64,000 nucleotides of DNA from Arthrobacter sunyaminii (GTDB lineage Bacteria; Actinomycetota; Actinomycetes; Actinomycetales; Micrococcaceae), in the NCBI RefSeq assembly GCF_018866305.1, contig NZ_CP076456.1, positions 1,736,001 through 1,800,000 of the forward strand, in the 5' to 3' direction. Numbering within the stretch: position 1 is the first letter of the stretch; each line of letters opens with the position of its first letter. Made by a program: the position numbers and the translations under genes. Under the pieces are notes generated by a model that did not search any database, had not been told where the DNA came from, and worked only from the letters and a program-made list of their open reading frames with translations. Shown piece after piece: positions 1 to 64,000 of this stretch.

Positions 1-2
1 TC

Positions 3-455
3 CACTACTTTCCCACCAAGCTCGAACTGCTCGTCGCGGTCCTCGGTTCCGACGTTGATGACCTGGGTGCGGACCTTGAACGGATCGAAGCAGAAGCATC
101 AGGTCTGGCGGCTATCCTGGCCTACGCCGCTGCGCTGGAGGGTGACATCGCCGACTCGTCCTACTCCACCTTCGTGAACGGTCTCCTTGGCGTTGCGGCT
201 GAGCCGTCGGTGGCGGCGATGCTCTCCGCCGAGTCCGAAACCGTGCTGGCCTTCCTTGTCCGGCATGTCGACATCGGGCAGCGCGACACATCCATCCGGC
301 GGGACGTCAGCGCACCCAAGCTGGCGGCCTGGATTGGCTGGTTGATCGACGGAGCGGCCCAAAGCGCCGTCGCCGGTCTGCCGGAACGGCCGATCCCGCT
401 GAGGGAAGCCATTCTGGCACTGACGAATTCAGGCCCTAAAGATTTGAAGCGCTGA
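3..455 (+). CDS. TetR-family transcriptional regulator, C-terminal part (5' end outside window)
   Basis: The open frame runs in from the left edge and ends at TGA 453-455. The first residues, HYFPTKLELL, match the end of the TetR helix-turn-helix (usually YYHFPSKEALL), so most of the DNA-binding domain lies outside the window. The remaining 150 or so residues are helical and fit a ligand-binding and dimerisation domain, with a short basic tail. It ends one base before the stop of prfC, which converges on it. The family is recognised only from the HTH remnant and overall helicity, so the ligand and targets are unknown. Confidence in the family is moderate. Confidence 0.6.
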   Translation, partial: HYFPTKLELLVAVLGSDVDDLGADLERIEAEASGLAAILAYAAALEGDIADSSYSTFVNGLLGVAAEPSVAAMLSAESETVLAFLVRHVDIGQRDTSIRRDVSAPKLAAWIGWLIDGAAQSAVAGLPERPIPLREAILALTNSGPKDLKR

Positions 456-2102
456 CTAGTAGCCGCGGCTGTTGGGGGATTCCGTACCAATGACGGTCAG
501 GGAGACCTCGGGGTGGTTCTTTTCCACCCGGCGCAGCGCCCACACATCATTGAAAACAGCCACGTACGCACCGTCGGTCCGCACCAAGACCTCGGCGCCG
601 TGCACGTTGGACAGGATCTCCGCGGCGTCGGCGGTGGTGAGCCTCGCCAGCGAGTAGGAGAGCTGCTCGTAGCGCATGGGCGCGTTGAAGTCCTGCGTCA
701 TGCGGTCTTCAACCACCTCGAACTGCATGGGCCCGACGGCGGCCAGCACCGGCGCCTGGTCTCCGCGCCGGTCCGAGCGCAGCACCTGGATGATGCCCTC
801 GTGCTCCAGCTGGTCGATGCCGCGGCGGAACTGCTTGTAGCGGCTGGGATCCTTGGACCGGGCCACGCGGAAGTGCTCGGGGCTGAAGAACGGAATCGGC
901 GGGTACTCCACCGGCTCCTCCACGTACAGGCTGTCACCCACGCGCAGGGCGGAGGCATTGACGAGCCCGACGACGTCGCCCGGGTAGGCCTGGTCGATCA
1001 CTTCGCGTTCGCGGCCGAACAGGTGCTGGGCGTATTTGGTGGCGAAGGTCTTGCCGGTGTTGGAGTGCGTGACCACCATGCCGCGCTCAAAAATGCCGGA
1101 GCAGACGCGGATAAAGGCGACGTGGTCGCGGTGGGCCTTGTTCATGCCGGCCTGGACCTTGAAGACAAAGCCGGAGAACGGTGCCTCGACGGGACGGAGT
1201 CCGCCGTCCTTGTCCTCGCGGGCGGAGGCCGACGGCGCCAGATCCACCAGGGCGTCCAGGATCTGCTTTACGCCGAAGTTCAATGCGGCGGAGGAGAACA
1301 GGATGGGCGTGGCCTTGGCGTTGAGGAAAGCGTCACGGTCAAATTCGCGGCCGTCAATGACCAGCTCTGCTTCGCCCAGGGAGTCCTCCCACACGTCGCC
1401 TTCGCGGGCGAGGGCGTCCTCGGGGCTGAGGTGTTCTTCCTTGGCCAGGGACGCGCCGGAGTTCTGCCGTTCAAAGTGGACGTATTCGTCCTTCTGCAGG
1501 TCCCAGACACCGCGGAAGTCGCCGGCAATGCCGACAGCCCAGGTCAGGGGCATGGGGGTGAGTCCGGTGCGTTCGGTGATTTCGTCCATCAGGGCCAGCG
1601 GATCCAGGCCCGGGCGGTCCCACTTGTTGATCACGGTGATGATCGGCAGGTTGCGGGCGCGGCAGACCTCGAACAGCTTCATGGTCTGTGTTTCCAGGCC
1701 CTTGGCTGCGTCCACCAGCATGACGGCGCAGTCGACGGCGGCCAGCACGCGGTAGGTGTCCTCGGAGAAGTCGGCGTGGCCCGGGGTGTCGAGCAGGTTG
1801 ATCACGGTGTCCCGGTACGCGAACTGCAGCGCCGTGGAGCTGATGGAAATGCCGCGGTCCTTTTCCATCTGCATCCAGTCGGAAACCGTCTCGCGGCGGT
1901 TTTCCTTGCCGTTGGTGGCACCGGCTGTGCCGATCACGCGGGCGTGCAGCGCCAGAGCCTCCGTGAGCGTGGACTTACCGGCGTCGGGGTGCGAGATCAC
2001 CGCAAAGGTGCGGCGGCGGGAGGACTCGCGGACAATCGCCGCAGTCGCTTTGCCGGCCGGACTGGTGGTGGCGCTGACGGTGGGCTGAACCTGTAAGGAC
2101 AC
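456..2102 (-). CDS. prfC: Peptide chain release factor 3
   Basis: A translational GTPase that removes RF1/RF2 from the ribosome after peptide release. The 548 residues are the usual length. Residues 37-45 (SHPDAGKST) form the P-loop, DTPGH at 105-109 is G3, and NKWD at 159-162 is G4. The SDWMQMEKDRGISI switch-I segment is typical of RF3 rather than EF-G. The start is GTG at 2102, with an AGCGGAG-like ribosome site just upstream. The first 30 residues are an actinobacterial-type extension before the GTPase domain. A perfect palindrome lies 57-74 bases upstream (see finding). Identity is very likely. Confidence 0.95.
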   Translation of the reverse strand: MSLQVQPTVSATTSPAGKATAAIVRESSRRRTFAVISHPDAGKSTLTEALALHARVIGTAGATNGKENRRETVSDWMQMEKDRGISISSTALQFAYRDTVINLLDTPGHADFSEDTYRVLAAVDCAVMLVDAAKGLETQTMKLFEVCRARNLPIITVINKWDRPGLDPLALMDEITERTGLTPMPLTWAVGIAGDFRGVWDLQKDEYVHFERQNSGASLAKEEHLSPEDALAREGDVWEDSLGEAELVIDGREFDRDAFLNAKATPILFSSAALNFGVKQILDALVDLAPSASAREDKDGGLRPVEAPFSGFVFKVQAGMNKAHRDHVAFIRVCSGIFERGMVVTHSNTGKTFATKYAQHLFGREREVIDQAYPGDVVGLVNASALRVGDSLYVEEPVEYPPIPFFSPEHFRVARSKDPSRYKQFRRGIDQLEHEGIIQVLRSDRRGDQAPVLAAVGPMQFEVVEDRMTQDFNAPMRYEQLSYSLARLTTADAAEILSNVHGAEVLVRTDGAYVAVFNDVWALRRVEKNHPEVSLTVIGTESPNSRGY

Positions 2103-2453
2103 TCCGCTGCTTTCACGTGTGGTGGGATGCGGCCGCAGGATGAAACGCCCGCGGCGGTGCTGTCATTAATGACAGCCTTTCCATTCTAGCCGTTCGCCTC
2201 TGCCCTCCGGACTGTGCAGTACCCATCCCCCCGGTTGCGGCCGGCGCTCGCCTGCCGCGCAGTTCCAGCCGGACCGGATGCGCGAGTGCCCGGATCCGAA
2301 CAGCATCGGTGAGCACCTGCTCGCCCGACAAGCTTCCGGTGCGGCGGCGCAGGCGCGTCCGCAGGACGCATACCGCTGGATTGGTGCCCGCGTGGGCTGC
2401 ATCACCTAGGGTGGTGGAAAACACAGCAATTTCCCGACGAAAGGCCTGTTCCC
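2103..2453. other. Intergenic region between prfC and the thiolase gene
   Basis: This 351-base divergent intergenic stretch holds the 18-bp palindrome and a TAGAAT box for prfC. No frame in it has a convincing start, ribosome site or recognisable protein. A thiolase promoter must lie near its right end, but I see no clear -35/-10 pair. Confidence 0.5.
2159..2176. promoter_or_regulatory. 18-bp perfect palindrome in the prfC upstream region
   Basis: GCTGTCATTAATGACAGC is its own reverse complement and is AT-rich in its centre. On the minus strand a TAGAAT box (2188-2183) sits just upstream, so the palindrome would cover the transcription start of prfC. Size and symmetry fit a dimeric repressor operator, but the protein is unknown. 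Confidence 0.5.
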
Positions 2454-3620
2454 GTGGCTGAAGCATTTATTATTGACGCCGTCCGCACTCCCGTTGGCCG
2501 GCGAAACGGAGGACTGAGCAAAGTCCACCCCGCCGACATGGCCGCCCATGTCATCGCCGAAACCGTGCGTCGCACCGGGATCGATTCCGCAGAGTTTGAT
2601 GAAGTTATCCTCGGCGCCATTGACCAGGTGGGTCCGCAGGCCATGGACATTGCCCGCACCTCCTGGCTGGCCGCCGGATTGTCCGAGCGTGTGCCCGGCA
2701 CCACGGTGGAGCGCCAGTGCGGCTCCGGGCAGCAGGCGGTGTCCTACGCAGCGCAGGCCGTGATGAGCGGAACCAGTGATTTGGTCCTGGCCGGCGGAGT
2801 ACAGAGCATGTCCTCCATTCCGATTTCCTTTGCCAACAGCGCGGCCCGGGAACTGGGCTTTCCGGATCCCTTTACCGGGTCCGCCGGCTGGGCTGAGCGG
2901 TACGGGGACCAGAAGGTCTCCCAGTTCATCGGCGCCGAAATGATGGTGGACAAGTGGGGCCTGACCCGTTCCGAAATGGAGGACTTCGCCGTCGAATCCC
3001 ACGTCCGGGCGCTCGCAGCCCAGGCACAGGGCCGCTTTGACCGCGAAATCCTGCCGCTGAACGGAATCACCGCCGACGAGGGTCCCCGGGAACCGAACCG
3101 CGCCAAGATCGAGTCACTCGCTCCGCTGTCCGACGGCGGCCGGCTTACCGCCGCCACGTCGTCGCAGATTTCCGACGCCGCCGCCGTCCTGCTGCTGGCC
3201 TCCGAAGATGCCGTACGCCGCTACGGGCTCAAGCCGCGCGCCCGCATCCATTCCATTTCCGCCCGCGGTGACGATCCCATCATGATGCTCAGCGCCCCCA
3301 TCGAAGCCACCCGGCATGCCCTGGGCCGGAGCGGGATGAGCCTGGACGAGATTGACCTGCTGGAAATCAACGAGGCCTTCGCGTCGGTGGTGCTGGCCTG
3401 GCAGCGGGAACTCGATGTGGACATGGACAAGGTGAATGTCAACGGCGGCGGCATCTCCCTGGGGCACCCGATCGGTGCCACCGGTGCCCGGATCATGACA
3501 ACCCTGCTGCATGAACTCGAGCGCACCGGCGGCCGCTACGGCCTCCAGACCATGTGCGAGGGCGGCGGCCAGGCCAACGTCACCATTATCGAACGGCTGG
3601 ATGAGGGCTTCCGGCTGTAG
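2454..3620 (+). CDS. Acetyl-CoA acetyltransferase / thiolase family protein
   Basis: A thiolase of 388 residues that condenses or cleaves acyl-CoA thioesters. The nucleophilic cysteine is Cys89 in VERQCGSGQQ. NEAF near residue 307, GHPIGATGAR with the catalytic histidine near 340, and MCEGGGQAN with the second cysteine near 375 complete the active site. The start is GTG at 2454. The gene stands alone, without hydratase or dehydrogenase partners, so whether it works in fatty-acid degradation, acetoacetyl-CoA formation or steroid side-chain breakdown cannot be read from context. The MCEGGGQ version of the last motif is common in actinobacterial FadA-type thiolases. Confidence 0.92.
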   Translation: MAEAFIIDAVRTPVGRRNGGLSKVHPADMAAHVIAETVRRTGIDSAEFDEVILGAIDQVGPQAMDIARTSWLAAGLSERVPGTTVERQCGSGQQAVSYAAQAVMSGTSDLVLAGGVQSMSSIPISFANSAARELGFPDPFTGSAGWAERYGDQKVSQFIGAEMMVDKWGLTRSEMEDFAVESHVRALAAQAQGRFDREILPLNGITADEGPREPNRAKIESLAPLSDGGRLTAATSSQISDAAAVLLLASEDAVRRYGLKPRARIHSISARGDDPIMMLSAPIEATRHALGRSGMSLDEIDLLEINEAFASVVLAWQRELDVDMDKVNVNGGGISLGHPIGATGARIMTTLLHELERTGGRYGLQTMCEGGGQANVTIIERLDEGFRL

Positions 3621-3680
3621 GACCCTTCCTGCGCGAGAAGTAACGGAAGGGCCGCCGGCTGGCGCCGATGACGGCATCAG

Positions 3681-3703
3681 TTGACAAGTGACTCGTGTCA
3701 CTT
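3681..3703 (+). promoter_or_regulatory. TTGACA element overlapped by a perfect inverted repeat
   Basis: TTGACA (3681-3686) could be a -35 box for the operon starting at 3798. Overlapping it, AAGTGAC (3686-3692) and GTCACTT (3697-3703) form a perfect 7-bp inverted repeat with a 4-base centre. This looks like an operator covering the promoter. No good -10 is visible at 17 bases, so the promoter assignment is tentative. Confidence 0.4.
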
Positions 3704-3735
3704 CCACACTGGTGTTGTCTAATAAGCACCAATTG

Positions 3736-3780
3736 TTTACCCAGTGGCCGTGCTGTTCCCCGGTACGGCCACTGGGTAAA
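3736..3780 (+). promoter_or_regulatory. Large leader hairpin: 16-bp perfect inverted repeat
   Basis: TTTACCCAGTGGCCGT (3736-3751) and its exact reverse complement (3765-3780) flank a 13-base loop. The right arm ends 17 bases before the ATG of the NTF2-like gene. No T-tract follows, so it is not an ordinary terminator. It could be an RNA structure acting on translation or mRNA stability, or a long-spaced operator. Confidence 0.7.
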
Positions 3781-3797
3781 GCGCCGGAAGGACCGTC

Positions 3798-4292
3798 ATG
3801 AATTCCCACCAGCAGGTCAACCAGCTGACCGAACGGGAGGTCCTCGCTGCGGCGGCGGAGCTCGTTGCCGCATTCTCCCGAACGGACACACGGGCGTACT
3901 TCGCGGCGTTTTCACCCGAGGCCACGTTCATTTTTCACCCTGAAGCGCAGCGCCTTGAAAGCCGGAGCGAGTATGAGGACCTCTGGAACGGCTGGCTCGC
4001 CGACGGCTGGTCCGTGACGGGCTGCGAAAGCACCGACGCACGGGTACAGCTCTGCGGCACGAGCGCCATCTTCAGCCATACGGTGAACACCACCACCCGC
4101 GTGGGGGAGATTACGGAAACGCTTCGGGAACGGGAAACCATAGTGTTTACCCGCCAAGGCAGCCGCATCCTGGCCGTTCACGAGCACCTGTCCACGGCGC
4201 CTTCCGGTGCAGCGGAATCCTCCGCCGCGTCTGCCGCCGCCTCGTCCTCCACCCCCGAAGCCGGCGTCGTTGCCTCCGGCACGGCAGCCTAA
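3798..4292 (+). CDS. Nuclear transport factor 2 (SnoaL/DUF4440)-like protein
   Basis: This 164-residue protein has one NTF2-like alpha+beta cone domain (about residues 10-135) and an Ala/Ser-rich tail. A helix pair followed by FSPEATFIFHPE, the DLWNGWL segment, and the final strands RETIVFTRQGSRILAVHEHLS match stand-alone DUF4440/SnoaL_3 proteins, which bind or turn over small molecules. A GGAAGGA ribosome site precedes ATG 3798. It is the first gene of an apparent operon with an NCS1 permease (13 bases downstream) and a cyclase-family hydrolase, so it may act on or sense the same imported compound. The substrate is unknown. Confidence 0.75.
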   Translation: MNSHQQVNQLTEREVLAAAAELVAAFSRTDTRAYFAAFSPEATFIFHPEAQRLESRSEYEDLWNGWLADGWSVTGCESTDARVQLCGTSAIFSHTVNTTTRVGEITETLRERETIVFTRQGSRILAVHEHLSTAPSGAAESSAASAAASSSTPEAGVVASGTAA

Positions 4293-4304
4293 GGCCGGCC
4301 CGCC

Positions 4305-5753
4305 ATGTCATCATTTGAGGCCAACGCCGGCCGCCCAGCGAAAACCGCCGCCGGAACAAACCGTCCCTCCGCCTGGTCCCGGCTGTCCCGCCGGCTGGAC
4401 GAAGATTCCGAGGGCTACGGTCCGATCCGGGGAACCCTGGGCACCGGGCGGATCGGCATGATCTGGCTTGCCGCCAACCTGGTGGTGACCACCCTCTTGA
4501 CCGGCACCCTGTTTGTTCCCGGCGTCACCTGGCCCACAGCCGTGGGCATGATCGTGCTGGGGACCGTAATCGGTGCCGCTGTTCTGGTGCTGATCGGCAA
4601 CATGGGTACCCGCACCGGCCTGCCGACCATGTCCCTGTCCAAAGGTGCCTTCGGACTGCGCGGGTCTTTCCTGGCCGTGGCCGCAAACGTCGTGATCCTC
4701 ATGGGATGGAGCTGGGTACAGGCCATGCTCGCGGGCGTCACGGTCAACTTCCTGGTGGAGCGGTCCACCGGGTTCTCCTCGCCGATCCTGTTCTCCGTCC
4801 TGTGCCAGCTGCTGGTCGTGTCCCTGGCCATCTTTGGGCACAAGGGCATTGCCCGGGTGGAGCCGTGGCTGGCACTGGTGATCCTGGCGATCATGGGCTA
4901 CATCTTCACGGTTTCCTTCACCACCTTCCCGCTGGCAGACTTCGCTGCGATTAAAGCTGATCCCGCAGCCGGCTGGTCGGCGGTCGCGGTGCTCGACGTC
5001 GTCATTGCCACCGCAGTCTCCTGGACCGTGCTGTCCGCCGAATTCAACCGGCTGGCCAGGACTCAGGCGGCAGGCGTGGCTGGCTCCGCCGTCGGCTACC
5101 TGCTTTCCACCGTCCTGGCAATGGTGCTGGGCGCCACCGCCATTGGCTATGTGGTGCTCGACGGCGGGGAAGCCGTGGGCTTTGAGCCGGCAGTCATTGT
5201 GGGAGTCTTCGGTGCCCCGCTCGCCGTCGTCATTTTCCTCTCCGTGATGGCCACCAACACGATGGTCGTCTACGGGATGGTGTCCTCGGTGGTGAACATG
5301 GTTCCGTCGCGGAAAATCCGTTTCCTTCCCACGGCGCTCATCCTGGGTGCCGTGTCGATCCTCGGTTCGACCTGGCTGGGTCTGCTGGACAGCTTCACGT
5401 CCTTCCTCACGGTCATTGGATCACTGTTCATCCCCGTCTTCGCCGTGATGATTGCCGACTACTACCTGGTGAACAAGTCCTCCTACAGTGCAGACATCCT
5501 TCGCGCCCGCGGCGGCCGCTACTGGTTCCGGGGCGGATTCAACGTGCCGGCCCTGGTGACCTGGCTGCTGGGCGCAGCCGTCTCGCTGCTGCTCACCTAT
5601 GCCGTTGCCAGCCCGGTGGGTGCGACCATTCCAACCTTCCTGTTCAGCTTTGCCCTGTACTGGGGATGGTGTGCCGCAGGGGGCAGACGCGTCTCGGGTT
5701 CACCCGTGTCCCTGCACCTGAGCGAGGCTGAGCCCGAGCATGCAGGCAGTTGA
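4305..5753 (+). CDS. NCS1-family permease (cytosine/purine/hydantoin type)
   Basis: A polytopic membrane protein of 482 residues with about twelve hydrophobic segments. It belongs to the nucleobase:cation symporter-1 group, which takes up purines, cytosine, hydantoins, allantoin or related rings with H+ or Na+. The N-terminus is hydrophilic and contains GYGPIRGTLGTGR. The membrane core carries TRTGLPTMSLSKGAFGLRG, the characteristic NCS1 helix-1/2 region. The cyclase-family gene starts inside its last codons (14-base overlap), which indicates translational coupling. The pairing with a ring-amide hydrolase suggests uptake of a heterocycle that is then opened. The substrate cannot be assigned. 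Confidence 0.88.
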   Translation: MSSFEANAGRPAKTAAGTNRPSAWSRLSRRLDEDSEGYGPIRGTLGTGRIGMIWLAANLVVTTLLTGTLFVPGVTWPTAVGMIVLGTVIGAAVLVLIGNMGTRTGLPTMSLSKGAFGLRGSFLAVAANVVILMGWSWVQAMLAGVTVNFLVERSTGFSSPILFSVLCQLLVVSLAIFGHKGIARVEPWLALVILAIMGYIFTVSFTTFPLADFAAIKADPAAGWSAVAVLDVVIATAVSWTVLSAEFNRLARTQAAGVAGSAVGYLLSTVLAMVLGATAIGYVVLDGGEAVGFEPAVIVGVFGAPLAVVIFLSVMATNTMVVYGMVSSVVNMVPSRKIRFLPTALILGAVSILGSTWLGLLDSFTSFLTVIGSLFIPVFAVMIADYYLVNKSSYSADILRARGGRYWFRGGFNVPALVTWLLGAAVSLLLTYAVASPVGATIPTFLFSFALYWGWCAAGGRRVSGSPVSLHLSEAEPEHAGS

Positions 5754-6396
5754 CCTCAGCCACCCGGTGGTCACCGGCATGCAGGTTTTCCCCGGTGACC
5801 CCGGGGTGTTCCTGAGGAACGCCGCCTCAGTGGAGCAGGATGGTTTCCAAGTTGCCGAATTGCACTTGGGAAGCCATACCGGAACACACCTGGATGCACC
5901 GCTGCACACGGTTCCGGGAGGGGCCGGGGTGGACCGGCTTCCCCTGGAGACGCTGATGGGACCGGCCCGGATTATTCCGGTGGCGGAACCGGCCGAATAC
6001 GGGTGCATCCGGTGGCAGGACGTTGCCGGGGGCATGCATGGCCTCGCTCCCGGCACGATCGTCCTTTTCCGCACCGGCTGGTCCTCCTGCTTCAATACGC
6101 CCCGCTATCTGCGGCATCCGTTTTTTGAAGCGGAGATTGCCGTCCGACTGCTGGCCGCGGGCGTCCGCACGGTGGGTGTGGATACCCTGAATCCCGATCC
6201 CACTCCGGCACCCGGTTCCAGCGGACCGGTGGACCTTCCCTTCCATGACGAGTTCCTGGGAGCGGGCGGGGCCATCATCGAAAACCTGACCAATTTGGAT
6301 GCCGTGACCTGGACGGACCCCTGGTTTTCGGCGCTTCCGCTGCGGCTGTCAGAGGTGGACGGCTCACCTGTGCGGGCAGCAGCTTTCCAGCTCTGA
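5740..6396 (+). CDS. Cyclase family protein (kynurenine formamidase/isatin hydrolase-like metal hydrolase)
   Basis: This 218-residue protein carries the PF04199 metal motif HxGTHxDxPxH exactly (His46, Gly48-Thr49-His50, Asp52, Pro54, His56). Members hydrolyse amides or lactams, for example N-formylkynurenine or isatin, usually with Mn or Zn. DLSHPVVTGMQVFPGD at the N-terminus and VGVDTLNPD near residue 145 are further family marks. The start at 5740 lies inside the permease gene. No kynurenine-pathway genes are nearby, so the partner permease is the best guide: it probably opens a ring compound imported by that protein. Confidence 0.85.
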   Translation: MQAVDLSHPVVTGMQVFPGDPGVFLRNAASVEQDGFQVAELHLGSHTGTHLDAPLHTVPGGAGVDRLPLETLMGPARIIPVAEPAEYGCIRWQDVAGGMHGLAPGTIVLFRTGWSSCFNTPRYLRHPFFEAEIAVRLLAAGVRTVGVDTLNPDPTPAPGSSGPVDLPFHDEFLGAGGAIIENLTNLDAVTWTDPWFSALPLRLSEVDGSPVRAAAFQL

Positions 6397-6446
6397 GAAT
6401 CGGGGGGGCTGATCCGGACCGGTGCTCCGGGAAACATGCGGCTGTC

Positions 6447-7046
6447 TCAGACCAGCCCGGCGGACCAGCGCAGCCGCAGGCTCTCCTCCAATTCCTGCTC
6501 GGCGATCCGCCGGCCAATCTCGGCCAGCTGATCCTGGAGCAGTGGAATCCAGCGGTTCTCCACGGCACGCTGCCGGGTGCGGGTGGCGAGCAGTTCCCGG
6601 GACACCAGGAGCAGAGCCCGTTCGGTGCCCGCCGCAGTGACCGCGGCCTGCAGGGCCTCCCGATGCGCTGCGGCGGCATAGGCCAGAGCTGAACTCCCGC
6701 CGGTTGGCGACGGATCGGGGAGCAGGCACTCGGCATCCTGCGGATAGGAAATCCCCATGGCGCCGCCCCACCGAACCGTTACCCGCGCGGGGTTATCCGG
6801 TGCTGCCTCCATGATGCGGTCATCACCATCCAAACCCGCAGCACGCTGCAGCCACACGGCCGCCCGGCGGGCCTGCTCCTGCCACGCGAGGCGGGCGGCA
6901 TCTGCCTCCTCCTGCAGCCCGTCGATCGCGAGCCGGAGAATCCGCTGCTTGCGGTCCAGCAGTTCGGCGCCCCGGGTGGCAGTGGCCAGGCGGCGCTCGA
7001 CGTCGGCCTTGTCAGCCCGGCTGCCGGTGCTGCGGAACCCGCTCAC
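6447..7046 (-). CDS. ntpD: V/A-type ATPase subunit D (central stalk)
   Basis: The D subunit forms the long coiled-coil rotor shaft inside the A3B3 head. At 199 residues it is near the usual size. The N-terminal helix contains the DRKQRILRLAIDGLQEE pattern, and the C-terminal helix has LAEIGRRIAEQELEE, giving the two antiparallel helices of this family. The GTG start overlaps the stop of subunit B by 4 bases. It is the last gene of the operon, ending 51 bases from the convergent cyclase-family gene with no clear terminator between. Confidence 0.88.
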   Translation of the reverse strand: MSGFRSTGSRADKADVERRLATATRGAELLDRKQRILRLAIDGLQEEADAARLAWQEQARRAAVWLQRAAGLDGDDRIMEAAPDNPARVTVRWGGAMGISYPQDAECLLPDPSPTGGSSALAYAAAAHREALQAAVTAAGTERALLLVSRELLATRTRQRAVENRWIPLLQDQLAEIGRRIAEQELEESLRLRWSAGLV

Positions 7047-8518
7047 AGCGAAGCACCGCCTTCGGGGCCGGGCAGATATTTGTCCAGGAACTCGGCGGAC
7101 AACATGTTCAGCTCCCGCCGGGGCAGCAGCGACAAAGCCTGCCAGGCGCGTGCCATGGTTTCGTCGAAAGTCCGCAGCTCGTCCCTGCCCTGGTTGAGCA
7201 GGTCATGCTCCACCACGTTGCGGAACTCAATGTAGGCGTTATCGGTCTCGCTCAGGGCTGCCGTGCCCACCAGTTCGGCCAGCTCCGCGGCGGACCGCGC
7301 ACGGGCCATCGCCGAGAGAATCTGGGCGGCCACGTCCAGGTGATCCTCCCGGGTGCGGCCTTTCCCCGCGCCGCTGCGCATCAGACGGGACAACGAGGAC
7401 AGCTCATCCACCGGAGGGTAAATGCCCCGCGCGTCGACGTCCGGATCCAGGACCACCTGGCCCTCGGTGATGTAACCCGTGAGGTCGGGAACGGGATGGG
7501 TGATGTCCCCGGCCGGCATGGTCAGCACCGGCACTATGGTCACCGAGCCTTCCCTGCCCTGCACCCGGCCGCAGCGCTCATAGAGCGTCGCCAGATCGCT
7601 GTACAGGTAGCCGGGATAGCCGCGCCGGGCCGGAATCTCCCGCCGGGCAGCGGAGACTTCGCGGACTGCTTCGGCATAACTGGTCATGTCCGACATGACC
7701 ACCAGCACGTCCGAGCCGTGGTCATACGCCAGGGACTCGGCCACGGTCAGGGCAATGCGGGGAGTGAGGATGCGTTCGATCACCGGATCATCGGCGGCGT
7801 TCAGGAGCAGCACCAGCTCACCGGCGGCGGAGCGTTCCTCCAGCCGGTCCCGGATAAAGGCAATGTCCGCGTGCGTCATGCCCATGGCTGCAAACACCAC
7901 CCGGAACGCCCGCCCGGAGGAGGTGGTGGCCTGTGCGGCAATCTGCGTCGCCAGGGTGAGGTGGGGCAGGCCGGGAACCGAGAAGATCGGCAGTTTTTGT
8001 CCCCGGACCAGAGTGGTCAGGGCATCGATGGCTGAGATGCCCGTAAGCACCGGATCCTGGGGAGGCTCGCGGTACACGGGGTTCAGCGGCCAGCCGCCCA
8101 CCGGCATGGGCGTTCCTCCGGTCACCGGGGGGCCGCCGTCGAGCGGTTCACCGCGCCCGTTGCATACCCGGCCAAGCCAGCCGGGGCCTGCGGGAACCGC
8201 CAGCGGGCGGCCCGAGAAACGGATCTCAATGCCGCCCAGTGACATGCCCTCGGTGCCCTCGAGCACCTGCAGGGTGGTTTCATCCCCGTCCACCTCAAGC
8301 ACGAGACCATGCCGGTCCGGCTGGCCGCTGACCGCAACGGTGGCGAACTCGTCCCAGCCCACCCCCTCGGCATCGCCCAGCACCAGCAACGGTCCGCGCA
8401 GCTCCCGCACACCGCTGTGCCCCACGCCGGGAATGGCGGAGGCCGGCACCGGGCCGGCGGCATTGGTGTCCGTGGAGCCGGCCGGCACCGGATTTGCCCT
8501 GCTGTCATGTGCCGCCAT
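7043..8518 (-). CDS. ntpB: V/A-type ATPase subunit B
   Basis: The non-catalytic nucleotide-site subunit, which alternates with A in the head. It is 491 residues long. It has no P-loop, as expected for B. SDMTSYAEAVREVSAARREIPARRGYPGYLYSDLA is diagnostic when read in two halves (SDMTSYAEAVREVS and IPARRGYPGYLYSDLA), as is ITEGQVVLDPDVDARGIYPP. The frame stays open far upstream, but the start is placed at ATG 8518, with GGGAGG six bases upstream and a 14-base overlap with the end of subunit A. The first 40 residues form a loosely conserved extension. Confidence 0.93.
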   Translation of the reverse strand: MAAHDSRANPVPAGSTDTNAAGPVPASAIPGVGHSGVRELRGPLLVLGDAEGVGWDEFATVAVSGQPDRHGLVLEVDGDETTLQVLEGTEGMSLGGIEIRFSGRPLAVPAGPGWLGRVCNGRGEPLDGGPPVTGGTPMPVGGWPLNPVYREPPQDPVLTGISAIDALTTLVRGQKLPIFSVPGLPHLTLATQIAAQATTSSGRAFRVVFAAMGMTHADIAFIRDRLEERSAAGELVLLLNAADDPVIERILTPRIALTVAESLAYDHGSDVLVVMSDMTSYAEAVREVSAARREIPARRGYPGYLYSDLATLYERCGRVQGREGSVTIVPVLTMPAGDITHPVPDLTGYITEGQVVLDPDVDARGIYPPVDELSSLSRLMRSGAGKGRTREDHLDVAAQILSAMARARSAAELAELVGTAALSETDNAYIEFRNVVEHDLLNQGRDELRTFDETMARAWQALSLLPRRELNMLSAEFLDKYLPGPEGGASL

Positions 8519-10364
8519 TGATGCCTCCCGAAGATTCCCTGCCGGTTTCTGCACGGTCCGGTTCTGCGCGGTCCTGTCCTGCACGGTCTGGTCCAGCACC
8601 GCCCAGTTGCTCCAGCTGGCGCAGAAACTCGCGTCCCTGTGTCCAGACGCCGTCGGCATCGGCGGGTCCGGTTGTCTCGCGCAGCCGCAGCACAGGTGTG
8701 AAGTCCACGCGTTCGACGTCGGCCGCCGGGACACCGCGCGCCACCAGTGCCTGGCACGCATCCACCACGTCCAGCACAATCTGCAGCAGTGCCGACCCCT
8801 TTTCAGCCGATGAGTAACCGTCATTGGGGCTGAGCGCGTTCTGCAGCAGGACGCCGTCGCGCACCAGCCGCCCGCCCAGCAGCACCATCTGCTCATGCCC
8901 GGGCAGGGACGCGGTGCCGATGATCTCGGCCAGGGCGGTGAGCCGGTCCGCTTCGGAGAGCAGCAGAGTGGCCGACGCCCGGCGCTGGGCCCACAGCGGA
9001 TCTCCGTTCGCTGTGTGCCAGCGGGCCAGAGCCTCGGCATCACGGGCGAAGGAGCCCCGCCAGCTGACGGCCGGATAGTGCCGGGAGTAGGCGAGGTCCC
9101 GGTCCAGCACCCACAGGGAACGCACAAAGCGCTGGGTGTCGGTGGTCACCGGTTCGCTCATGTCGCCGCCGGGAGGGGAGACAGCGCCAATGACGGTGAC
9201 CGACGCCGTCGCGCCGCCGAGCGTGCGCACCCGCGCCGCCCGCTCGTAAAAGGCGGACAGTTCGCTGGCCAGGGAGGCGGGATAGCCTTCCTCGGCCGGG
9301 AGGTCGCCGTTGCGGTTGGCGAACTCGCGCAGGGCCTCAGCCCATCGGGAGGTGGAATCGGCAATGACGACGGCGTCGTACCCCATGTCGCGGAAGAACT
9401 CGGCCACGGTGACGCCGCTGGCAATGGAAGCCTCCCGGGCCATCATGGGCATGTTGGAGGTATTGGCGATGATCACGGTCCGGTCGATCAGTTTGCCTCC
9501 GGTGCGGGGGTCGTCCAGATCGGAGAGGCCGTCCAGCACGTCCGCCATTTCGTTGCCGCGCTCGCCGCAGCCCACATAGACAATGACGTCGGCGTCGGAC
9601 CACTTGGCGATCTGCTGCAGGGTGAGGGTCTTTCCCGTGCCAAACCCGCCCGGGACGGCCGCTGCCGAGCCACGGGGGAGCGGAAAGAGCAGGTCGAGGA
9701 CCCGCTGTCCCGTGTGCAGGGGCAACGCCTCGGTCAGGCGCTCGCCGAAAGGCCGGGCAGTATGCACCGGCCACTGCTGCGCCAGCGGCACCTCCACCCC
9801 GTCTACGCGTGCCACCGGATCGAGGGGATGGACGGAACCCTCCGCCAGCCACTGGACAACGCCGGCGACGGCGGGGGGCACCATCACGCGGAACTCCACG
9901 GTGCCCGCCCCCGGGACTGTGCCGATGATCTGTCCGGGCTGCACGGTGTCTCCAATGTTCACCGAAGGGGTGAACTCCCATTCGGTTTCCAGCACCGTCG
10001 GATCTTCCGCCGAAGCCTGCCGGTCCTGGGTCAGCCACAGGGGAGCGGAGGACAGCGGACGCAGCAGCCCGTCAAACACTGTTCCCAGCAGGCCCGGCCC
10101 CAGCAGCCCGGAAAGCTGGTGGCCGGACCGTTCCGCCGGGTCGCCGGACTTCAGTCCGCCGGTGTATTCATACGCCTGAAGCGTGGCATTCTCTCCGTTG
10201 ATCGCCACTACCTGGGCGGAAATCCGCTCCGGACCGATGGCCACAATTTCCAGCATGGACAGTCCCTGCAGGCCCGTGATCTCCACCAGCGGTCCGCTGA
10301 CCCTGGTGATGGTTCCTGTTTCGAGGCCGGAACTGCTGCCAGCGGTGTTCACTCGGCGTCCCAT
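8505..10364 (-). CDS. ntpA: V/A-type ATPase subunit A (catalytic)
   Basis: The catalytic ATP-hydrolysing or synthesising subunit, 619 residues, slightly longer than the roughly 590 usual. The P-loop GGFGTGKT lies near residues 238-245. NTSNMPMMAREASIASG and ADSTSRWAEALRE are classic A-subunit motifs. The A-specific non-homologous insertion lies before the P-loop. The C-terminal 40 residues are rich in Asp, Arg and Glu repeats, which looks like an unconserved tail. It starts with ATG 10364, with GGGGAGG upstream, and overlaps subunit E by 16 bases. Complete and apparently functional. Confidence 0.95.
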   Translation of the reverse strand: MGRRVNTAGSSSGLETGTITRVSGPLVEITGLQGLSMLEIVAIGPERISAQVVAINGENATLQAYEYTGGLKSGDPAERSGHQLSGLLGPGLLGTVFDGLLRPLSSAPLWLTQDRQASAEDPTVLETEWEFTPSVNIGDTVQPGQIIGTVPGAGTVEFRVMVPPAVAGVVQWLAEGSVHPLDPVARVDGVEVPLAQQWPVHTARPFGERLTEALPLHTGQRVLDLLFPLPRGSAAAVPGGFGTGKTLTLQQIAKWSDADVIVYVGCGERGNEMADVLDGLSDLDDPRTGGKLIDRTVIIANTSNMPMMAREASIASGVTVAEFFRDMGYDAVVIADSTSRWAEALREFANRNGDLPAEEGYPASLASELSAFYERAARVRTLGGATASVTVIGAVSPPGGDMSEPVTTDTQRFVRSLWVLDRDLAYSRHYPAVSWRGSFARDAEALARWHTANGDPLWAQRRASATLLLSEADRLTALAEIIGTASLPGHEQMVLLGGRLVRDGVLLQNALSPNDGYSSAEKGSALLQIVLDVVDACQALVARGVPAADVERVDFTPVLRLRETTGPADADGVWTQGREFLRQLEQLGGAGPDRAGQDRAEPDRAETGRESSGGINGGT

Positions 10365-10872
10365 AACCGGTGCACCTCCCCGGCACGGTTTTCCAGCGCC
10401 TGTGCTGCCAGCGCGGGCAGGGAGAAGTCCAGATGTCTGGATCCTGCCGTTGCGGTCACCCCGCCCTTGTAGCTCTCTGTCACTGAAGCCATGGGCCCCA
10501 AGATGCTGTCCGCCCGTTCGGTGAGGATTCGCAGCAAACGCGGATACCGGGGATCACTGCGCAGCTCCTGTGCCTGTTGCTGGACTTGTTGGATCAGCTC
10601 GGCGCGGAGGGCTTCCTGCTGTGCCAGGACGGTGCGCCGTGCCTGCCGCCGGATGCGTGCGGAACGTCCGGAAGCCTCGGTGCGGGCAGCTTCGCGGCCC
10701 TGCTGCTCAGCGGTTTTCCGGATCTCGTCCGCTTCCGCCCGGGCGGTGCTGAGAATCGCGTCGGACTGGGCCCGGGCATCCTCGGCCAACCTGCTGGCCT
10801 CTTTGTCTGCTCCGCGCCGCAGGGCATAACGGAGCGGTTCAAGGGATGCTTCGGATCCCGAGGGAAGGCGGC

Positions 10873-10876
<4 letters not shown>
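10349..10876 (-). CDS. ntpE: V/A-type ATPase subunit E (peripheral stalk)
   Basis: This 175-residue protein begins with a long charged Ala/Glu/Arg helix (about residues 20-105) and ends in a small globular domain, the layout of subunit E, which anchors the head to subunit I. Sequence conservation is low, as is usual for this subunit, so the call rests on layout and position between F and A. ATG overlaps the stop of F (ATGA, 4 bases). It would pair with the G/H-type coiled-coil protein encoded at the start of the operon. Confidence 0.8.
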
Positions 10877-12848
<1,972 letters not shown>

Positions 12849-12862
<14 letters not shown>

Positions 12863-13883
12863 CGAGCACCTCGCTGTTTCCGGCGTTCACCGCGGCAGCA
12901 GCCAGTGCTGCCCGCACACGCCAGGCATCCACGGCCAGTACAGCCATGGCGCCCAGAACAACGTCAGGACCTGGCAAACCCGCCCGCAACAGATGAAACC
13001 CGTCCATCTCCACCCGTGCCGCCAGCAGCGCTTCACCGCGCCAGAGTTCGGTGGGGATCTGCAGTGAGTTCAGCGCCTGCGCCGGTCCGGGGGGAAGGAC
13101 GGCGCGCAGGGCATCAGGGTTGTCGGCGCCCACCCAGCCGGTTCCAATCAGCGGCCGTAGCAGCGACAGCAGCCGCTCTCCGGGGGAGGACCTGTCAATA
13201 GAGACCAGCCGGGCACAGAGCAGGGCAGCTGCTGAAGCAGCCCAGGAACGTGCCGGCGGTGCCTCGTTGGCAAGCCGCCGGAGCCAGACCATGGTGAGGA
13301 CATCGGACAGTGCAGCGTCCTGCCCGGGATCGCCCCACGGGGAAGAACTCAGCGCGGACCGCAGCTCTTCCACGGTGCCGGCTGTTTGAATCCGGGGCCA
13401 TGCTGTTGCCAGCCCGCCAAGGTCAAAGGGCTGAAAGTCCTCGCCGGACCTGGAACTGCGACCGGAACCTGCCCCGGTGTCCGGGCTTGACCCGGTACCT
13501 GTGCCTGCTCCGGTATCCGTGCTTGAGTTCGGGGTGTCCTGGCGCGTTTGGGCGGTCTGCTCCCGCCGCAGTTTAAGCTCCAGAGACAAAATGTTGTCGG
13601 CTTCGAACACGGCAGCGGCAGAACGAACCAGCCGCGCACCTCCGGCCGGGAGCCAGCCGGCAAGGACCCTCAACTGCCACAGGACTGTCCTGCGCGTGGC
13701 ACGCTGTGCCTGGGCCAATGTCTGAACAAGCTCCAGCTCATCCGCATAGGCTGTTACGGCAAGACGGTCCAGGGCGGCCTGCAGATCCGGCGAGGCGGCG
13801 ATCCCGCGGCAGGTCCCCGCGCCGACGCGGCGCTGGGCCATGGACCGCGCGCGAACGGAGGCCGCGACCCAATCTGACCTCAT
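12849..13883 (-). CDS. ntpC: V/A-type ATPase subunit C (V0d/AC39-like)
   Basis: The funnel-shaped helical subunit that links the D/F rotor to the K ring. It is 344 residues, close to the family length, and nearly all helix. A low-complexity Gly/Thr/Ser/Asp linker at about residues 117-145 splits it into two helical lobes, which is unusual. Family similarity is weak, as expected for this subunit, but the size, the helical content and the position between the coiled-coil protein and subunit I support it. It overlaps the upstream gene by 4 bases. Confidence 0.75.
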
Positions 13884-14365
13884 GGTGCGGCGTCACTTCC
13901 GTGCTTATCGGTGTCCGCGGCATTTGCCTGATCTGCGCCGGAGCCAAGCAGATCGGAAACCAAATCCGCCACAATGGCAGCAGCCAACTGCGGCACGCGG
14001 GATTCACCCCGGCGTTTCAGTGCCGCTGCCTCTTCCTTTGCCTGGCCGAGCATCTGCTCATCGGAGGCAACAGCTTCCCGGGAAACGGCTGCCGCGGCGT
14101 TGGCGCGGACAGCGCCGCTGTCCATCCGGGCCTGTTCCACCATGGCTGCAGCCTGGGTTCGTGCCTGGGCAACCGTATCTGCTGCCCTCGCGGTCGCCGA
14201 GTCCACCAGAATCCTGCCGTCGCGGATGGTTGGGTCCAGCGCCTCAAAGACCGGAACAAGTTCGGCTTCGGGGCCCTGATCATCGCCGGCAGGTACTCCG
14301 GAAGGGCCTGCAGGGCCGGGTGCTCCCACAGGCCGGAACCGATCGAGCAAGCTGTTGCGTGCCAT
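13880..14365 (-). CDS. V/A-type ATPase peripheral-stalk coiled-coil subunit (G/H-like)
   Basis: This 161-residue protein has a disordered Gly/Pro-rich start (to about residue 30), then a long Ala/Glu/Gln/Arg helix with VAQARTQAAAMVEQAR and a second helical run to about 140. This is the make-up of subunit G/H, the partner of E in the peripheral stalk. It is the first ATPase gene of the operon, with a strong AGGAGG site before ATG 14365 and a 4-base overlap with subunit C. No sequence motif is decisive, so the call depends on the coiled coil and the operon, which otherwise lacks this subunit. Confidence 0.7.
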   Translation of the reverse strand: MARNSLLDRFRPVGAPGPAGPSGVPAGDDQGPEAELVPVFEALDPTIRDGRILVDSATARAADTVAQARTQAAAMVEQARMDSGAVRANAAAAVSREAVASDEQMLGQAKEEAAALKRRGESRVPQLAAAIVADLVSDLLGSGADQANAADTDKHGSDAAP

Positions 14366-14466
14366 TCATGCACCTCCTGGGAAGCAGTAGTGCTGCGTGT
14401 TCCTCGAAGCGGACCGGGTCTGTCGGCATAACGGCCGGAAGCGGGGGATTGAGGCGAACTTTTTCG

Positions 14467-14808
14467 CTAACCCCCGGGGGCGCCGTCGCCGTCTCCGGTT
14501 GCCTCAGCTTCGGAAGCCTCGCCGTGCTGGACAATGTCACCGTCCGTAAACAGGATTCCCCGTGCAATTTGCCGCCACAACGGGGTCCGGCGCAGCAGGA
14601 ACTCGAGCTCCATGCTGAAGTGCTTGAACTCTTCGCCCAGGGAATCGTGCATGATGGCGCGGGACTCGGCATCGGGCTCAACAGCCATGCGCTGGACGTA
14701 CCAGCCAATGGCTTCAGCCTCCTCGCTCAGGCTGGCGCACATTCGGGCGAAGGTCCTGGTTTCAGCGGGAAGTTCCGATGGCGGCTCGTGGTACTGCTCT
14801 GTGCCCAT
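14467..14808 (-). CDS. Encapsulated-ferritin-like (EncFtn-like) protein without visible cargo-loading peptide
   Basis: This 113-residue, two-helix protein aligns without gaps to the core of encapsulated ferritins. SEEAEAIGWYVQRM and GEEFKHFSMELEFLLRR match the EncFtn helices. Glu30, Glu60 and His63 fall where the ferroxidase ligands sit (Glu32, Glu62, His65 in the Rhodospirillum protein), with Glu32 and Trp36 also kept. ILFTDGDI matches the LFTEGPI turn after helix 2. The tail is acidic and Gly-rich and lacks the usual short hydrophobic/GSL cargo peptide, and no encapsulin gene is in the window. ATG 14808 is preferred over ATG 14841 because AGGAGA lies just upstream of it. It precedes the V-ATPase operon by 101 bases on the same strand. 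Confidence 0.75.
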   Translation of the reverse strand: MGTEQYHEPPSELPAETRTFARMCASLSEEAEAIGWYVQRMAVEPDAESRAIMHDSLGEEFKHFSMELEFLLRRTPLWRQIARGILFTDGDIVQHGEASEAEATGDGDGAPGG

Positions 14809-14876
14809 GCTCGTCTCCTGGTCCGGCCGGGATGCGGCCATGGTTCCGGCTCGGTCGCGTTAAGTCCTGTCCTTCG

Positions 14877-14905
14877 AGGTTACGGTTGGGTCTGCGGGGA
14901 AACAA
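14877..14905 (-). promoter_or_regulatory. Candidate promoter for the EncFtn-like gene and V-ATPase operon
   Basis: On the minus strand TTGTTT (14905-14900) and TAACCT (14882-14877) are separated by 17 bases, about 70 bases upstream of ATG 14808. The -10 fits the actinobacterial TANNNT pattern. There is no comparable pair in the 101-base gap before the ATPase genes, so this may serve the whole unit. Confidence 0.35.
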
Positions 14906-14940
14906 TGGTCGGCCCTTCGGCCTCCTTGGATAGCATGCAA

Positions 14941-14971
14941 AAGGCCCGGATGCAGCGTGCATCCGGGCCTT
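14941..14971 (-). terminator. Rho-independent terminator of the msrB/flavin reductase unit
   Basis: AAGGCCCGGATGCA (14941-14954) and its exact complement (14958-14971) enclose a 3-base loop. Read on the minus strand the stem is followed by TTTT at 14942-14939. It lies 17 bases after the flavin reductase stop and separates that unit from the EncFtn-like gene. Confidence 0.85.
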
Positions 14972-14988
14972 GGGAAGCGGTATTCGGG

Positions 14989-15534
14989 TCAGGCGAGCCG
15001 CCCGTAAGCGGACGCGAAATGCACCAGGGGATCAGCCTCGTCGTCGGCCGAAGCACGCCGTCCCATCGCCGCCACTTCACCCACCACCAACTGGTGAGTG
15101 GCCGCCGTCGTCACCTGCGTGGTGCGGACCTCGAACCAGGCGATGCAGCCTTCCATAACGGCGGCTCCGGTGACGGGCCCGCGGCCGTAGTCAACCTGGC
15201 TCAGCAGTCCTTCCAACGGAGATCCGGGACTTGCCAGCCAATTTGCCGTGCCGCGCTGGCGGGCGGAGAGCAGGCTCAGCGCCCAGGTTCCGCTGTCCAC
15301 CACGGCCTCGGCGATCCGCGACTCTGCATAAAGACTCACCAGCAGCGTTGGCGGGTCGTAGGAAACCGAAAGGAAACCGCTCACTGTCGCGGCGTAGTCC
15401 CGGCCCCGCAGCCGGGTGGAAACCACAGCCACGCCGGAGGCAATGTCAGCGCTGAGCAACCGGTAGCTGTCGATCGCCTCGTCGGTAACTTCCGCGGAGG
15501 GAATCAGCTCTCCCGGGAAGACACCGTGCTCCAC
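14989..15534 (-). CDS. Flavin reductase family protein
   Basis: A 181-residue single-domain FMN-binding reductase. DSYRLLSADIASGVAVVST, then AATVSGFLSVSYDPPTLLVSL and the later GDGAxxF-like segment AWFEVR with HQLVVGEV, are the standard motifs. Such enzymes reduce FMN or FAD with NAD(P)H, usually to supply a monooxygenase. No monooxygenase partner is adjacent. It starts with GTG 15534, seven bases after the msrB stop, so the two are probably co-transcribed and end at the terminator at 14941. The electron acceptor is unknown. Confidence 0.85.
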   Translation of the reverse strand: MEHGVFPGELIPSAEVTDEAIDSYRLLSADIASGVAVVSTRLRGRDYAATVSGFLSVSYDPPTLLVSLYAESRIAEAVVDSGTWALSLLSARQRGTANWLASPGSPLEGLLSQVDYGRGPVTGAAVMEGCIAWFEVRTTQVTTAATHQLVVGEVAAMGRRASADDEADPLVHFASAYGRLA

Positions 15535-15541
15535 GGTGGAG

Positions 15542-15988
15542 CTACTTGGCGCCGTCTGCGGAGGCGGACTCCGACGGAACCAGCTTCACGGAGACGGAGT
15601 TGATGCAGAAGCGCTGATCGGTGGGCGTGTCAAAGCCTTCACCCTCGAACAGGTGGCCCATGTGGGAGTCACAGTTGGCGCAGCGGACCTCGATCCGGTC
15701 CATGCCCATGCTGCGGTCATGAAGGTAGCGGACCTTGCCTTCTGACAGCGGGGCAAAGAAGGACGGCCAGCCGCAGTGCGAATCGAACTTTTCACTTGAG
15801 GTAAACAGTTCGCTTCCGCAGGCCCGGCACTGGTAGACGCCGGCAGTCTTGGTGTCCCAGTACTCGCCGGTGTACGGGCGCTCGGTTCCGGCCTTCCGCA
15901 GGACCTGGTACTCCTCGGGGGTCAGTTCCTCACGCCACTGGTCATCTGTTTTTTGCACGGGCACGGTTCCGGTAGTCTCTTTCGTCAT
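15542..15988 (-). CDS. msrB: Peptide-methionine (R)-S-oxide reductase
   Basis: Reduces methionine-R-sulfoxide in proteins. The 148-residue protein has the zinc cysteines Cys54/Cys57 (CRAC) and Cys103/Cys106 (CANC), the GWPSF motif at 74-78 and catalytic Cys128 in RFCINSVS. The frame is open further upstream, but ATG 15988 gives the family start, and the extra residues would overlap the upstream gene. It lies 14 bases after the conserved unknown gene and just before flavin reductase, a small redox unit. msrA is not in this window. Confidence 0.95.
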   Translation of the reverse strand: MTKETTGTVPVQKTDDQWREELTPEEYQVLRKAGTERPYTGEYWDTKTAGVYQCRACGSELFTSSEKFDSHCGWPSFFAPLSEGKVRYLHDRSMGMDRIEVRCANCDSHMGHLFEGEGFDTPTDQRFCINSVSVKLVPSESASADGAK

Positions 15989-16002
15989 ATCCGGGTCAAC
16001 GC

Positions 16003-16494
16003 TTAAGAGCCGCCAATAAATCCCGAGCCCGAGTAGAGGTGCAGCACCGGCACCCCCAAGCGCTCCTGGGCTTCGTTTGCCCAATCGGTCCGGAACGTGT
16101 CCTCTACGGCGTGCGGCGTGGTGATCACGACAACCTGCTGTGCATTCGTTGCCTTCGCCGCGGCAACCACTGCCTGAACCGGGTCCTCTCCCGTCACTGA
16201 GCCGCCGGCTTCCAGGCCCGACGACGCCAGCAGTGCCAGCGATTCGCTCAGCTGAACTTCGGCAGCCTTTGTCTCCTGGTCCTTCGTGGGTTTTCCACCG
16301 GTCAGGTCTCGGAATGCTTCTGCAAACTGAAGCAGGCTCAGGTTGTCCAACACATCAACGAGCAGGTTGCGTCCGGTATCGGCCGGGACCAGCACCTCAA
16401 AGCGGGCCGGGTTGTCCTGGATCAGATACCGCAGGTTGGTGATGTCCACTTCATTGAGGGACTCTTCGGTCAGCACCACGATTGTTGCAGTCAT
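16003..16494 (-). CDS. Conserved actinobacterial protein, universal-stress-like fold
   Basis: This 163-residue soluble protein alternates strands and helices. It starts TATIVVLTEESLNEV and contains QVVVITTPHAVEDTF followed by RLGVPVLHLY, the pattern of a Rossmann-like or universal-stress-like domain. The nucleotide-binding Gly motif of true universal stress proteins is not visible. It is the first gene of the unit with msrB and flavin reductase (14-base gap), so a role in stress or redox response is possible but unproven. I cannot name a family with confidence. Confidence 0.6.
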   Translation of the reverse strand: MTATIVVLTEESLNEVDITNLRYLIQDNPARFEVLVPADTGRNLLVDVLDNLSLLQFAEAFRDLTGGKPTKDQETKAAEVQLSESLALLASSGLEAGGSVTGEDPVQAVVAAAKATNAQQVVVITTPHAVEDTFRTDWANEAQERLGVPVLHLYSGSGFIGGS

Positions 16495-16549
16495 GCGGCC
16501 AGCTTACGTGATGAAAAATGCCTGGCCGGGGACTCCTGACACTCTGCAG

Positions 16550-17608
16550 TCATCCGGCGCCGGATCCGGTCTGCAGGAAAGAGCGGTAGTCTTCATCTGC
16601 GCTTTCAAGGACCCGCAGGATGTTTTCAGAGGCAAGTTTGTTGAGGTCATCGTTATGCCAGCCGCGGCGTGAAAGTTCAGCGAAGAGGTTCGGATAACCG
16701 GCAACCGTGTCCAGCCCTTCCGGCATCACATCCGAGCCGTCGAAGTCCCCGCCAAGACCAACGCCGTCGATGCCGGCGACGGACCGCACATGGTCAACAT
16801 GGTCTGCGACGGCCCGGACATCCACCGGCGGCATCGGGCCCTCCTTGCCGCCGATCGACCAGGCACTGCGTTCCGCACTCATAAACGACGGCACGAAGGT
16901 GACCATGTGAACACCACCGGTCTCTGCCACGCGCCGGATCACGTCGTCGGGAACGTTGCGCGGATGGGGATTGACTGCATAGGCTCCGGCATGGCTGTTG
17001 ATGACGGGCCTGGTCGAGACGTCCAAGGCATCGTGCATAGTCTTGACGGAGGTGTGGGCCAGATCCACCAGCATGCCGATCCGGTTCATTTCGGCAATCA
17101 CTTCCCGGCCGAATCCGGTGAGCCCGTTGTTGACCGGGTCGCCGGTGGCAGAATCGGCCCAGCTGCTGCTGGAGGTCCATGTCAGGGTCATGTAGCGGGC
17201 ACCCAGGCGCGCGTAACTGCGCAGCACGGCGAGTGAACCGTTGATCTGGCCGCCGCCTTCGACCCCTATTAACGAGGCAATGAGGCCGTCCTTCATGCTC
17301 CGCCGTACGTCGTCTGCCGTAGACGCGAGACGAAACGTTTCGGGATACCGGGCAGCCATGCGGTGCACAAAGTCGATCTGTTCCAGCGTCGCCTGGACCG
17401 AGTCGGCACCTTCGATGGCGCTGTGAACCCACACCGACCAGAACTGTCCCGCAACACCGCCGTTCCGGAGGGCCGGAATATCGGTGTGCAGGCTGAGCTT
17501 GTCCTCTTCCATTCCCTCCACGGAGTATCCGCGCGCAGTGCGTGCCGTCCAGGGAAAATCATTGTGCCCGTCAATGACGGGAATGGGTGGCAGGCGGTTG
17601 GTGCTCAT
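16550..17608 (-). CDS. Membrane/renal-type dipeptidase (peptidase M19)
   Basis: A zinc dipeptidase of 352 residues. The metal ligands are visible: DGHND at the N-terminus (His and Asp), the glutamate of IGVEGGGQI near residue 128, the histidine of DLAHTS near 200, and INSHAG near 220. GLGGDFDGSD near the C-terminus is another family mark. ATG 17608 is chosen because AGGGAG lies six bases upstream and the homologous start is there; the open frame continues to 17758. No signal peptide is seen, so it is probably cytoplasmic, recycling dipeptides including D-residue or unusual ones. Confidence 0.92.
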   Translation of the reverse strand: MSTNRLPPIPVIDGHNDFPWTARTARGYSVEGMEEDKLSLHTDIPALRNGGVAGQFWSVWVHSAIEGADSVQATLEQIDFVHRMAARYPETFRLASTADDVRRSMKDGLIASLIGVEGGGQINGSLAVLRSYARLGARYMTLTWTSSSSWADSATGDPVNNGLTGFGREVIAEMNRIGMLVDLAHTSVKTMHDALDVSTRPVINSHAGAYAVNPHPRNVPDDVIRRVAETGGVHMVTFVPSFMSAERSAWSIGGKEGPMPPVDVRAVADHVDHVRSVAGIDGVGLGGDFDGSDVMPEGLDTVAGYPNLFAELSRRGWHNDDLNKLASENILRVLESADEDYRSFLQTGSGAG

Positions 17609-17860
17609 GGGTGGCTCCCTGCTTGGTGGGACCGGTTTACGGATACTGCGGAGCGTAGTGCCTGTCCTCACCAGTTGCATCCGAGGCCAAGGTGAATATT
17701 GGCGGGGCAGGAAAGCAACCGGTCGCGGCCCGATGAGCGCCGGGAGGTTTTCCGGCATTTTGCAGCTGCTTTAGGCAGGACGGTGTGGCGCCAGCGACAT
17801 TTGGCCGTTCCGCGGCATGGGTGCGCAGCGGCACGGGGAAGCATCGGTAAGAATGGATGT

Positions 17861-19147
17861 ATGCCTATCTCGATCCCCGCCCTTTCGTTCCCGGCTGTCT
17901 CCGACGTTCCTGCACCTCCAACCGGAATTTCCGCCCCGTGGATCAAGTGGACGGCATTCGGTGCCGGGGTGGGCGCGGCTGCAACCACGGCACTTTTCGC
18001 CGCGACGTCGGGCCTTGGTGTCTATTTCGCCCGGCAGGTGGTCACCCCTCGCCGCACCCGGGACGCCAATCTGGAGATCCTGGCCGTGTTTGATTCGGAG
18101 CACGGCAAGCAGATCATTCTGCCGGCCAATGAGGACACCACGGTGGACGGAACCTACAGCCTGTATTTCGACGGCGGTGAGGGCCACGCGCGGATCGGTA
18201 CCATCCGTTCCTACGTGCCGCGTGAAGGAACCGTCCAGCGCGACGTCGAAGAAATCTACAGCGGAGATCTCGCCAAAGCCGTGCGGGGCTGGTGGAGCGG
18301 TGCCATCTATCCCTCGCCCGCCGCCGTCGGCCTGGCCGAGGAGGAAGTCCAGGTTCCCGTGGACGGGGGCATGGCACCGGCCTGGCTGGTCCGGGCTGAT
18401 CAGGAAGCCGCCACCTGGGCCATCATGGTGCACGGCCGCGGTGCGCAGCGGACCGAATGCCTGCGCGCAGTGCGCACGGCCCGTGCGGCGGGCCTGACGA
18501 GCCTGCTCATTTCCTACCGGAACGACGGCGAAGCGCCCTTTGCGTCCGACGGTCGGTACGGCCTGGGCCTGACAGAATGGCACGACGTCGAAGCCGCCAT
18601 CCGTTACGCCCTGGACCACGGTGCCAAGGATGTTGTTCTGTTCGGGTGGTCGATGGGAGGAGCCATCAGCCTCCAGGCCGCCGACCGTTCCCCGTTGAGC
18701 CGGCATATCCGCGCTCTGGTACTGGACGGTCCGGTCATCAACTGGGTTGACGTGCTGGCCCACCATGCCCGTCTCAACCGAATCCCGGCGCAGGCCGGAC
18801 GGCTGGGCCAGTGGCTGATCTCCAATACGGCAGGCCGGGCGCTGACAGGTCTTGCCGCACCGCTGGACCTCAAGAGCATGGACTGGGTTTCCCGGGCGGA
18901 CGAGCTCCGGATTCCCACACTGATTCTGCACAGCGAGGACGACGAGTTTGTTCCCTGCGGCCCGTCTGCGGAGCTGGCCGAGAAGAATCCCGGAGTGGTC
19001 ACGTTTGAGCGCTTTTCCAAGGCCGGCCACACCAAGGAGTACAACGTGGATCCCGAGCGCTGGGAAACCACCGTGTCGGTATGGCTCAACAACATCCTGG
19101 GCCGTACCCGGCATCCGGCTGTGCGCCGTGCGGAGGAACGGGGTTAA
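17861..19147 (+). CDS. Membrane-anchored alpha/beta hydrolase
   Basis: This 428-residue protein has one N-terminal membrane segment (about residues 28-55, FGAGVGAAATTALFAATSG) and then an alpha/beta-hydrolase domain. The nucleophile elbow is GWSMGG, the acid is in HSEDDEFVP, and the histidine is in FSKAGHTKEYN near the C-terminus, so the triad is intact. ATG 17861 is preferred although the frame is open from 17699, because homologous sequence begins here. The nearest relatives by eye are uncharacterised actinobacterial prolyl-oligopeptidase or lipase-like hydrolases. The substrate is unknown. Confidence 0.85.
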   Translation: MPISIPALSFPAVSDVPAPPTGISAPWIKWTAFGAGVGAAATTALFAATSGLGVYFARQVVTPRRTRDANLEILAVFDSEHGKQIILPANEDTTVDGTYSLYFDGGEGHARIGTIRSYVPREGTVQRDVEEIYSGDLAKAVRGWWSGAIYPSPAAVGLAEEEVQVPVDGGMAPAWLVRADQEAATWAIMVHGRGAQRTECLRAVRTARAAGLTSLLISYRNDGEAPFASDGRYGLGLTEWHDVEAAIRYALDHGAKDVVLFGWSMGGAISLQAADRSPLSRHIRALVLDGPVINWVDVLAHHARLNRIPAQAGRLGQWLISNTAGRALTGLAAPLDLKSMDWVSRADELRIPTLILHSEDDEFVPCGPSAELAEKNPGVVTFERFSKAGHTKEYNVDPERWETTVSVWLNNILGRTRHPAVRRAEERG

Positions 19148-19152
19148 GGGCC

Positions 19153-19698
19153 TTACGCCGGCGTAGCCGCTATGGGCGCCGTGAGGGCGGAGGTGAGCCG
19201 GATGAGGTCAAAGGGCGAGAGCCCGATCTGCAGTCCACGCCGTCCGCCGGAAACATAAACGGTGTCCAGCAGTTCCACGCGGTTGTCGATTCCCGCTGGC
19301 GAGGGTCGTTTCTGCCCCAGCGGCGAAATTCCTCCCACTACGTAGCCGGTGCGCCTCTCCGCCTCGTGCCGGTCAGCCATTACGGCTTTGCGCGCACCCA
19401 TCAGCGCGGCGAACTTCTTCAGGTCGAGGTTCTGGGCGACCGGAACCATGGCAACGCCCAGCCGGCCGCCCAGATCCACCATCAGCGTTTTGTAGACGGC
19501 CTCCGGCGGCAGCTCCAGTTTCTCCGCTGCTTCCAAACCATAGGAGGGGGCTCCGTCGTCATGCTCATAGTGGCGGACCGTGTACGGAACTTTGGCTTCG
19601 TCCAGCAGCCGGGTGGCCGGCGTCGCGCCCTTGCCCGGATGATTGCCCGCGTGTTTATCCGGGTGCTTGCCCGAGTGCTTGTCCCGATTGCCTGCCAT
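19153..19698 (-). CDS. ybaK: YbaK/EbsC-type aminoacyl-tRNA deacylase (Cys-tRNA(Pro) deacylase-like)
   Basis: This family hydrolyses mischarged tRNAs, typically Cys-tRNA(Pro). The 181-residue protein has the KTLMVDLGGRLGVAMVPV core (catalytic Lys of the YKTL motif), KKFAALMGARKAVMAD and GYVVGGISPLGQKR. The first 25 residues are an odd Lys/His/Gly repeat (DKHSGKH, DKHAGNH) not found in the usual family, which starts near residue 26. ATG 19698 is the only start in frame before the domain. It converges on the alpha/beta hydrolase gene with a 5-base gap. Confidence 0.9.
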   Translation of the reverse strand: MAGNRDKHSGKHPDKHAGNHPGKGATPATRLLDEAKVPYTVRHYEHDDGAPSYGLEAAEKLELPPEAVYKTLMVDLGGRLGVAMVPVAQNLDLKKFAALMGARKAVMADRHEAERRTGYVVGGISPLGQKRPSPAGIDNRVELLDTVYVSGGRRGLQIGLSPFDLIRLTSALTAPIAATPA

Positions 19699-19754
19699 GT
19701 CTCCGGCCTTTCCTGTGCGAACCGCGCTGCTGGCGAGTGGTGCCGGCGGGCCGG

Positions 19755-20219
19755 CTACCCCTGGTTCAGTTTTTCGTGCTCGGCCAGACGGCGCTTGATA
19801 CGTCCCAGCATGGCTGACATGCCGCGCATGCGCAGCGGTGTGATGGCGCGAGTGAGGCCAAGACGGTCAGGAACATCCGCCGGGACGGCCAGAATCTGCT
19901 GCGCGGGCAGACCGTTCAGGCCCTCATAGAGCACACTGGCGAAGCCGCGGGTGGTGGGAGCCTCCGGCGGTGCCTTGAAGAACAGGGACACCAAATGGTC
20001 AGGGGAGTCATCCACGTCAAGGCTGAGAAACACCGGCGACTGGCACTCGACAACCTGTTCCATCAGCTCCGGGCGGTCGGCGATTTCGGCGGGAAGCTCC
20101 GGGAGGCTGCGGGAGAATTCCAGCAGCAGCTCCAGCCGCTCGGCTTCCTCAAGGGCCTGGAAGTCGTCAACAATCTCAGCAAGCTGATCCGGGACGGCGG
20201 TTTCGGGGGTGACGCTCAT
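19755..20219 (-). CDS. sufE: SufE-family sulfur acceptor protein
   Basis: SufE accepts persulfide sulfur from a cysteine desulfurase and passes it to Fe-S assembly. The 154-residue protein has the acceptor cysteine Cys59 in VVECQSPVFL. The downstream motif TTRGFASVLYEGLNG is characteristic. It lies 54 bases after a rhodanese-type sulfurtransferase on the same strand, so the pair probably forms a sulfur-transfer unit. No sufS is present in the window. Confidence 0.92.
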   Translation of the reverse strand: MSVTPETAVPDQLAEIVDDFQALEEAERLELLLEFSRSLPELPAEIADRPELMEQVVECQSPVFLSLDVDDSPDHLVSLFFKAPPEAPTTRGFASVLYEGLNGLPAQQILAVPADVPDRLGLTRAITPLRMRGMSAMLGRIKRRLAEHEKLNQG

Positions 20220-20273
20220 GGGGTGTTAATCTCTCTGCGTTCTAAGGGGTGGGATCAGCGGGATGAGGACGGA

Positions 20274-21173
20274 TCAGCGGGGAGCGCTGCCGGGCTCTTC
20301 GCCGCGGGCGATGGGGACGCGTACTGCGTTGCCCCACTCGGTCCAGGAACCGTCGTAGTTGCGGACGGAGTCGAATCCAAGCAGGTGCTTCAGCACAAAC
20401 CACGTGTGGCTGGAACGCTCACCGATGCGGCAGTAGGCCACGACGTCGTCGCCCTCCTTCAGCCCGGCACCTTCCTTGTAAAGCGCCTCCAGTTCTTCGC
20501 GCGTGCGGAAGGTTCCGTCTTCGGCGGCAGCCTTGCCCCACGGCACCGACTTGGCGGTGGGGATGTGGCCGCCCTTCATGGCACCCTCATCCATGTAATC
20601 GGGCATGTGGGTACGTTCGCCCGTGTATTCGGCGGGGGAGCGCACATCGATCAGCGGCCCTTTGCCCAGGTGGCCGACGACGTCGGGCAGGAAGGCACGG
20701 ATTTTTGCGTCGTTGCGTTCCACCACCGGGTAATCCGTGGTGTCAACAACCACCTTGTCAGTGGTCATGGGGCGGCCTTCGGCAACCCACTTATCCCGGC
20801 CGCCGTCGAGCAGCCGGACATCCTCATGGCCAAAGAGGGTGAAGACCCACAGCGCGTAGGCGGCCCACCAGTTGCTCTTGTCCCCGTAAATCACCACGGT
20901 GGAGTCACGGGTGATGCCCTTGCGGGACATCAGCTTCGCGAACGCTTCGCCGTCGACGAAATCACGCGTATCGGCATCGTTGAGGTCGGTGTGCCAGTCG
21001 ATTTTCCGTGCGCCCGGGATATGGCCCGTTTCATACAGCAGGATGTCCTCGTTGGATTCAAGGACCACCAAGCCGTCGGCGTCCAAGTTCTCGGCCAGCC
21101 ACTGCGTGGAAACAAGGCGCTCGGGATGGGCATATTCGGAAAACTTGGAAGCGGTGTCAGGGGCAATCGACAT
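20274..21173 (-). CDS. Thiosulfate/3-mercaptopyruvate sulfurtransferase (rhodanese)
   Basis: This 299-residue protein has two rhodanese domains. The first (about 15-135) lacks a catalytic cysteine. The second carries Cys248 in [11 protein letters not shown], the loop typical of thiosulfate-type enzymes. [11 protein letters not shown] and [12 protein letters not shown] are standard motifs. ATG 21173, with AAAGAGG upstream, is the family start; the longer open frame is not used. It is followed by sufE. A TAGGCT box about 70 bases upstream on the minus strand could be its -10. Confidence 0.93.
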
Positions 21174-21444
21174 GCGCGCGGCCTCTTTCGGATTAAATGA
21201 TTGCTGCCGGACGCGAAAGCGGCGGCACGGGCTTACCTCTAGCCTAACGATATGGGCGGACGAAAACTTCCTGCAGCTGGACCGGCGTCTTGCCGGCCGC
21301 CGAAACAGGGGGTCTGTAACGGCCGAAGACGCCCTGTTGGCGTATCGTTGCAACGGCGGCATTTTGCCGGCGGCGGGCTTGGTACCACTGGCCGCATTAC
21401 CGTGGGACCCAATATGACGGCTAATAACATCGGATGGACGGAAA

Positions 21445-22491
21445 TTGCGCACAGTGGCACAAGTGGAGCACCTTGCAGAGCGGACTCCCCAGGTCTCGAC
21501 CGACGAACTTCTGAAGGGTTTTTTCCCCTCGCCCCGGTTCGGTGAAGTTTCCTTCGACAGCTACCGTCCTGACCCCGCGCAGCCGTCACAGGCCAAGGCC
21601 GTCAGCGCCATGCGGGACTTCGCCGTCGCCGTCGACGTGCCCGAACCCACCGGCCTGCGCAAGCTCTTCGGTGCAAGAAAGCCTGACTCCAAGGCCGGTT
21701 TCTACCTCGACGGCGGTTTCGGTGTCGGCAAAACCCACCTGCTGGCCTCGCTGTGGCACGCCGTTGAGGGGCCAAAAGCTTTTGGAACCTTCGTGGAGTA
21801 CACGAACCTGGTGGGGGCCCTCTCGTTCCGCAAAACCGTTGAAGCCCTGAGCGCGTACAAGCTCGTCTGCATCGATGAATTCGAACTCGATGATCCGGGG
21901 GACACGGTCCTGATGTCCCGCCTGATGCGGGAACTGGCCGACGCCGGCGTCAAGCTTGCCGCTACGTCCAACACCCTGCCCGGTTCTCTCGGTGAGGGGC
22001 GTTTCGCGGCGGTCGATTTCCAGCGTGAGATCCAGGTCCTGGCCGACCAGTTCGACGTCGTGCGCATTGACGGCGAAGACTACCGCCACCGCGGACTGCC
22101 CCAGTCTCCGGACCCCGTGAGTGAGGCTGACCTTAACGACCGGGTGGCTGAAGAGTTCAGCGGCAAGGTTGTTGCCGACGACGAATTCGCCACCCTCATC
22201 AACCACCTCTCCACCGTCCACCCGAGCCGCTACCGTCAGCTCATCGACGGGGTGGACGCTGTTGCCTGGCACAACGTCACCACCATCACCGAGCAGTCCG
22301 TGGCCCTGCGTTTTGTGGTGCTGGCTGACCGGCTGTACGACAAGGATGTTCCGATCCTCGCCAGCGGTGTTCCGTTTGATCAGCTCTTCACCGAGGAAAT
22401 GATGAACGGCGGATATATGAAGAAGTACTTCCGTGCGGTTTCGCGGCTTACGGCGCTGGCGCGCGAAGGGCAGACCGGAGAAGCTGCTTAG
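21445..22491 (+). CDS. zapE: Cell division protein ZapE (AFG1-like ATPase)
   Basis: A P-loop ATPase of 348 residues of the AFG1/ZapE family, which in E. coli acts at the Z-ring during division. Walker A is [10 protein letters not shown] (about 90-99), Walker B is CIDEFELDD (about 137-145), and the sensor segment [18 protein letters not shown] follows. The start is uncertain: TTG 21445 follows GGACGGAA, while GTG 21454 is also in frame. The gene stands alone and ends at a strong terminator at 22601. Confidence 0.92.
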
Positions 22492-22600
22492 CTGCCGGGC
22501 TGAAGAATTCCGGCCTGAAGAATGCCGGCCGGCTGGAAGGACACCCGGCCGAAAGGATAACTCCGGCCGCCGGGAGCCCGGAGACGCTCCATAAACGACG

Positions 22601-22643
22601 AAGGACCTGGTCCCGCCAAAAGAGGCGGAGCCAGGTCCTTTTT
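22601..22643 (+). terminator. Rho-independent terminator downstream of zapE
   Basis: AAGGACCTGG..CCGCC pairs with GGCGG..CCAGGTCCTT around an AAAAGA loop, followed by a T run to 22643. It also lies just beyond the minus-strand antitoxin-like gene and may work in both directions. Confidence 0.85.
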
Positions 22644-22658
22644 GTCGTGCTCTGAAGC

Positions 22659-22916
22659 TTATACGGCCGGAGGAGTCGGTCCGGGTTCGGTTCCCGTGGC
22701 GGGCCCCTGATTGCGGTCGACCTTGTCTACCGCTTCCGAGGCCTTGCTCTGGAAGCCGTCGATCTTGTCCGAGTACTTTCCGCCGGTCTTCTCGTCGACG
22801 AATTTCCCCGCGTGACCGATGCCGCCCTTGATCTTGTCGGCGTTTTCACCCACAAGCTCGGTAGCCTTGCCCTTCAGCTCTCCGGCCTTGCCCTTGAGCC
22901 CGTCAAATATAGACAC
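22659..22916 (-). CDS. MT0933/Rv0909-type antitoxin family protein
   Basis: A small 85-residue protein with repeated LKGKAxEL units (DGLKGKAGELKGKATELVGE) followed by DEKTGGKYSDKIDGF, the signature of the MT0933-like antitoxin family, and a Gly/Pro tail. GTG 22916, with AGGAGG seven bases upstream, is the start; a longer frame exists but has no ribosome site. In Mycobacterium the homologue is paired with a toxin, but here no toxin gene is adjacent, so it may be a solitary stress-type protein. CsbD-like proteins look similar; the KYSDKID segment favours the antitoxin family. Confidence 0.8.
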   Translation of the reverse strand: MSIFDGLKGKAGELKGKATELVGENADKIKGGIGHAGKFVDEKTGGKYSDKIDGFQSKASEAVDKVDRNQGPATGTEPGPTPPAV

Positions 22917-23026
22917 GGACCACCTCCTTTCGCAGGGGAAACCATACGTTTCCCGTTCACCGTCAATGATAAGCCCGCTGACTATAAGGACCAAGGAGTG
23001 GAGCTTTCTGATTTTTGGATTCTGTT

Positions 23027-24592
23027 TCATGCACTTGACCGTGGTGGCCGGAGCGGATGAAAGTAGGTGTTTCTGAGGGGAGCTTGATAGGGATCCACAT
23101 AGGTGGGTGGCACGAACCAGGGGACACCGCGCCGGACCACCACCCGCCATTTCTCCCGGTGGATGAGGTGGTGGTGGAACCCGCACAGCAGGACGCCGTT
23201 GTCCGTGCTCGTGGCTCCGCCATGAGAGTGATATTCGATGTGGTGTGCCTCGCACCATGGGGCAGGCGCGGTGCAGCCTGGGAAAGCACATCCGCGGTCT
23301 CTGGCAATCAATGCCTTCCGAAGATGCGGCGGAAAGTAGCGGGCCGCGGCACCAACGTCCAGAACGCGGCCCTCACCGCTAAGGACTACGGGGATGATGT
23401 CCGCGTCGCAGGCGATGCGGCGTATCTGATGAGCCGGAACAGGTCCGGCGAACGCCAGCATTCCGCTTTCGGGAGTTCTGTCCGGATTTGTCCCCGCGGC
23501 CTTGGAGCTTCCCGCCCCGGCGGTCGTCAAGCGGTCGCTTAGCTGGTCGTAGGCAATGACAGCCAAGACCTGCGGTTTGGATCCCCCGCTGGCGGGAAGC
23601 CTGCCGGACAACAGAGCCAACCGGCACGAGCTTACAAGTCCGTCCAGGCGCTTCTGCGGGTAGCTGCGGGGATCAGCCGGGACTGCACGTGGCTTGCCCT
23701 CCAGATCCATGCAGGAGCCCTCAGCGGCCTTGGCGGCGTCGACTCGCGGATTGGCCTCCGGCGCCAGCGCTGTCATAAGGGTTTCAAATTGGTCCTCTGT
23801 GGCAAATATGTCTATTCGGTGCAGCCCGCGGTACCTCCGGCGGATAAACAATCCCTGCAACTCGGCTTTTTGCTGCTCGGACGGCTCTGTTCCGTCGGGA
23901 TCGAGATGATTGATCCAGGCTTGGGCCACTACGTTGAGAACGTCCTGGTCCTGGCTGGCTGCCACGTCAGTCAATGCTGCCTCCATGGCCGCACGATCCT
24001 CACGGGTTCCGCAGCCCTGTACGCGCTTCATAGCCATGCTGATCACTTGTGCAGCTTCGCCTGCCAGCAGGCCCTGCCCAGCCCATTCGGCCACCACCGG
24101 TAACTCCGGCTTGAGGGTTTCCCCGGAAATGCTTGTTGAGGAAGTGAGCGAAGAACCCAGGCGAATGCGCCTCCAGGCTTCTCGCCGACTGATCCGAAGG
24201 CGGTGACGCAGGTACTCTGCCGTGTTCTTGAATTCCGGCTGGACTTGCCCGGACGGGAGGGTCCATGGATCAGTTGCGACGGACGATATCCGCGCGCGTT
24301 CGAGGGCAGCGGCGGCGACGATCTGAAGATGGTCGACAAATCGTGACAGTGACTCAACGTCAGACGCGACGGTGACCAGTTCCGCTGATGACAGGAAGGG
24401 AATCCGTTCGTCGAGATCGCGGACAATACGCTGCGCAGCGGGAACCAAACTGCTCAGTGCCGGGATCGGCCGGCTTGCCTGGCCGGCCGAAAAGGAGGGG
24501 TGGGTCTCACCTGGGCCTGACCAGGTCTGTGCTTGGTCCTCCGGCGCAGCAGATGCAGCTCCTGTGGTGCGGACTTTCAGATCCTCTTCCAT
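23027..24592 (-). CDS. DUF222 / HNH endonuclease-signature protein
   Basis: This 521-residue protein has an N-terminal helical DUF222 domain (about 60-330, with YLRHRLRISRREAWRRIRLG) and a C-terminal HNH motif: RDRGCAFPGCTAPAPWCEAHHIEYHSHGG in pieces, then LLCGFHHHLIH. The CxxC pair and the HH/HxxxH residues for metal binding are present, so it could be an active nuclease. Such genes are multicopy in Actinobacteria, often scattered and unlinked to other mobile genes, with unknown function. ATG 24592 begins the protein. No intein or transposase is nearby. Confidence 0.88.
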   Translation of the reverse strand: MEEDLKVRTTGAASAAPEDQAQTWSGPGETHPSFSAGQASRPIPALSSLVPAAQRIVRDLDERIPFLSSAELVTVASDVESLSRFVDHLQIVAAAALERARISSVATDPWTLPSGQVQPEFKNTAEYLRHRLRISRREAWRRIRLGSSLTSSTSISGETLKPELPVVAEWAGQGLLAGEAAQVISMAMKRVQGCGTREDRAAMEAALTDVAASQDQDVLNVVAQAWINHLDPDGTEPSEQQKAELQGLFIRRRYRGLHRIDIFATEDQFETLMTALAPEANPRVDAAKAAEGSCMDLEGKPRAVPADPRSYPQKRLDGLVSSCRLALLSGRLPASGGSKPQVLAVIAYDQLSDRLTTAGAGSSKAAGTNPDRTPESGMLAFAGPVPAHQIRRIACDADIIPVVLSGEGRVLDVGAAARYFPPHLRKALIARDRGCAFPGCTAPAPWCEAHHIEYHSHGGATSTDNGVLLCGFHHHLIHREKWRVVVRRGVPWFVPPTYVDPYQAPLRNTYFHPLRPPRSSA

Positions 24593-24936
24593 AGACCAAG
24601 ATTCGCAGTATCAGTCCGCACCATCGAACACATATTCGAGTTTGTGGAAAAGAGGCGGCCACGGAGCGTCGATCGGCATCTGTGGAGGAGGATGGGGCCG
24701 TGGAGGGAGGGCGAGGATCGCCAGGGGGAGGGAGCCGAATGAGCAGGACAGGGGGAGTAACCAGGACGGCCGGAAAGCTGCGGTCGCATCCCGAGCCAGG
24801 GCCGTCGTCGTGCCGACTGTACAAATCCGCTGCCCATCCCGCCATCAATGCGGGAACCCAGCAGCTTAAATGCAGAAGGAGCAGGCCAATTCAATGGCCT
24901 GCTCCTTCAAACGCCGCTCCGTAGAGCAACTGTGCG
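24593..24936. other. Intergenic region between the HNH gene and the tRNA array
   Basis: These 344 bases contain the upstream region of the DUF222/HNH gene and the terminator of the tRNA array (24875-24908). The short open frames here overlap each other, lack ribosome sites and resemble no family, so I annotate none. Confidence 0.5.
24875..24908 (-). terminator. Terminator of the minus-strand tRNA array
   Basis: GAAGGAGCAGGCCA (24875-24888) and its exact complement (24895-24908) enclose a 6-base loop. It lies 28 bases beyond the 3' end of the last tRNA-Gly. The T-tract is weak (TTCTGCATTT). Confidence 0.75.
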
Positions 24937-25010
24937 AGCGGACGACGGGATTCGAACCCGCGACATCCACCTTGGCAAGGTGGTGCTCTAGCCAGCTGAG
25001 CTACGTCCGC
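24937..25010 (-). tRNA. tRNA-Gly(GCC), copy 1
   Basis: A 74-base cloverleaf with acceptor GCGGACG/CGTCCGC, anticodon loop TTGCCAA in a CCACC/GGTGG stem, and T-loop TTCGAAT. The anticodon GCC reads GGC and GGU. CCA is not encoded. Confidence 0.97.
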
Positions 25011-25035
25011 AAAACAAGACAACCTAAGTTGTCCG

Positions 25036-25107
25036 TGCGCGATACTGGGATCGAACCAGTGACCTCTTCCGTGTCAGGGAAGCGCGCTACCGCTGCGCCA
25101 ATCGCGC
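25036..25107 (-). tRNA. tRNA-Val(GAC), copy 1
   Basis: A 72-base cloverleaf with acceptor GCGCGAT/ATCGCGC, anticodon stem CTTCC/GGAAG and loop CTGACAC (anticodon GAC). CCA is not encoded. Confidence 0.97.
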
Positions 25108-25151
25108 TTGATGCATCGAATCTCCCAAAGGTGAGTCGATGCAGTCAAGAG

Positions 25152-25225
25152 AGCGGACGACGGGATTCGAACCCGCGACATCCACCTTGGCAAGGTGGTG
25201 CTCTAGCCAGCTGAGCTACGTCCGC
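25152..25225 (-). tRNA. tRNA-Gly(GCC), copy 2
   Basis: Identical over all 74 bases to the copy at 24937-25010. Together with the neighbouring tRNA-Val it forms a repeated Gly-Val unit. The spacer before it holds a TGCATCGA/TCGATGCA hairpin. Confidence 0.97.
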
Positions 25226-25261
25226 AAAAACACAGTTGTGCGCCAAAACGCCAAACTGTAG

Positions 25262-25333
25262 TGCGCGATACTGGGATCGAACCAGTGACCTCTTCCGTGT
25301 CAGGGAAGCGCGCTACCGCTGCGCCAATCGCGC
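25262..25333 (-). tRNA. tRNA-Val(GAC), copy 2
   Basis: Identical over all 72 bases to the copy at 25036-25107, with anticodon GAC. Confidence 0.97.
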
Positions 25334-25359
25334 CCAAAGGGCTTGCAAGTCCTCTGTGG

Positions 25360-25430
25360 AGGTGGGGACGGGATTCGAACCCGCGTATACGGCTTTGCAG
25401 GCCGCTGCCTCGCCTCTCGGCCACCCCACC
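25360..25430 (-). tRNA. tRNA-Cys(GCA)
   Basis: A 71-base cloverleaf with acceptor GGTGGGG/CCCCACC, anticodon stem GCGGC/GCCGT (one G-T pair) and loop CTGCAAA with anticodon GCA. It is the only tRNA-Cys in the window. Confidence 0.96.
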
Positions 25431-25492
25431 GTGACCGCTGCGTAAGCATAGGCCGACCAGTCAGAATCAACCGGTTTGTACAGGGACTTGCG

Positions 25493-25566
25493 AGCGGACG
25501 ACGGGATTCGAACCCGCGACATCCACCTTGGCAAGGTGGTGCTCTAGCCAGCTGAGCTACGTCCGC
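25493..25566 (-). tRNA. tRNA-Gly(GCC), copy 3
   Basis: Identical to the other two Gly copies. It is the most upstream tRNA of the minus-strand array, so the array promoter should lie to its right, in 25567-25700. Confidence 0.97.
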
Positions 25567-26174
25567 ATGCTGTAAAAGTGGGAGTATTAGACCTCGAATC
25601 GCTTTCGCTTTTCGCGGCGAACTCCCGCTTTCCAACGAAGAAAAACTCTATAGGACTATTTGGAGTTCGTCCAATCGGGCCGGTTTTTGCGCCCGCAGCG
25701 CCCGGATCCGATTCACGGCGTTATCGCAGGTGGGGGCTATGGGCGGATGGTGCGTGGCCATCGAATGCTCCGGCGGAGACTGGCGTTAGAGGATGAGTAC
25801 GAGGGGCGGCCTGCCCCAGTACGGCAGTACGACGACGGCGCTTTTCGGGCGTCATCATCGGTACCGGCGGATGTCCGAAGCTACGGAACGCCGGCCCGCA
25901 GTGTGCGGGACGAAGATCTCCGCGGGTACGTGACGCAGATCTGTGTGGACTAACGCAGATCTGTGTGGACTAAGGTCGCCTGGGCCAGGGCGGCCGCCGG
26001 TGCCCTCGCATTGGGGGATCCCGGGGGAGGGTACACGTTCTTCGCCGGGGGAACGGAGTAACCTTGCCCGCATCAAACGCCGTCGTTGTCTGGCCACCGA
26101 GTGCCGGTTTGGCGCCAGCTCCGATCTGGGCTAGCATCTTTAGACGTTGCGGTTGTGAAAACAACACGCGGCTT
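25567..26174. other. Intergenic region between the divergent tRNA genes
   Basis: About 600 bases without a convincing gene. A plus-strand frame from ATG 25747 to TAA 25953 would give 68 residues, rich in Arg, Asp and Tyr, but it has no ribosome site and no recognisable family. Its stop lies inside the 20-bp tandem duplication at 25933. The region must hold promoters for both tRNA units. It may be decayed sequence. Confidence 0.45.
25933..25972. repeat. Perfect 20-bp tandem duplication
   Basis: The unit ACGCAGATCTGTGTGGACTA occurs twice without a gap (25933-25952 and 25953-25972). The unit contains AGATCT. There are no further copies in the window, so it is a local duplication rather than an array. 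Confidence 0.9.
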
Positions 26175-26246
26175 GGGGGCGATTGGCGCAGTGGTAGCGC
26201 GCTTCGTTCACACCGAAGAGGTCACTGGTTCGAACCCAGTATCGCC
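26175..26246 (+). tRNA. tRNA-Val(CAC)
   Basis: A 72-base cloverleaf with acceptor GGGCGAT/ATCGCCC, anticodon stem CTTCG/CGAAG and loop TTCACAC (anticodon CAC, reading GUG). CCA follows at 26247-26249, so unlike the array tRNAs its 3' CCA appears to be encoded. Confidence 0.96.
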
Positions 26247-26252
26247 CACCAA

Positions 26253-26284
26253 ATAACAATGGAGGTCCCCAGGGGCCTCCATTG
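26253..26284 (+). terminator. Terminator of tRNA-Val(CAC)
   Basis: AACAATGGAGG (26253-26263) pairs with CCTCCATTGTT (26274-26284), with further C/G pairing in the loop and TTGTT at the 3' side. It lies six bases after the tRNA. Confidence 0.85.
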
Positions 26285-26428
26285 TTGTATGTGGACGCGT
26301 TGTATGCGGACGCTTTATGCCCGGGGGCAGTGGGTCGGACGTCGCTCTGAATCCGGACCCGGAGCGCGGTTCCTGCTCCTGCGGAGGGTCCCGCAAACTC
26401 TGTCAGTGCGAGATGGCAAACTGAAGAT

Positions 26429-27310
26429 ATGACTGAACCAGCTCTGGCACATTCAACAGAATTCGGGCGGATGTACTCCCGGTCCCTCTCCGAACCGCCT
26501 ACGGTACCGTCCATCACCACCGTGATCGCGCAGGGTTCCACCTCGCTGGACGGCTGGCACAGCCACATGGCTGCCACCGCGGTAGTCAAGGATCCCAAGC
26601 TCCCCGCAAGCCTCGGCAACCCCGGCGCGCTGCGCTCCCTCGTCAAGGAGGCCTCGCGAGCTTCGGAGCGTTACCGGGACCAGGCGGCTGAACGCGGAAC
26701 GCGCGTGCACTATTACTGTGAGCAGGTTTCCCTGCGCGCCCTGGACCTTCCCCATGAGCTCGAAGCGGCACGCACGGCGCTGCTGGAACACGGCGAGCAT
26801 CAGTTCGCCGACCGTTTCGATGAGTGGTGGGACCTGTACCAGGTGGAGCCGCTGGCACCGGAAATCACCGTCTGGAATGACGAACTCGGCTACGCGGGCA
26901 CCCTTGATCTGGTGGCGCGCATCAACGGCCGGCTCTGTCTCATTGACTACAAGACGAAGAACACGGACCGCGACGGGCAGGTCAAGCCGCTGGATGACAA
27001 GGTTGTCATGCAGTTGGTGGCCGGCATGAAGGCGAAGGAATCCCTGGTGGACGCGGGCAAGGGCGTCTGGGAGCCGTGGGCCTACGGCGAGGATCCGCTG
27101 CTGCTCGGTGTCGCCGTCGGGCAAACTGAAGTGCGGCCCATGCGCGCCAACCCCGCTGTCCTTCCGCAGCACTGGTTCAAGTTCTGTGCGCTGCGCCGGC
27201 TTTGGCAAACCTCGTACGACGTCGCGGGCGCGGGCCGCGCGCTCCTGCCGATTGCGCCGCCGCCGGTCGGGGCACACGCGGTCCGGTCTCCCCAAACCTC
27301 GTCCACCTAA
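26429..27310 (+). CDS. PD-(D/E)XK nuclease-superfamily protein
   Basis: This 293-residue protein has the superfamily core: EITVWNDELGYAGTLDLVARINGRLCLIDYKT when read as E...GTLDLV...IDYKT (about residues 147-178). Here Glu, Asp (GTLD) and the D-x-K pair provide the metal site, as in RecB/Cas4-like nucleases. ATERGTRVH-like AAERGTRVHYYCEQ upstream is the usual preceding helix. The C-terminal 30 residues are Pro/Ala-rich. The gene stands alone between a tRNA and def, with no helicase or defence partner, so the role is unclear: DNA repair is possible. Confidence 0.78.
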   Translation: MTEPALAHSTEFGRMYSRSLSEPPTVPSITTVIAQGSTSLDGWHSHMAATAVVKDPKLPASLGNPGALRSLVKEASRASERYRDQAAERGTRVHYYCEQVSLRALDLPHELEAARTALLEHGEHQFADRFDEWWDLYQVEPLAPEITVWNDELGYAGTLDLVARINGRLCLIDYKTKNTDRDGQVKPLDDKVVMQLVAGMKAKESLVDAGKGVWEPWAYGEDPLLLGVAVGQTEVRPMRANPAVLPQHWFKFCALRRLWQTSYDVAGAGRALLPIAPPPVGAHAVRSPQTSST

Positions 27311-27386
27311 GCGAGCGGGGCAGGGGTATAGCCAAGGGGTACAGCACCTCAGCAGACACACACCGGGCACCCATTGTGCCTTCGTG

Positions 27387-27410
27387 CCCCCGCGCCTGAT
27401 TGCGCGGGGG
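27387..27410. terminator. GC-rich hairpin between the nuclease-like gene and def
   Basis: CCCCCGCGC (27387-27395) and GCGCGGGGG (27402-27410) enclose a 6-base loop. No T-tract follows on the plus strand, so termination is only possible. A TAGACT box lies shortly downstream, before def. Confidence 0.4.
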
Positions 27411-27496
27411 AGCCGCAACGCGCCCAGCGCAACTAGACTGGTTCCGGGCAACAATCAGTTAGCAGATGCGCAGTAACAGTAAGGAACGAAACCTAG

Positions 27497-28108
27497 ATGG
27501 CAATCCTGAACATCCGGATTATCGGCGACCCCGTCCTGAGGACCCGCGCTGAGGAGGTCACGGACTTCGGACCGGAGCTGGCCAAGCTCGTCGCCGACAT
27601 GGAAGAAACCATGGAGGATGTTGACGGCGCCGGCCTTGCTGCACCCCAGGTGGGTGTCAGCCTCCGGGTGTTCACCTACCGGATTGACGGCCAGTCCGGG
27701 CACGTTGTCAATCCCGTCCTGGAGCTGAGCGAAGACCGCCAGGAAGACCAGATGGAGGGCTGCCTCTCCATTCCCGGACTGGGCTATCCCGTTTCGCGCA
27801 GCCGCTGGACCCGCGTCACCGGTGTGGACAAGGACGGCAATCCCGTGACGCTCGAAGGAGAGGGCATGCTCGCCCGCGCTTTCCAGCATGAAACCGACCA
27901 CCTGGACGGCGTGCTCTACATTGACCGGCTCGAAGGCGAAAACCGCAAGAAGGCACTTCGCGCCATCCGCCAGGCAGACTATGACGCCATTGCCGGACGC
28001 ACGACAGCGGAGCGTGCCCAGACGGTGGGCTCGGCCTTCGGTGCCGGAGCATCCTTCGGTGCAGCCGCTGGCGGTACTTTCGGCGCGGGCAACGGCGGAC
28101 AGGCCTAG
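27497..28108 (+). CDS. def: Peptide deformylase
   Basis: Removes the N-formyl group from new proteins. The 203-residue enzyme has motif 1 GAGLAAPQVG (44-53), motif 2 EGCLS with metal ligand Cys89, and motif 3 QHETDHLDG with His131, Glu132 and His135. The last 30 residues are a Gly/Ala/Phe-rich tail beyond the catalytic domain. ATG 27497 follows AAGGAACG. fmt starts a few bases downstream, so the formylation and deformylation genes are coupled, as in many bacteria. Confidence 0.96.
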   Translation: MAILNIRIIGDPVLRTRAEEVTDFGPELAKLVADMEETMEDVDGAGLAAPQVGVSLRVFTYRIDGQSGHVVNPVLELSEDRQEDQMEGCLSIPGLGYPVSRSRWTRVTGVDKDGNPVTLEGEGMLARAFQHETDHLDGVLYIDRLEGENRKKALRAIRQADYDAIAGRTTAERAQTVGSAFGAGASFGAAAGGTFGAGNGGQA

Positions 28109-28120
28109 CAGCCCGTGACC

Positions 28121-29050
28121 ATGCGCGTACTTTTTGCCGGAACTCCCGCCGTCGCCGTCCCCTCCCTGAACGCCCTGCTGGAAGCCGGCTTCGACATCGT
28201 TGCCGTGCTCACCCGCCCCGACGCACCGTTGGGGCGCAAACGCACCCTCACGCCGTCGCCTGTTGCTGCCCGGGCCGAGGAACTGGGCCTGCCGGTGATC
28301 CGGGCGGCCAAGATCGACGACGACGCCGTGGCCGCCATCCGCGCCGCCAATCCGGACGTCGCCGCCATCGTTGCCTACGGCGGACTCATTCCCGAACGGG
28401 CACTGACCATCCCCGAACACGGCTGGATCAACCTTCACTTTTCCCTGCTTCCCGCCTGGCGCGGCGCCGCCCCCGTGCAGCACGCCGTCATCAACGGCGA
28501 CGACGTCACCGGGGCTTCAACGTTCCTGCTGGAAAAGGGGCTGGATACCGGCCCCGTGTACGGGCAGCTAACCGAAACCCTGTCCCCGGAGGACACCAGT
28601 GGCGCGCTGCTGGAACGGCTCTCGCACAGTGGCGCCGTGCTGCTCGCACAGACGCTCAGCGCTATCGAAACCGGCGCGGCACACGCCGTACCGCAGTCCG
28701 GTGACGTCACGCTCGCACCCAAGCTCACGATCGACGACGCACGGATTGACTGGCAGCAGCCTGCACTGGCGATCCGCCGCCGGATCAACGGCGTCACGCC
28801 GGAACCGGGAGCATGGACCACCTGGGACGGAGCGCGATTCAAGATCGGCGCCGCCGTGCTGCGCCCTGACATTACCGATCTGGCCCCCGGCCAGGTCCGC
28901 TTCACCGGCGGTGCGCAGGCTGCGGCCGTCGTCGGCACCGGTTCATCCGGGCTGGAACTGGCGCAGGTGCAGCCCGCCGGCAAGAAAATGATGCCGGGGG
29001 CCGACTGGGCCCGCGGCCTGGCCAACCGTGAGGACGTGGTCTTCGAATGA
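28121..29050 (+). CDS. fmt: Methionyl-tRNA formyltransferase
   Basis: Transfers a formyl group from 10-formyl-THF to initiator Met-tRNA. It has about 309 residues, the usual length. The N-terminal MRVLFAGTPAVAVPSL, the folate site SLLPAWRGAAPVQHA with the catalytic Asn/His/Asp set (INLHFS and the Asp of GDDVTGAS), and a C-terminal OB-like domain are all present. ATG 28121 fits the family start; GTG 28115 is also possible. It overlaps rsmB by 4 bases. Part of the def-fmt-rsmB-rpe group. Confidence 0.96.
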   Translation: MRVLFAGTPAVAVPSLNALLEAGFDIVAVLTRPDAPLGRKRTLTPSPVAARAEELGLPVIRAAKIDDDAVAAIRAANPDVAAIVAYGGLIPERALTIPEHGWINLHFSLLPAWRGAAPVQHAVINGDDVTGASTFLLEKGLDTGPVYGQLTETLSPEDTSGALLERLSHSGAVLLAQTLSAIETGAAHAVPQSGDVTLAPKLTIDDARIDWQQPALAIRRRINGVTPEPGAWTTWDGARFKIGAAVLRPDITDLAPGQVRFTGGAQAAAVVGTGSSGLELAQVQPAGKKMMPGADWARGLANREDVVFE

Positions 29051-30588
29051 CCCCCCAAAACAGCACTCCGCAGAACAATACGCCCTCTGCCCGTTCAGCC
29101 CAGGGCAACAAGGCACGCAACGAAAAGGGACACGAACGCAGCCGTCCCACCGTGCGCAGCTATACCAAGCAGGCGCCTGGCCAGCGCACGCGTGCCGCGG
29201 ATCCGGCCCGGCTGGTCGCCTTCGAGGTGCTCCGCGCCGTGTCCGAGGATGACGCCTATGCCAACCTCGTACTGCCCAAGAGCATCCGCAAGCACCACCT
29301 GGACAAGCGGGACGCCGGGTTCGCCACTGAACTTGCCTACGGCGCCCTGCGCGGGCAGGGAACCTATGACGCGATCCTGGCCAAGTGCGTGGACCGCCCG
29401 CTGGAGCGGCTGGACCCTGCCGTTCTGGACGCCCTGCGGATTGGCGCCCATCAGCTGCTGGCGATGCGCGTTCCGGCGCACGCGGCACTGGACCAGACGG
29501 TGGGCCTCGCCCGCGCGGTCATTGGTGCCGGCCCGTCAGCACTCATCAACGCCGTGCTGCGCAAGGTTGCAGCACGCGACCTGGACTCCTGGCTCGAGGA
29601 ACTGACCCGCGGCGAAACTGACCCGACCAAGCGCGCTGCCATTGAACACAGCCATCCGGAATGGATTGTCCGCGCCCTGCGCCAGTCCCTGGTGGCCCAC
29701 GGCCGCAGCGTCGAGGAAATCACCGACCTGCTGCAGGCGGACAACGACGCCCCGGTGGTGAACCTCGTGGCTCTGCCCGGCCTGGGCACGTTGGATGAGG
29801 CACGCGAGGCCGGAGCCGTGGACGGCGAGCTGGTTGCCGACTCGGCCCTGTACTCGGCCGGCGATGTCGGCCGCCTGGAATCCGTCCGAGCCGGAACCAC
29901 GCGCGTCCAGGACGCCGGATCCCAGCTCGTGGCACGTGCCCTGGCGGCAGTGGACATTGGCGACCGAACCGCCGACGGCAGCCGCGACGGCGAGCAGTGG
30001 CTGGACCTTTGCGCCGGCCCCGGCGGCAAGGCAGCTTTGCTGGCCGCCCTGGCCAACGAGAAGGGTGCCATCCTGCTGGCCAACGAACCGGCAGCCCACC
30101 GCGCCAAGCTGGTCCGCCAGGCACTGGAAGCAGTTCCGGGCGAGGTCTGGGACGTACGCACCGGGGACGGACGCAGCATTGCCGAGCAGTATCCGGATAC
30201 CTTTGACCGCATCCTGGTGGACGCCCCGTGCACCGGGCTGGGTGCCCTGCGCCGCCGGCCGGAATCCCGCTGGCGCCGCAAGCCCACCGACGTGGGGGAG
30301 CTTGGCGCGCTGCAGCGCGAACTGCTCACCGCAGCGGTCGATGCCGTCAAGCCCGGCGGGGTGGTGGGCTACGTGACCTGCTCGCCGCACCCGGCCGAGA
30401 CCACCGCCGTCGTCGCCGATGTGCTGCGCCTGCGCAATGACCTCGAACTGCTCGACGCCGGGGCGGCGCTGGACAGCGCCAGCCTCACCGGAAACCTGGA
30501 GGCCGGCCACGAGCTCACCGCGCAGCTGTGGCCGCACATCCACCAGACCGATGCGATGTTCCTGGCCCTGATCCGCCGCAAGGTCTAA
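29047..30588 (+). CDS. rsmB: 16S rRNA m5C967 methyltransferase (RsmB/Sun), with NusB-like domain
   Basis: This 513-residue protein methylates C967 of 16S rRNA. A basic, disordered 45-residue start is followed by a NusB-like helical domain (about 50-190). The SAM-dependent methyltransferase then has LDLCAGPGGKAALLA, VDAPCTGLGALRRRPESRW and the catalytic VTCSPHPAET. Both conserved cysteines of RNA m5C enzymes are therefore present. The start overlaps fmt. The gene lies in the usual def-fmt-rsmB arrangement. Confidence 0.95.
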   Translation: MTPQNSTPQNNTPSARSAQGNKARNEKGHERSRPTVRSYTKQAPGQRTRAADPARLVAFEVLRAVSEDDAYANLVLPKSIRKHHLDKRDAGFATELAYGALRGQGTYDAILAKCVDRPLERLDPAVLDALRIGAHQLLAMRVPAHAALDQTVGLARAVIGAGPSALINAVLRKVAARDLDSWLEELTRGETDPTKRAAIEHSHPEWIVRALRQSLVAHGRSVEEITDLLQADNDAPVVNLVALPGLGTLDEAREAGAVDGELVADSALYSAGDVGRLESVRAGTTRVQDAGSQLVARALAAVDIGDRTADGSRDGEQWLDLCAGPGGKAALLAALANEKGAILLANEPAAHRAKLVRQALEAVPGEVWDVRTGDGRSIAEQYPDTFDRILVDAPCTGLGALRRRPESRWRRKPTDVGELGALQRELLTAAVDAVKPGGVVGYVTCSPHPAETTAVVADVLRLRNDLELLDAGAALDSASLTGNLEAGHELTAQLWPHIHQTDAMFLALIRRKV

Positions 30589-30626
30589 CCTGACTGTCCC
30601 CAGTCTGACCGTTTACTAGGAGAACC

Positions 30627-31292
30627 ATGAGCAAGTGCTGCATCAACCCGAGCATCCTCTCGGCCGACTTCGTCAACCTCCAGGCCGAGCTGGAGCGGAT
30701 CAGCACCGCCGACGCCGTCCACGTGGACGTCATGGACAACCATTTTGTGCCGAACCTGACCATCGGACTGCCGGTGGTGCAGCGCATTCAGGAAGTCAGC
30801 GCGCTGCCCCTGGACGCGCACCTGATGATTTCCGACGCCGACCGCTGGGCTCCGCTGTACGCGGAACTGGGACTGGCATCGGTCACGTTCCATGTGGAAG
30901 CTTCCGCTGCGCCGATCAAGCTGGCACGGGACCTTCGTGGCCGCGGCGCAAAGGCAGGAATGGCGCTGCGCCCGGCTACCCCGGTGGAACCGTACCTGGA
31001 CATGCTCTCCGAGCTGGACATGCTGCTAATCATGACCGTGGAGCCGGGCTTTGGCGGGCAGAAGTTCCTGGACGTTACGCTGCCGAAGATCCGCCGCGCC
31101 GCTGAGGCCGTCCGCGGCTCGAACCTGCCGCTGGCCATCCAGGTGGACGGAGGTATTTCCGCTGCCACCATCGAGCGCGCTGCGGAAGCCGGCGCGAACG
31201 TGTTTGTGGCGGGCTCAGCGGTTTACGGTGCTGGAGATCCGAACGAGGCCATCAGCAAGCTGCGCCACGCCGCCGAGGCTGCAGCACGCTGA
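30627..31292 (+). CDS. rpe: Ribulose-phosphate 3-epimerase
   Basis: Interconverts ribulose-5-phosphate and xylulose-5-phosphate in the pentose phosphate pathway. It has 221 residues in a TIM barrel, with PSILSADF near the start, [28 protein letters not shown] and VDGGI, which carry the metal and phosphate ligands. AGGAG precedes ATG 30627. It lies 38 bases after rsmB, a common actinobacterial arrangement, and supplies pentose phosphate just upstream of the riboflavin operon, which consumes ribulose-5-phosphate. Confidence 0.96.
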
Positions 31293-31402
31293 CGGTTCGG
31301 GACGCGGTCGGCGTCCCACACATAGTGTGACGAATATTACTTGAACCTTCATCTAAAAGTGACGCACAGCTGATTAAGTTGTGTAAGAATGTGTTTAACA
31401 AT

Positions 31403-31544
31403 CGTGCTCCGGGGTCGGTGTAATTCCGAACCGGCGGTTATAGTCCGCGACCCGCACTGCAGCTCCCGAACATCGGGAAAAGCGGTGCGGTTGAACTGGT
31501 GAAATTCCAGTACCGACAGTTAAAGTCTGGATGGGAGAAGCACG
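31403..31544 (+). promoter_or_regulatory. FMN riboswitch (RFN element)
   Basis: All hallmarks of the RFN element are present: the P1 stem CGTGCT (31403-31408) with AGCACG (31539-31544), the CCGGGGTCGGTG start, CCGAACCGGCGGT, GCGACCCGC, a variable stem ACTGCAGCTCCCG.., GAACTGGTGAAATTCCAGTACCG, and GTCTGGATGGGAGAAG. It binds FMN and lowers expression of the genes behind it. It lies about 100 bases before the first ATG of the riboflavin operon. Confidence 0.95.
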
Positions 31545-31649
31545 TGCAGTTTGTTGAACCGACGGTTAACGTCCCCTCAAGCGGGGGCCCAGCTGTCGAT
31601 GCACCGTACTGTCGTACCCCCGGAGCCGCCGCTCACGGATAGGAACGAC

Positions 31650-32336
31650 ATGGATTTTTTGCGGTGGCTCTTTGACGCTCAGGTACCGGTGGGATCTTCA
31701 TCCCTGCTGGTGCGCGAGGTCGTAGGCAATATTTTCGGGCTCCTCAGCGCCCTGGGCGGCATGCGCCGCAAAGTCTGGGCCTGGCCGGTGGGCATCATCG
31801 GCAACGCTCTTCTGCTCACCGTCTTCCTCGGCTCGCTGTTCGGCGACGCCGACTCAGCCACCCTCCTTGGCCAGGCGGGACGGCAGATCATGTTTATCGC
31901 CGTATCCGTCTACGGCTGGCGCCGCTGGCAGCAGAGTAAGAACGGCGGCGGCACCGCAGTCACGCCCCAATGGGCATCCGGCACCGAACGCCTTGGCCTG
32001 GTGGCAGCCCTGCTGATCGGAACCGTTGCCCTGACCCCGGTCTTCGCCCGCCTCGGCTCCTATGAGCCTGTGTGGGCCGATGCCTGGACCTTTGTCGGAT
32101 CCCTCCTCGCCACGTACGGCATGGCCAAGGGGTGGGTGGAGTTCTGGCTGATCTGGGTGGCCGTGGACATTGTGGGCGTGCCTCTGCTGTTCAGCGCCGG
32201 TTACTACGCGACGGCGTTCATGTACGTCTTCTACGGCATCTTTACCCTGATCGGGTTCTTTGTCTGGGCCAAAGCCAAGAAGGATGAAAAGCCCGAGGTG
32301 GAGACGGTGATGCCTGACCCCAGGGTGGTGCGGTGA
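31650..32336 (+). CDS. ribM: PnuC-family riboflavin transporter (RibM/PnuX type)
   Basis: A membrane protein of 228 residues with about seven helices in the PnuC fold. NIFGLLSALGGMRRKVWAWPVGIIGNALL and WVAVDIVGVPLLF in part carry the family substrate-site residues. PnuC proteins usually take up nicotinamide riboside, but the member found behind FMN riboswitches in Actinobacteria (RibM/PnuX) imports riboflavin, and this gene is first in such an operon. ATG 31650 follows AGGAACGAC. The open frame begins earlier, but those codons overlap the riboswitch region. It overlaps ribD by 4 bases. Confidence 0.88.
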   Translation: MDFLRWLFDAQVPVGSSSLLVREVVGNIFGLLSALGGMRRKVWAWPVGIIGNALLLTVFLGSLFGDADSATLLGQAGRQIMFIAVSVYGWRRWQQSKNGGGTAVTPQWASGTERLGLVAALLIGTVALTPVFARLGSYEPVWADAWTFVGSLLATYGMAKGWVEFWLIWVAVDIVGVPLLFSAGYYATAFMYVFYGIFTLIGFFVWAKAKKDEKPEVETVMPDPRVVR

Positions 32337-33478
32337 CCGGCCTGCACGGCGAAACTGCGGCTGACGGTGGCGCTGCCGAACGCAAGGCTGCCGAACGCAG
32401 CGCCGAAGAACGCAACGCCATGGACCTCGCGCTGGACCTCGCTCGAAAGGGCATCCGCGGTGCAAACCCCCTGGTGGGCGCAGTGATCCTCGACCCCGCG
32501 GGGGCGGTTCTAAGCAGCGGCTTCCACCGCGGCGCCGGAACCGCCCACGCGGAAGCCGATGCCCTCGCCAATGCCGCCGCCAGCGGAGCAGACGTCACCG
32601 GGGCAACCATGGTGGTGACTCTTGAGCCGTGCAACCACACCGGTCGGACCGGGCCCTGTTCCCAGGCAATCATCAATGCCGGCATCTCGCGGGTCATCTA
32701 TGCCGCTGCCGATTCAACTGCTGACGCAGCCGGGGGAGCTGCCGCGCTGGCTGCCGCAGGAGTGAGCGTTGACGGTGGCCTCATGGCAGCCGAATCAACG
32801 GATCTCAATCACCGCTGGATCCGTGCCGCGCAGGAAAAACGGCCCTTCGTGACGGTCAAATCCGCGCAGAGCCTGGACGGCCGAACCGCAGCCGAAGACG
32901 GCACCAGCCAGTGGATCACCGGAACTGCGGCCCGCACCGACGGGCATTCCATCCGCACCCGTGCGGACGCCGTCGTCGTCGGAACTGGCACCGTGCTGGT
33001 GGACAATCCGCAGCTGACCGCACGGAACGCCGCCGGCGAGGATGCAGTTCAGCAGCCGCTGCGGGTAGCCGCAGGGCACCGGCCAGTGCCGGATGATGCG
33101 GCCATCCGCGGAACAGACGGACGGTTCCTCCAGCTGTTTGAGCATGACCCGGCGGAAATCTGCCGGGAACTGTACGCACGGGGGGTCCGCCACCTCATGA
33201 TCGAAGGCGGCGCCACGGTCGCCGGTGCCTTCCTGCGCGCCGGACTTGCGGACGAACTGGTCGCCTATATCGCGCCGGTTCTGCTGGGCGCCGGCACCCC
33301 GGCGTTCGCCAACCTCGGCGTGCATACCCTCTCTGATGCCTCCCGCTGGCGCTGGGACGAGACCGACGGCGGTGCCGCGCGGCTGGTGGGCGCTGACCTG
33401 CGGCTGCGGCTTGAGCCCGTGCCGGCCGGCACCCAGCCGGTTGACGTACCCGCCGGCACCCAACAACTGGAAGGATGA
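32333..33478 (+). CDS. ribD: Bifunctional diaminohydroxyphosphoribosylaminopyrimidine deaminase / reductase
   Basis: Performs steps two and three of riboflavin synthesis. The N-terminal deaminase domain (about 20-165) has the zinc motif HAEADA and PCNHTGRTGPC. The C-terminal reductase domain has VKSAQSLDGRTA and GGATVAGAFL. The 381 residues are normal. A 20-residue Glu/Arg/Ala stretch precedes the deaminase. GTG 32333 overlaps the transporter stop, and riboflavin synthase starts 3 bases downstream, so the operon is tightly coupled. Confidence 0.95.
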   Translation: MTGLHGETAADGGAAERKAAERSAEERNAMDLALDLARKGIRGANPLVGAVILDPAGAVLSSGFHRGAGTAHAEADALANAAASGADVTGATMVVTLEPCNHTGRTGPCSQAIINAGISRVIYAAADSTADAAGGAAALAAAGVSVDGGLMAAESTDLNHRWIRAAQEKRPFVTVKSAQSLDGRTAAEDGTSQWITGTAARTDGHSIRTRADAVVVGTGTVLVDNPQLTARNAAGEDAVQQPLRVAAGHRPVPDDAAIRGTDGRFLQLFEHDPAEICRELYARGVRHLMIEGGATVAGAFLRAGLADELVAYIAPVLLGAGTPAFANLGVHTLSDASRWRWDETDGGAARLVGADLRLRLEPVPAGTQPVDVPAGTQQLEG

Positions 33479-33481
33479 CTC

Positions 33482-34135
33482 GTGTTTACCGGAATTGTGG
33501 CTGAACAGGGCAGCGTTGTATCCCTGGACCCGAACCTCAAGGATGACTCGGCTGTACTTGTCATCAGTGCCCCGGCCACCGGCGCCGGTCTGGAGCTGGG
33601 CGGATCCATCGCAGTGAACGGCGTCTGCCTCACGGCCACGGCCCTGGACGGAGACCGGATTTCGCTGGACGTCATGGGCGAAACCCTGGACCGGACCACC
33701 ACGGGCAAGCTCCGGCCGGGAACGAGGGTCAACCTGGAACGCTGCGTTCCGGCCGGCGGACGGCTGGACGGCCACGTGGTGCAGGGCCATGTGGACGGCG
33801 TCGGTGAACTGCTGGAGCGGGAGAACCTCGGCAATTGGGACCGGCTGCGCTTTGGCGTGCCGGCACAGCTGGCCAGGTACATCGCAGAGAAGGGGTCCAT
33901 CGCCGTCGACGGCGTTTCACTCACGGTCGCTGCGGTCAGCGGTGCCGAGGAGCCGCAGCAGTGGTTCGAGGTGGGCCTGATTCCGACCACTCTGGAGGCA
34001 ACCGACCTCGGGACGCTGGAGCCGGGGTCGGCGGTGAATCTGGAAGTTGATGTGCTGGCCAAGTATGCAGAGCGGCTGCTTGCCTTCGCCACCCCGAAGA
34101 AACCGGCCCACGCTGCCGAAGGAGAAGAACTATGA
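33482..34135 (+). CDS. ribE: Riboflavin synthase
   Basis: Dismutates two lumazines to riboflavin. The 217-residue protein has the two tandem lumazine-binding barrels: [11 protein letters not shown] at the start, then [19 protein letters not shown] opening the second half. The conserved segment [10 protein letters not shown] and its copy [10 protein letters not shown] mark each repeat. The GTG start is read as Met. It overlaps the DHBP synthase gene by 4 bases. A short Pro/Ala/Glu tail follows. Confidence 0.95.
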
Positions 34136-34812
34136 GCATCCGAGCCGGGGGCACTAGCGCTGACGTTCCGCACGAGATGATCCTGCTGGACAGTATTGAC
34201 GCAGCGGTGGAGGCCATCGCCCTGGGACGTCCCGTCGTCGTCGTGGATGATGAGGACCGCGAGAATGAAGGCGACATCATCTTTGCCGCCCAGCATGCCA
34301 CGCCAGAGCTGATGGGCTGGACGGTCCGTTACACGTCCGGGGTGATCTGCGTGCCGCTGCCCGGATCCTACGCGGACCGGCTGAATCTGCCGCCCATGAC
34401 CACCGTCAACGAGGACACCAAGGGCACCGCCTACACAGTGTCCTGCGACGCCGCTGTTGGTGTGAGCACAGGTATCAGCGCTGCGGACCGGGCCACTACG
34501 TCCCGGGTACTGGCCAATCCGGGCGCGTCTGCCGCTGATCTGCATCGTCCCGGCCACGTTTTCCCGCTTAGGGCGCACGACGACGGCGTCCGCGGGCGCC
34601 GCGGACACACCGAGGCAGCTGTGGAGCTGGCGCGGCTGGCCAACTGCACACCCGTTGGTGTGATTGCCGAACTCGTCCACGACGAGGGATCCATGATGCG
34701 GTTGCCTGCACTGCGCGCGTTTGCCGATACGCACGATCTGCCGCTGATCTCCATCGACGATTTGGTGGCCTATCTGGAGCGTGCACACTCACCCAACACG
34801 GAGGGAAACTGA
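34132..34812 (+). CDS. ribB: 3,4-dihydroxy-2-butanone-4-phosphate synthase
   Basis: Makes the four-carbon unit of riboflavin from ribulose-5-phosphate. The 226-residue protein has [16 protein letters not shown] with the acidic Mg site, [10 protein letters not shown] and [13 protein letters not shown] with the catalytic residues. In many Actinobacteria this domain is fused to GTP cyclohydrolase II (RibBA). Here the next gene encodes that domain separately, sharing one base of the stop/start (TGATG). Both halves look intact, so this is a split version rather than a broken fusion. Confidence 0.94.
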
Positions 34813-35480
34813 TGAGCGGACCTGTTCCCGGCGTCGTTCCCGGTCCCGAAGTTCATCTGCCGACTCCCTACGGCGATTTCATTGCCCAGGCCTGGACCGA
34901 TCAGCGCACCGGGGCGGAGCACATGACTGTCTCCTCGCCGGGAACAGGCATCCAGCAGGACGCCGCCGGAGCCGGTTCCAACGGTGGTCCCGCGGCCCCG
35001 CTGGTGCGGCTGCATTCGGAGTGCCTCACCGGAGATGTTTTTGGCTCCTACCGCTGTGACTGCGGTGAGCAGCTGGAGCAGGCCCTGGAATTGATCAATC
35101 TGCACGGAGGCACCGTGATCTACCTGCGCGGCCACGAGGGGCGGGGGATAGGCCTGGCCAACAAGCTGCGGGCCTATGCCCTGCAGGAAGCCGGCGCTGA
35201 CACGGTGGATGCAAATGAACAGCTGGGACTTCCCGTGGATGGGCGCGACTATGAGTCCGCCGCGGATATCCTGCACTCGCTGGGACTGAACCGGATCCGG
35301 CTGCTGAGCAACAACCCGGCCAAACGCGACCGGCTGCAGCAGTACGGAATCACGGTCGCCGCCATGGTGCCTTCGGAAGTGCCGGTCCGGGCCGAAAATG
35401 AGCGCTACCTGCAGACCAAGCGGGACCGGATGGACCACCGGCTGACTCTGCTGCGCACCCAGCCGGTCCAGCAGGGCTAA
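34812..35480 (+). CDS. ribA: GTP cyclohydrolase II
   Basis: Performs the first step of riboflavin synthesis from GTP. The 222-residue protein has the zinc cysteines in [21 protein letters not shown] when read as SECLTGD and RCDCGE, and the [12 protein letters not shown] motif with catalytic residues. A 40-residue N-terminal part continues the fold. It begins on the TGATG junction with ribB. ribH follows after a 71-base gap. Confidence 0.95.
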
Positions 35481-35551
35481 CTGCACCCGACCAAGACAAG
35501 ACCTGCACCCTCAGAATTCACCACAAGAGCCCACTACCAGGAGAAAACACG

Positions 35552-36034
35552 ATGAGCGGACACGGCGCACCGGACAATGACGTCAGCAGCATCAAGGCCA
35601 AGGGCCTGGATATCCGGGTGGCCATCGTGGCCGCCAGCTGGCACACCGAGATTATGGACGGCTTGATCAACGGCGCCCTGCGCGCCGTGGAGGACGCGGG
35701 CCTGCTGCCGAAGCTGATTCGGGTTCCGGGAAGCTTTGAACTGCCCGTTGCCGCGGCCCGGCTGGCACCGCACTTTGATGCCGTGGTCGCCCTCGGCGTC
35801 GTCATCCGCGGCGGGACACCGCACTTCGACTACGTCTGCTCCGCGGCAACCACCGGCCTGACCGACGTCAGCGTCCGCACCGGCACGCCGATCGGTTTCG
35901 GCGTGCTGACCTGCGATACGGAGCAGCAGGGCCTGGACCGGGCAGGTCTTCCCGGCTCCTCCGAAGACAAGGGCTACGAGGCGGTGGCTGCCGCGGTGAA
36001 TACAGTGGCAGCCTTGCGCGGCGCCGGGGTCTGA
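35552..36034 (+). CDS. ribH: 6,7-dimethyl-8-ribityllumazine synthase
   Basis: Joins the pyrimidine and the four-carbon unit to make the lumazine used by riboflavin synthase. The 160-residue protein has the substrate segment [11 protein letters not shown] and [14 protein letters not shown] with the catalytic histidine. CAGGAGAAAAC lies before ATG 35552. It is the last gene of the riboswitch-controlled operon and is followed by a hairpin at 36056. Confidence 0.95.
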
Positions 36035-36055
36035 TGGCTTAAGGGCCGGTGGAGC

Positions 36056-36077
36056 GCGGGCAGGGGGGGCTGCCCGC
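36056..36077. terminator. Hairpin between convergent ribH and universal stress gene
   Basis: GCGGGCAG (36056-36063) and CTGCCCGC (36070-36077) enclose a loop of six G. Its place between two gene ends suggests a bidirectional terminator, but the T-tract is poor. Confidence 0.5.
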
Positions 36078-36090
36078 TATTCCAGGGATC

Positions 36091-36549
36091 TCAGGCGGCC
36101 TTCGGGCGGAAGATCAGCACCGGGCAATGCGCATGATTGACGACTTGATGCGAGACCGCTCCGAGATGCAGCCCTTCGAATCCGCCGTATCCGCGTGCGC
36201 CAACAACAATAAGATCCGCTTCCCTGGCGGCGTTGACTATCGCAGCAGCGGGTGAGTGGTTGTGAACAACGTGGCCCGTGGCGGCTGCGCCCTTGTCTGC
36301 TGCGAACTTCAGCGCTTCGGCATTCAGCTTGCCGGCATCTTCCTCGGGAGCAGGCGCAACGGCGATTCCACCCGCCGCAGTCTCCAACACCTCCGGATAC
36401 CATGCCAACGGCGGCTTGCTCCAAGCCGTAATCAACTGGAGCCGGCCGTTGCGCAGACGGGCCTCGTCAGCGGCCCATTCCAGGGCCAGCCGAGAATCGG
36501 GGGATCCGTCAACGCCAACAACAATCGTGAACGAGCTGCTATCGGTCAT
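36091..36549 (-). CDS. Universal stress protein
   Basis: A single-domain protein of 152 residues. It begins FTIVVGVDGSPDSRLALEWAADEA and ends with the nucleotide motif VVGARGYGGFEGLHLGAVSHQVVNHAHCPVLI, here quoted as G-x2-G-x9-G-AVS: the last glycine loop lacks the exact Gly-Ser of ATP-binding members but is close. ATG 36549 is preferred to the upstream in-frame GTG. It stands alone. Such proteins respond to starvation, hypoxia or nitrosative stress. Confidence 0.9.
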   Translation of the reverse strand: MTDSSSFTIVVGVDGSPDSRLALEWAADEARLRNGRLQLITAWSKPPLAWYPEVLETAAGGIAVAPAPEEDAGKLNAEALKFAADKGAAATGHVVHNHSPAAAIVNAAREADLIVVGARGYGGFEGLHLGAVSHQVVNHAHCPVLIFRPKAA

Positions 36550-36731
36550 TTGTCCCACACCTTTCGTCGGCCTTCACTGAGCATCGTAGACCGGCGTCTG
36601 CGCGGTGGTCAGGGTCCACGGGGCTTAGGCGGTTGCGGGACCCGATAATCGCGTGCAGTAATGCTGCCTCCCAAGCCCTAAATCTTCGGTGAGGGCTGCG
36701 CTGCAGGTCCTGGGGCGGTTACTCTGGCGAG

Positions 36732-37160
36732 ATGCTAAAGGGATTCAAAGACTTCATCATGAAGGGCAATGTCCTGGACCTGGCTGTTGCCGTAATCATC
36801 GGCGCAGCGTTTACGACCGTCGTGAACGCCCTGGTCAACTCGGTGCTTATGCCGTTCATCTCCGGGCTCGTCGGTTCGCCGAACTTCGACAGTTTCGCGG
36901 CGGTTACCTTCAACGGGAACCAGATTCAGTTCGGGGTCCTGCTGACCGCCGTCGTGAACTTCCTACTCGTCGCGGCGGCCGTCTACTTCGTGATCGTGCT
37001 GCCCATGAACAAAATGATCGAACGGCGCAACCGCAGGCTTGGGATCACCCCGGAGGAGACCGCGGATCCGCAGGTGATGCTGCTGACCGAGATCCGGGAT
37101 GCTCTCACTTCGCAGCCGCCGAACGGGACACCCCACGCCGAGAGCGGGCCGAAACACTAA
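36732..37160 (+). CDS. mscL: Large-conductance mechanosensitive channel
   Basis: A pore that opens under osmotic downshock. The 142-residue protein begins MLKGFKDFIMKGNVLDLAVAVIIG, the amphipathic helix and first membrane helix. It then has the periplasmic loop, the second helix FGVLLTAVVNFLLVAAAVYFVIV, and a charged C-terminal helix ERRNRR with TEIRDAL. All of this is typical. It converges on the membrane protein gene with a 4-base overlap. Confidence 0.96.
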   Translation: MLKGFKDFIMKGNVLDLAVAVIIGAAFTTVVNALVNSVLMPFISGLVGSPNFDSFAAVTFNGNQIQFGVLLTAVVNFLLVAAAVYFVIVLPMNKMIERRNRRLGITPEETADPQVMLLTEIRDALTSQPPNGTPHAESGPKH

Positions 37161-37672
37161 TCGGGGTCCGGCCGGGCCGGGACTGCCGGGTCCTCAGGAG
37201 CGAAGCGCTCTTTTTGTGACCGCCGCTGGGTACAGCGCAGCGCTGCAAAGAATGACACAACGAGCGGGAGCACTGGAAGAACGAACCCCTGAGACGCGAC
37301 CAGGAATCCGTACAGTATCCACAACAGGATTGCCGTGACAATCCATCCCGTCAGTATGCGATGAGTGATCTCAGGGGCTGGCGGCACAAGGCCAGGCGCT
37401 TTCCGCTCCTTGGCCTCCCGCCACGACGCTAACCCAAAAGGCGTCAGGATCAGGAGGGACACGACCGCCCCCAGAGCCGAAGATGCCGACTCGGACAGGC
37501 CAAGAACCTGCAGAAGGACACGAGCGAGCGGGTCCACCAGCACGAAGGTCAGAACCAGCCACAGGTAGAACCTCCGCTGCCACAGAGGCAACTCTGCCCA
37601 GGTTCGGTTTTCGTAGGCGAAGCGTTTCGCAGCGTTATCCACGAATCCCAACGTGCGATCCCCCGGGGTCAC
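37157..37672 (-). CDS. Four-helix membrane protein of unknown function
   Basis: A 171-residue protein with an N-terminal soluble part of about 30 residues and four hydrophobic segments (around 33-50, 62-82, 105-125 and 130-150), ending in a charged Arg/Lys/Glu tail. No family is recognised. GTG 37672 overlaps the end of the SDR gene upstream (GTGA), so the two are co-transcribed and perhaps functionally linked. Confidence 0.65.
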   Translation of the reverse strand: MTPGDRTLGFVDNAAKRFAYENRTWAELPLWQRRFYLWLVLTFVLVDPLARVLLQVLGLSESASSALGAVVSLLILTPFGLASWREAKERKAPGLVPPAPEITHRILTGWIVTAILLWILYGFLVASQGFVLPVLPLVVSFFAALRCTQRRSQKERFAPEDPAVPARPDPD

Positions 37673-38466
37673 TTCTCCGGGAACCGGGGATCCCAGGGCG
37701 AGCCGTTGATGTGGCTGCCTCCGTCTACGAAGAGGGTATTGCCGGTGAGGTATCTCGCGTCTTCGCTGGCGAGGAACACTGCCACGCCGCCCAGATCGGA
37801 TTCTGCGTCTCCCATGCGGCCCATGGGCAGTGCGGCGTCAGTGGCGGCAGCCGCTTCGGGGTGAAGCTCAGCGTATTTCCGATAGGCCGCCGACGCCACG
37901 GCGGGGCACATGATGTTCGCAGTGATGCCGTACGGAGCCCATTCCCGAGCGGCTGTGCGGGTGAGGGCACGTAGCGCTTCTTTGCTGGCGTTGTAGGCGG
38001 CCGTGCCCATATGGGCGTTGACACCGTTGAGAGAGCTGATGTTGATGATCCGGCCCCACTGCTGCGCTTTCATGACGGGAAAGGCTTTTTTCATGGCCCA
38101 GTTCGGTGCGAGCACGTTCATCGTGAAGTTCGCTTCATACTCTTCGTCGGTTTTATCCTCCACCCGGTGGATGCCCCAACTCCGGTACGCGTTGTTGACG
38201 AGGATGTCGATGGAGCCGAAGTCATCAACGGCAGTTTGTACTGCAGCGTCCATCTGCGATTTGTCCGTGATGTCGCAGTGAACAAACGCTGCCTGGCCGC
38301 CGTCGTTGTTGATGCCGTCGGCCGTGGCCTGCCCTTTGGCGTCGTCGAACTCTGCAATGAGAACCGCTGCGCCGGCCTGTGCGAAGCGGCGGGCGATTCC
38401 CTGCCCGAGCCCGTCACCGCCACCGGTCACCAGCGCCACCCGGCCCTTCAACTGATTGTCTGTCAT
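37669..38466 (-). CDS. Short-chain dehydrogenase/reductase (SDR)
   Basis: A classical SDR of 265 residues. The nucleotide motif is TGGGDGLGQG (about 14-23), NNAYRSWG replaces the NNAG loop, the active serine is in NISSLNG, and the YNASK motif (Tyr and Lys) follows about 12 residues later. The C-terminus has FVDGGSHIN. ATG 38466, with GGAGG upstream, is favoured over TTG 38472. The substrate is unknown. The NNAY instead of NNAG is a mild variation. Confidence 0.9.
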   Translation of the reverse strand: MTDNQLKGRVALVTGGGDGLGQGIARRFAQAGAAVLIAEFDDAKGQATADGINNDGGQAAFVHCDITDKSQMDAAVQTAVDDFGSIDILVNNAYRSWGIHRVEDKTDEEYEANFTMNVLAPNWAMKKAFPVMKAQQWGRIINISSLNGVNAHMGTAAYNASKEALRALTRTAAREWAPYGITANIMCPAVASAAYRKYAELHPEAAAATDAALPMGRMGDAESDLGGVAVFLASEDARYLTGNTLFVDGGSHINGSPWDPRFPEK

Positions 38467-38621
38467 CGTCAATCCTCCGGTTGTTGAACTCGTGTTCAGT
38501 TCGTTCGTACGCGTGCGCCACGGCGTCAGTGCATGCTAGCAGGGGAGTTGCCCGCTGCTCCCGCGGGCGGGGAGCCCGGGAAAGGCGTGGCACCGGCTCA
38601 GTGCCTGTACGGCAGAAACAG

Positions 38622-39845
38622 CTATTCCCCGACCGCTAATGCGTCTGCCAACCGCCACCGCTCGTCGCGCGCCTGGCACAGGGACGCCCGCAGCTCCGGA
38701 GCGGCGGCAGCATCGACAACGGTCCAGGCCAGGGCCAGAGCCGCATCCATTACGGCCGCGTCGGCGTCCGGTCCGCAGGTTTCATCGGCAAATGCGGCAG
38801 TATGCGGCATTCCTTGTGATCCGAGCACTGCGATGACCGGATGGATGGCAGGCATCGCCTGCGACACGTTTCCCATGTCAGTGGAACCGCCTCCGCCGCC
38901 GCCCGCGGGCGGACGGATCAGGGTGCGGCCCGTCGCAGTGAGGTTCCGGTTCCACAGCTTAAGAAGGCCTTCATGCTGCCTGAGCGGGAGGTAGCCAGGG
39001 GACGGCTGCTCGGTTGACCAGCTGCATCCGGTGGCCAGCGCTGCCCCTTCGCAGGCCAGCAGGACCTTATGTGTAACGTCGTTTTGGATGGCAGCATCCC
39101 GGGCACGCACTTCGAGTGTCAGTTCTGCATGTTCTGGAATGACATTGATGGCAGAACCGCCGGCGGTGACGAGGGCATTGATGCGGACGCCGTCAGGCAG
39201 CTGCTGGCGCAGCAGTCCAATGGCCACCTGTGCCACGGTTGCCGCATTCAGGGCATTGACCCCGGCTGACGGTGCAACTGCGGCGTGCGAAGCCTTTCCC
39301 CGGAACTGTACGTGGAACCGGTCGCAGCCCTGCGATGACGTTCCGCTGCAGTCTATATCCACCCCCGATGTTGGGTGGGCCGATAAAGCGAGGTGGGCAT
39401 TTGCGAAGGCGCCGGCGTTCAACAGCAGGACCTTGCCGCCGCCGTCTTCCTCCGCAGGAGTGCCCAGCAAAACCACCGTCAGATCCAGCTCCTGCGCTAC
39501 TGCAGCCAGAGAAAGTGCTGCCCCTGCGGTGGACGCGGCAATGATGTTGTGCCCGCACGCATGGCCGATCCCGGGCAGCGCATCATATTCGGCGCAGATT
39601 ATGACTCGAAAGGAACCCGATCCGTAAACTGCTTCCACCGCGGTGGGCAAACCGTAACAGCCCACGACGGTGTCAAACCCTGCCTCTTCAAGCACCGCGG
39701 AAACCCTTGCGGCCGAGCGGTGTTCCTCGAAAGCAACCTCAGGATCGGCGTGCAGCTGTGCAGACAGGGCCAGTACCGCCGACCGATGCCGGGCTAATCG
39801 TTCCTGGACAGCCGCCTTGGCGGTGACGGACGTCGTCGTGCTCAT
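38622..39845 (-). CDS. M20-family amidohydrolase/peptidase
   Basis: A dinuclear-metal aminoacylase or amidohydrolase of 407 residues. EYDALPGIGHACGHN holds one metal His/Asp set, and LGTPAEEDGGGKVLL has the Glu-Glu general base. SQGCDRFHVQFRGKASHAA marks the dimerisation domain. It resembles the M20 amidohydrolases that cleave N-acyl or aminobenzoyl amino acids. ATG 39845 overlaps the stop of the MFS gene by 4 bases, so the transporter probably imports or exports its substrate or product. Confidence 0.88.
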   Translation of the reverse strand: MSTTTSVTAKAAVQERLARHRSAVLALSAQLHADPEVAFEEHRSAARVSAVLEEAGFDTVVGCYGLPTAVEAVYGSGSFRVIICAEYDALPGIGHACGHNIIAASTAGAALSLAAVAQELDLTVVLLGTPAEEDGGGKVLLLNAGAFANAHLALSAHPTSGVDIDCSGTSSQGCDRFHVQFRGKASHAAVAPSAGVNALNAATVAQVAIGLLRQQLPDGVRINALVTAGGSAINVIPEHAELTLEVRARDAAIQNDVTHKVLLACEGAALATGCSWSTEQPSPGYLPLRQHEGLLKLWNRNLTATGRTLIRPPAGGGGGGSTDMGNVSQAMPAIHPVIAVLGSQGMPHTAAFADETCGPDADAAVMDAALALAWTVVDAAAAPELRASLCQARDERWRLADALAVGE

Positions 39846-41335
39846 GCTTTGTGCTCCTTCTGGGGTGGTGCGGACGGGGTTGATTCAGCACCGGCGCTTT
39901 GCGGTGCGAGGTTTTCGTCAGTGCCGCGGAATTTCAATGCCACCAGTGCCAAGACGAGCGACAGAACTGCGCAGATGCCCCAGACCAGGAGATAGGACGT
40001 GTTGCCGGAAGCGGTCGTGGTCTCGCCGTCAATCTGGAGGGTCACCAGGAAAGCGGACATGACCAGCGCAAACACGGCACCGCCCACCGACCCGGCAGCG
40101 GTCCGCGATGTGTTGTAGAGGGCTGAAGCGACTGCGACAGAGTCCTCAGGTGCTTTTTTCACCACAATTGCCGGAAGGACGCCGAGGATCAATCCGTTGC
40201 CGAAGGCGCCGATCAGCATTGCGGACAGGAAGGGGACCGTGCTGGCAGAGAAGCCGATCATGGCTGCATACGACAGGACGCCCAGCAGAGAGCCCAACAC
40301 TACGGTGGACTTAGCGGTGATGCGCGCGGCGATTCGGTCGCCGAGGGTGGCACCGGCGAAGGTGGCCAGTGCCAGGACCAGGAACACGATGCCAACACTG
40401 GCTGCCTCCAAGCCAAGGCCGAATCCGTGCGTGTCCGGGTTGGTCATGATGAACAGCGCGCCCGCGGTCTGGGAACCGAACATCTGCGCACCAAACAGGG
40501 ATGCGCCCAGAATGGGCAGGCCAATGCCGGAGGTGGTGAGCACCGAAAGATCGACGAGGGGATATTTAACCCGTCGCTCCACCTGCAGCCACACGGCCAG
40601 CAGCACAAGTCCAAACACGATCGAGCCGATGGTCAGGCCTGAAGTCCAGCCCCAGTTGCTCGCGTTTGCGATGCCCAGCAGCGTGGACAGCAAGCCGGTG
40701 GTGAGAAGGGCTGCACCAGGCCAGTCAACGGTTCCGGCGCTTCGCAAAGTGGTTTCGGGGACCAGCCACGCAACAACGGGAATGCAGAGGAACATGAACA
40801 CCGCCGGCACCAGGAGAACGACGGTCAGGTTATCCACCATGGCCAGGAGGATGCCGGATACCATCGCCCCGATCGCTCCGCCCACGGTAAGCGCGCCGAC
40901 CAGCTTGGCGATGCTGCGGCCGGCGGTTCCCTCGCTCTTGCTGCGGACGATGGCGAACTCGAGAGGGAGGAAGGCCCCCAGCGGTGCCTGCAGTGCACGG
41001 CCGAGCAGCAGGATGCTGAAATTTGGCGCAAAGGCAACGATCACCGACCCGACTGCCACCAGGGAGACGGTGACCAACAGCAAGCGTTTGTGGCCGTAGA
41101 GATCACCCAGTTTGCCGATGATCGGCACAAACGCGACGGTCATGAGCAGGTAAACAACGCTGACCCAATTCAATGCTGCGTCACCAACATTGAATTCGGT
41201 GCCGATCCGGGCCAGCAGCGGCGGAAACCAGCCCTGCAGCAGGCCGGAGCCGAATTCCATGACAATCAGGAAGCCGACGGCGCCGCCGGCTGCCGTTGCC
41301 TTGGCGCCTGCTATGGGAGAGGACTTCATGCTCAT
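39842..41335 (-). CDS. MFS transporter (14-helix, drug/metabolite type)
   Basis: A 497-residue membrane protein with about fourteen hydrophobic segments. GKLGDLYGHKRLLL in the loop after helix 2 is the MFS signature, and FLPLEFAIVRSKSEG with the following glycine-rich helix suits the DHA2-type exporters. It is the first gene of the MFS/M20 pair. The 72-base gap to the divergent Lrp-type regulator at 41408 must hold both promoters, making that regulator the likely controller of this pair. Confidence 0.9.
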   Translation of the reverse strand: MSMKSSPIAGAKATAAGGAVGFLIVMEFGSGLLQGWFPPLLARIGTEFNVGDAALNWVSVVYLLMTVAFVPIIGKLGDLYGHKRLLLVTVSLVAVGSVIVAFAPNFSILLLGRALQAPLGAFLPLEFAIVRSKSEGTAGRSIAKLVGALTVGGAIGAMVSGILLAMVDNLTVVLLVPAVFMFLCIPVVAWLVPETTLRSAGTVDWPGAALLTTGLLSTLLGIANASNWGWTSGLTIGSIVFGLVLLAVWLQVERRVKYPLVDLSVLTTSGIGLPILGASLFGAQMFGSQTAGALFIMTNPDTHGFGLGLEAASVGIVFLVLALATFAGATLGDRIAARITAKSTVVLGSLLGVLSYAAMIGFSASTVPFLSAMLIGAFGNGLILGVLPAIVVKKAPEDSVAVASALYNTSRTAAGSVGGAVFALVMSAFLVTLQIDGETTTASGNTSYLLVWGICAVLSLVLALVALKFRGTDENLAPQSAGAESTPSAPPQKEHKA

Positions 41336-41407
41336 CCGATCTATCGGGGCGTGCTGGTATCGTCGTCCCCAAAATACAGATATTGTCCGTTGCAGGGTTT
41401 GGATTGC

Positions 41408-42436
41408 ATGATCAGGACGGAATATGAGGTATCAGTGCATGATTATGATCTGAATCCGCTGGATTTAAGGATTATCAACGCCCTGCAAATCGCCCCGAGG
41501 GGACCGTGGGCACAGCTGGCCCCTGTTATCGGGGCTGACCCCGCCACCCTCAACCGCCGATGGCAGGATCTGAGTGCTTCCGGCGCGGCGTGGATCAGCA
41601 CCTTTGATCCGTGCAGTTGGGAAGCGGGCGCGCTGGTGGAGGTGAACTGCCGTTCGGGAGCGAACCAGCGTGTTGCCTCCGCACTGGCGGAAACGCCGGA
41701 AGCAATCGGTGTGGATCTCACAGCGGGTGGACGTGACATAGTGGCCACCATCGCCGCTCCCAGCGAGGCGGCGCTGTGGACTTACCTGTTGGAGGAGCTG
41801 CCCCTGATCCAGGGAATAGAATCGGCCCGGAGCCACCCGATTGCGCGCAACATCTACGAGGCCAGCTCATGGCGGATCCGGGCGCTGGACGCCAGCGAGA
41901 CAAAGCAGGTGCAGCGCCTGGCAACCGTCACCGGCAGCAGGGCAACCGGACGCAACCCGGCATTGGAACAGGAGATCATCGCGGTCCTGAACCAGGACGG
42001 ACGTGCTCCGGCGACGGCCATCGGGGCTGCCTTGGACCTAAGCCCCCGCCTCATACGTGACACCATGGCGCAGATGGCAGCTTCCGGGCGGATGAATCAG
42101 CGCACCGAGGTGGTGAGGGCTGGGTCGGGGTGGCCGGTGAGTGCCTGGTATTTCCTGCGTGTACCTGCCTCCAAGCTGGATGGTATTGCAGTGCGGCTGC
42201 GTCAGCTCGAGGAGCTCCGCGTGGTTACGCACACCATCGGGCCGTATGACCTGATTATGGGCGTCTGGCTGAAGAGCCTGGCGGAAATCCAGCGCTTGGA
42301 ACAGCAACTGGAAGTGAAGCTGCCCGGGGTTTCCACGGTGGACCGGTCCGTTGTTGTGCGCAGCGTGAAGCAGTTGGGGCAGATCCTGGACGCTCAAGGG
42401 CGGGCCACCGGCCGTAACAACCTTCATGCCGTTTAG
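41408..42436 (+). CDS. Double-length Lrp/AsnC-family transcriptional regulator
   Basis: This 342-residue protein carries two Lrp-type modules, each with a winged helix and a ligand-binding half. The first is about 16-155 (LDLRIINALQIAPRG opens the HTH) and the second about 190-325 (ALEQEIIAVLNQDGRAPATAIGAAL). RVVTHTIGPYDLIMGVWLKS in the second half is the RAM-like segment. The frame is open far upstream, so ATG 41408 is a choice; GTG 41435 is also in frame. It diverges from the MFS/M20 genes, which it probably controls in response to an amino-acid-like ligand. Confidence 0.85.
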   Translation: MIRTEYEVSVHDYDLNPLDLRIINALQIAPRGPWAQLAPVIGADPATLNRRWQDLSASGAAWISTFDPCSWEAGALVEVNCRSGANQRVASALAETPEAIGVDLTAGGRDIVATIAAPSEAALWTYLLEELPLIQGIESARSHPIARNIYEASSWRIRALDASETKQVQRLATVTGSRATGRNPALEQEIIAVLNQDGRAPATAIGAALDLSPRLIRDTMAQMAASGRMNQRTEVVRAGSGWPVSAWYFLRVPASKLDGIAVRLRQLEELRVVTHTIGPYDLIMGVWLKSLAEIQRLEQQLEVKLPGVSTVDRSVVVRSVKQLGQILDAQGRATGRNNLHAV

Positions 42437-42459
42437 CGCCCTCCGGCGCCGCCGCGCCG

Positions 42460-42465
42460 TAGGAT
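42460..42465 (+). promoter_or_regulatory. -10 box TAGGAT six bases before the FolP2-like gene
   Basis: TAGGAT fits the actinobacterial TANNNT -10 and ends six bases before ATG 42472, so the transcript could start at the start codon and be leaderless. No ribosome site is visible. Confidence 0.5.
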
Positions 42466-42471
42466 GCAATC

Positions 42472-43470
42472 ATGAGTTTGTCTCGCCCGGCATCCGCTGC
42501 CGGCAACAGCGTCAACGCCAGCGTCAATGATGACCCGGACCCGGACCAGCCCGCAGGCGCGTATGAACCACCCCTGCTGCACCCCGTCCGGCAGATAGGG
42601 GAACGCACGCTCGACTTCCGCCGACAGGTGGCGCTCATGGCCATCATCAACCGCACCCCGGACTCGTTTTACGACGCCGGACGCACCTTTGCGCTGGATG
42701 CGGCAGTAGACGCCGCGGTACAGGCGGTGGACGACGGCGCGGACTGGGTGGATATCGGCGGTGTTCCGTTTGCCCCCGGACCGGCACTGGCCGCCGCGGA
42801 GGAAATCTCCCGGGTGATCCCCGTGATCCAGGCTGTTCGGGCGAGCTCCGACGTGATCATTTCCGCGGACACGTTCCTGCCGTCAGTTGCCGAAGCGGCC
42901 ATCGCCGCCGGCGCCACCGTCATCAATGACACCACCGGCCTGGCCAATCCTGATTTGGCCCGCGTAGCCGCAGACGCCGGCGTGCATCTGGTGGTCACGC
43001 ATAGTCTGGCGGCTCCGCGCACTGCCTATCCCCGTCCGCAGTACGGTGACGTGGTCGCTGAAGTGGCGGAGTTCCTGCGGCGGCGGGTCGGATATGCCCA
43101 GGACCTGGGGGTTTCCCCGGAGAAGATCATCATCGACCCGGGCCACGACCTCAACAAGAACACCCTCCATTCCCTCGAACTCACCCGCCGCCTCGCCGAA
43201 ATTGCGGCACTGGGCTATCCGGTGCTGGCTGCGGTCTCCAATAAGGACTTTGTCGGCGAAACCCTTGATGCAGCGAAATCGAACCGGGTGGAGGGATCCC
43301 TGGCTGCAGGCGTCGCCAGCATCATGAACGGCGCCAGAATCCTTCGGATGCACAACGTTCCCGCCGCATCCAGCGCCATCCGTATGACCGAGGCCATCCT
43401 CGGCTGGCGGGCCCCCGCCTACCTTCGCCACAATATGGGCGAGTTCAACGAGACGGCCGTGCCGGCATGA
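42472..43470 (+). CDS. folP: Dihydropteroate synthase-like protein (FolP2 type)
   Basis: A TIM-barrel DHPS relative of 332 residues with a 45-residue leading extension. MAIINRTPDSFYD and INDTTGL are shared with DHPS. The substrate loop is changed: GGVPFAPG replaces the GGESTRPG that holds p-aminobenzoate, and VSNKDFVGE replaces SRK-F-G. These are the same changes as in mycobacterial FolP2, a paralogue reported to lack DHPS activity. It may therefore be an altered DHPS-fold enzyme rather than the housekeeping folate enzyme. It overlaps a RibD-C-type reductase by 4 bases. Confidence 0.82.
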   Translation: MSLSRPASAAGNSVNASVNDDPDPDQPAGAYEPPLLHPVRQIGERTLDFRRQVALMAIINRTPDSFYDAGRTFALDAAVDAAVQAVDDGADWVDIGGVPFAPGPALAAAEEISRVIPVIQAVRASSDVIISADTFLPSVAEAAIAAGATVINDTTGLANPDLARVAADAGVHLVVTHSLAAPRTAYPRPQYGDVVAEVAEFLRRRVGYAQDLGVSPEKIIIDPGHDLNKNTLHSLELTRRLAEIAALGYPVLAAVSNKDFVGETLDAAKSNRVEGSLAAGVASIMNGARILRMHNVPAASSAIRMTEAILGWRAPAYLRHNMGEFNETAVPA

Positions 43471-44234
43471 CCGTGCCGATTACCGCTGCAGGTTCTGCCA
43501 GGCAGCTCAGCGATGATGACCTGCTGGCAGCCTATGCGTGGGATATGGCCCAGGCACCGCCGGGCCGACCTCAATTCCGGTTCAACTTTGTGGCATCAGC
43601 TGACGGCGCCGCGGCAGTGGCCGGGCGTTCCGGCGGCTTGGGGGACGGCGCGGACCACCGGGTGTTCGGGTTGCTCCGGCGCACCGCCGACGTGCTTCTG
43701 GTGGGGGCGGGCACGGTACGCGCCGAAGGATATGTGGGAGAACTTCTGGGAGCGGAAAGCCAGGCCTGGCGTACCGCCCGCGGAATGGCCTCCCATCCGG
43801 CAGTCGCGATCGTCTCCGGACGGCTGGACCTGGACCCGGACGGACCGCTCTTCGAGCAGGCTCCGGTGCGGCCGTTGATCCTGACCGCAGCCACCGCCGC
43901 GGCAGAAAGGAGGGCCGCACTGGAACGCGTTGCCGACGTCGTCGTGGCAGGGGAACGGACCGTGGAGCCGGAACATGCCGCAGCTGCCCTCACGGAACGA
44001 GGATTTGACCGGGTGCTCTGCGAGGGCGGCCCGCAGCTCTTTGGCTCCTTTCAGGCTGCGGGCCTCGTGGATGAATTGTGCCTGACTATCAGTCCGCTTC
44101 TGGCGGCAGGCAGCGCCCTGCGCATCACCGCCGGAGCACCCGAGGCAGCGCCGCCGCGCCGCCTGGAACTGGTGCAGGTCCTCCGCGGCGGCGACACACT
44201 GCTTCTGCGGTACCTCAGTGAACCGCCCGCCTGA
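43467..44234 (+). CDS. RibD C-terminal (DHFR-like) pyrimidine reductase family protein
   Basis: This 255-residue stand-alone reductase domain resembles the RibD C-terminal half. NFVASADGAAAVAGRSGGLG opens the domain, then DVLLVGAGTVRAEGY, and the CEGGPQLFGSF loop corresponds to GGA-LA of RibD. In Mycobacterium a similar RibD-C protein can act as a dihydrofolate reductase substitute (established for Rv2671). The riboflavin operon already has a complete ribD, so this copy likely has another substrate. Overlap with the FolP2-like gene suggests pterin or folate chemistry. Confidence 0.85.
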   Translation: MTVPITAAGSARQLSDDDLLAAYAWDMAQAPPGRPQFRFNFVASADGAAAVAGRSGGLGDGADHRVFGLLRRTADVLLVGAGTVRAEGYVGELLGAESQAWRTARGMASHPAVAIVSGRLDLDPDGPLFEQAPVRPLILTAATAAAERRAALERVADVVVAGERTVEPEHAAAALTERGFDRVLCEGGPQLFGSFQAAGLVDELCLTISPLLAAGSALRITAGAPEAAPPRRLELVQVLRGGDTLLLRYLSEPPA

Positions 44235-45507
44235 CGCCGGGGGACCGGCCGCCCTCGATGAGGCGACCCGTGCCCGCGTGCAGCGCCGAACCCTGACAGT
44301 GGTCATCATGAGCCAGGTCCTCGGCGGGGCAGGACTGGCCGCCGGCGTCACGGTTGGCGCCCTTCTGGCGCAGGAGATGCTGGGCTCTGACGGCCTCGCC
44401 GGTCTGCCCGCGGGATTGTTCACCCTGGGCTCCGCGCTGACCGCGTACCTCGTGGGGCGGGTGACCCAGCGGTCAGGCCGGCGGGTGGGCCTCGGGGCCG
44501 GGTTTGCCGCCGGCGGAGCGGGTGCCCTGGGAGTGGTCCTGGCCGCCGTCGTCGACAGCCCGGCGCTGCTGTTTGCCGCGCTTTTCGTCTATGGGGCGGG
44601 CACCGCCACCAACCTGCAGGCCCGCTACGCGGGCACTGATCTGGCGCCGCCGGCGCGTCGCGGGCAGGCAATCAGCATTGCCATGGTCTCCACGACGCTC
44701 GGCGCGGTGGCCGGTCCCAACCTGGTCACGCCCATGGGCCGCCTGGCCGACGGTCTGGGTATCCCTGCCCTGGCGGGTCCCTTCCTGCTGGCCGGAGCAG
44801 CGTACCTGGCAGCCGGCGTCGTCCTGCTGGCGCTGCTGCGCCCTGATCCGTTTCTGCTCGCCCGCAGATTGAACGCGGGAGCGGCCGACGACGGCGCCGC
44901 CGCCGCAGGTGCGGCCGCTCCGGCTCCGGCGCGGCCGGGAAACGGAGCGTATGCCGGCGCAGCCGTGATGGTGCTGACCCAGATCGCCATGGTGGCGATC
45001 ATGACCATGACGCCGGTTCACATGCGGGTCCACCATCACGGACTGGCCGACGTGGGCCTCGTGATTGGCATTCATATTGGGGCGATGTACCTGCCCTCCC
45101 TGGTGACCGGCGTGCTGGTGGACCGGGTGGGCCGGCTTCCCATGGCGGCGGCTGCGGGTGTAACCCTGCTGCTCGCCGGCGTCACGGCGGCCCTGGCGCC
45201 GGGGGAATCGCTGGGCCTGCTGATCCTCGCCCTGGCGCTGCTGGGCCTGGGCTGGAACTTCGGCCTCATCGCAGGCACGGCACTGGTGGTCGACCACACT
45301 GCGCCGGAAATCCGTCCGCAGGTGCAGGGCAGAATCGATGTGCTGGTGGCCCTGGCCGGAGCCGGCGGTGGCATGCTGTCCGGCGTCGTCATGGCCGGAA
45401 CCAGCTACGCCACGCTCGCGTTGTCCGGCGGTATCCTGGCGCTGCTGCTCATTCCCGTGCTGGTCTGGGCGCGGCGTACCCCAGTGGCGGAGGCTGCGGG
45501 GCCGTAG
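44218..45507 (+). CDS. MFS transporter, 12-helix
   Basis: A 429-residue membrane protein with about twelve hydrophobic segments and an Ala-rich central loop. AYLVGRVTQRSGRRVGLG in the 2-3 loop and GVLVDRVGRLPMAAAAG in the 8-9 loop are MFS signatures. GTG 44218 lies inside the reductase gene (17-base overlap), so the three genes FolP2-like, RibD-C and MFS form one translation-coupled unit. It may export or import the pathway product. The substrate is unknown. Confidence 0.88.
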   Translation: MNRPPDAGGPAALDEATRARVQRRTLTVVIMSQVLGGAGLAAGVTVGALLAQEMLGSDGLAGLPAGLFTLGSALTAYLVGRVTQRSGRRVGLGAGFAAGGAGALGVVLAAVVDSPALLFAALFVYGAGTATNLQARYAGTDLAPPARRGQAISIAMVSTTLGAVAGPNLVTPMGRLADGLGIPALAGPFLLAGAAYLAAGVVLLALLRPDPFLLARRLNAGAADDGAAAAGAAAPAPARPGNGAYAGAAVMVLTQIAMVAIMTMTPVHMRVHHHGLADVGLVIGIHIGAMYLPSLVTGVLVDRVGRLPMAAAAGVTLLLAGVTAALAPGESLGLLILALALLGLGWNFGLIAGTALVVDHTAPEIRPQVQGRIDVLVALAGAGGGMLSGVVMAGTSYATLALSGGILALLLIPVLVWARRTPVAEAAGP

Positions 45508-45708
45508 AACCGACCGTCAGGGATCGGTTCTCATTCGAACTTCACAGCCAGTAAGGCCCTGCACCCCCCCCAAACTGGTCAAGGATGCGTCGAATTCGGC
45601 GGGGAAGCCTGCCGCGGGCGGAGGGTCCGGGCCTAGGCTGAACACTGCAGCAGAACCACCGAGCAGGCAGAGCTTCGTTGGAGTTTCGCCATGACAGGGA
45701 GCAGCAAC

Positions 45709-46656
45709 ATGTGCACAGGCATCAGGTTCACGGACGGCAGCGGCAACCTCTATTTCGCACGCAACCTCGACTGGACGTCCGACTTTGGGGAGCGGGTGGT
45801 GCTCACGCCCACCGGATATGCCACGAAGTCACCGTTTGGCGCGGTGCCGAAGATTCAGCACGCCGTTATGGGCATGGGAATTGTGCAGGAGGACACGCCG
45901 CTTTACTTTGACTGCGGCAATGATGCCGGCCTGGCCGTTGGCGGGCTCAACTTCCCGGGCTATGCGCAGTATGCGCCCGAACCTGTCGAGGGAAAGACGA
46001 ATGTTCCCGCCTTTGAATTTCCGCTCTGGGTAGCCTCCCAGTTCGCCACGGTTGACGAGGTGGAGGCGGCACTGGAGAACGTCGTCATTGTGGACCGGCC
46101 GATTAATGACAAGTACCCGAGCTCGCTGCTGCACTGGATTATTGGGGATTCCAAGCGTGCCATTGTTGTGGAGCACACGAGCGAGGGTATGCAGGTGTTC
46201 CGCAACGACGTCGATGTTCTGGCGAATCAGCCCGGCTTCAACTGGCACCATGAAAACCTGCGCAACTACCTCAACGCGTCACCCGACTTTCCGGAAGAGG
46301 TGGTGCTCAACCAGGCACACCTGGTTCCGTTCGGATCCGGTTCGCTGATGCGGGGGATTCCCGGCGACTATTATTCGCCGTCGAGGTTTGTGCGTGCGGC
46401 CTACGTCAACGCGCACTATCCGCAGAAAACCACTGAGGAGGAGAACGTCAGCCGGGCGTTCCATACCCTCCAGCAGGTCGCGATGGTGGAGGGCAGCGCC
46501 GCCATGGGGGACGGGGAGTTCGAGAAGACCACCTACACCGGTCTATTCTCGGCCCGCACCATGACGTATTACTGGAACACCTACGAGGACCCGGCAATCC
46601 AGAGCGCCGCAATGTCCAGCTATAAGACCGACGGATCTGAGCTCGTGGTGGTCTAA
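45709..46656 (+). CDS. Choloylglycine hydrolase family (penicillin V acylase / bile-salt-hydrolase-like Ntn hydrolase)
   Basis: This 315-residue N-terminal-nucleophile hydrolase has its catalytic cysteine directly after the initiator Met (Cys2 in MCTGIRF). RNLDW (Arg18, Asp21), NDAGLAVGGLNFPG and the late YYWNTYEDPAI segment supply the other family residues. ATG 45709, with GGGAG seven bases upstream, is preferred to ATG 45691, because the nucleophile must become N-terminal after Met removal. Members split bile-salt, penicillin V or acyl-homoserine-lactone amides. The substrate here is unknown. Confidence 0.9.
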   Translation: MCTGIRFTDGSGNLYFARNLDWTSDFGERVVLTPTGYATKSPFGAVPKIQHAVMGMGIVQEDTPLYFDCGNDAGLAVGGLNFPGYAQYAPEPVEGKTNVPAFEFPLWVASQFATVDEVEAALENVVIVDRPINDKYPSSLLHWIIGDSKRAIVVEHTSEGMQVFRNDVDVLANQPGFNWHHENLRNYLNASPDFPEEVVLNQAHLVPFGSGSLMRGIPGDYYSPSRFVRAAYVNAHYPQKTTEEENVSRAFHTLQQVAMVEGSAAMGDGEFEKTTYTGLFSARTMTYYWNTYEDPAIQSAAMSSYKTDGSELVVV

Positions 46657-46681
46657 CACCGGGTAACTGGTCCGCGCCTGG

Positions 46682-47248
46682 TTATTCCAGGTCATAGACG
46701 CGGTCAGGATCGCGCTCAAGGATGCGGTCGCGCATCTCAAGCTTGAGGACCTCCAGATGCGCCAGTTCGGCGGCAGTTTTGTCCGGCTTGGCAGTTAGTT
46801 CAATGAACTCATCCGCCACGATGCCGTCATCCCGGAGCACGCAGGTCACAGAGGCCTCCGGGGTGCTCAGCTCGAAGACGTAACGGGCCAGGGTGTTGCC
46901 CCGCTCGGGGCGGGCCAGTTCAGGAAGCACCGTGTAGCGCTCCCCGGTCACCGCTCGGGTGACGAGCTCGAAAGCATCCCGGGCACCGGGCCCTCCGAAC
47001 GGGGTGCGCACGCGGATATCGCGGCGCTCGACCCTGCCGTTTCCACTGCGGGCTGCGAGCTCCGGCAACGCCCGTCCCAGTGCAGCGAAGGCATGCGCCA
47101 CTCCTCCGGGAAAGCCCGGGCCGTGGTACTTCATGCAGTCCGCGAAGGTGAAGTCCAGCTGCACCCCGTCCTCCCACACGGTGAGGGTGCGGGTGGGGTT
47201 GGGGATCGGTGTCGGTTCGGGGCGTTCGGGAGTTGGGTGGTTGGCCAT
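46682..47248 (-). CDS. Conserved protein of unknown function, weakly FmdE-like
   Basis: This 188-residue soluble protein has a Pro-rich start (to about residue 18) and then LDFTFADCMKYHGPGFPGGVAHAFAALGRAL. That segment loosely resembles the CxKxHGH-CPG metal-binding motif of formylmethanofuran dehydrogenase subunit E-like proteins, but the second cysteine is missing. The rest is alpha/beta with a charged helical C-terminus. ATG 47248 has GAGGCGG upstream. The FmdE link is only a guess. It converges on the Ntn hydrolase gene. Confidence 0.55.
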   Translation of the reverse strand: MANHPTPERPEPTPIPNPTRTLTVWEDGVQLDFTFADCMKYHGPGFPGGVAHAFAALGRALPELAARSGNGRVERRDIRVRTPFGGPGARDAFELVTRAVTGERYTVLPELARPERGNTLARYVFELSTPEASVTCVLRDDGIVADEFIELTAKPDKTAAELAHLEVLKLEMRDRILERDPDRVYDLE

Positions 47249-47443
47249 TCTGCCGCCTCGTTCTCATTAATGGGGTAACTGTTGAGCGCCATCAATTCTA
47301 TCGAGTCAGCAATGATGGTCTCCGACATTGATGCAGGCCGGCGCCGGCCAGGCTAGCCTCCCGATCCATCAGGACCGGATCACTGTTGTCTGGTTCGCCG
47401 CCGTCGGGCACGATGTACCCCCCTATCTGAACAGGAGAGAAGC

Positions 47444-47749
47444 ATGCCCACCAAAATCACCTTCGTCATCGACAACCCCGGTGATCCCGAAGCCTTCGAG
47501 TCCGCGTACATAGGCATCAAAGACAGTGCCAAGCAACTGCCGAAGCTGCGCCGGTATGAGGCAGGGAAGGTCTGGCCCAAGGAAAACGGCTCTCCCACTC
47601 CGGCCCACCGGACCCTGGACCTTTATTTCGACAGCTACGACGACGCCTCAGCCGCCGTGACGACCACGGCGGCTGCCGATCTGTTCGATCAGTTGACTGC
47701 CACGGGAACAACGTTCAAGGCACTGTTTTCCGACATCGAAGAAAGCTAA
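47444..47749 (+). CDS. EthD-like (dimeric alpha-beta barrel) protein
   Basis: This 101-residue protein starts PTKITFVIDNPGDPEAFESAYIG and follows a ferredoxin-like strand-helix pattern, with LRRYEAGKVWPKENG and LDLYFDSYDDASAAV. This is the EthD/DABB arrangement. EthD proteins support degradation pathways or bind small ligands. GGAGAG precedes ATG 47444. It converges with an ABM-type monooxygenase gene downstream, which has the same fold, but I see no other link. Confidence 0.7.
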   Translation: MPTKITFVIDNPGDPEAFESAYIGIKDSAKQLPKLRRYEAGKVWPKENGSPTPAHRTLDLYFDSYDDASAAVTTTAAADLFDQLTATGTTFKALFSDIEES

Positions 47750-47786
47750 AGCGGGGCGCCGGGGCTGGGAGCGGACCGGCGCCGGC

Positions 47787-48089
47787 CTAGGCTGCGGTGT
47801 CCTTGATGACGGTGTAGGAAGCGACGGCGTTAGGTGCCTGCATGCCCGGAGCCTGGTCATCGGAGTGCGAGGCCTTGAAGGAATCCGATTTCAGCCACGC
47901 GAAGAAGTCTTCCTTGGAGTCGAATTCCATGGTGGACAGGTAGGTGTTGCTCTTACCCTCGGGACGCATGAGCGTGCTGCGGCCCAGACCGGGAACGCCC
48001 TCAAGATGGACCATGCTGTCGATGAAGGCCTTCTCAAAGGCCTCAGCCATTTCCGGGCCGACTTCCAGGGTGTTGACCACTACGTACAT
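47787..48089 (-). CDS. Antibiotic biosynthesis monooxygenase (ABM) domain protein
   Basis: A 100-residue single ABM/DABB domain. MYVVVNTLEVGPEMAEAFEKAF opens with the first strand and helix, and STMEFDSKEDFFAWLKSDSF has the second helix. Such proteins oxidise quinones or degrade haem (IsdG-like), but the catalytic Asn/Trp/His set of IsdG is not clear here. ATG 48089, with GGAAGGA six bases upstream, is the start; the longer frame is not used. Confidence 0.8.
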   Translation of the reverse strand: MYVVVNTLEVGPEMAEAFEKAFIDSMVHLEGVPGLGRSTLMRPEGKSNTYLSTMEFDSKEDFFAWLKSDSFKASHSDDQAPGMQAPNAVASYTVIKDTAA

Positions 48090-48175
48090 GGGTGTCCTTC
48101 CAATAGTTCCGCGGACAAGGGAATCCTGTCTGCCGGCAATATTATACCGACATGGTGTCGGGAACTTATGCATGT

Positions 48176-49360
48176 TCAGTCGGAGCTTTTTCGAAGTGCG
48201 GCACTAAGTCGCGCCGCCTGCAGAGTCAGGTGCTCGCGCTCGGCCAGGTTAGGTGCGGCCAGTGCGGCTTCTGCGTAGAGCCGGGCGGCCGTCCCGAAGT
48301 CGCCGTCGCGCTCGTGCAGGTAGGCCAGCGCGGCGGTGTGCCGGGGGAGTGCATGATCCACGTCCGCCAGCGCGGCCAGCCCGGCGCGTGCTCCGTCCGC
48401 CTCCCCGACGGCGACGGCACGGTTCAACCGGGAGACCGGGCTGCCCGTGAGCCGGACGAGTTCGTCGTACCAGGAGACGATCTGCGGCCAGTCGGTCTCT
48501 GCTGCCGTCTGGGTGTCCGCGTGCAGGGCGGCGACGGCAGCCTGCGCCTGGTATTCGCCCAGCCGGTCCCGGGCCAGCGCCCGCTGCAGGATCGCTACCC
48601 CTTCGGAGATCAGGTCGGTGTCCCAGCGGGCGCGGTCCTGCTCAGCCAGCGGCACCAGCCGCCCGCCGTCGTCAGTCCTCGCCGGGCGGCGGGCGTGATG
48701 AAGGAGCATCAGCGCCAGCAGGCCGTGGACCTCGGGATGGTCGATGCCAGCTGTCAGCTGGCGGGTGAGCCGGATGGCTTCGGCGGCCAAGTCGACGTCG
48801 CCGGAGTAGCCCTCGTTGAACACCAGGTACAGCGCGCGCAGCACGGTGGCCACGTTGCCGGGAGTCTTGAACTCGGTCGTATCCACCCCAACGCCGGCGA
48901 GGGTCCGTTTGGCCCGGCCGATCCGCTGCGCCATGGTCGCCTCGCCCACCAGGTAAGCGGCAGCAATCTGCCGGGTGGTCAACCCGCCCACGGCGCGCAG
49001 GGTCAGCGCCACGGCCGAGGACGGGGACAAAGACGGGTGGGCGCAGAGGAAGTACAGCGCCAGCGTGTCGTCCGTGGAGCCGGCGGCGCCTGGCGGCGGC
49101 TCGGCGTCGAGCTTCAGCTCACGACGACGGCGGGAGGACTCGGAGCGCGTCACGTCCAGGAACTTCCGCCACGCGGCGGTGACCAGCCAGGCCTTTGGAT
49201 CCCGCGGCTGGCTGTCCGGCCAGGTGCGAAGGGCTTCAAGCAAGGCGTCCTGCACCGCGTCCTCGGCCGCCGCGAAGTCGGCTCCGCGGCGGACGAGGAT
49301 GGCGATGACCTGCGGCGTGAGGACCCTGATCAGTCCCTCATCCACGCTGTCGGGCTGCAT
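48176..49360 (-). CDS. ECF42-type RNA polymerase sigma factor with C-terminal extension
   Basis: This 394-residue sigma factor has region 2 near 10-70 (FAAAEDAVQDALLEALRTWP) and region 4 near 125-175 (LTTRQIAAAYLVGEATMAQRIGRAKRT). A long helical tetratricopeptide-like extension follows, with GYSGDVDLAAEAIRLTR. This layout and a YCII partner gene just upstream define group ECF42. There is no anti-sigma gene, which also fits that group. ATG 49360 lies 7 bases after the YCII stop, so the two are co-transcribed. Confidence 0.9.
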   Translation of the reverse strand: MQPDSVDEGLIRVLTPQVIAILVRRGADFAAAEDAVQDALLEALRTWPDSQPRDPKAWLVTAAWRKFLDVTRSESSRRRRELKLDAEPPPGAAGSTDDTLALYFLCAHPSLSPSSAVALTLRAVGGLTTRQIAAAYLVGEATMAQRIGRAKRTLAGVGVDTTEFKTPGNVATVLRALYLVFNEGYSGDVDLAAEAIRLTRQLTAGIDHPEVHGLLALMLLHHARRPARTDDGGRLVPLAEQDRARWDTDLISEGVAILQRALARDRLGEYQAQAAVAALHADTQTAAETDWPQIVSWYDELVRLTGSPVSRLNRAVAVGEADGARAGLAALADVDHALPRHTAALAYLHERDGDFGTAARLYAEAALAAPNLAEREHLTLQAARLSAALRKSSD

Positions 49361-49367
49361 GGTAGAA

Positions 49368-49775
49368 CTATTCCGTGATGGTGATGGGCGAGCCCAGGAA
49401 CGGCCGCAGTTCGATCCATTCCTGCAGCGGCTTCCCGCCGGCTGCCGGGGCTGCGGACAGTTCCCCGGCGAGTTCAACGGCGCGGTCATAGTCGTCCACA
49501 TCGATCACCATCCAGCCGGCGATCAAATCCTTAGTTTCCGCGAACGGGCCGTCGGTTACCGGGGGCCGGCCCTCGCCGTCGTACCGCACGAAGGTGCCCT
49601 CGGGTGCGACGGCCTGCCCGTCGATGTACTCGCCGTTGGCCTGCAACCGATCGGCGAAGTCCTGCATGAACTGCATATGGGCTGAGACTTCCTCGGGCGT
49701 CCACTGGTCCATCGGCACGTCATTCAGGGGTGTCGGCGCGCCGCGGTAATGCTTGAGCAACAGATATTTGGCCAT
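49368..49775 (-). CDS. YCII/DGPF-domain protein, ECF42 partner
   Basis: This 135-residue ferredoxin-fold protein begins MAKYLLLKHYRG and contains VTDGPFAETKDLIAGW, the DGPF motif that marks the proteins paired with ECF42 sigma factors. ATG 49775 follows GGAGACC. The open frame reaches 50234, but that extra part is upstream non-coding sequence. In Streptomyces the YCII genes are the main targets of the sigma factor (established for ECF42), and a matching promoter is present here (see next entry). Confidence 0.9.
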   Translation of the reverse strand: MAKYLLLKHYRGAPTPLNDVPMDQWTPEEVSAHMQFMQDFADRLQANGEYIDGQAVAPEGTFVRYDGEGRPPVTDGPFAETKDLIAGWMVIDVDDYDRAVELAGELSAAPAAGGKPLQEWIELRPFLGSPITITE

Positions 49776-49814
49776 GACGGTCTCCTTGGTCTTTGGCGAC
49801 ACCGGGTCGCCAAC

Positions 49815-49837
49815 AACACAGCCATTGTGGCTGTGTT
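49815..49837 (-). promoter_or_regulatory. Leader hairpin of the YCII operon
   Basis: AACACAGCCA (49815-49824) and its exact complement (49828-49837) enclose TTG, between the ECF42-type promoter and the YCII start. A second short stem GGCGAC/GTCGCC lies at 49795-49811. Both would be in the transcript leader. Confidence 0.5.
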
Positions 49838-49846
49838 CATTACCGG

Positions 49847-49873
49847 GACGGAATAGGGAAAGGAATCTCGACA
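49847..49873 (-). promoter_or_regulatory. ECF42-type promoter in front of the YCII/sigma operon
   Basis: On the minus strand TGTCGA (49873-49868) is followed after 17 bases by CGTC (49850-49847). This is the -35/-10 pair described for ECF42 promoters (TGTCGA and CGA/TC). It lies 72 bases before the YCII start, suggesting that the sigma factor activates its own operon. Confidence 0.6.
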
Positions 49874-50091
49874 GAATCCCGGCACGCGCTGCGGGAAGGG
49901 GCGGCGGAGAGCTTGCCGATTTGTCGTTTCCACGGTGGCCGTAACGATCATGCAGGAAACCGCGTCCGCCAACTGCAAGGCACAATCCAGCACGCTGACC
50001 ATGACTGGTTATCCTGTGGGTGCCGTCGTCGGTCCGTGGATCACGGGACTGCCGGTGGTTGCCGGGATCGCTCATTCGTTCGGTTTCGACG

Positions 50092-50205
50092 TCAGGGTCT
50101 CGGGAGAGTGCCCAGAAACGCCACGGTATCCTCGGCAATCTTTTCCGGACATTCCCACAAAAGCAGGTGGGCCGCGACACCGTAGGCCAGGCTACGCCGT
50201 GCCGG
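50092..50205 (-). pseudogene. Relic of an alpha/beta-hydrolase C-terminus
   Basis: A minus-strand frame of about 37 codons reads AYGVAAHLLLWECPEKIAED and then TVAFLGTLPRP before TGA (stop at 50094-50092). The AHLLLWExPExxAxxxxAFL pattern is the usual C-terminus of alpha/beta hydrolases, around and after the catalytic His. The rest of such a gene is missing upstream, so this is a remnant. It is not part of the YCII reading frame. Confidence 0.55.
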
Positions 50206-50290
50206 CAGTAAACGCTCCCTGACGCCAACAACAACTGTGTGTCCCCGTCACACCCCGCCCCACGATTCCGTCACATACCGTGCCACCGCG

Positions 50291-50296
50291 TACCCT
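50291..50296 (+). promoter_or_regulatory. -10 box TACCCT seven bases before hisE
   Basis: TACCCT ends seven bases before GTG 50304, fitting TANNNT and a transcript starting at the GTG. No ribosome site is seen. The -35 is weak. Confidence 0.45.
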
Positions 50297-50303
50297 TGTC
50301 ACT

Positions 50304-50567
50304 GTGAAAACCTTCGAAGACCTCTTTGCCGAGCTGAGCAAGAAAGTTCAGGACCGCCCCGCCGGGTCACGCACCGTGGCCGAATTCGAGTCGGGCGTGC
50401 ATGGCATCGGTAAGAAGGTTGTTGAGGAGGCCGCCGAAGTATGGATGGCCGCCGAATACGAATCTGATGCCGAATGCGCCGAAGAAATCTCTCAGCTGCT
50501 CTACCACCTCCAGGTCCTGATGCTCGCCAAAGGCCTGACCCTGCAGGACGTTTACAAGCATCTCTAG
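50304..50567 (+). CDS. hisE: Phosphoribosyl-ATP pyrophosphatase
   Basis: The second step of histidine synthesis. The 87 residues from GTG 50304 are the exact family length; the frame opens at 50280 but the earlier codons are not conserved. [11 protein letters not shown] opens the protein, and [12 protein letters not shown] holds the acidic Mg ligands of the all-alpha NTP pyrophosphatase fold (with [10 protein letters not shown]). The probable -10 box just before the GTG suggests a leaderless transcript. hisG follows at 50655. Confidence 0.95.
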
Positions 50568-50654
50568 CCGCGCGCTGACCTCAGTCAGTGTGTGGCCCGC
50601 CGGTCGAATTACTCCCTTTAGCAGCGACAAAACTTCCAGCGAAAGATGCAACCC

Positions 50655-51500
50655 ATGCTCCGTGTAGCCGTACCCAACAAGGGTGCCCTGTCCGAATCCG
50701 CCTCCGCCATGCTCAACGAGGCGGGCTACCGCCAGCGCCGCGATACCCGCGAACTGGTCATGGTGGACCCGGACAACGACGTCGAATTCTTCTTCCTCCG
50801 CCCCCGCGACATTGCCGTGTACGTGGGTGCCGGAACGCTCGACGTCGGCCTCACCGGCCGCGACCTCTTCCTCGACGCCCAGGTGGATGCCGAGGAACTG
50901 ATGAGCCTCGGCTTCGGCGCCTCCACCTTCCGCTTCGCCGGCCCGGTGGGGGACTTCACCACCATTGATCAGCTCGAAGGCAAGCGCGTGGCCACCAGCT
51001 ACGACGGCCTGCTGCGCGCCTACCTGGCCGAACGCGGCATCACCGCCTCCGTGGTCCGGCTCGACGGCGCCGTGGAATCCTCCGTGCGCCTCGGCGTCGC
51101 GGACGCCATTGCCGACGTCGTCGAAACCGGCACCACCCTCCGCGCCGCCGGCATGGAAATCTTCGGCGAGCCCATCCTGAAGTCCGAGGCCGTGCTGATC
51201 GGCCGCAAGGATGCCGAGCACCCGGCCGGCCTGGACGTGCTGATCCGCCGCCTGCGCGGTGTCCTGGTGGCCCGGCAGTACGTGATGATGGACTACGACG
51301 TGCGCCGCGAGCTCCTCGACGAAGCCGCCGCCCGCACCCCCGGCCTGGAATCGCCCACCGTTTCCCCGCTGCAGGACTCCGGCTGGGTCGCCGTGCGCTC
51401 CATGGTCAAGCGCACCGACACCAACCGGATCATGGACGAGCTGTACGACATCGGCGCCCGCGCCATCCTCGTCAGCACCATCCACGCCTGCCGGATCTAG
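50655..51500 (+). CDS. hisG: ATP phosphoribosyltransferase (long form)
   Basis: The first, feedback-inhibited step of histidine synthesis. The 281-residue long form has [13 protein letters not shown], the PRPP-binding loop [14 protein letters not shown] and a C-terminal ACT-like regulatory domain (about 210-281) that senses histidine. ATG 50655 fits the family start; ATG 50646 is also in frame. hisE lies 87 bases upstream and hisF 11 bases downstream. Confidence 0.95.
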
Positions 51501-51511
51501 GGGAGCGCGCC

Positions 51512-52282
51512 ATGAGTGTTGCCATCCGTGTCATCCCCTGCCTGGACGTCGACGCCGGCCGCGTGGTCAAGGGCATCAACTTCGAGGGCCTGCGCGACGC
51601 CGGGGATCCGGTGGAACTCGCACACCGGTATGACAAAGCCGGGGCCGACGAGCTGACATTCCTGGATGTCACCGCGTCCTCGGGCAACCGGGACAACGTG
51701 TTCGACGTCGTCTCCCGGACAGCGGAGGAAGTGTTCATTCCGCTGACGGTCGGCGGGGGAGTGCGCGGCATCGCGGACGTGGATAAGCTGCTGCGCTCCG
51801 GCGCGGACAAGGCCTCCATCAACTCCGCCGCCGTCGCCCGCCCGGATGTCATCGACGAAATCACCCGCCACTTCGGTTCGCAGGTGCTGGTGCTTTCCGT
51901 GGACGCGCGGCGCACGCACGACGGCGCCACGCCGTCGGGCTTTGAAATCACCACGCACGGCGGCCGCCGGGGCACCGGGATCGACGCCGTCGCCTGGGCC
52001 CGCGAAGCAGCCGACCGGGGTGTGGGGGAGATTCTGCTGAATTCCATCGACGCCGACGGCACCCGCGAAGGCTTCGACATCGAAATGATTCGGGCTGTGC
52101 GCGCCGCGGTGAAGGTTCCGCTGATCGCCTCCGGGGGCGCCGGCAAGCCTGAGCATTTCCCGGCCGCCGTCATCGCCGGGGCGGATGCCGTCCTGGCCGC
52201 CTCGGTGTTCCACTTCGGACCCGACCACGCCATCGCCGACGTTAAACAGGCCATTCGCGAGGCCGGGTTCCCGGTCCGCTAG
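51512..52282 (+). CDS. hisF: Imidazole glycerol phosphate synthase, cyclase subunit
   Basis: Makes imidazole glycerol phosphate and AICAR with the HisH glutaminase. The 256-residue TIM barrel has [18 protein letters not shown] with the first catalytic Asp and LSVDARRTH with the second. [11 protein letters not shown] is the phosphate site. GGAGCG precedes ATG 51512. In Arthrobacter this gene is often near hisI; here hisI is about 3.9 kb further on, beyond an insertion. Confidence 0.95.
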
Positions 52283-52313
52283 GACGCTCACGCTAAGAAG
52301 CGTCCCCGGCAGC

Positions 52314-52319
52314 TAGGGT
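52314..52319 (+). promoter_or_regulatory. -10 box TAGGGT six bases before the membrane-protein gene
   Basis: TAGGGT fits TANNNT and is followed by six bases, then ATG 52326. No ribosome site is visible, so the gene may be leaderless. A GGACGC/GCGTCC stem lies just upstream (52282-52305), after hisF. Confidence 0.45.
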
Positions 52320-52325
52320 GGCAGC

Positions 52326-52700
52326 ATGGGGATATATACACGCTCAAGCGTGCTGAGCGCGGGCTCTGCAGTGCTGGTGCTGGCAGGCGCAATGGTATGC
52401 GCCCTGCCAGCCCTGTGGCTCGGGATGAATCTTGGGTATTACCCCAGCCGGATGGTGTGCACGCCGGAAACCGGTTACGGCTCCGGCTGCTACGAGGGGG
52501 AAATGGAGATTGCATTCGTGATCTTCTCCTTTGTGTGGCTGCCCTGTGCCGGCGTCTCGTTGTATGCGACTCTCCGATTCCGGCAGGTCGGCACGTGGGT
52601 TCAGCGATGGTGGCCGTTTTTGGCCTTCTCAGTCGTGACGGTCCTCATCGTCGCCGCCGGCATGATTTCTGCGCTCAACGATCCCTACGCATATTTCTAA
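52326..52700 (+). CDS. Small membrane protein of unknown function
   Basis: A 124-residue protein with three hydrophobic segments (about 13-35, 60-82 and 93-115). The first loop has Cys residues (CTPETGYGSGCYEGE) that could form a disulfide outside the cell. No family is recognised. It lies 43 bases after hisF but has its own -10-like box, so it is probably not part of the his unit. It begins the block that separates hisF from hisI. Confidence 0.6.
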   Translation: MGIYTRSSVLSAGSAVLVLAGAMVCALPALWLGMNLGYYPSRMVCTPETGYGSGCYEGEMEIAFVIFSFVWLPCAGVSLYATLRFRQVGTWVQRWWPFLAFSVVTVLIVAAGMISALNDPYAYF

Positions 52701-52839
52701 TCCGGCTCCTTTGGGCGCTCACTTTCGGCTTGGGCAGAGGTAGCAGCGCAGCTGCCGGGTGCAGCGGAAATAAACGGAGTCACAGTCGACTTGTGTCTTA
52801 AGTGCCCTACGGCACTGTTCCCCCAAAGCATGGAGAAAT

Positions 52840-53880
52840 ATGACTACCGCACGCGCTTACGCTGCCACCTCGCCCACCGATGATCTGGTTCCCACCACCA
52901 TTGAACGGCGCGACGTCGGTGCCCACGACGTCCTGATCGACATTGCCTACGCCGGTGTCTGCCATTCCGACATCCACACCGTCCGCGGCGAGTGGGGACC
53001 CATCAAGTATCCGCAGGTGGTGGGCCACGAAATCGTGGGCACTGTCGCCGAGGTCGGCTCCGACGTTACCCGCCACAAAGTCGGCGACCGCGTTGGCGTT
53101 GGCTGCATGGTCAACTCCTGCCGCGAGTGCGAGAACTGCAAGGCCGGAATGGAGAACTACTGCCTCAAGGGCAACACCGGAACCTACACCGCCGTGGACC
53201 GCGACGGAACCATCACCCAGGGCGGGTATTCCACGTCCATCGTCGTCGTTGAGGACTTCGTCCTGAGCGTACCCGAAAGCATCCCGTACGAGGCAGCAGC
53301 TCCGCTCCTGTGCGCCGGCATCACCACCTACTCGCCCCTGGCACACTGGAACGCCGGCCCGGGCAAGAAGGTGGCAGTGGTCGGCATGGGCGGACTCGGC
53401 CACATGGCCGTCAAGATTGCCGCCGCCATGGGCGCTGAGGTGACCGTACTGTCGCAGTCGCTGAACAAGCAGGATGACGGCCTGCGGTTCGGTGCCGAGC
53501 ACTATTACGCGACGAGCGATGCGGGCACCTTCGAGAAGCTGGCCAACACGTTTGACCTGATCATCAACACTGTCAGCGCTCCGGTGGACATGCAGCAGTA
53601 CCTGTCCCTGCTCCGCCTGGACGGCACGATCGTCAACGTTGGCGCCCCGCCCGAGCCGCTGCCGGTCTCCGTGTTCGCCCTGATGGGAAACCGCCGCTCC
53701 TTTGCTTCTTCGGGCATCGGCAGTATCGGTGAGACCCAGGAAATGCTGGACTTCTGCGCCGAGCACAACATTGCTCCGGAGATTGAACTGATCGACGCCG
53801 CGGAGATCAACACCGCCTACGAGCGCGTGCTGAAGTCCGACGTCCGGTACCGCTTCGTCATTGACGCGGCAACCATCTAG
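52840..53880 (+). CDS. NAD(P)-dependent zinc alcohol dehydrogenase (AdhC/YahK-like)
   Basis: A 346-residue medium-chain dehydrogenase. Catalytic zinc is held by Cys41 (CHSDIH) with His63/Glu64 (GHEIVG). Structural zinc is in [15 protein letters not shown] (Cys94, 97, 100, 108). The cofactor loop is [19 protein letters not shown], and Ser rather than Asp follows it (LSQS), which favours NADPH. It belongs to the cinnamyl-alcohol-dehydrogenase-like aldehyde reductases. A TAA-terminated unit ends at the terminator at 53919. A relic of a related gene lies near 54729. Confidence 0.93.
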
Positions 53881-54194
53881 TTTGGCTCCGGCTCTGCTGG
53901 TCTGGCTATAACAGCGCGAAGGGCGCCCCACCGATCCGGTGGGGCGCCCTTTTGCCGTGGCCGTTCAGCTGGCGGTTTGGCGGTTCTGCAAAGGGGAGCC
54001 AGTTCGTCCAGTGTGTTGGCAGTGACAGATCCGTCGCGTTCACCACGGGTGATGTCCTGGTGGTATCTCCGGCCGTCACCGGCGAGCAGGGCAACCCGCT
54101 GCAGCGAAGGCGCCGGCAGGGCATACGGTCTCAAAGCTGCCCGTCAGGTACGGTGAAAGCCGAATAGCAGCCGGCAGTTGAGCAACGGGGGGGA
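53881..54194. other. Intergenic region after the alcohol dehydrogenase gene
   Basis: Besides the terminator at 53919-53953, about 240 bases remain before the next gene. Overlapping short frames on both strands show no ribosome site and no known motif, so none is annotated. Confidence 0.5.
53919..53953 (+). terminator. Terminator of the alcohol dehydrogenase gene
   Basis: AAGGGCGCCCCACCG (53919-53933) and its exact complement (53937-53951) enclose ATC and are followed by TT. It is 38 bases after the stop codon. Confidence 0.9.
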
Positions 54195-54665
54195 ATGAGC
54201 GGCATAAAAGCCCAGAGGAATGGGACAGGCGTTTCACCGCCCGACAACTCCTCAGTGCATCCGTCCGGGAAGTCGCCGGAGCGATTGCGGAAAGACCGCA
54301 TTTGGCTGTGGACCTGGTTTCCCGCAATCCTTCTGACGACTTCAATGATTTGGGTCGGCCCGTGGGTCATTACGATCTCCGATAAGAGCCACCACGTGAC
54401 GATCGACTGCACCGTGACGGATGCGGTAGCGGAAAAGTCATCCGGAAGTGCTCGTGGTTCCTCTCAGCGCCATCGGGTGATCATCCAGACCGCGGACTGC
54501 GGGGAGCTGTTGTTGCAGGAGGGTATTAGTGAATCAAACCGTGATGCCGTGGCAGCAGAGCTAATGGATGGGGAAAAGTTCTCGTTTGAGGTTGGCGGGG
54601 CGTCGCTGAAACTGCGGTGGGCCAAACTGATACCTCCGGTTTGGTCATACCAGAAGTTTGGGTGA
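54195..54665 (+). CDS. Single-pass membrane protein of unknown function
   Basis: This 156-residue protein has a hydrophilic, charged first 35 residues, one membrane segment (about 38-58, FPAILLTTSMIWVGPWV), and an external part of about 95 residues with two cysteines (CTVTDA.. and TADCGEL). No family is recognised. The order soluble-membrane-soluble fits a type II or anchored protein. GGGGGGGAATG upstream gives only a weak ribosome site. Its function is unknown, and it lies in the inserted block. Confidence 0.55.
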   Translation: MSGIKAQRNGTGVSPPDNSSVHPSGKSPERLRKDRIWLWTWFPAILLTTSMIWVGPWVITISDKSHHVTIDCTVTDAVAEKSSGSARGSSQRHRVIIQTADCGELLLQEGISESNRDAVAAELMDGEKFSFEVGGASLKLRWAKLIPPVWSYQKFG

Positions 54666-54728
54666 CTTGTCGGGGCCGCATCAACCCTGCAAGACCCCAC
54701 GTCTGTAGGGAGGCAGGCGTTAGAGCCC

Positions 54729-54800
54729 GCCCACGGCGGGGGCGATCTTGACGCCCATGTGGCCCAGCCCGCCCAAGCCCCACGGCAGCACCACCAAGGA
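54729..54800 (-). pseudogene. Alcohol dehydrogenase relic (nucleotide-binding loop)
   Basis: On the minus strand one frame reads SLVVLPWGLGGLGHMGVKIAP and then AVG, closely matching [21 protein letters not shown] of the intact enzyme at 52840. The surrounding frame is broken by changes and stops, and neither the zinc domain nor the C-terminus is visible. It is therefore a short decayed fragment of a second, inverted dehydrogenase gene. Confidence 0.6.
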
Positions 54801-54903
54801 GGCTCTGGTCCCTCTGCGGTGACGGTGCCGGCAAGGCGCCGCAGCCTACGGGAAACGACACGCAGGGATGCTTTCCTGCGCGCCGTCGATTGGGGGTGCG
54901 CGG

Positions 54904-54909
54904 TAATCT
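54904..54909 (+). promoter_or_regulatory. -10 box TAATCT seven bases before the gene at 54917
   Basis: TAATCT fits TANNNT, is seven bases before ATG 54917, and no ribosome site is present, so the transcript may be leaderless. Confidence 0.45.
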
Positions 54910-54916
54910 GCGGGGC

Positions 54917-55324
54917 ATGACTTACGACATCTTGGCCTTTGACCCGGACAGCGTGACGGACGAGGACTTCTCCGCCTGGTGGAACAAACAATCAGAATGG
55001 TCCGAGGATCATTCCTACGACGACGCAGCCGTGACAACGCCATCCTTGAGGGAGTTCTACGGCGAGCTTATTCAAACGTTTCCCCCGATGAACGGACCCG
55101 GCTCCCCGACGGATGAAGAATTTGACGCGGATCCCGAGCTGGAGGTCCGGGTGACCGATTACTCCATCGGGACAACCGTGGTTTACGGGGCCTTCGCCTG
55201 GAGCCAGGAATCCACGGCCAGGCCCCTCTTCACGTCTCTGGCGGCAAAGCACGGCGTCGCCGTCGCTCTGGTCAGCGACGGCGACGCGATCCTTCGCCCG
55301 CCCGGCGAAAGCTCCGGGAGCTGA
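54917..55324 (+). CDS. Conserved acidic protein of unknown function
   Basis: A 135-residue soluble, acidic protein beginning MTYDILAFDPDSVTDEDF, with YDDAAVTTPSLREFYGEL and FPPMNGPGSPTDEE followed by a strand-rich half. I cannot place it in a family; the acidity and size resemble small immunity-type or cytosolic unknown proteins, but nothing confirms this. The start ATG 54917 is supported by the -10-like box at 54904. It belongs to the insertion between hisF and TIGR03085. Confidence 0.55.
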   Translation: MTYDILAFDPDSVTDEDFSAWWNKQSEWSEDHSYDDAAVTTPSLREFYGELIQTFPPMNGPGSPTDEEFDADPELEVRVTDYSIGTTVVYGAFAWSQESTARPLFTSLAAKHGVAVALVSDGDAILRPPGESSGS

Positions 55325-55399
55325 CGGCACAGACGAGCACGTGAGTGTCCGTGCCGTGAAGGCACCGGTAACGCTGTCTCGCCTGAGGCAAAGTCGACG

Positions 55400-56044
55400 C
55401 TAGATCCCGATATCGGCGCTTTCCAGAAGCGCGACGGCGTCCGGCTGGCCCTCAAACATCACCAGTGCCTGCTTGGTGCGGCCGTGGGCGTGCATCAGCA
55501 GCTCACACGGCTCACCGATGATCGCCACGGACACCGGAGCGCGCTTGGCAACGTGCCGCGGTCCGTCCGGGCGGACCAGCACAATGCCGAGGTCCACCCC
55601 GCGGTACAGCAGAGCGGCACGCTTGATCAGTTCCGCCCACAGCGCATCCGAATAGCCGGCGTCCAATGCGCGCGGCGCCCAGCGGTCTCCCGCGCGGCGC
55701 ACGTCTTCGGTGTGGACGAAGTACTCGACGAGGTTGGCGCTGTTGTCCACGGCTTTCAGATGCATGGGGGACAGACGCGGGGGACCGGCGCGGAAGGCAC
55801 GGACCAGCTTGGCGTATCCCTCGGTGGTGGAGGCCTTGGCTGCCGTTTCCTCCATGGCCCTGTCCGTCTTAGCGGCGAAGGGTTTCAGGAAAAACCCCAG
55901 AGCAGCGGCGGGCTTGTGCTCCCGTAAATACAGGTGAGCGGCCAGGTCTTTCGTTAGCCAGCCTTCGCACAAAGTGGGCGCTTGAGGACCGGCCGCAAGC
56001 AACGTTTCGGCCAGGACTTCACGGGAGGGTTGTACGTATCGCAT
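55400..56044 (-). CDS. TIGR03085-family metal-binding (DinB/maleylpyruvate-isomerase-like) protein
   Basis: An actinobacterial protein of 214 residues with the four-helix DinB-type fold. LCEGWLTKDLAAHLYLREHKPAA holds the conserved Trp, Asp and His metal-side residues, and NLVEYFVHTEDVRRA holds the second His-rich helix. Most of these proteins use a thiol cofactor such as mycothiol. ATG 56044 is favoured. It diverges from hisI with an 89-base gap. Confidence 0.85.
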   Translation of the reverse strand: MRYVQPSREVLAETLLAAGPQAPTLCEGWLTKDLAAHLYLREHKPAAALGFFLKPFAAKTDRAMEETAAKASTTEGYAKLVRAFRAGPPRLSPMHLKAVDNSANLVEYFVHTEDVRRAGDRWAPRALDAGYSDALWAELIKRAALLYRGVDLGIVLVRPDGPRHVAKRAPVSVAIIGEPCELLMHAHGRTKQALVMFEGQPDAVALLESADIGI

Positions 56045-56120
56045 CACTGCTGAAACTAGCACGTTCAGCGCTTTTTGGCGCGGGCGACGGGCCCGGAGAG
56101 TGAGCTGCGTCCAAACACAC

Positions 56121-56126
56121 TAGAAT
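56121..56126 (+). promoter_or_regulatory. -10 box TAGAAT seven bases before hisI
   Basis: TAGAAT ends seven bases before ATG 56134. The hisI transcript, and the trp genes behind it, could therefore start at the ATG. The -35 is not clear. Confidence 0.5.
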
Positions 56127-56133
56127 CGATACG

Positions 56134-56535
56134 ATGTCTCCTCAAAACTCTTCCTCCGATTTCCCGCCGGCACCCGGCCTGGACCCCGCGGTCAGCGCCG
56201 CCCTGAAGCGCGATGACGCGGGCTTGGTGGCAGCCGTCGTCCAGCAGTATGACACCGGCGAGGTTCTGATGCTCGGCTGGATGAATGACGAAGCGCTGCA
56301 CCGTACCCTGACGACGGGCCGGGTGACCTTTTGGTCCCGCTCACGGCAGGAATACTGGCGCAAGGGCGATAGCTCCGGGCATGTCCAGTGGGTCAAATCC
56401 GTGGCCCTGGACTGCGACGGCGATGCCCTCCTGGTCCGCGTGGACCAGGTGGGGGCCGCGTGCCACACCGGAACGCACACCTGCTTTGACGGCCGGGAGC
56501 TCCCCGTTCTGGCCGCGACCGACGCCGCCAGCTGA
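56134..56535 (+). CDS. hisI: Phosphoribosyl-AMP cyclohydrolase
   Basis: The third step of histidine synthesis. The 133-residue metal enzyme has [13 protein letters not shown] and the metal set in [21 protein letters not shown] and THTCF, with Cys and Asp ligands all present. A 20-residue N-terminal extension precedes the domain. It stands without hisE, unlike the hisIE fusions of other bacteria, and hisE lies about 5.8 kb upstream. trpE follows after 20 bases, so hisI probably shares its transcript with the trp genes. Confidence 0.95.
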
Positions 56536-56555
56536 CCCGGAAAGAAACCAGACAC

Positions 56556-58148
56556 ATGCAGGATCTTGGAGTTATCCGTCCCGGCCTCGAGGAATTCCGG
56601 GCCCTGGCCGCTGAACACCGCGTGGTTCCGGTGCACCTGAGCGTGCTGGCCGACGCCCACACACCCATCGGCATCTACCGCAAGCTCACCGCGGGCGCGC
56701 CGGGAACCTTCCTGATGGAATCCGCTGCCGCCGGCGGCGTCTGGTCCCGCTACTCCTTTATAGGCGCCTCCTCCCGCGCCACCCTGGCCACCCACGACGG
56801 CGAAACCCACTGGCTCGGCGAGCCGCCGGCCGGGGTACCGCTGGACGGAAACCCGGTGGAAGCCGTGGCCCGCACCATCGAACTGCTGCAGACCGAACGG
56901 CTGGACGGCGTGCCGCCCTTCACCTCCGGACTGGTCGGTTTTGTCGGCTGGGAAACCGTCCGGCACTGGGAGAAACTGCCCAACCCTCCCGTTGATGACC
57001 TGGACCTGCCGGAACTGGCCATGAACCTGGTTTCGGACATGGCCATCCACGACAACTCCAACGGCACCGTGATGCTGGTGGCCAACGCCATCAACATGGA
57101 CGGCTCCGACGAGCGGGTGGACGAAGCCTGGCATGACGCCGTGGCCCGGGTGAACTCCATGCTGCAGCGGTTGGCCGAACCCACTCCGCAGCCGGTCTCG
57201 GTGCTGCACGGCGGCACTGTGGACACCTCTACCCTCACCGACGGCGTCAAGGAATCCTGGCCCAAACCCGAATACACCAAAGCGGTTCAACGGGGTAAGG
57301 AAGCCATCGTGGACGGCGAAGTGTTCCAGGTGGTCATTTCCCGCCGCTTCGAACTGGAGTGCGCCTCGGACCCGTTGGACGTGTACCGGGTGCTGCGCAA
57401 CACCAACCCCAGCCCGTACATGTATCTGTTCAACTTCGAGGACTCCCGCGGCAACCCGTTCGCCGTCGTCGGCTCCTCACCGGAGGCACTGGTAACCGTG
57501 ACGGGCAGCGAAGTGATCACGCACCCCATCGCCGGCTCCCGGCCGCGCGGCAAGGGAACCGATGCGGACCGTGCCCTTGCCGAGGAACTGCTGGCGGATG
57601 AGAAGGAACGCGCCGAACACCTCATGCTGGTGGACCTGGCCCGCAACGACCTCTCCAAGGTGTGCATTCCCGGCAGCGTGGACGTCACCCAGTTCATGGA
57701 GGTGGAGCGCTTCAGCCACATCATGCACCTGGTGTCCACCGTCGTCGGAGAACTCGCACCGCAGCGCAGCGCCTACGACGTCCTGGCCGCAACCTTCCCC
57801 GCCGGAACCCTCTCGGGTGCACCCAAGCCCCGCGCCCTGCGCCTGCTGGATGAGCTGGAACCGCACCGCCGCGGCATTTACGGCGGCGTGGTCGGTTATC
57901 TGGATTTCGCCGGCGACATGGACATGGCGATTGCCATCCGCTCCGCGCTGCTGCGGAACGGCAAAGCCTTTGTCCAGGCCGGCGGCGGCATTGTGGCGGA
58001 CTCCGATCTGGAAGCCGAAGCCCAGGAAACCGTCAACAAGGCAGCCGCACCGCTGCGCGCAGCACTGATCGCCCGGAGCCTGGAAACCGTCGCCGCACCC
58101 CCACTTTTCTCCACCCCCCAATCCGCAGAGCAGGAAGTACCGCAGTGA
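56556..58148 (+). CDS. trpE: Anthranilate synthase component I
   Basis: Makes anthranilate from chorismate with the glutaminase TrpG. The 530-residue enzyme has FLMESAAAGG (a form of the LLES tryptophan-feedback motif), GSSPEALVTV, HPIAGSRPRGKG, LVDLARNDLSKVC and FPAGTLSGAPK, so catalytic and Mg-binding residues are present. The start is ATG 56556. No trpG or trpD is in the window, as in other Actinobacteria with split trp sets. It overlaps the next gene by 4 bases. Confidence 0.96.
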   Translation: MQDLGVIRPGLEEFRALAAEHRVVPVHLSVLADAHTPIGIYRKLTAGAPGTFLMESAAAGGVWSRYSFIGASSRATLATHDGETHWLGEPPAGVPLDGNPVEAVARTIELLQTERLDGVPPFTSGLVGFVGWETVRHWEKLPNPPVDDLDLPELAMNLVSDMAIHDNSNGTVMLVANAINMDGSDERVDEAWHDAVARVNSMLQRLAEPTPQPVSVLHGGTVDTSTLTDGVKESWPKPEYTKAVQRGKEAIVDGEVFQVVISRRFELECASDPLDVYRVLRNTNPSPYMYLFNFEDSRGNPFAVVGSSPEALVTVTGSEVITHPIAGSRPRGKGTDADRALAEELLADEKERAEHLMLVDLARNDLSKVCIPGSVDVTQFMEVERFSHIMHLVSTVVGELAPQRSAYDVLAATFPAGTLSGAPKPRALRLLDELEPHRRGIYGGVVGYLDFAGDMDMAIAIRSALLRNGKAFVQAGGGIVADSDLEAEAQETVNKAAAPLRAALIARSLETVAAPPLFSTPQSAEQEVPQ

Positions 58149-58810
58149 GCACACCCACCAAACGGTGGCAGCGCAAGGGAACCGTCATCATGGCGGCGGT
58201 GCTCTTCGGCATCGCAGCCTTTGCCACCACCACGCGCACCTGGCTGAACGTTCAACTGCCCGCAACCGCCGTCCAGACCCCGGACCTGGCCGTTTCAGGA
58301 TCCGATGCCGCCACCGCGGTGACGGCCTTCGCCGTCGTCGCCATTACGGCAGGCCTGGCAGCCTCGATTGCCGGGTCCGTGGCCCGCTGGATTGTCAGCG
58401 TGATCCTGGTGGTCTCGGGCATCGGTGTGGCTGCCGCCAGCTGGACCGTCATCAGCGATCCCGCCCAGGGAGCCGCCGGAGCCATCGGACAGGCGATCGG
58501 TGTCAGCGGAGCAGCCGGCACCGTGGTTACGCTCACGGGCATGCCGTGGGCGGCATTGGTATCCGGTGTCCTGATAGCGCTCACCGGCGTTTGGCTGGCT
58601 GTCGCCAGCCGCAGCTGGAAGTCCTCGCGCCGGTACGCACCGGCCCCGGCGGCCGGCACAGCGCCGTCCGCCGCCCCCGGAGCGGAAAGCATGACGCCGG
58701 GAGCCGGTTCGCCCGACGCCGGCAACAACGGCGAGGGTCCCGAGCCGGTTGATGACATCGACAGCTGGGACCGGCTGACGCGCGGGGATGACCCCACCAA
58801 CTACCGCTGA
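58145..58810 (+). CDS. Trp biosynthesis-associated membrane protein
   Basis: A 221-residue membrane protein with four hydrophobic segments (about 15-33, 57-77, 80-100 and 130-160), an Ala-rich tail and a C-terminal Asp/Ser/Trp motif DIDSWDRLTRGDDPT. It matches the actinobacterial family found between trpE and trpC. Its role is unknown. GTG 58145 overlaps the trpE stop. A transport or regulatory role is only suggested by its place. Confidence 0.85.
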   Translation: MSTPTKRWQRKGTVIMAAVLFGIAAFATTTRTWLNVQLPATAVQTPDLAVSGSDAATAVTAFAVVAITAGLAASIAGSVARWIVSVILVVSGIGVAAASWTVISDPAQGAAGAIGQAIGVSGAAGTVVTLTGMPWAALVSGVLIALTGVWLAVASRSWKSSRRYAPAPAAGTAPSAAPGAESMTPGAGSPDAGNNGEGPEPVDDIDSWDRLTRGDDPTNYR

Positions 58811-58940
58811 CCGCACCTACCCGATCCACCGTTCCGAACTCCGGGCCCGGAGGCGGAACCACCGAAGCGCCGCAACATGTGAAAGAGTTTCCGCCAGTCA
58901 ATGGCAGAATGGAAACTGATTCGTACAGAGGAGATTTACC

Positions 58941-59234
58941 ATGAGCTCAAACGCCACCCGCAGCAACGTTGACACCAAGCCCGAAAATGAAGCCGAGCGT
59001 CACGCCAGCATCCATGATGAGACCATCGGCCACGGCAATACGCCCGCAGCCTGGACCTGTGTCCTGATCATGATTGTCGGCGCCGGAATCTCCAGCGTTG
59101 GCTTCATCATCGCCAGCGTGCTGTGGTTCTGCATCGGCCTGGGCGTCATTGCCCTCGGCCTGGTGGTCGGCTTCATCATGAAGAAGGCCGGCTATGGCGT
59201 AGGCGGCTCGAAACTCTCCAACAGCGGCCACTAA
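58941..59234 (+). CDS. HGxxPAAW motif membrane protein
   Basis: A 97-residue protein with the motif HGNTPAAW in its first half, two membrane helices (about 39-60 and 63-82) and a short basic tail. This is the small family always found near trpC in Actinobacteria. GGAGATT precedes ATG 58941. trpC starts 3 bases after its stop. Function unknown. Confidence 0.85.
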   Translation: MSSNATRSNVDTKPENEAERHASIHDETIGHGNTPAAWTCVLIMIVGAGISSVGFIIASVLWFCIGLGVIALGLVVGFIMKKAGYGVGGSKLSNSGH

Positions 59235-59237
59235 ATC

Positions 59238-60071
59238 ATGAGCGTCCTGGACGACATCATTGCCGGCGTCGCCGAGGATCTCGAGGCGCGCCGGCAAGCC
59301 GTTCCGCTGAAGCAGATGCGGGAGCGCGCCCGTGCGGCCGCTCCCGCACTGGACGCCTTTGCTGCTCTGGGCGGCAATGACAACCCCCGCGGCGAACTCC
59401 GGGTTATCGCCGAGGTTAAGCGGAGCAGCCCCTCCAAGGGCGCCCTCGCGGACATTGCCGACCCGGCCTCGCTGGCAGCAAGCTACGAACGCGGCGGTGC
59501 AGCAGTCATCAGCGTGCTCACCGAACAGCGCCGCTTTGGCGGCTCCCTGGCTGACTTTGATGCCGTCCGGGACGTGGTGCGGATCCCGCTGCTGCGCAAG
59601 GACTTCACCGTTGACGAGTACCAAATCTGGGAAGCCCGCGCCCACGGTGCCGACCTGGTGCTGCTCATCGTGGCAGCCCTGGACGATGCGCAGCTTAAGG
59701 ATTTCCTGGCACTCACCCATGAGCTGGGCATGAACGCTTTGGTGGAGACGCATACGCAGCACGAAGTTGAACGCGCCGTCGCCGTTGGCGCCAGGATCAT
59801 TGGTGTTAACGTGCGCAACCTGAAGACCCTGGACGTTGACCGTTCGGTCTTCGCACCGCTGGCCGACAGCATTCCCTCAGGTGCACTCGTGATCGCTGAA
59901 TCCGGAGTCCGGGACGCCGCCGATGTGGAGCAGTACGCTGCGGACGGCGCCAACGCCGTCCTGGTGGGCGAAGCCCTGGTGCGGCACAATGATCCGGCGG
60001 CTACTATCGCCGACTTCGCCCAGACCGGCCGCAAGGCCATCGCCGCCCGGCAGATGCACGGCAAGGACTGA
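59238..60071 (+). CDS. trpC: Indole-3-glycerol phosphate synthase
   Basis: Forms indole-glycerol phosphate. The 277-residue TIM barrel has the signature [12 protein letters not shown] with the catalytic Lys, [28 protein letters not shown] and [11 protein letters not shown]. It is a single-function protein; the trpF enzyme is not fused. It starts 3 bases after the HGxxPAAW gene. Confidence 0.96.
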
Positions 60072-60148
60072 CGGCAGGCCGACAGAGCAACATATTCCCT
60101 GTCCGGGCGGTCCGCCGTCCGGACCAAAGCAGGACAGGAACCAGCCCC

Positions 60149-61561
60149 ATGACCGGGAATCCGGACCAGACCGGCTCAGCACATGCTGACGCCGGGTCAC
60201 CAGTCACTTCCACTGACACCGCCCCTGCGGACGAGGCGCAGCGCGCCGCGGCCGGAACCGTCACGGAAGAGGTGGCTGAAGCGTTCCTGAACGTTCACGG
60301 TTCGCTGCGCCACGCCTCCGGCCCGTACTTCGGGGAGTACGGCGGCCGCTGGATGCCGGAATCCCTGATTGCCGCGCTGGACGAGCTGGAAGACACCTTC
60401 GAGAAGGCCAAGGCTGACCCGGAGTTCCGCGCCCAGATTGCGGACCTGAACAAGAACTATTCCGGCCGGCCCTCGCTGCTCACCGAAGCCAAGCGTTTCG
60501 CCGGGCATGCCGGCGGTGTCCGGGTGTTCCTCAAGCGCGAGGACCTGAACCACACCGGCTCCCATAAGATCAACAATGTCCTGGGGCAGGCGCTGCTGGC
60601 CAAGCGGATGGGCAAGACCCGCATCATCGCCGAGACCGGCGCCGGGCAGCACGGCGTGGCCAGCGCCACGGCCGCGGCCTTGCTGGGCCTGGAGTGCGTG
60701 GTGTACATGGGTGCCGAGGACTGCCGCCGGCAGGCCCTGAACGTAGCGCGCATGGAATTGCTCGGCGCCACCGTCATCCCCGTCAGCCACGGCTCGGCCA
60801 CGCTGAAGGACGCCATCAACGAAGCGCTGCGCGACTGGGTCGCCAACGTGGACAACACCCACTACCTGCTCGGCACCGCTGCCGGAGCTCATCCGTTCCC
60901 GGCCATGGTGCGGTTCTTCCATGAGGTCATCGGAGAAGAGGCCCGCGCCCAGATCCTGGAACAGACCGGCCGGCTCCCTGACGCCGTGTGTGCCTGCATC
61001 GGCGGAGGTTCCAACGCCATCGGCATTTTCCATGGCTTCCTGGATGACCCGGACGTGAAGATCTACGGGTTTGAGGCCGGCGGCGACGGCGTGGAAACCG
61101 GCCGCCATGCCGCCACCATCACGCTGGGCCGCCCCGGTGTGCTGCACGGCGCCCGGTCCTACCTGATGCAGGACGAAGACGGCCAGACCGTGGAATCCCA
61201 CTCCATTTCCGCCGGCCTGGACTACCCCGGCGTAGGCCCGGAACACTCCTACCTCTCCGACATCGGGCGGGTCTCCTATGAGCCCATCACCGACAGCGAG
61301 GCGATGGACGCTTTCCAGCTGCTCTGCCGCACCGAAGGCATCATTCCCGCGATCGAGTCCGCACACGCGCTGGCCGGGGCCATCAAGGTGGGGCAGCGGC
61401 TGGCAGCCGAGGCCGCCGACGGCGACGTTTCAGGAAAAATCGTGCTCGTGAACCTCTCCGGCCGCGGGGACAAGGACGTGGCCACCGCCGCTGAATGGTT
61501 CAACCTGCTGGATGACACATCAGCCGAAGCAGAAATCGGCAAAGAAGGGGAACAGCTGTGA
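60149..61561 (+). CDS. trpB: Tryptophan synthase beta subunit
   Basis: Joins indole and serine with PLP. The 470-residue protein has [12 protein letters not shown], the PLP lysine in HTGSHKINN, and GGGSNAIG for the phosphate. The first 50 residues are a Thr/Ala/Asp-rich extension before the conserved domain; the ATG at 60149 is chosen as the first. It overlaps trpA by 4 bases (the GTGA junction). Confidence 0.96.
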
Positions 61562-62391
61562 GCACCGCAGTCGACAACACATCCGGCGCGGGCACTGCTG
61601 CCGTCAGCAAGTCCGCTGCCGCCATTGACCGCGCCGCCGCTGACGGCCGCGCGGCGCTGATCGGTTACCTGCCCGCAGGCTTCCCCAGTGTGCAGGAGAC
61701 CATCGACGCCGGCATTGCCCTGGCCCGGAACGGCGCAGACCTGATTGAAGTCGGCATCCCGTACTCCGATCCGGTCATGGACGGCCACGTCATCCAGGCC
61801 GCCACCACCGAGGCGCTGGCGCACGGTTTCCGCGTCAGCCAGGTGTTCGACGTCGTCGCCGGCATCACTGCCGCCACCGATGCCGCCGTGCTGGTGATGA
61901 CGTACTGGAATCCCGTTGTCCGTATGGGTGTGGATGAGTTTTCCCGCCGCCTGGCTGAAGCCGGGGGAGCCGGGCTGATCACCCCGGACCTTATCCCGGA
62001 TGAAGCGTCGGAGTGGATGGCGGCTTCGGACAAGTACGGACTGGACAGGGTATTCCTGGTGGCGCCGTCGTCCACCCCCGAACGCATGAAAAGCACCGTC
62101 GCGGCCAGCCGGGGCTTCGTCTATGCGGTGTCCATCATGGGTGTCACCGGCGCACGCACATCAGTGAGCACCGCCGCCAAGGACGTCGTTTCCGCTGCCC
62201 GCGCGGCAGGCGCGGAGCGCGTCTGCGTAGGCCTGGGAGTTTCCAACTCCGGCCATGTCCGTGAAATCGGCGCGTACGCGGACGGGGTGATCGTGGGCAC
62301 CGCCCTGGTGGCCGCACTGCGCGACGGCGGTGTCCCCGCCGTGGCGGACCTGACCCGTGAACTCAGCACCGGAACCCGAAAGAGCAACTAA
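61558..62391 (+). CDS. trpA: Tryptophan synthase alpha subunit
   Basis: Releases indole from indole-glycerol phosphate. The 277-residue barrel has [29 protein letters not shown] (catalytic Glu and Asp) and GVTGARTS with the phosphate site. The start is GTG 61558, overlapping trpB, and lgt begins at the trpA stop (TAATG). Confidence 0.96.
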
Positions 62392-63431
62392 TGCACCTGA
62401 CGTCCGTGATTGCCCCGGCCAGCATTCCCAGCCCGCCCGCGGACTTCAGCAGCTTCTCGCTGGGACCGCTGACCATCCACACCTACGCACTGTGCATTCT
62501 GGCCGGCATCATCCTGGCCCTGTGGATGACGTCGGTGCGCTGGAAGCGCCGTGGACTGCCTGAGGAGGCCGTGTGGGATATTGCCATCTGGGCCATCCCG
62601 TTCGGCATCATCGGCGGACGGCTGTACCACGTCATCTCCTCGCCGGCCGCCTATTTCGGTGCCAACGGTGACCTCTCCCTGATTCCGCAGATCTGGCGGG
62701 GCGGGCTGGGCATCTGGGGTGCGGTGGCCCTGGGCGCCGTGGGAGCCTGGATCGGCTGCCGGCGCGCCGGCATTAAGCTCTCCACCTTCGCCGACGCGGG
62801 CGTGCCCGGTCTGCTGCTGGCCCAGGCCGTGGGCCGCTGGGGCAACTGGTTCAACCAGGAACTCTTCGGCAGCCCCACGGACGTGCCTTGGGGGCTGGAA
62901 ATCGACGCGAACAATCCAAACTTTCCGGATGGAACAGCACCGGGAACCCTGTTCCATCCGACCTTCCTCTATGAGTCGCTCTGGTGCCTCGCCGGAGTGG
63001 TCCTGCTGCTTGCCCTGGACAAAAAATTCCGGCTGCGCGGCGGCCGGCTGTTCTGGATCTACGCTGCCTACTACACCCTGGGCCGGCTGTGGATCGAGAT
63101 CCTGCGGATCGACGACGCTGAAATGATTACGTTCTTCGGCGTCACACAACGGCTGAACGTATGGACCAGCATTGGACTGCTTGTCTTCTCTGTGGCGATG
63201 TTCATTTTCCTGACAATCCGCGCCAAAAAGGGGCAGGAAGGGTCCCTGTACCTTCCCGGGCACGAGCCGGAATCCGCGACGGCGGAAGGTGAGTCAGGTA
63301 ACAAGACGGAAACAGAACCTTTTGGTTCCGAATCCGGTGCATCATCGGAACAGGCGCGTGCTAATCTCGCAGAGACAAAAAGCGAGGACACTGATTCTCG
63401 CCGGCCCGGGACACCGGGTACTGCCAAGTAG
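62391..63431 (+). CDS. lgt: Prolipoprotein diacylglyceryl transferase
   Basis: A membrane enzyme of 346 residues that lipidates the cysteine of lipoprotein precursors. There are about seven helices, with IIGGRLYHV and the signature AQAVGRWGNWFNQELFG, plus a late GRLWIEILRIDD. The last 80 residues are a charged, disordered, Ser/Glu-rich tail, typical of Actinobacteria. It starts on the trpA stop, so it belongs to the trp transcript. Confidence 0.95.
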   Translation: MHLTSVIAPASIPSPPADFSSFSLGPLTIHTYALCILAGIILALWMTSVRWKRRGLPEEAVWDIAIWAIPFGIIGGRLYHVISSPAAYFGANGDLSLIPQIWRGGLGIWGAVALGAVGAWIGCRRAGIKLSTFADAGVPGLLLAQAVGRWGNWFNQELFGSPTDVPWGLEIDANNPNFPDGTAPGTLFHPTFLYESLWCLAGVVLLLALDKKFRLRGGRLFWIYAAYYTLGRLWIEILRIDDAEMITFFGVTQRLNVWTSIGLLVFSVAMFIFLTIRAKKGQEGSLYLPGHEPESATAEGESGNKTETEPFGSESGASSEQARANLAETKSEDTDSRRPGTPGTAK

Positions 63432-63619
63432 CACCGGCCCGGGCCACCCTCGCGGCGGGTGCTGCTGCCACATCGCCGTGGCCGCCCGGACGGGGCCGCG
63501 GGAACCACACCGTTGGCCTGTCCGTGAACACTCAAGACACCGCGGAACGTTTCACCTTCCGCCGTGGGGCCAGCGTCGTCCCCTCCCACCGCTCAATCAG
63601 GGGGAAGGACTTACCTCTC

Positions 63620-64000
63620 ATGACTGAACCGTTTCCGCCCGGCGGCACAGGCACACCTGTACTCTCGCCGTTCACCCGCTTCGCCAACTTCCCGGCTGAT
63701 TCCGGTCTCTACCGTGCCGAGAATGAAAAGGACGCCTGCGGACTGGCCGTTATCGCCACTCTGCGCGGAGAGCCCGGACACGACATCGTGGATGCAGCTC
63801 TGACCGCCCTGCGCAACCTTGAACACCGCGGCGCCGTAGGTGCCGATGAAGGCACCGGCGACGGCGCCGGCCTGCTGACCCAGGTCCCTGATGAGTTTTT
63901 CCGTGCCGTCACCGGATTTGAGCTTCCGGTCCCCGGAACCTACGCCGTCGGCACCGCGTTCCTTCCCTCCGAAGCCCGGGAACAGGACACCGCCCGCGCC
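63620..64000 (+). CDS. gltB: Glutamate synthase large subunit, N-terminal part (runs off the window)
   Basis: The first 127 codons are present. KDACGLAVIATLRGEPGHDIV holds the nucleophile Cys40 of the glutaminase domain, which becomes N-terminal after removal of a 39-residue leader. NLEHRGAVGADEGTGDGAGLL is the following signature in pieces. ATG 63620 fits the family. The rest of the gene is beyond the right edge. It lies about 190 bases after lgt. Confidence 0.95.
   Translation, partial: MTEPFPPGGTGTPVLSPFTRFANFPADSGLYRAENEKDACGLAVIATLRGEPGHDIVDAALTALRNLEHRGAVGADEGTGDGAGLLTQVPDEFFRAVTGFELPVPGTYAVGTAFLPSEAREQDTARA

Follow-up and report, generated by a model that had tools for sequence, protein, structure and literature searches.

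An EncFtn-type ferritin gene, with neither a cargo-loading peptide nor a Family 1 encapsulin to accompany it, stands at the head of a V/A-ATPase operon in Arthrobacter sunyaminii, and this order, together with a promoter-like element that the two share, is found genus-wide. The gene (14467..14808, minus strand, in the 64,000-nucleotide stretch of DNA analysed here, hereafter the window) encodes 113 residues that include the ferroxidase ligands E30, E60 and H63; judged by its sequence, the product is a free EncFtn. The best explanation, to which we assign a probability of about 0.65, is that this protein serves as a cytosolic ferroxidase and shares a promoter with the ATPase: the two would be expressed together without forming one machine.

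The EncFtn reading frame offers two starts: from an in-frame ATG at 14841 the protein would be 124 residues long, and a second start, from which alone the relatives can be aligned, gives 113 residues opening with the conserved M-x-x-(D/E)QYHEPP. In a profile search, PF22277 matches the two-helix domain of the 113-residue protein with an E-value of 5e-19 (68.2 bits; cut-off 27), and in a phmmer search of PDB sequences Rhodospirillum rubrum EncFtn is matched at E 2e-14, gap-free and with a residue offset of 2. This offset places E30, E60 and H63 on R. rubrum E32, E62 and H65, the ligands as named in the available text of PMC5012862, and brings Y37 into register with Tyr39, in agreement with the gap-free alignment and ligand register proposed in a sequence-only reading of this DNA. 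All four residues are invariant across 41 aligned sequences, the window's included, and the ligand pattern is matched in 79 of the best 80 of 288 named relatives (the exception, L186, has a threonine between the ligands). The predicted fold, on which the sequence-only reading depended, is that of EncFtn: the predicted structure of the 113-residue protein (pLDDT 90.8) matches it in a fold comparison. TIGR04535, the profile of encapsulin-associated ferritin-like proteins, scores 74.4 bits against a curated cut-off of 125; this cut-off seems non-discriminating here because the best E-value among the 41 aligned sequences, which were trimmed and include cargo forms, is just 1.7e-24.

What sets the protein apart is its C-terminus, which ends in ...EATGDGDGAPGG and carries no cargo-loading peptide, as had been noticed from the sequence. 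Across the genus (Arthrobacter of the citreus/luteolus group, 29 genomes) EncFtn is 106-126 residues long in the loci read, none with a peptide (frameshifted L026 set aside). C-termini were read, and flanking DNA searched for encapsulin, in the best 80 of the 288 named relatives: an encapsulin gene adjoins in 49, and every one of these 49 proteins (125-143 residues) bears a SLGIGSL-type peptide, under a pattern broadened once variants had been seen. The remaining 31 have no capsid gene in the available flanks, which are between a few bases and 10 kb long on each side and in L153 reach the contig end, so a few of these absences are weak; 30 of the 31 are 99-126 residues long and lack the peptide. 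The single peptide-bearing protein among them comes from Skermania sp. ID1734 (L131, 10001-10387): its tail reads SLDIGGLKG, which resembles a cargo peptide, 20 kb of sequence hold no encapsulin match, and it is possible that this is a cargo encoded apart from its shell.

The shell itself is missing too. A search with PF04454 (Family 1 encapsulin) of the complete 3.91-Mb, one-contig genome found no match, three control genomes being positive, and the result was the same in all 29 genomes of the genus (0/29, controls positive). The encapsulin gene reported missing earlier is therefore, as far as Family 1 goes, missing genome-wide, and for shells of this family the proposal of a cargo with its shell gene in another place is rejected, in this genome and in the 29 of the genus. 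The other proposal, a free EncFtn-type iron protein, gains support from these negatives, from the absent peptide and from the strong purifying selection described below. For Family 2, PF19307 gave no match in any of the 29 genomes; the control genomes were equally silent, so this silence is no evidence either way.

Free EncFtn proteins are not peculiar to Arthrobacter. Among 245 genomes sampled from the family, 40 have EncFtn and 36 encapsulin; by coordinates, 22 of the 27 EncFtn genes from outside the genus adjoin an encapsulin gene, and the other five (L090, L092, L093, L100 and L101) have no adjoining encapsulin and no peptide. In a phylum sample of 396 genomes, PF22277 matches at E ≤0.001 in 72 and with at least 45 bits in 27, a threshold of our own that excludes the 45 weaker matches; PF04454 is missing from 16 of these 27 genomes, the window's included, several being incomplete bins. 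EncFtn-type proteins without encapsulin are thus not rare, and tail-less forms already carry the name 's-FLP' in the part of a review available to us (PMC11202242). Their surroundings differ. The free EncFtn genes of Tersicoccus and Paenarthrobacter have no ATPase alongside, and other neighbours were each seen once: a ClC channel with DUF2254 (L100), cytochrome oxidase subunit I (L090) and ThiF (L092). Gene clustering of 22 free-EncFtn loci, three of them from Arthrobacter, found no immediate neighbour common to those outside that genus; three gene families recur in 3-5 of the 22 loci, mostly at distances of kilobases that vary from locus to locus, and the close neighbours in L133, L186 and L117, where the EncFtn reading frame was missed, were left out of this clustering. 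In a tree of 102 EncFtn sequences, Arthrobacter and Tersicoccus group together with support 81/86, amid free and cargo forms; the alignment is short (99 columns), the tree is poorly resolved and excludes NE0167, and it therefore leaves unsettled both the number of tail losses and a single origin of the free forms. Going by sequence, the position of the Arthrobacter free form among actinobacterial cargo proteins would fit separate tail losses without proving them.

Downstream of EncFtn on the minus strand follow nine genes that the sequence-only reading assigned to a V/A-ATPase. Five are clear: subunit I (a; 11558..12862; PF01496, E 3e-19), rotor subunit K (c; 11100..11561; PF00137, E 2e-16 over residues 90-149, and PDB V-type c subunits), catalytic subunit A (8505..10364; NF003220, 634 bits, cut-off 470; PF16886), subunit B (7043..8518; PF00006 and PF22919; beginning, according to the translation, with the ATG at 8518) and subunit D (6447..7046; PF01813, E 1e-24), so that catalytic A and B, rotor D and K and stator I all belong to one operon. 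An F-like protein (10873..11103; PF01990, E 0.003) and an E-like one (10349..10876; PF01991, E 4e-4) fall under the cut-offs. Two more are assigned mainly by position: the first ATPase gene (13880..14365) encodes a stalk-like (E/b-type) protein of 161 residues in a conserved position, with no Pfam hit and weak NCBIfam matches that include b/E subunits (E 0.004-0.09), and a 344-residue protein (12849..13883), conserved with the operon and hit by neither Pfam nor NCBIfam, takes the place of subunit C. The operon thus holds two distinct stalk-like (E/b-type) proteins (13880-14365 and 10349-10876, both on the minus strand), possibly both chains of a peripheral stalk. Subunit K is 153 residues long: a single canonical c-hairpin (residues 90-149) is preceded by some 85 additional N-terminal residues. 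The A subunit is patchy in the family sample, occurring in 22/245 genomes and 5/32 genera.

How constant is the association between the ferritin and the ATPase? EncFtn is present in 26 of the 29 genus genomes and the A subunit in 27; in 24 of the 26 EncFtn loci EncFtn lies immediately ahead of the first two ATPase genes, all in the same orientation. The gap between them is 101 bp in the window and ranges from 4 to 146 bp (median 44) among 23 measurable gaps. Gene order is thus kept across the genus, not confined to this genome, and the description of EncFtn as heading the V-ATPase operon holds genus-wide; outside the genus the linkage was not found. All 12 ATPase-linked proteins among the best 80 of 288 named relatives are from Arthrobacter (including A. 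citreus, A. luteolus, A. koreensis, A. gandavensis and A. zhaoxinii), nearby genera have both EncFtn and ATPase, unlinked, and none of the seven ATPase loci that the family sample contributes from other genera (L075-L081) has EncFtn. A literature search by title or abstract found no paper describing the linkage.

The association is also breakable from both sides. EncFtn is retained in 24 of the 27 ATPase-bearing congeners; G001, G006 and G025 have the ATPase without an intact EncFtn, with a short fragment left in G025 and apparently a few 3'-end codons in G001. In G023 EncFtn is frameshifted, unless this is a sequencing error. With three losses and one copy frameshifted or misread, EncFtn is not essential. 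Conversely, in A. gallicola and A. pullicola the ATPase is gone, other DNA occupies the place of its genes, and EncFtn, the promoter-like element and collinear flanks are kept; because these species are sisters in the tree, the loss counts as one event. In A. gallicola (L130, 10320-18455) the DNA between the conserved flanks, at the ATPase site of relatives, amounts to about 8 kb. On the other side of EncFtn lie genes for a flavin reductase (14989..15534, minus strand; PF01613, E 3e-28), which is in the same place in 19/26 genus loci, and for methionine sulfoxide reductase B (MsrB, SelR; 15542..16018, minus strand, start unmapped; PF01641, E 1e-49). MsrB adjoins EncFtn even in loci without the ATPase and was seen in 25 of the 26 short genus loci, and in the longer locus of the 26th genome. 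Elsewhere in the window, seven tRNA genes (Gly, Val, Cys) lie at 24936-26251; several overlapping reading frames listed across them are probably spurious.

Upstream of EncFtn, at 14874..14905 on the minus strand, lies a promoter-like element, TTGTTT-N17-TAACCT-CGA, which is conserved in the genus as TTGTNN-N17/18-TANNNT-(C/G)GA. The search pattern TTGNNN-N16-19-TANNNT[CG]GA, fitted on the same genus sequences, is present in 29/29 genomes; its background amounts to 39 matches in 4.06 Mb over both strands, a count that takes in the true sites and corresponds to 0.003 per 330 bp. Scanning with a plain sigma-70 consensus revealed no promoter. The three congeners without an intact EncFtn keep the element, which starts 162-223 bp ahead of the first ATPase gene; in 24 genomes the gap between EncFtn and ATPase holds no second copy, and in the other genera (L075-L081) none of seven loci has one in the 450 bp that precede the first ATPase gene. 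Because the element is kept before the ATPase genes where EncFtn is lacking, it would serve both and is very probably their joint promoter; EncFtn and the ATPase are likely to be regulated jointly, and spacing and footprinting suggest that they are co-transcribed.

In the window a terminator-like hairpin followed by a run of four T (14941..14971, minus strand; RNA fold -28.7 kcal/mol, z -4.2; not listed by a simple terminator scan) separates the flavin reductase gene from EncFtn and the ATPase. By eye, hairpins followed by at least four T, with the 5' arm inside the element's -10 region, occur in L074 (13630-13730, minus strand), in L189 and, ahead of EncFtn, in L002-L004; such hairpins could block read-through from MsrB yet spare transcripts begun at the promoter. 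T-runs of at least four occur in 2 of the 23 measured gaps between EncFtn and ATPase and T-rich stretches in two more, so in those four some transcripts may end after EncFtn. A drought transcriptome of Arthrobacter sp. Helios includes a 'ferritin' gene, which may or may not be EncFtn, down 7-fold (PMC9608346, part available to us).

Is a ferritin without its shell simply on the way out? Rates of change argue against this. The window was compared with the named congeners in which EncFtn is linked to the ATPase, 11 out of 12 (10 in the case of two genes), L119 being left out. EncFtn proved the most constrained gene of the operon, with a median dN/dS of 0.041; B, MsrB and K follow at 0.082, 0.093 and 0.113, and I, A, the C-like protein, D, F and the two stalk genes lie at 0.16-0.26. 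These values are rough, since pS is 0.47-0.65, near saturation. A ratio this low means that shell-less EncFtn is not generally a decaying cargo, despite three losses and one frameshifted copy, and very strong constraint combined with the lack of a Family 1 encapsulin in 29 genomes indicates a shell-independent job for the EncFtn domain.

What might this job be? The two-helix protein would assemble like its relatives, into dimers and decamers whose dimer interface houses a di-iron ferroxidase centre, and would act in the cytosol, because encapsulin and docking peptide are both gone. There it would most likely oxidize and buffer Fe(II), contributing, beside MsrB, to defence against iron and oxidative stress; MsrB, a neighbour even where the ATPase is missing, fits an oxidative-stress setting. 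Isolated EncFtn is a ferroxidase that cannot mineralize or store iron and is precipitated by excess iron (PMC5012862, in the portion seen), and since it oxidizes iron but cannot store it, a free form needs a further acceptor: Fe(III) may be handed on, e.g., to the ferritin/Dps-type proteins of the genome, which encodes two proteins with PF00210. As for the operon, the ATPase genes may have arrived behind the promoter of an EncFtn that was already free, an order of events that leans on the poorly resolved tree; such a move would yield joint expression without one machine.

Alternatively, EncFtn and the ATPase could form one functional module in which, for example, the ATPase handles protons from Fe(II) oxidation and hydrolysis, or the two jointly counter acid and iron stress. 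The genus-wide order, the promoter-like element common to both and the retention of EncFtn in 24 of the 27 ATPase-bearing congeners speak for coupling of this kind, yet we consider it rather unlikely: three congeners and all seven family-sample loci outside the genus have the ATPase but no intact EncFtn, EncFtn does without the ATPase in A. gallicola and A. pullicola, where both flanks are collinear, and other free EncFtn genes have no immediate neighbour in common. A shared mechanism is not favoured because each part survives without the other, and since MsrB neighbours EncFtn just as constantly as the ATPase does, little can be read from adjacency by itself. The suggested link to proton pumping thus finds no support beyond the shared promoter-like element, the more so as other genera too have either part alone. 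A more specific version is quite improbable: that in this lineage a former encapsulin cargo became an iron enzyme that works without a shell and is tied to the V/A-ATPase, with proton-releasing Fe(II) oxidation and ion pumping co-induced as an acid/iron-stress module and EncFtn feeding Fe(III) to ferritins.

At the other extreme, synteny within the genus alone could have preserved the neighbourhood, with EncFtn and the ATPase regulated separately. The equal constancy of MsrB and the variable gap lengths (4 to 146 bp) speak for such hitch-hiking; we nevertheless hold it to be decidedly doubtful, as synonymous sites have diverged widely (pS 0.47-0.65), the element of EncFtn precedes the ATPase in the three EncFtn-less genomes and the gap in the others holds no copy of its own. 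That the protein is after all encapsulin cargo, with a shell elsewhere in the genome or of another family, is highly improbable: it shares the fold and sequence family of cargo and the uninformative Family 2 search leaves some room, but PF04454 is absent from all 29 genomes with controls positive, and the peptide that all 49 capsid-adjacent relatives possess is lacking. A free cytosolic ferroxidase sharing a promoter with the ATPase therefore remains the preferred reading, and the genus offers natural controls, EncFtn without ATPase and ATPase without EncFtn, with which the job of EncFtn and any tie to the ATPase are directly testable in common soil strains.

The Arthrobacter protein is best placed by comparison with known systems. 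From the Family 1 cargo EncFtns (the FLP-TP class: R. rubrum Rru_A0973, PDB 5da5; Haliangium ochraceum, PDB 5n5f) it differs in lacking the peptide, in belonging to a genus without Family 1 encapsulin and in its operon partner; according to the R. rubrum work, as far as the text was available (PMC5012862), EncFtn must sit in encapsulin for iron storage. In having an EncFtn domain with no long tail or targeting peptide it resembles the s-FLP of Nitrosomonas europaea (NE0167, PDB 3k6c), and the window case is a variant of this known kind; NE0167, however, is shorter still (95 residues) and scores 46 bits with the window protein, against 57 bits for R. rubrum EncFtn, the closer of the two in sequence. 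The ATPase genes, in turn, follow the identical nine-gene order in other Micrococcaceae genera (L075-L081), whose loci, seven out of seven, have neither EncFtn nor the promoter-like element: what distinguishes the Arthrobacter operon is the ferritin at its head and the element before it.
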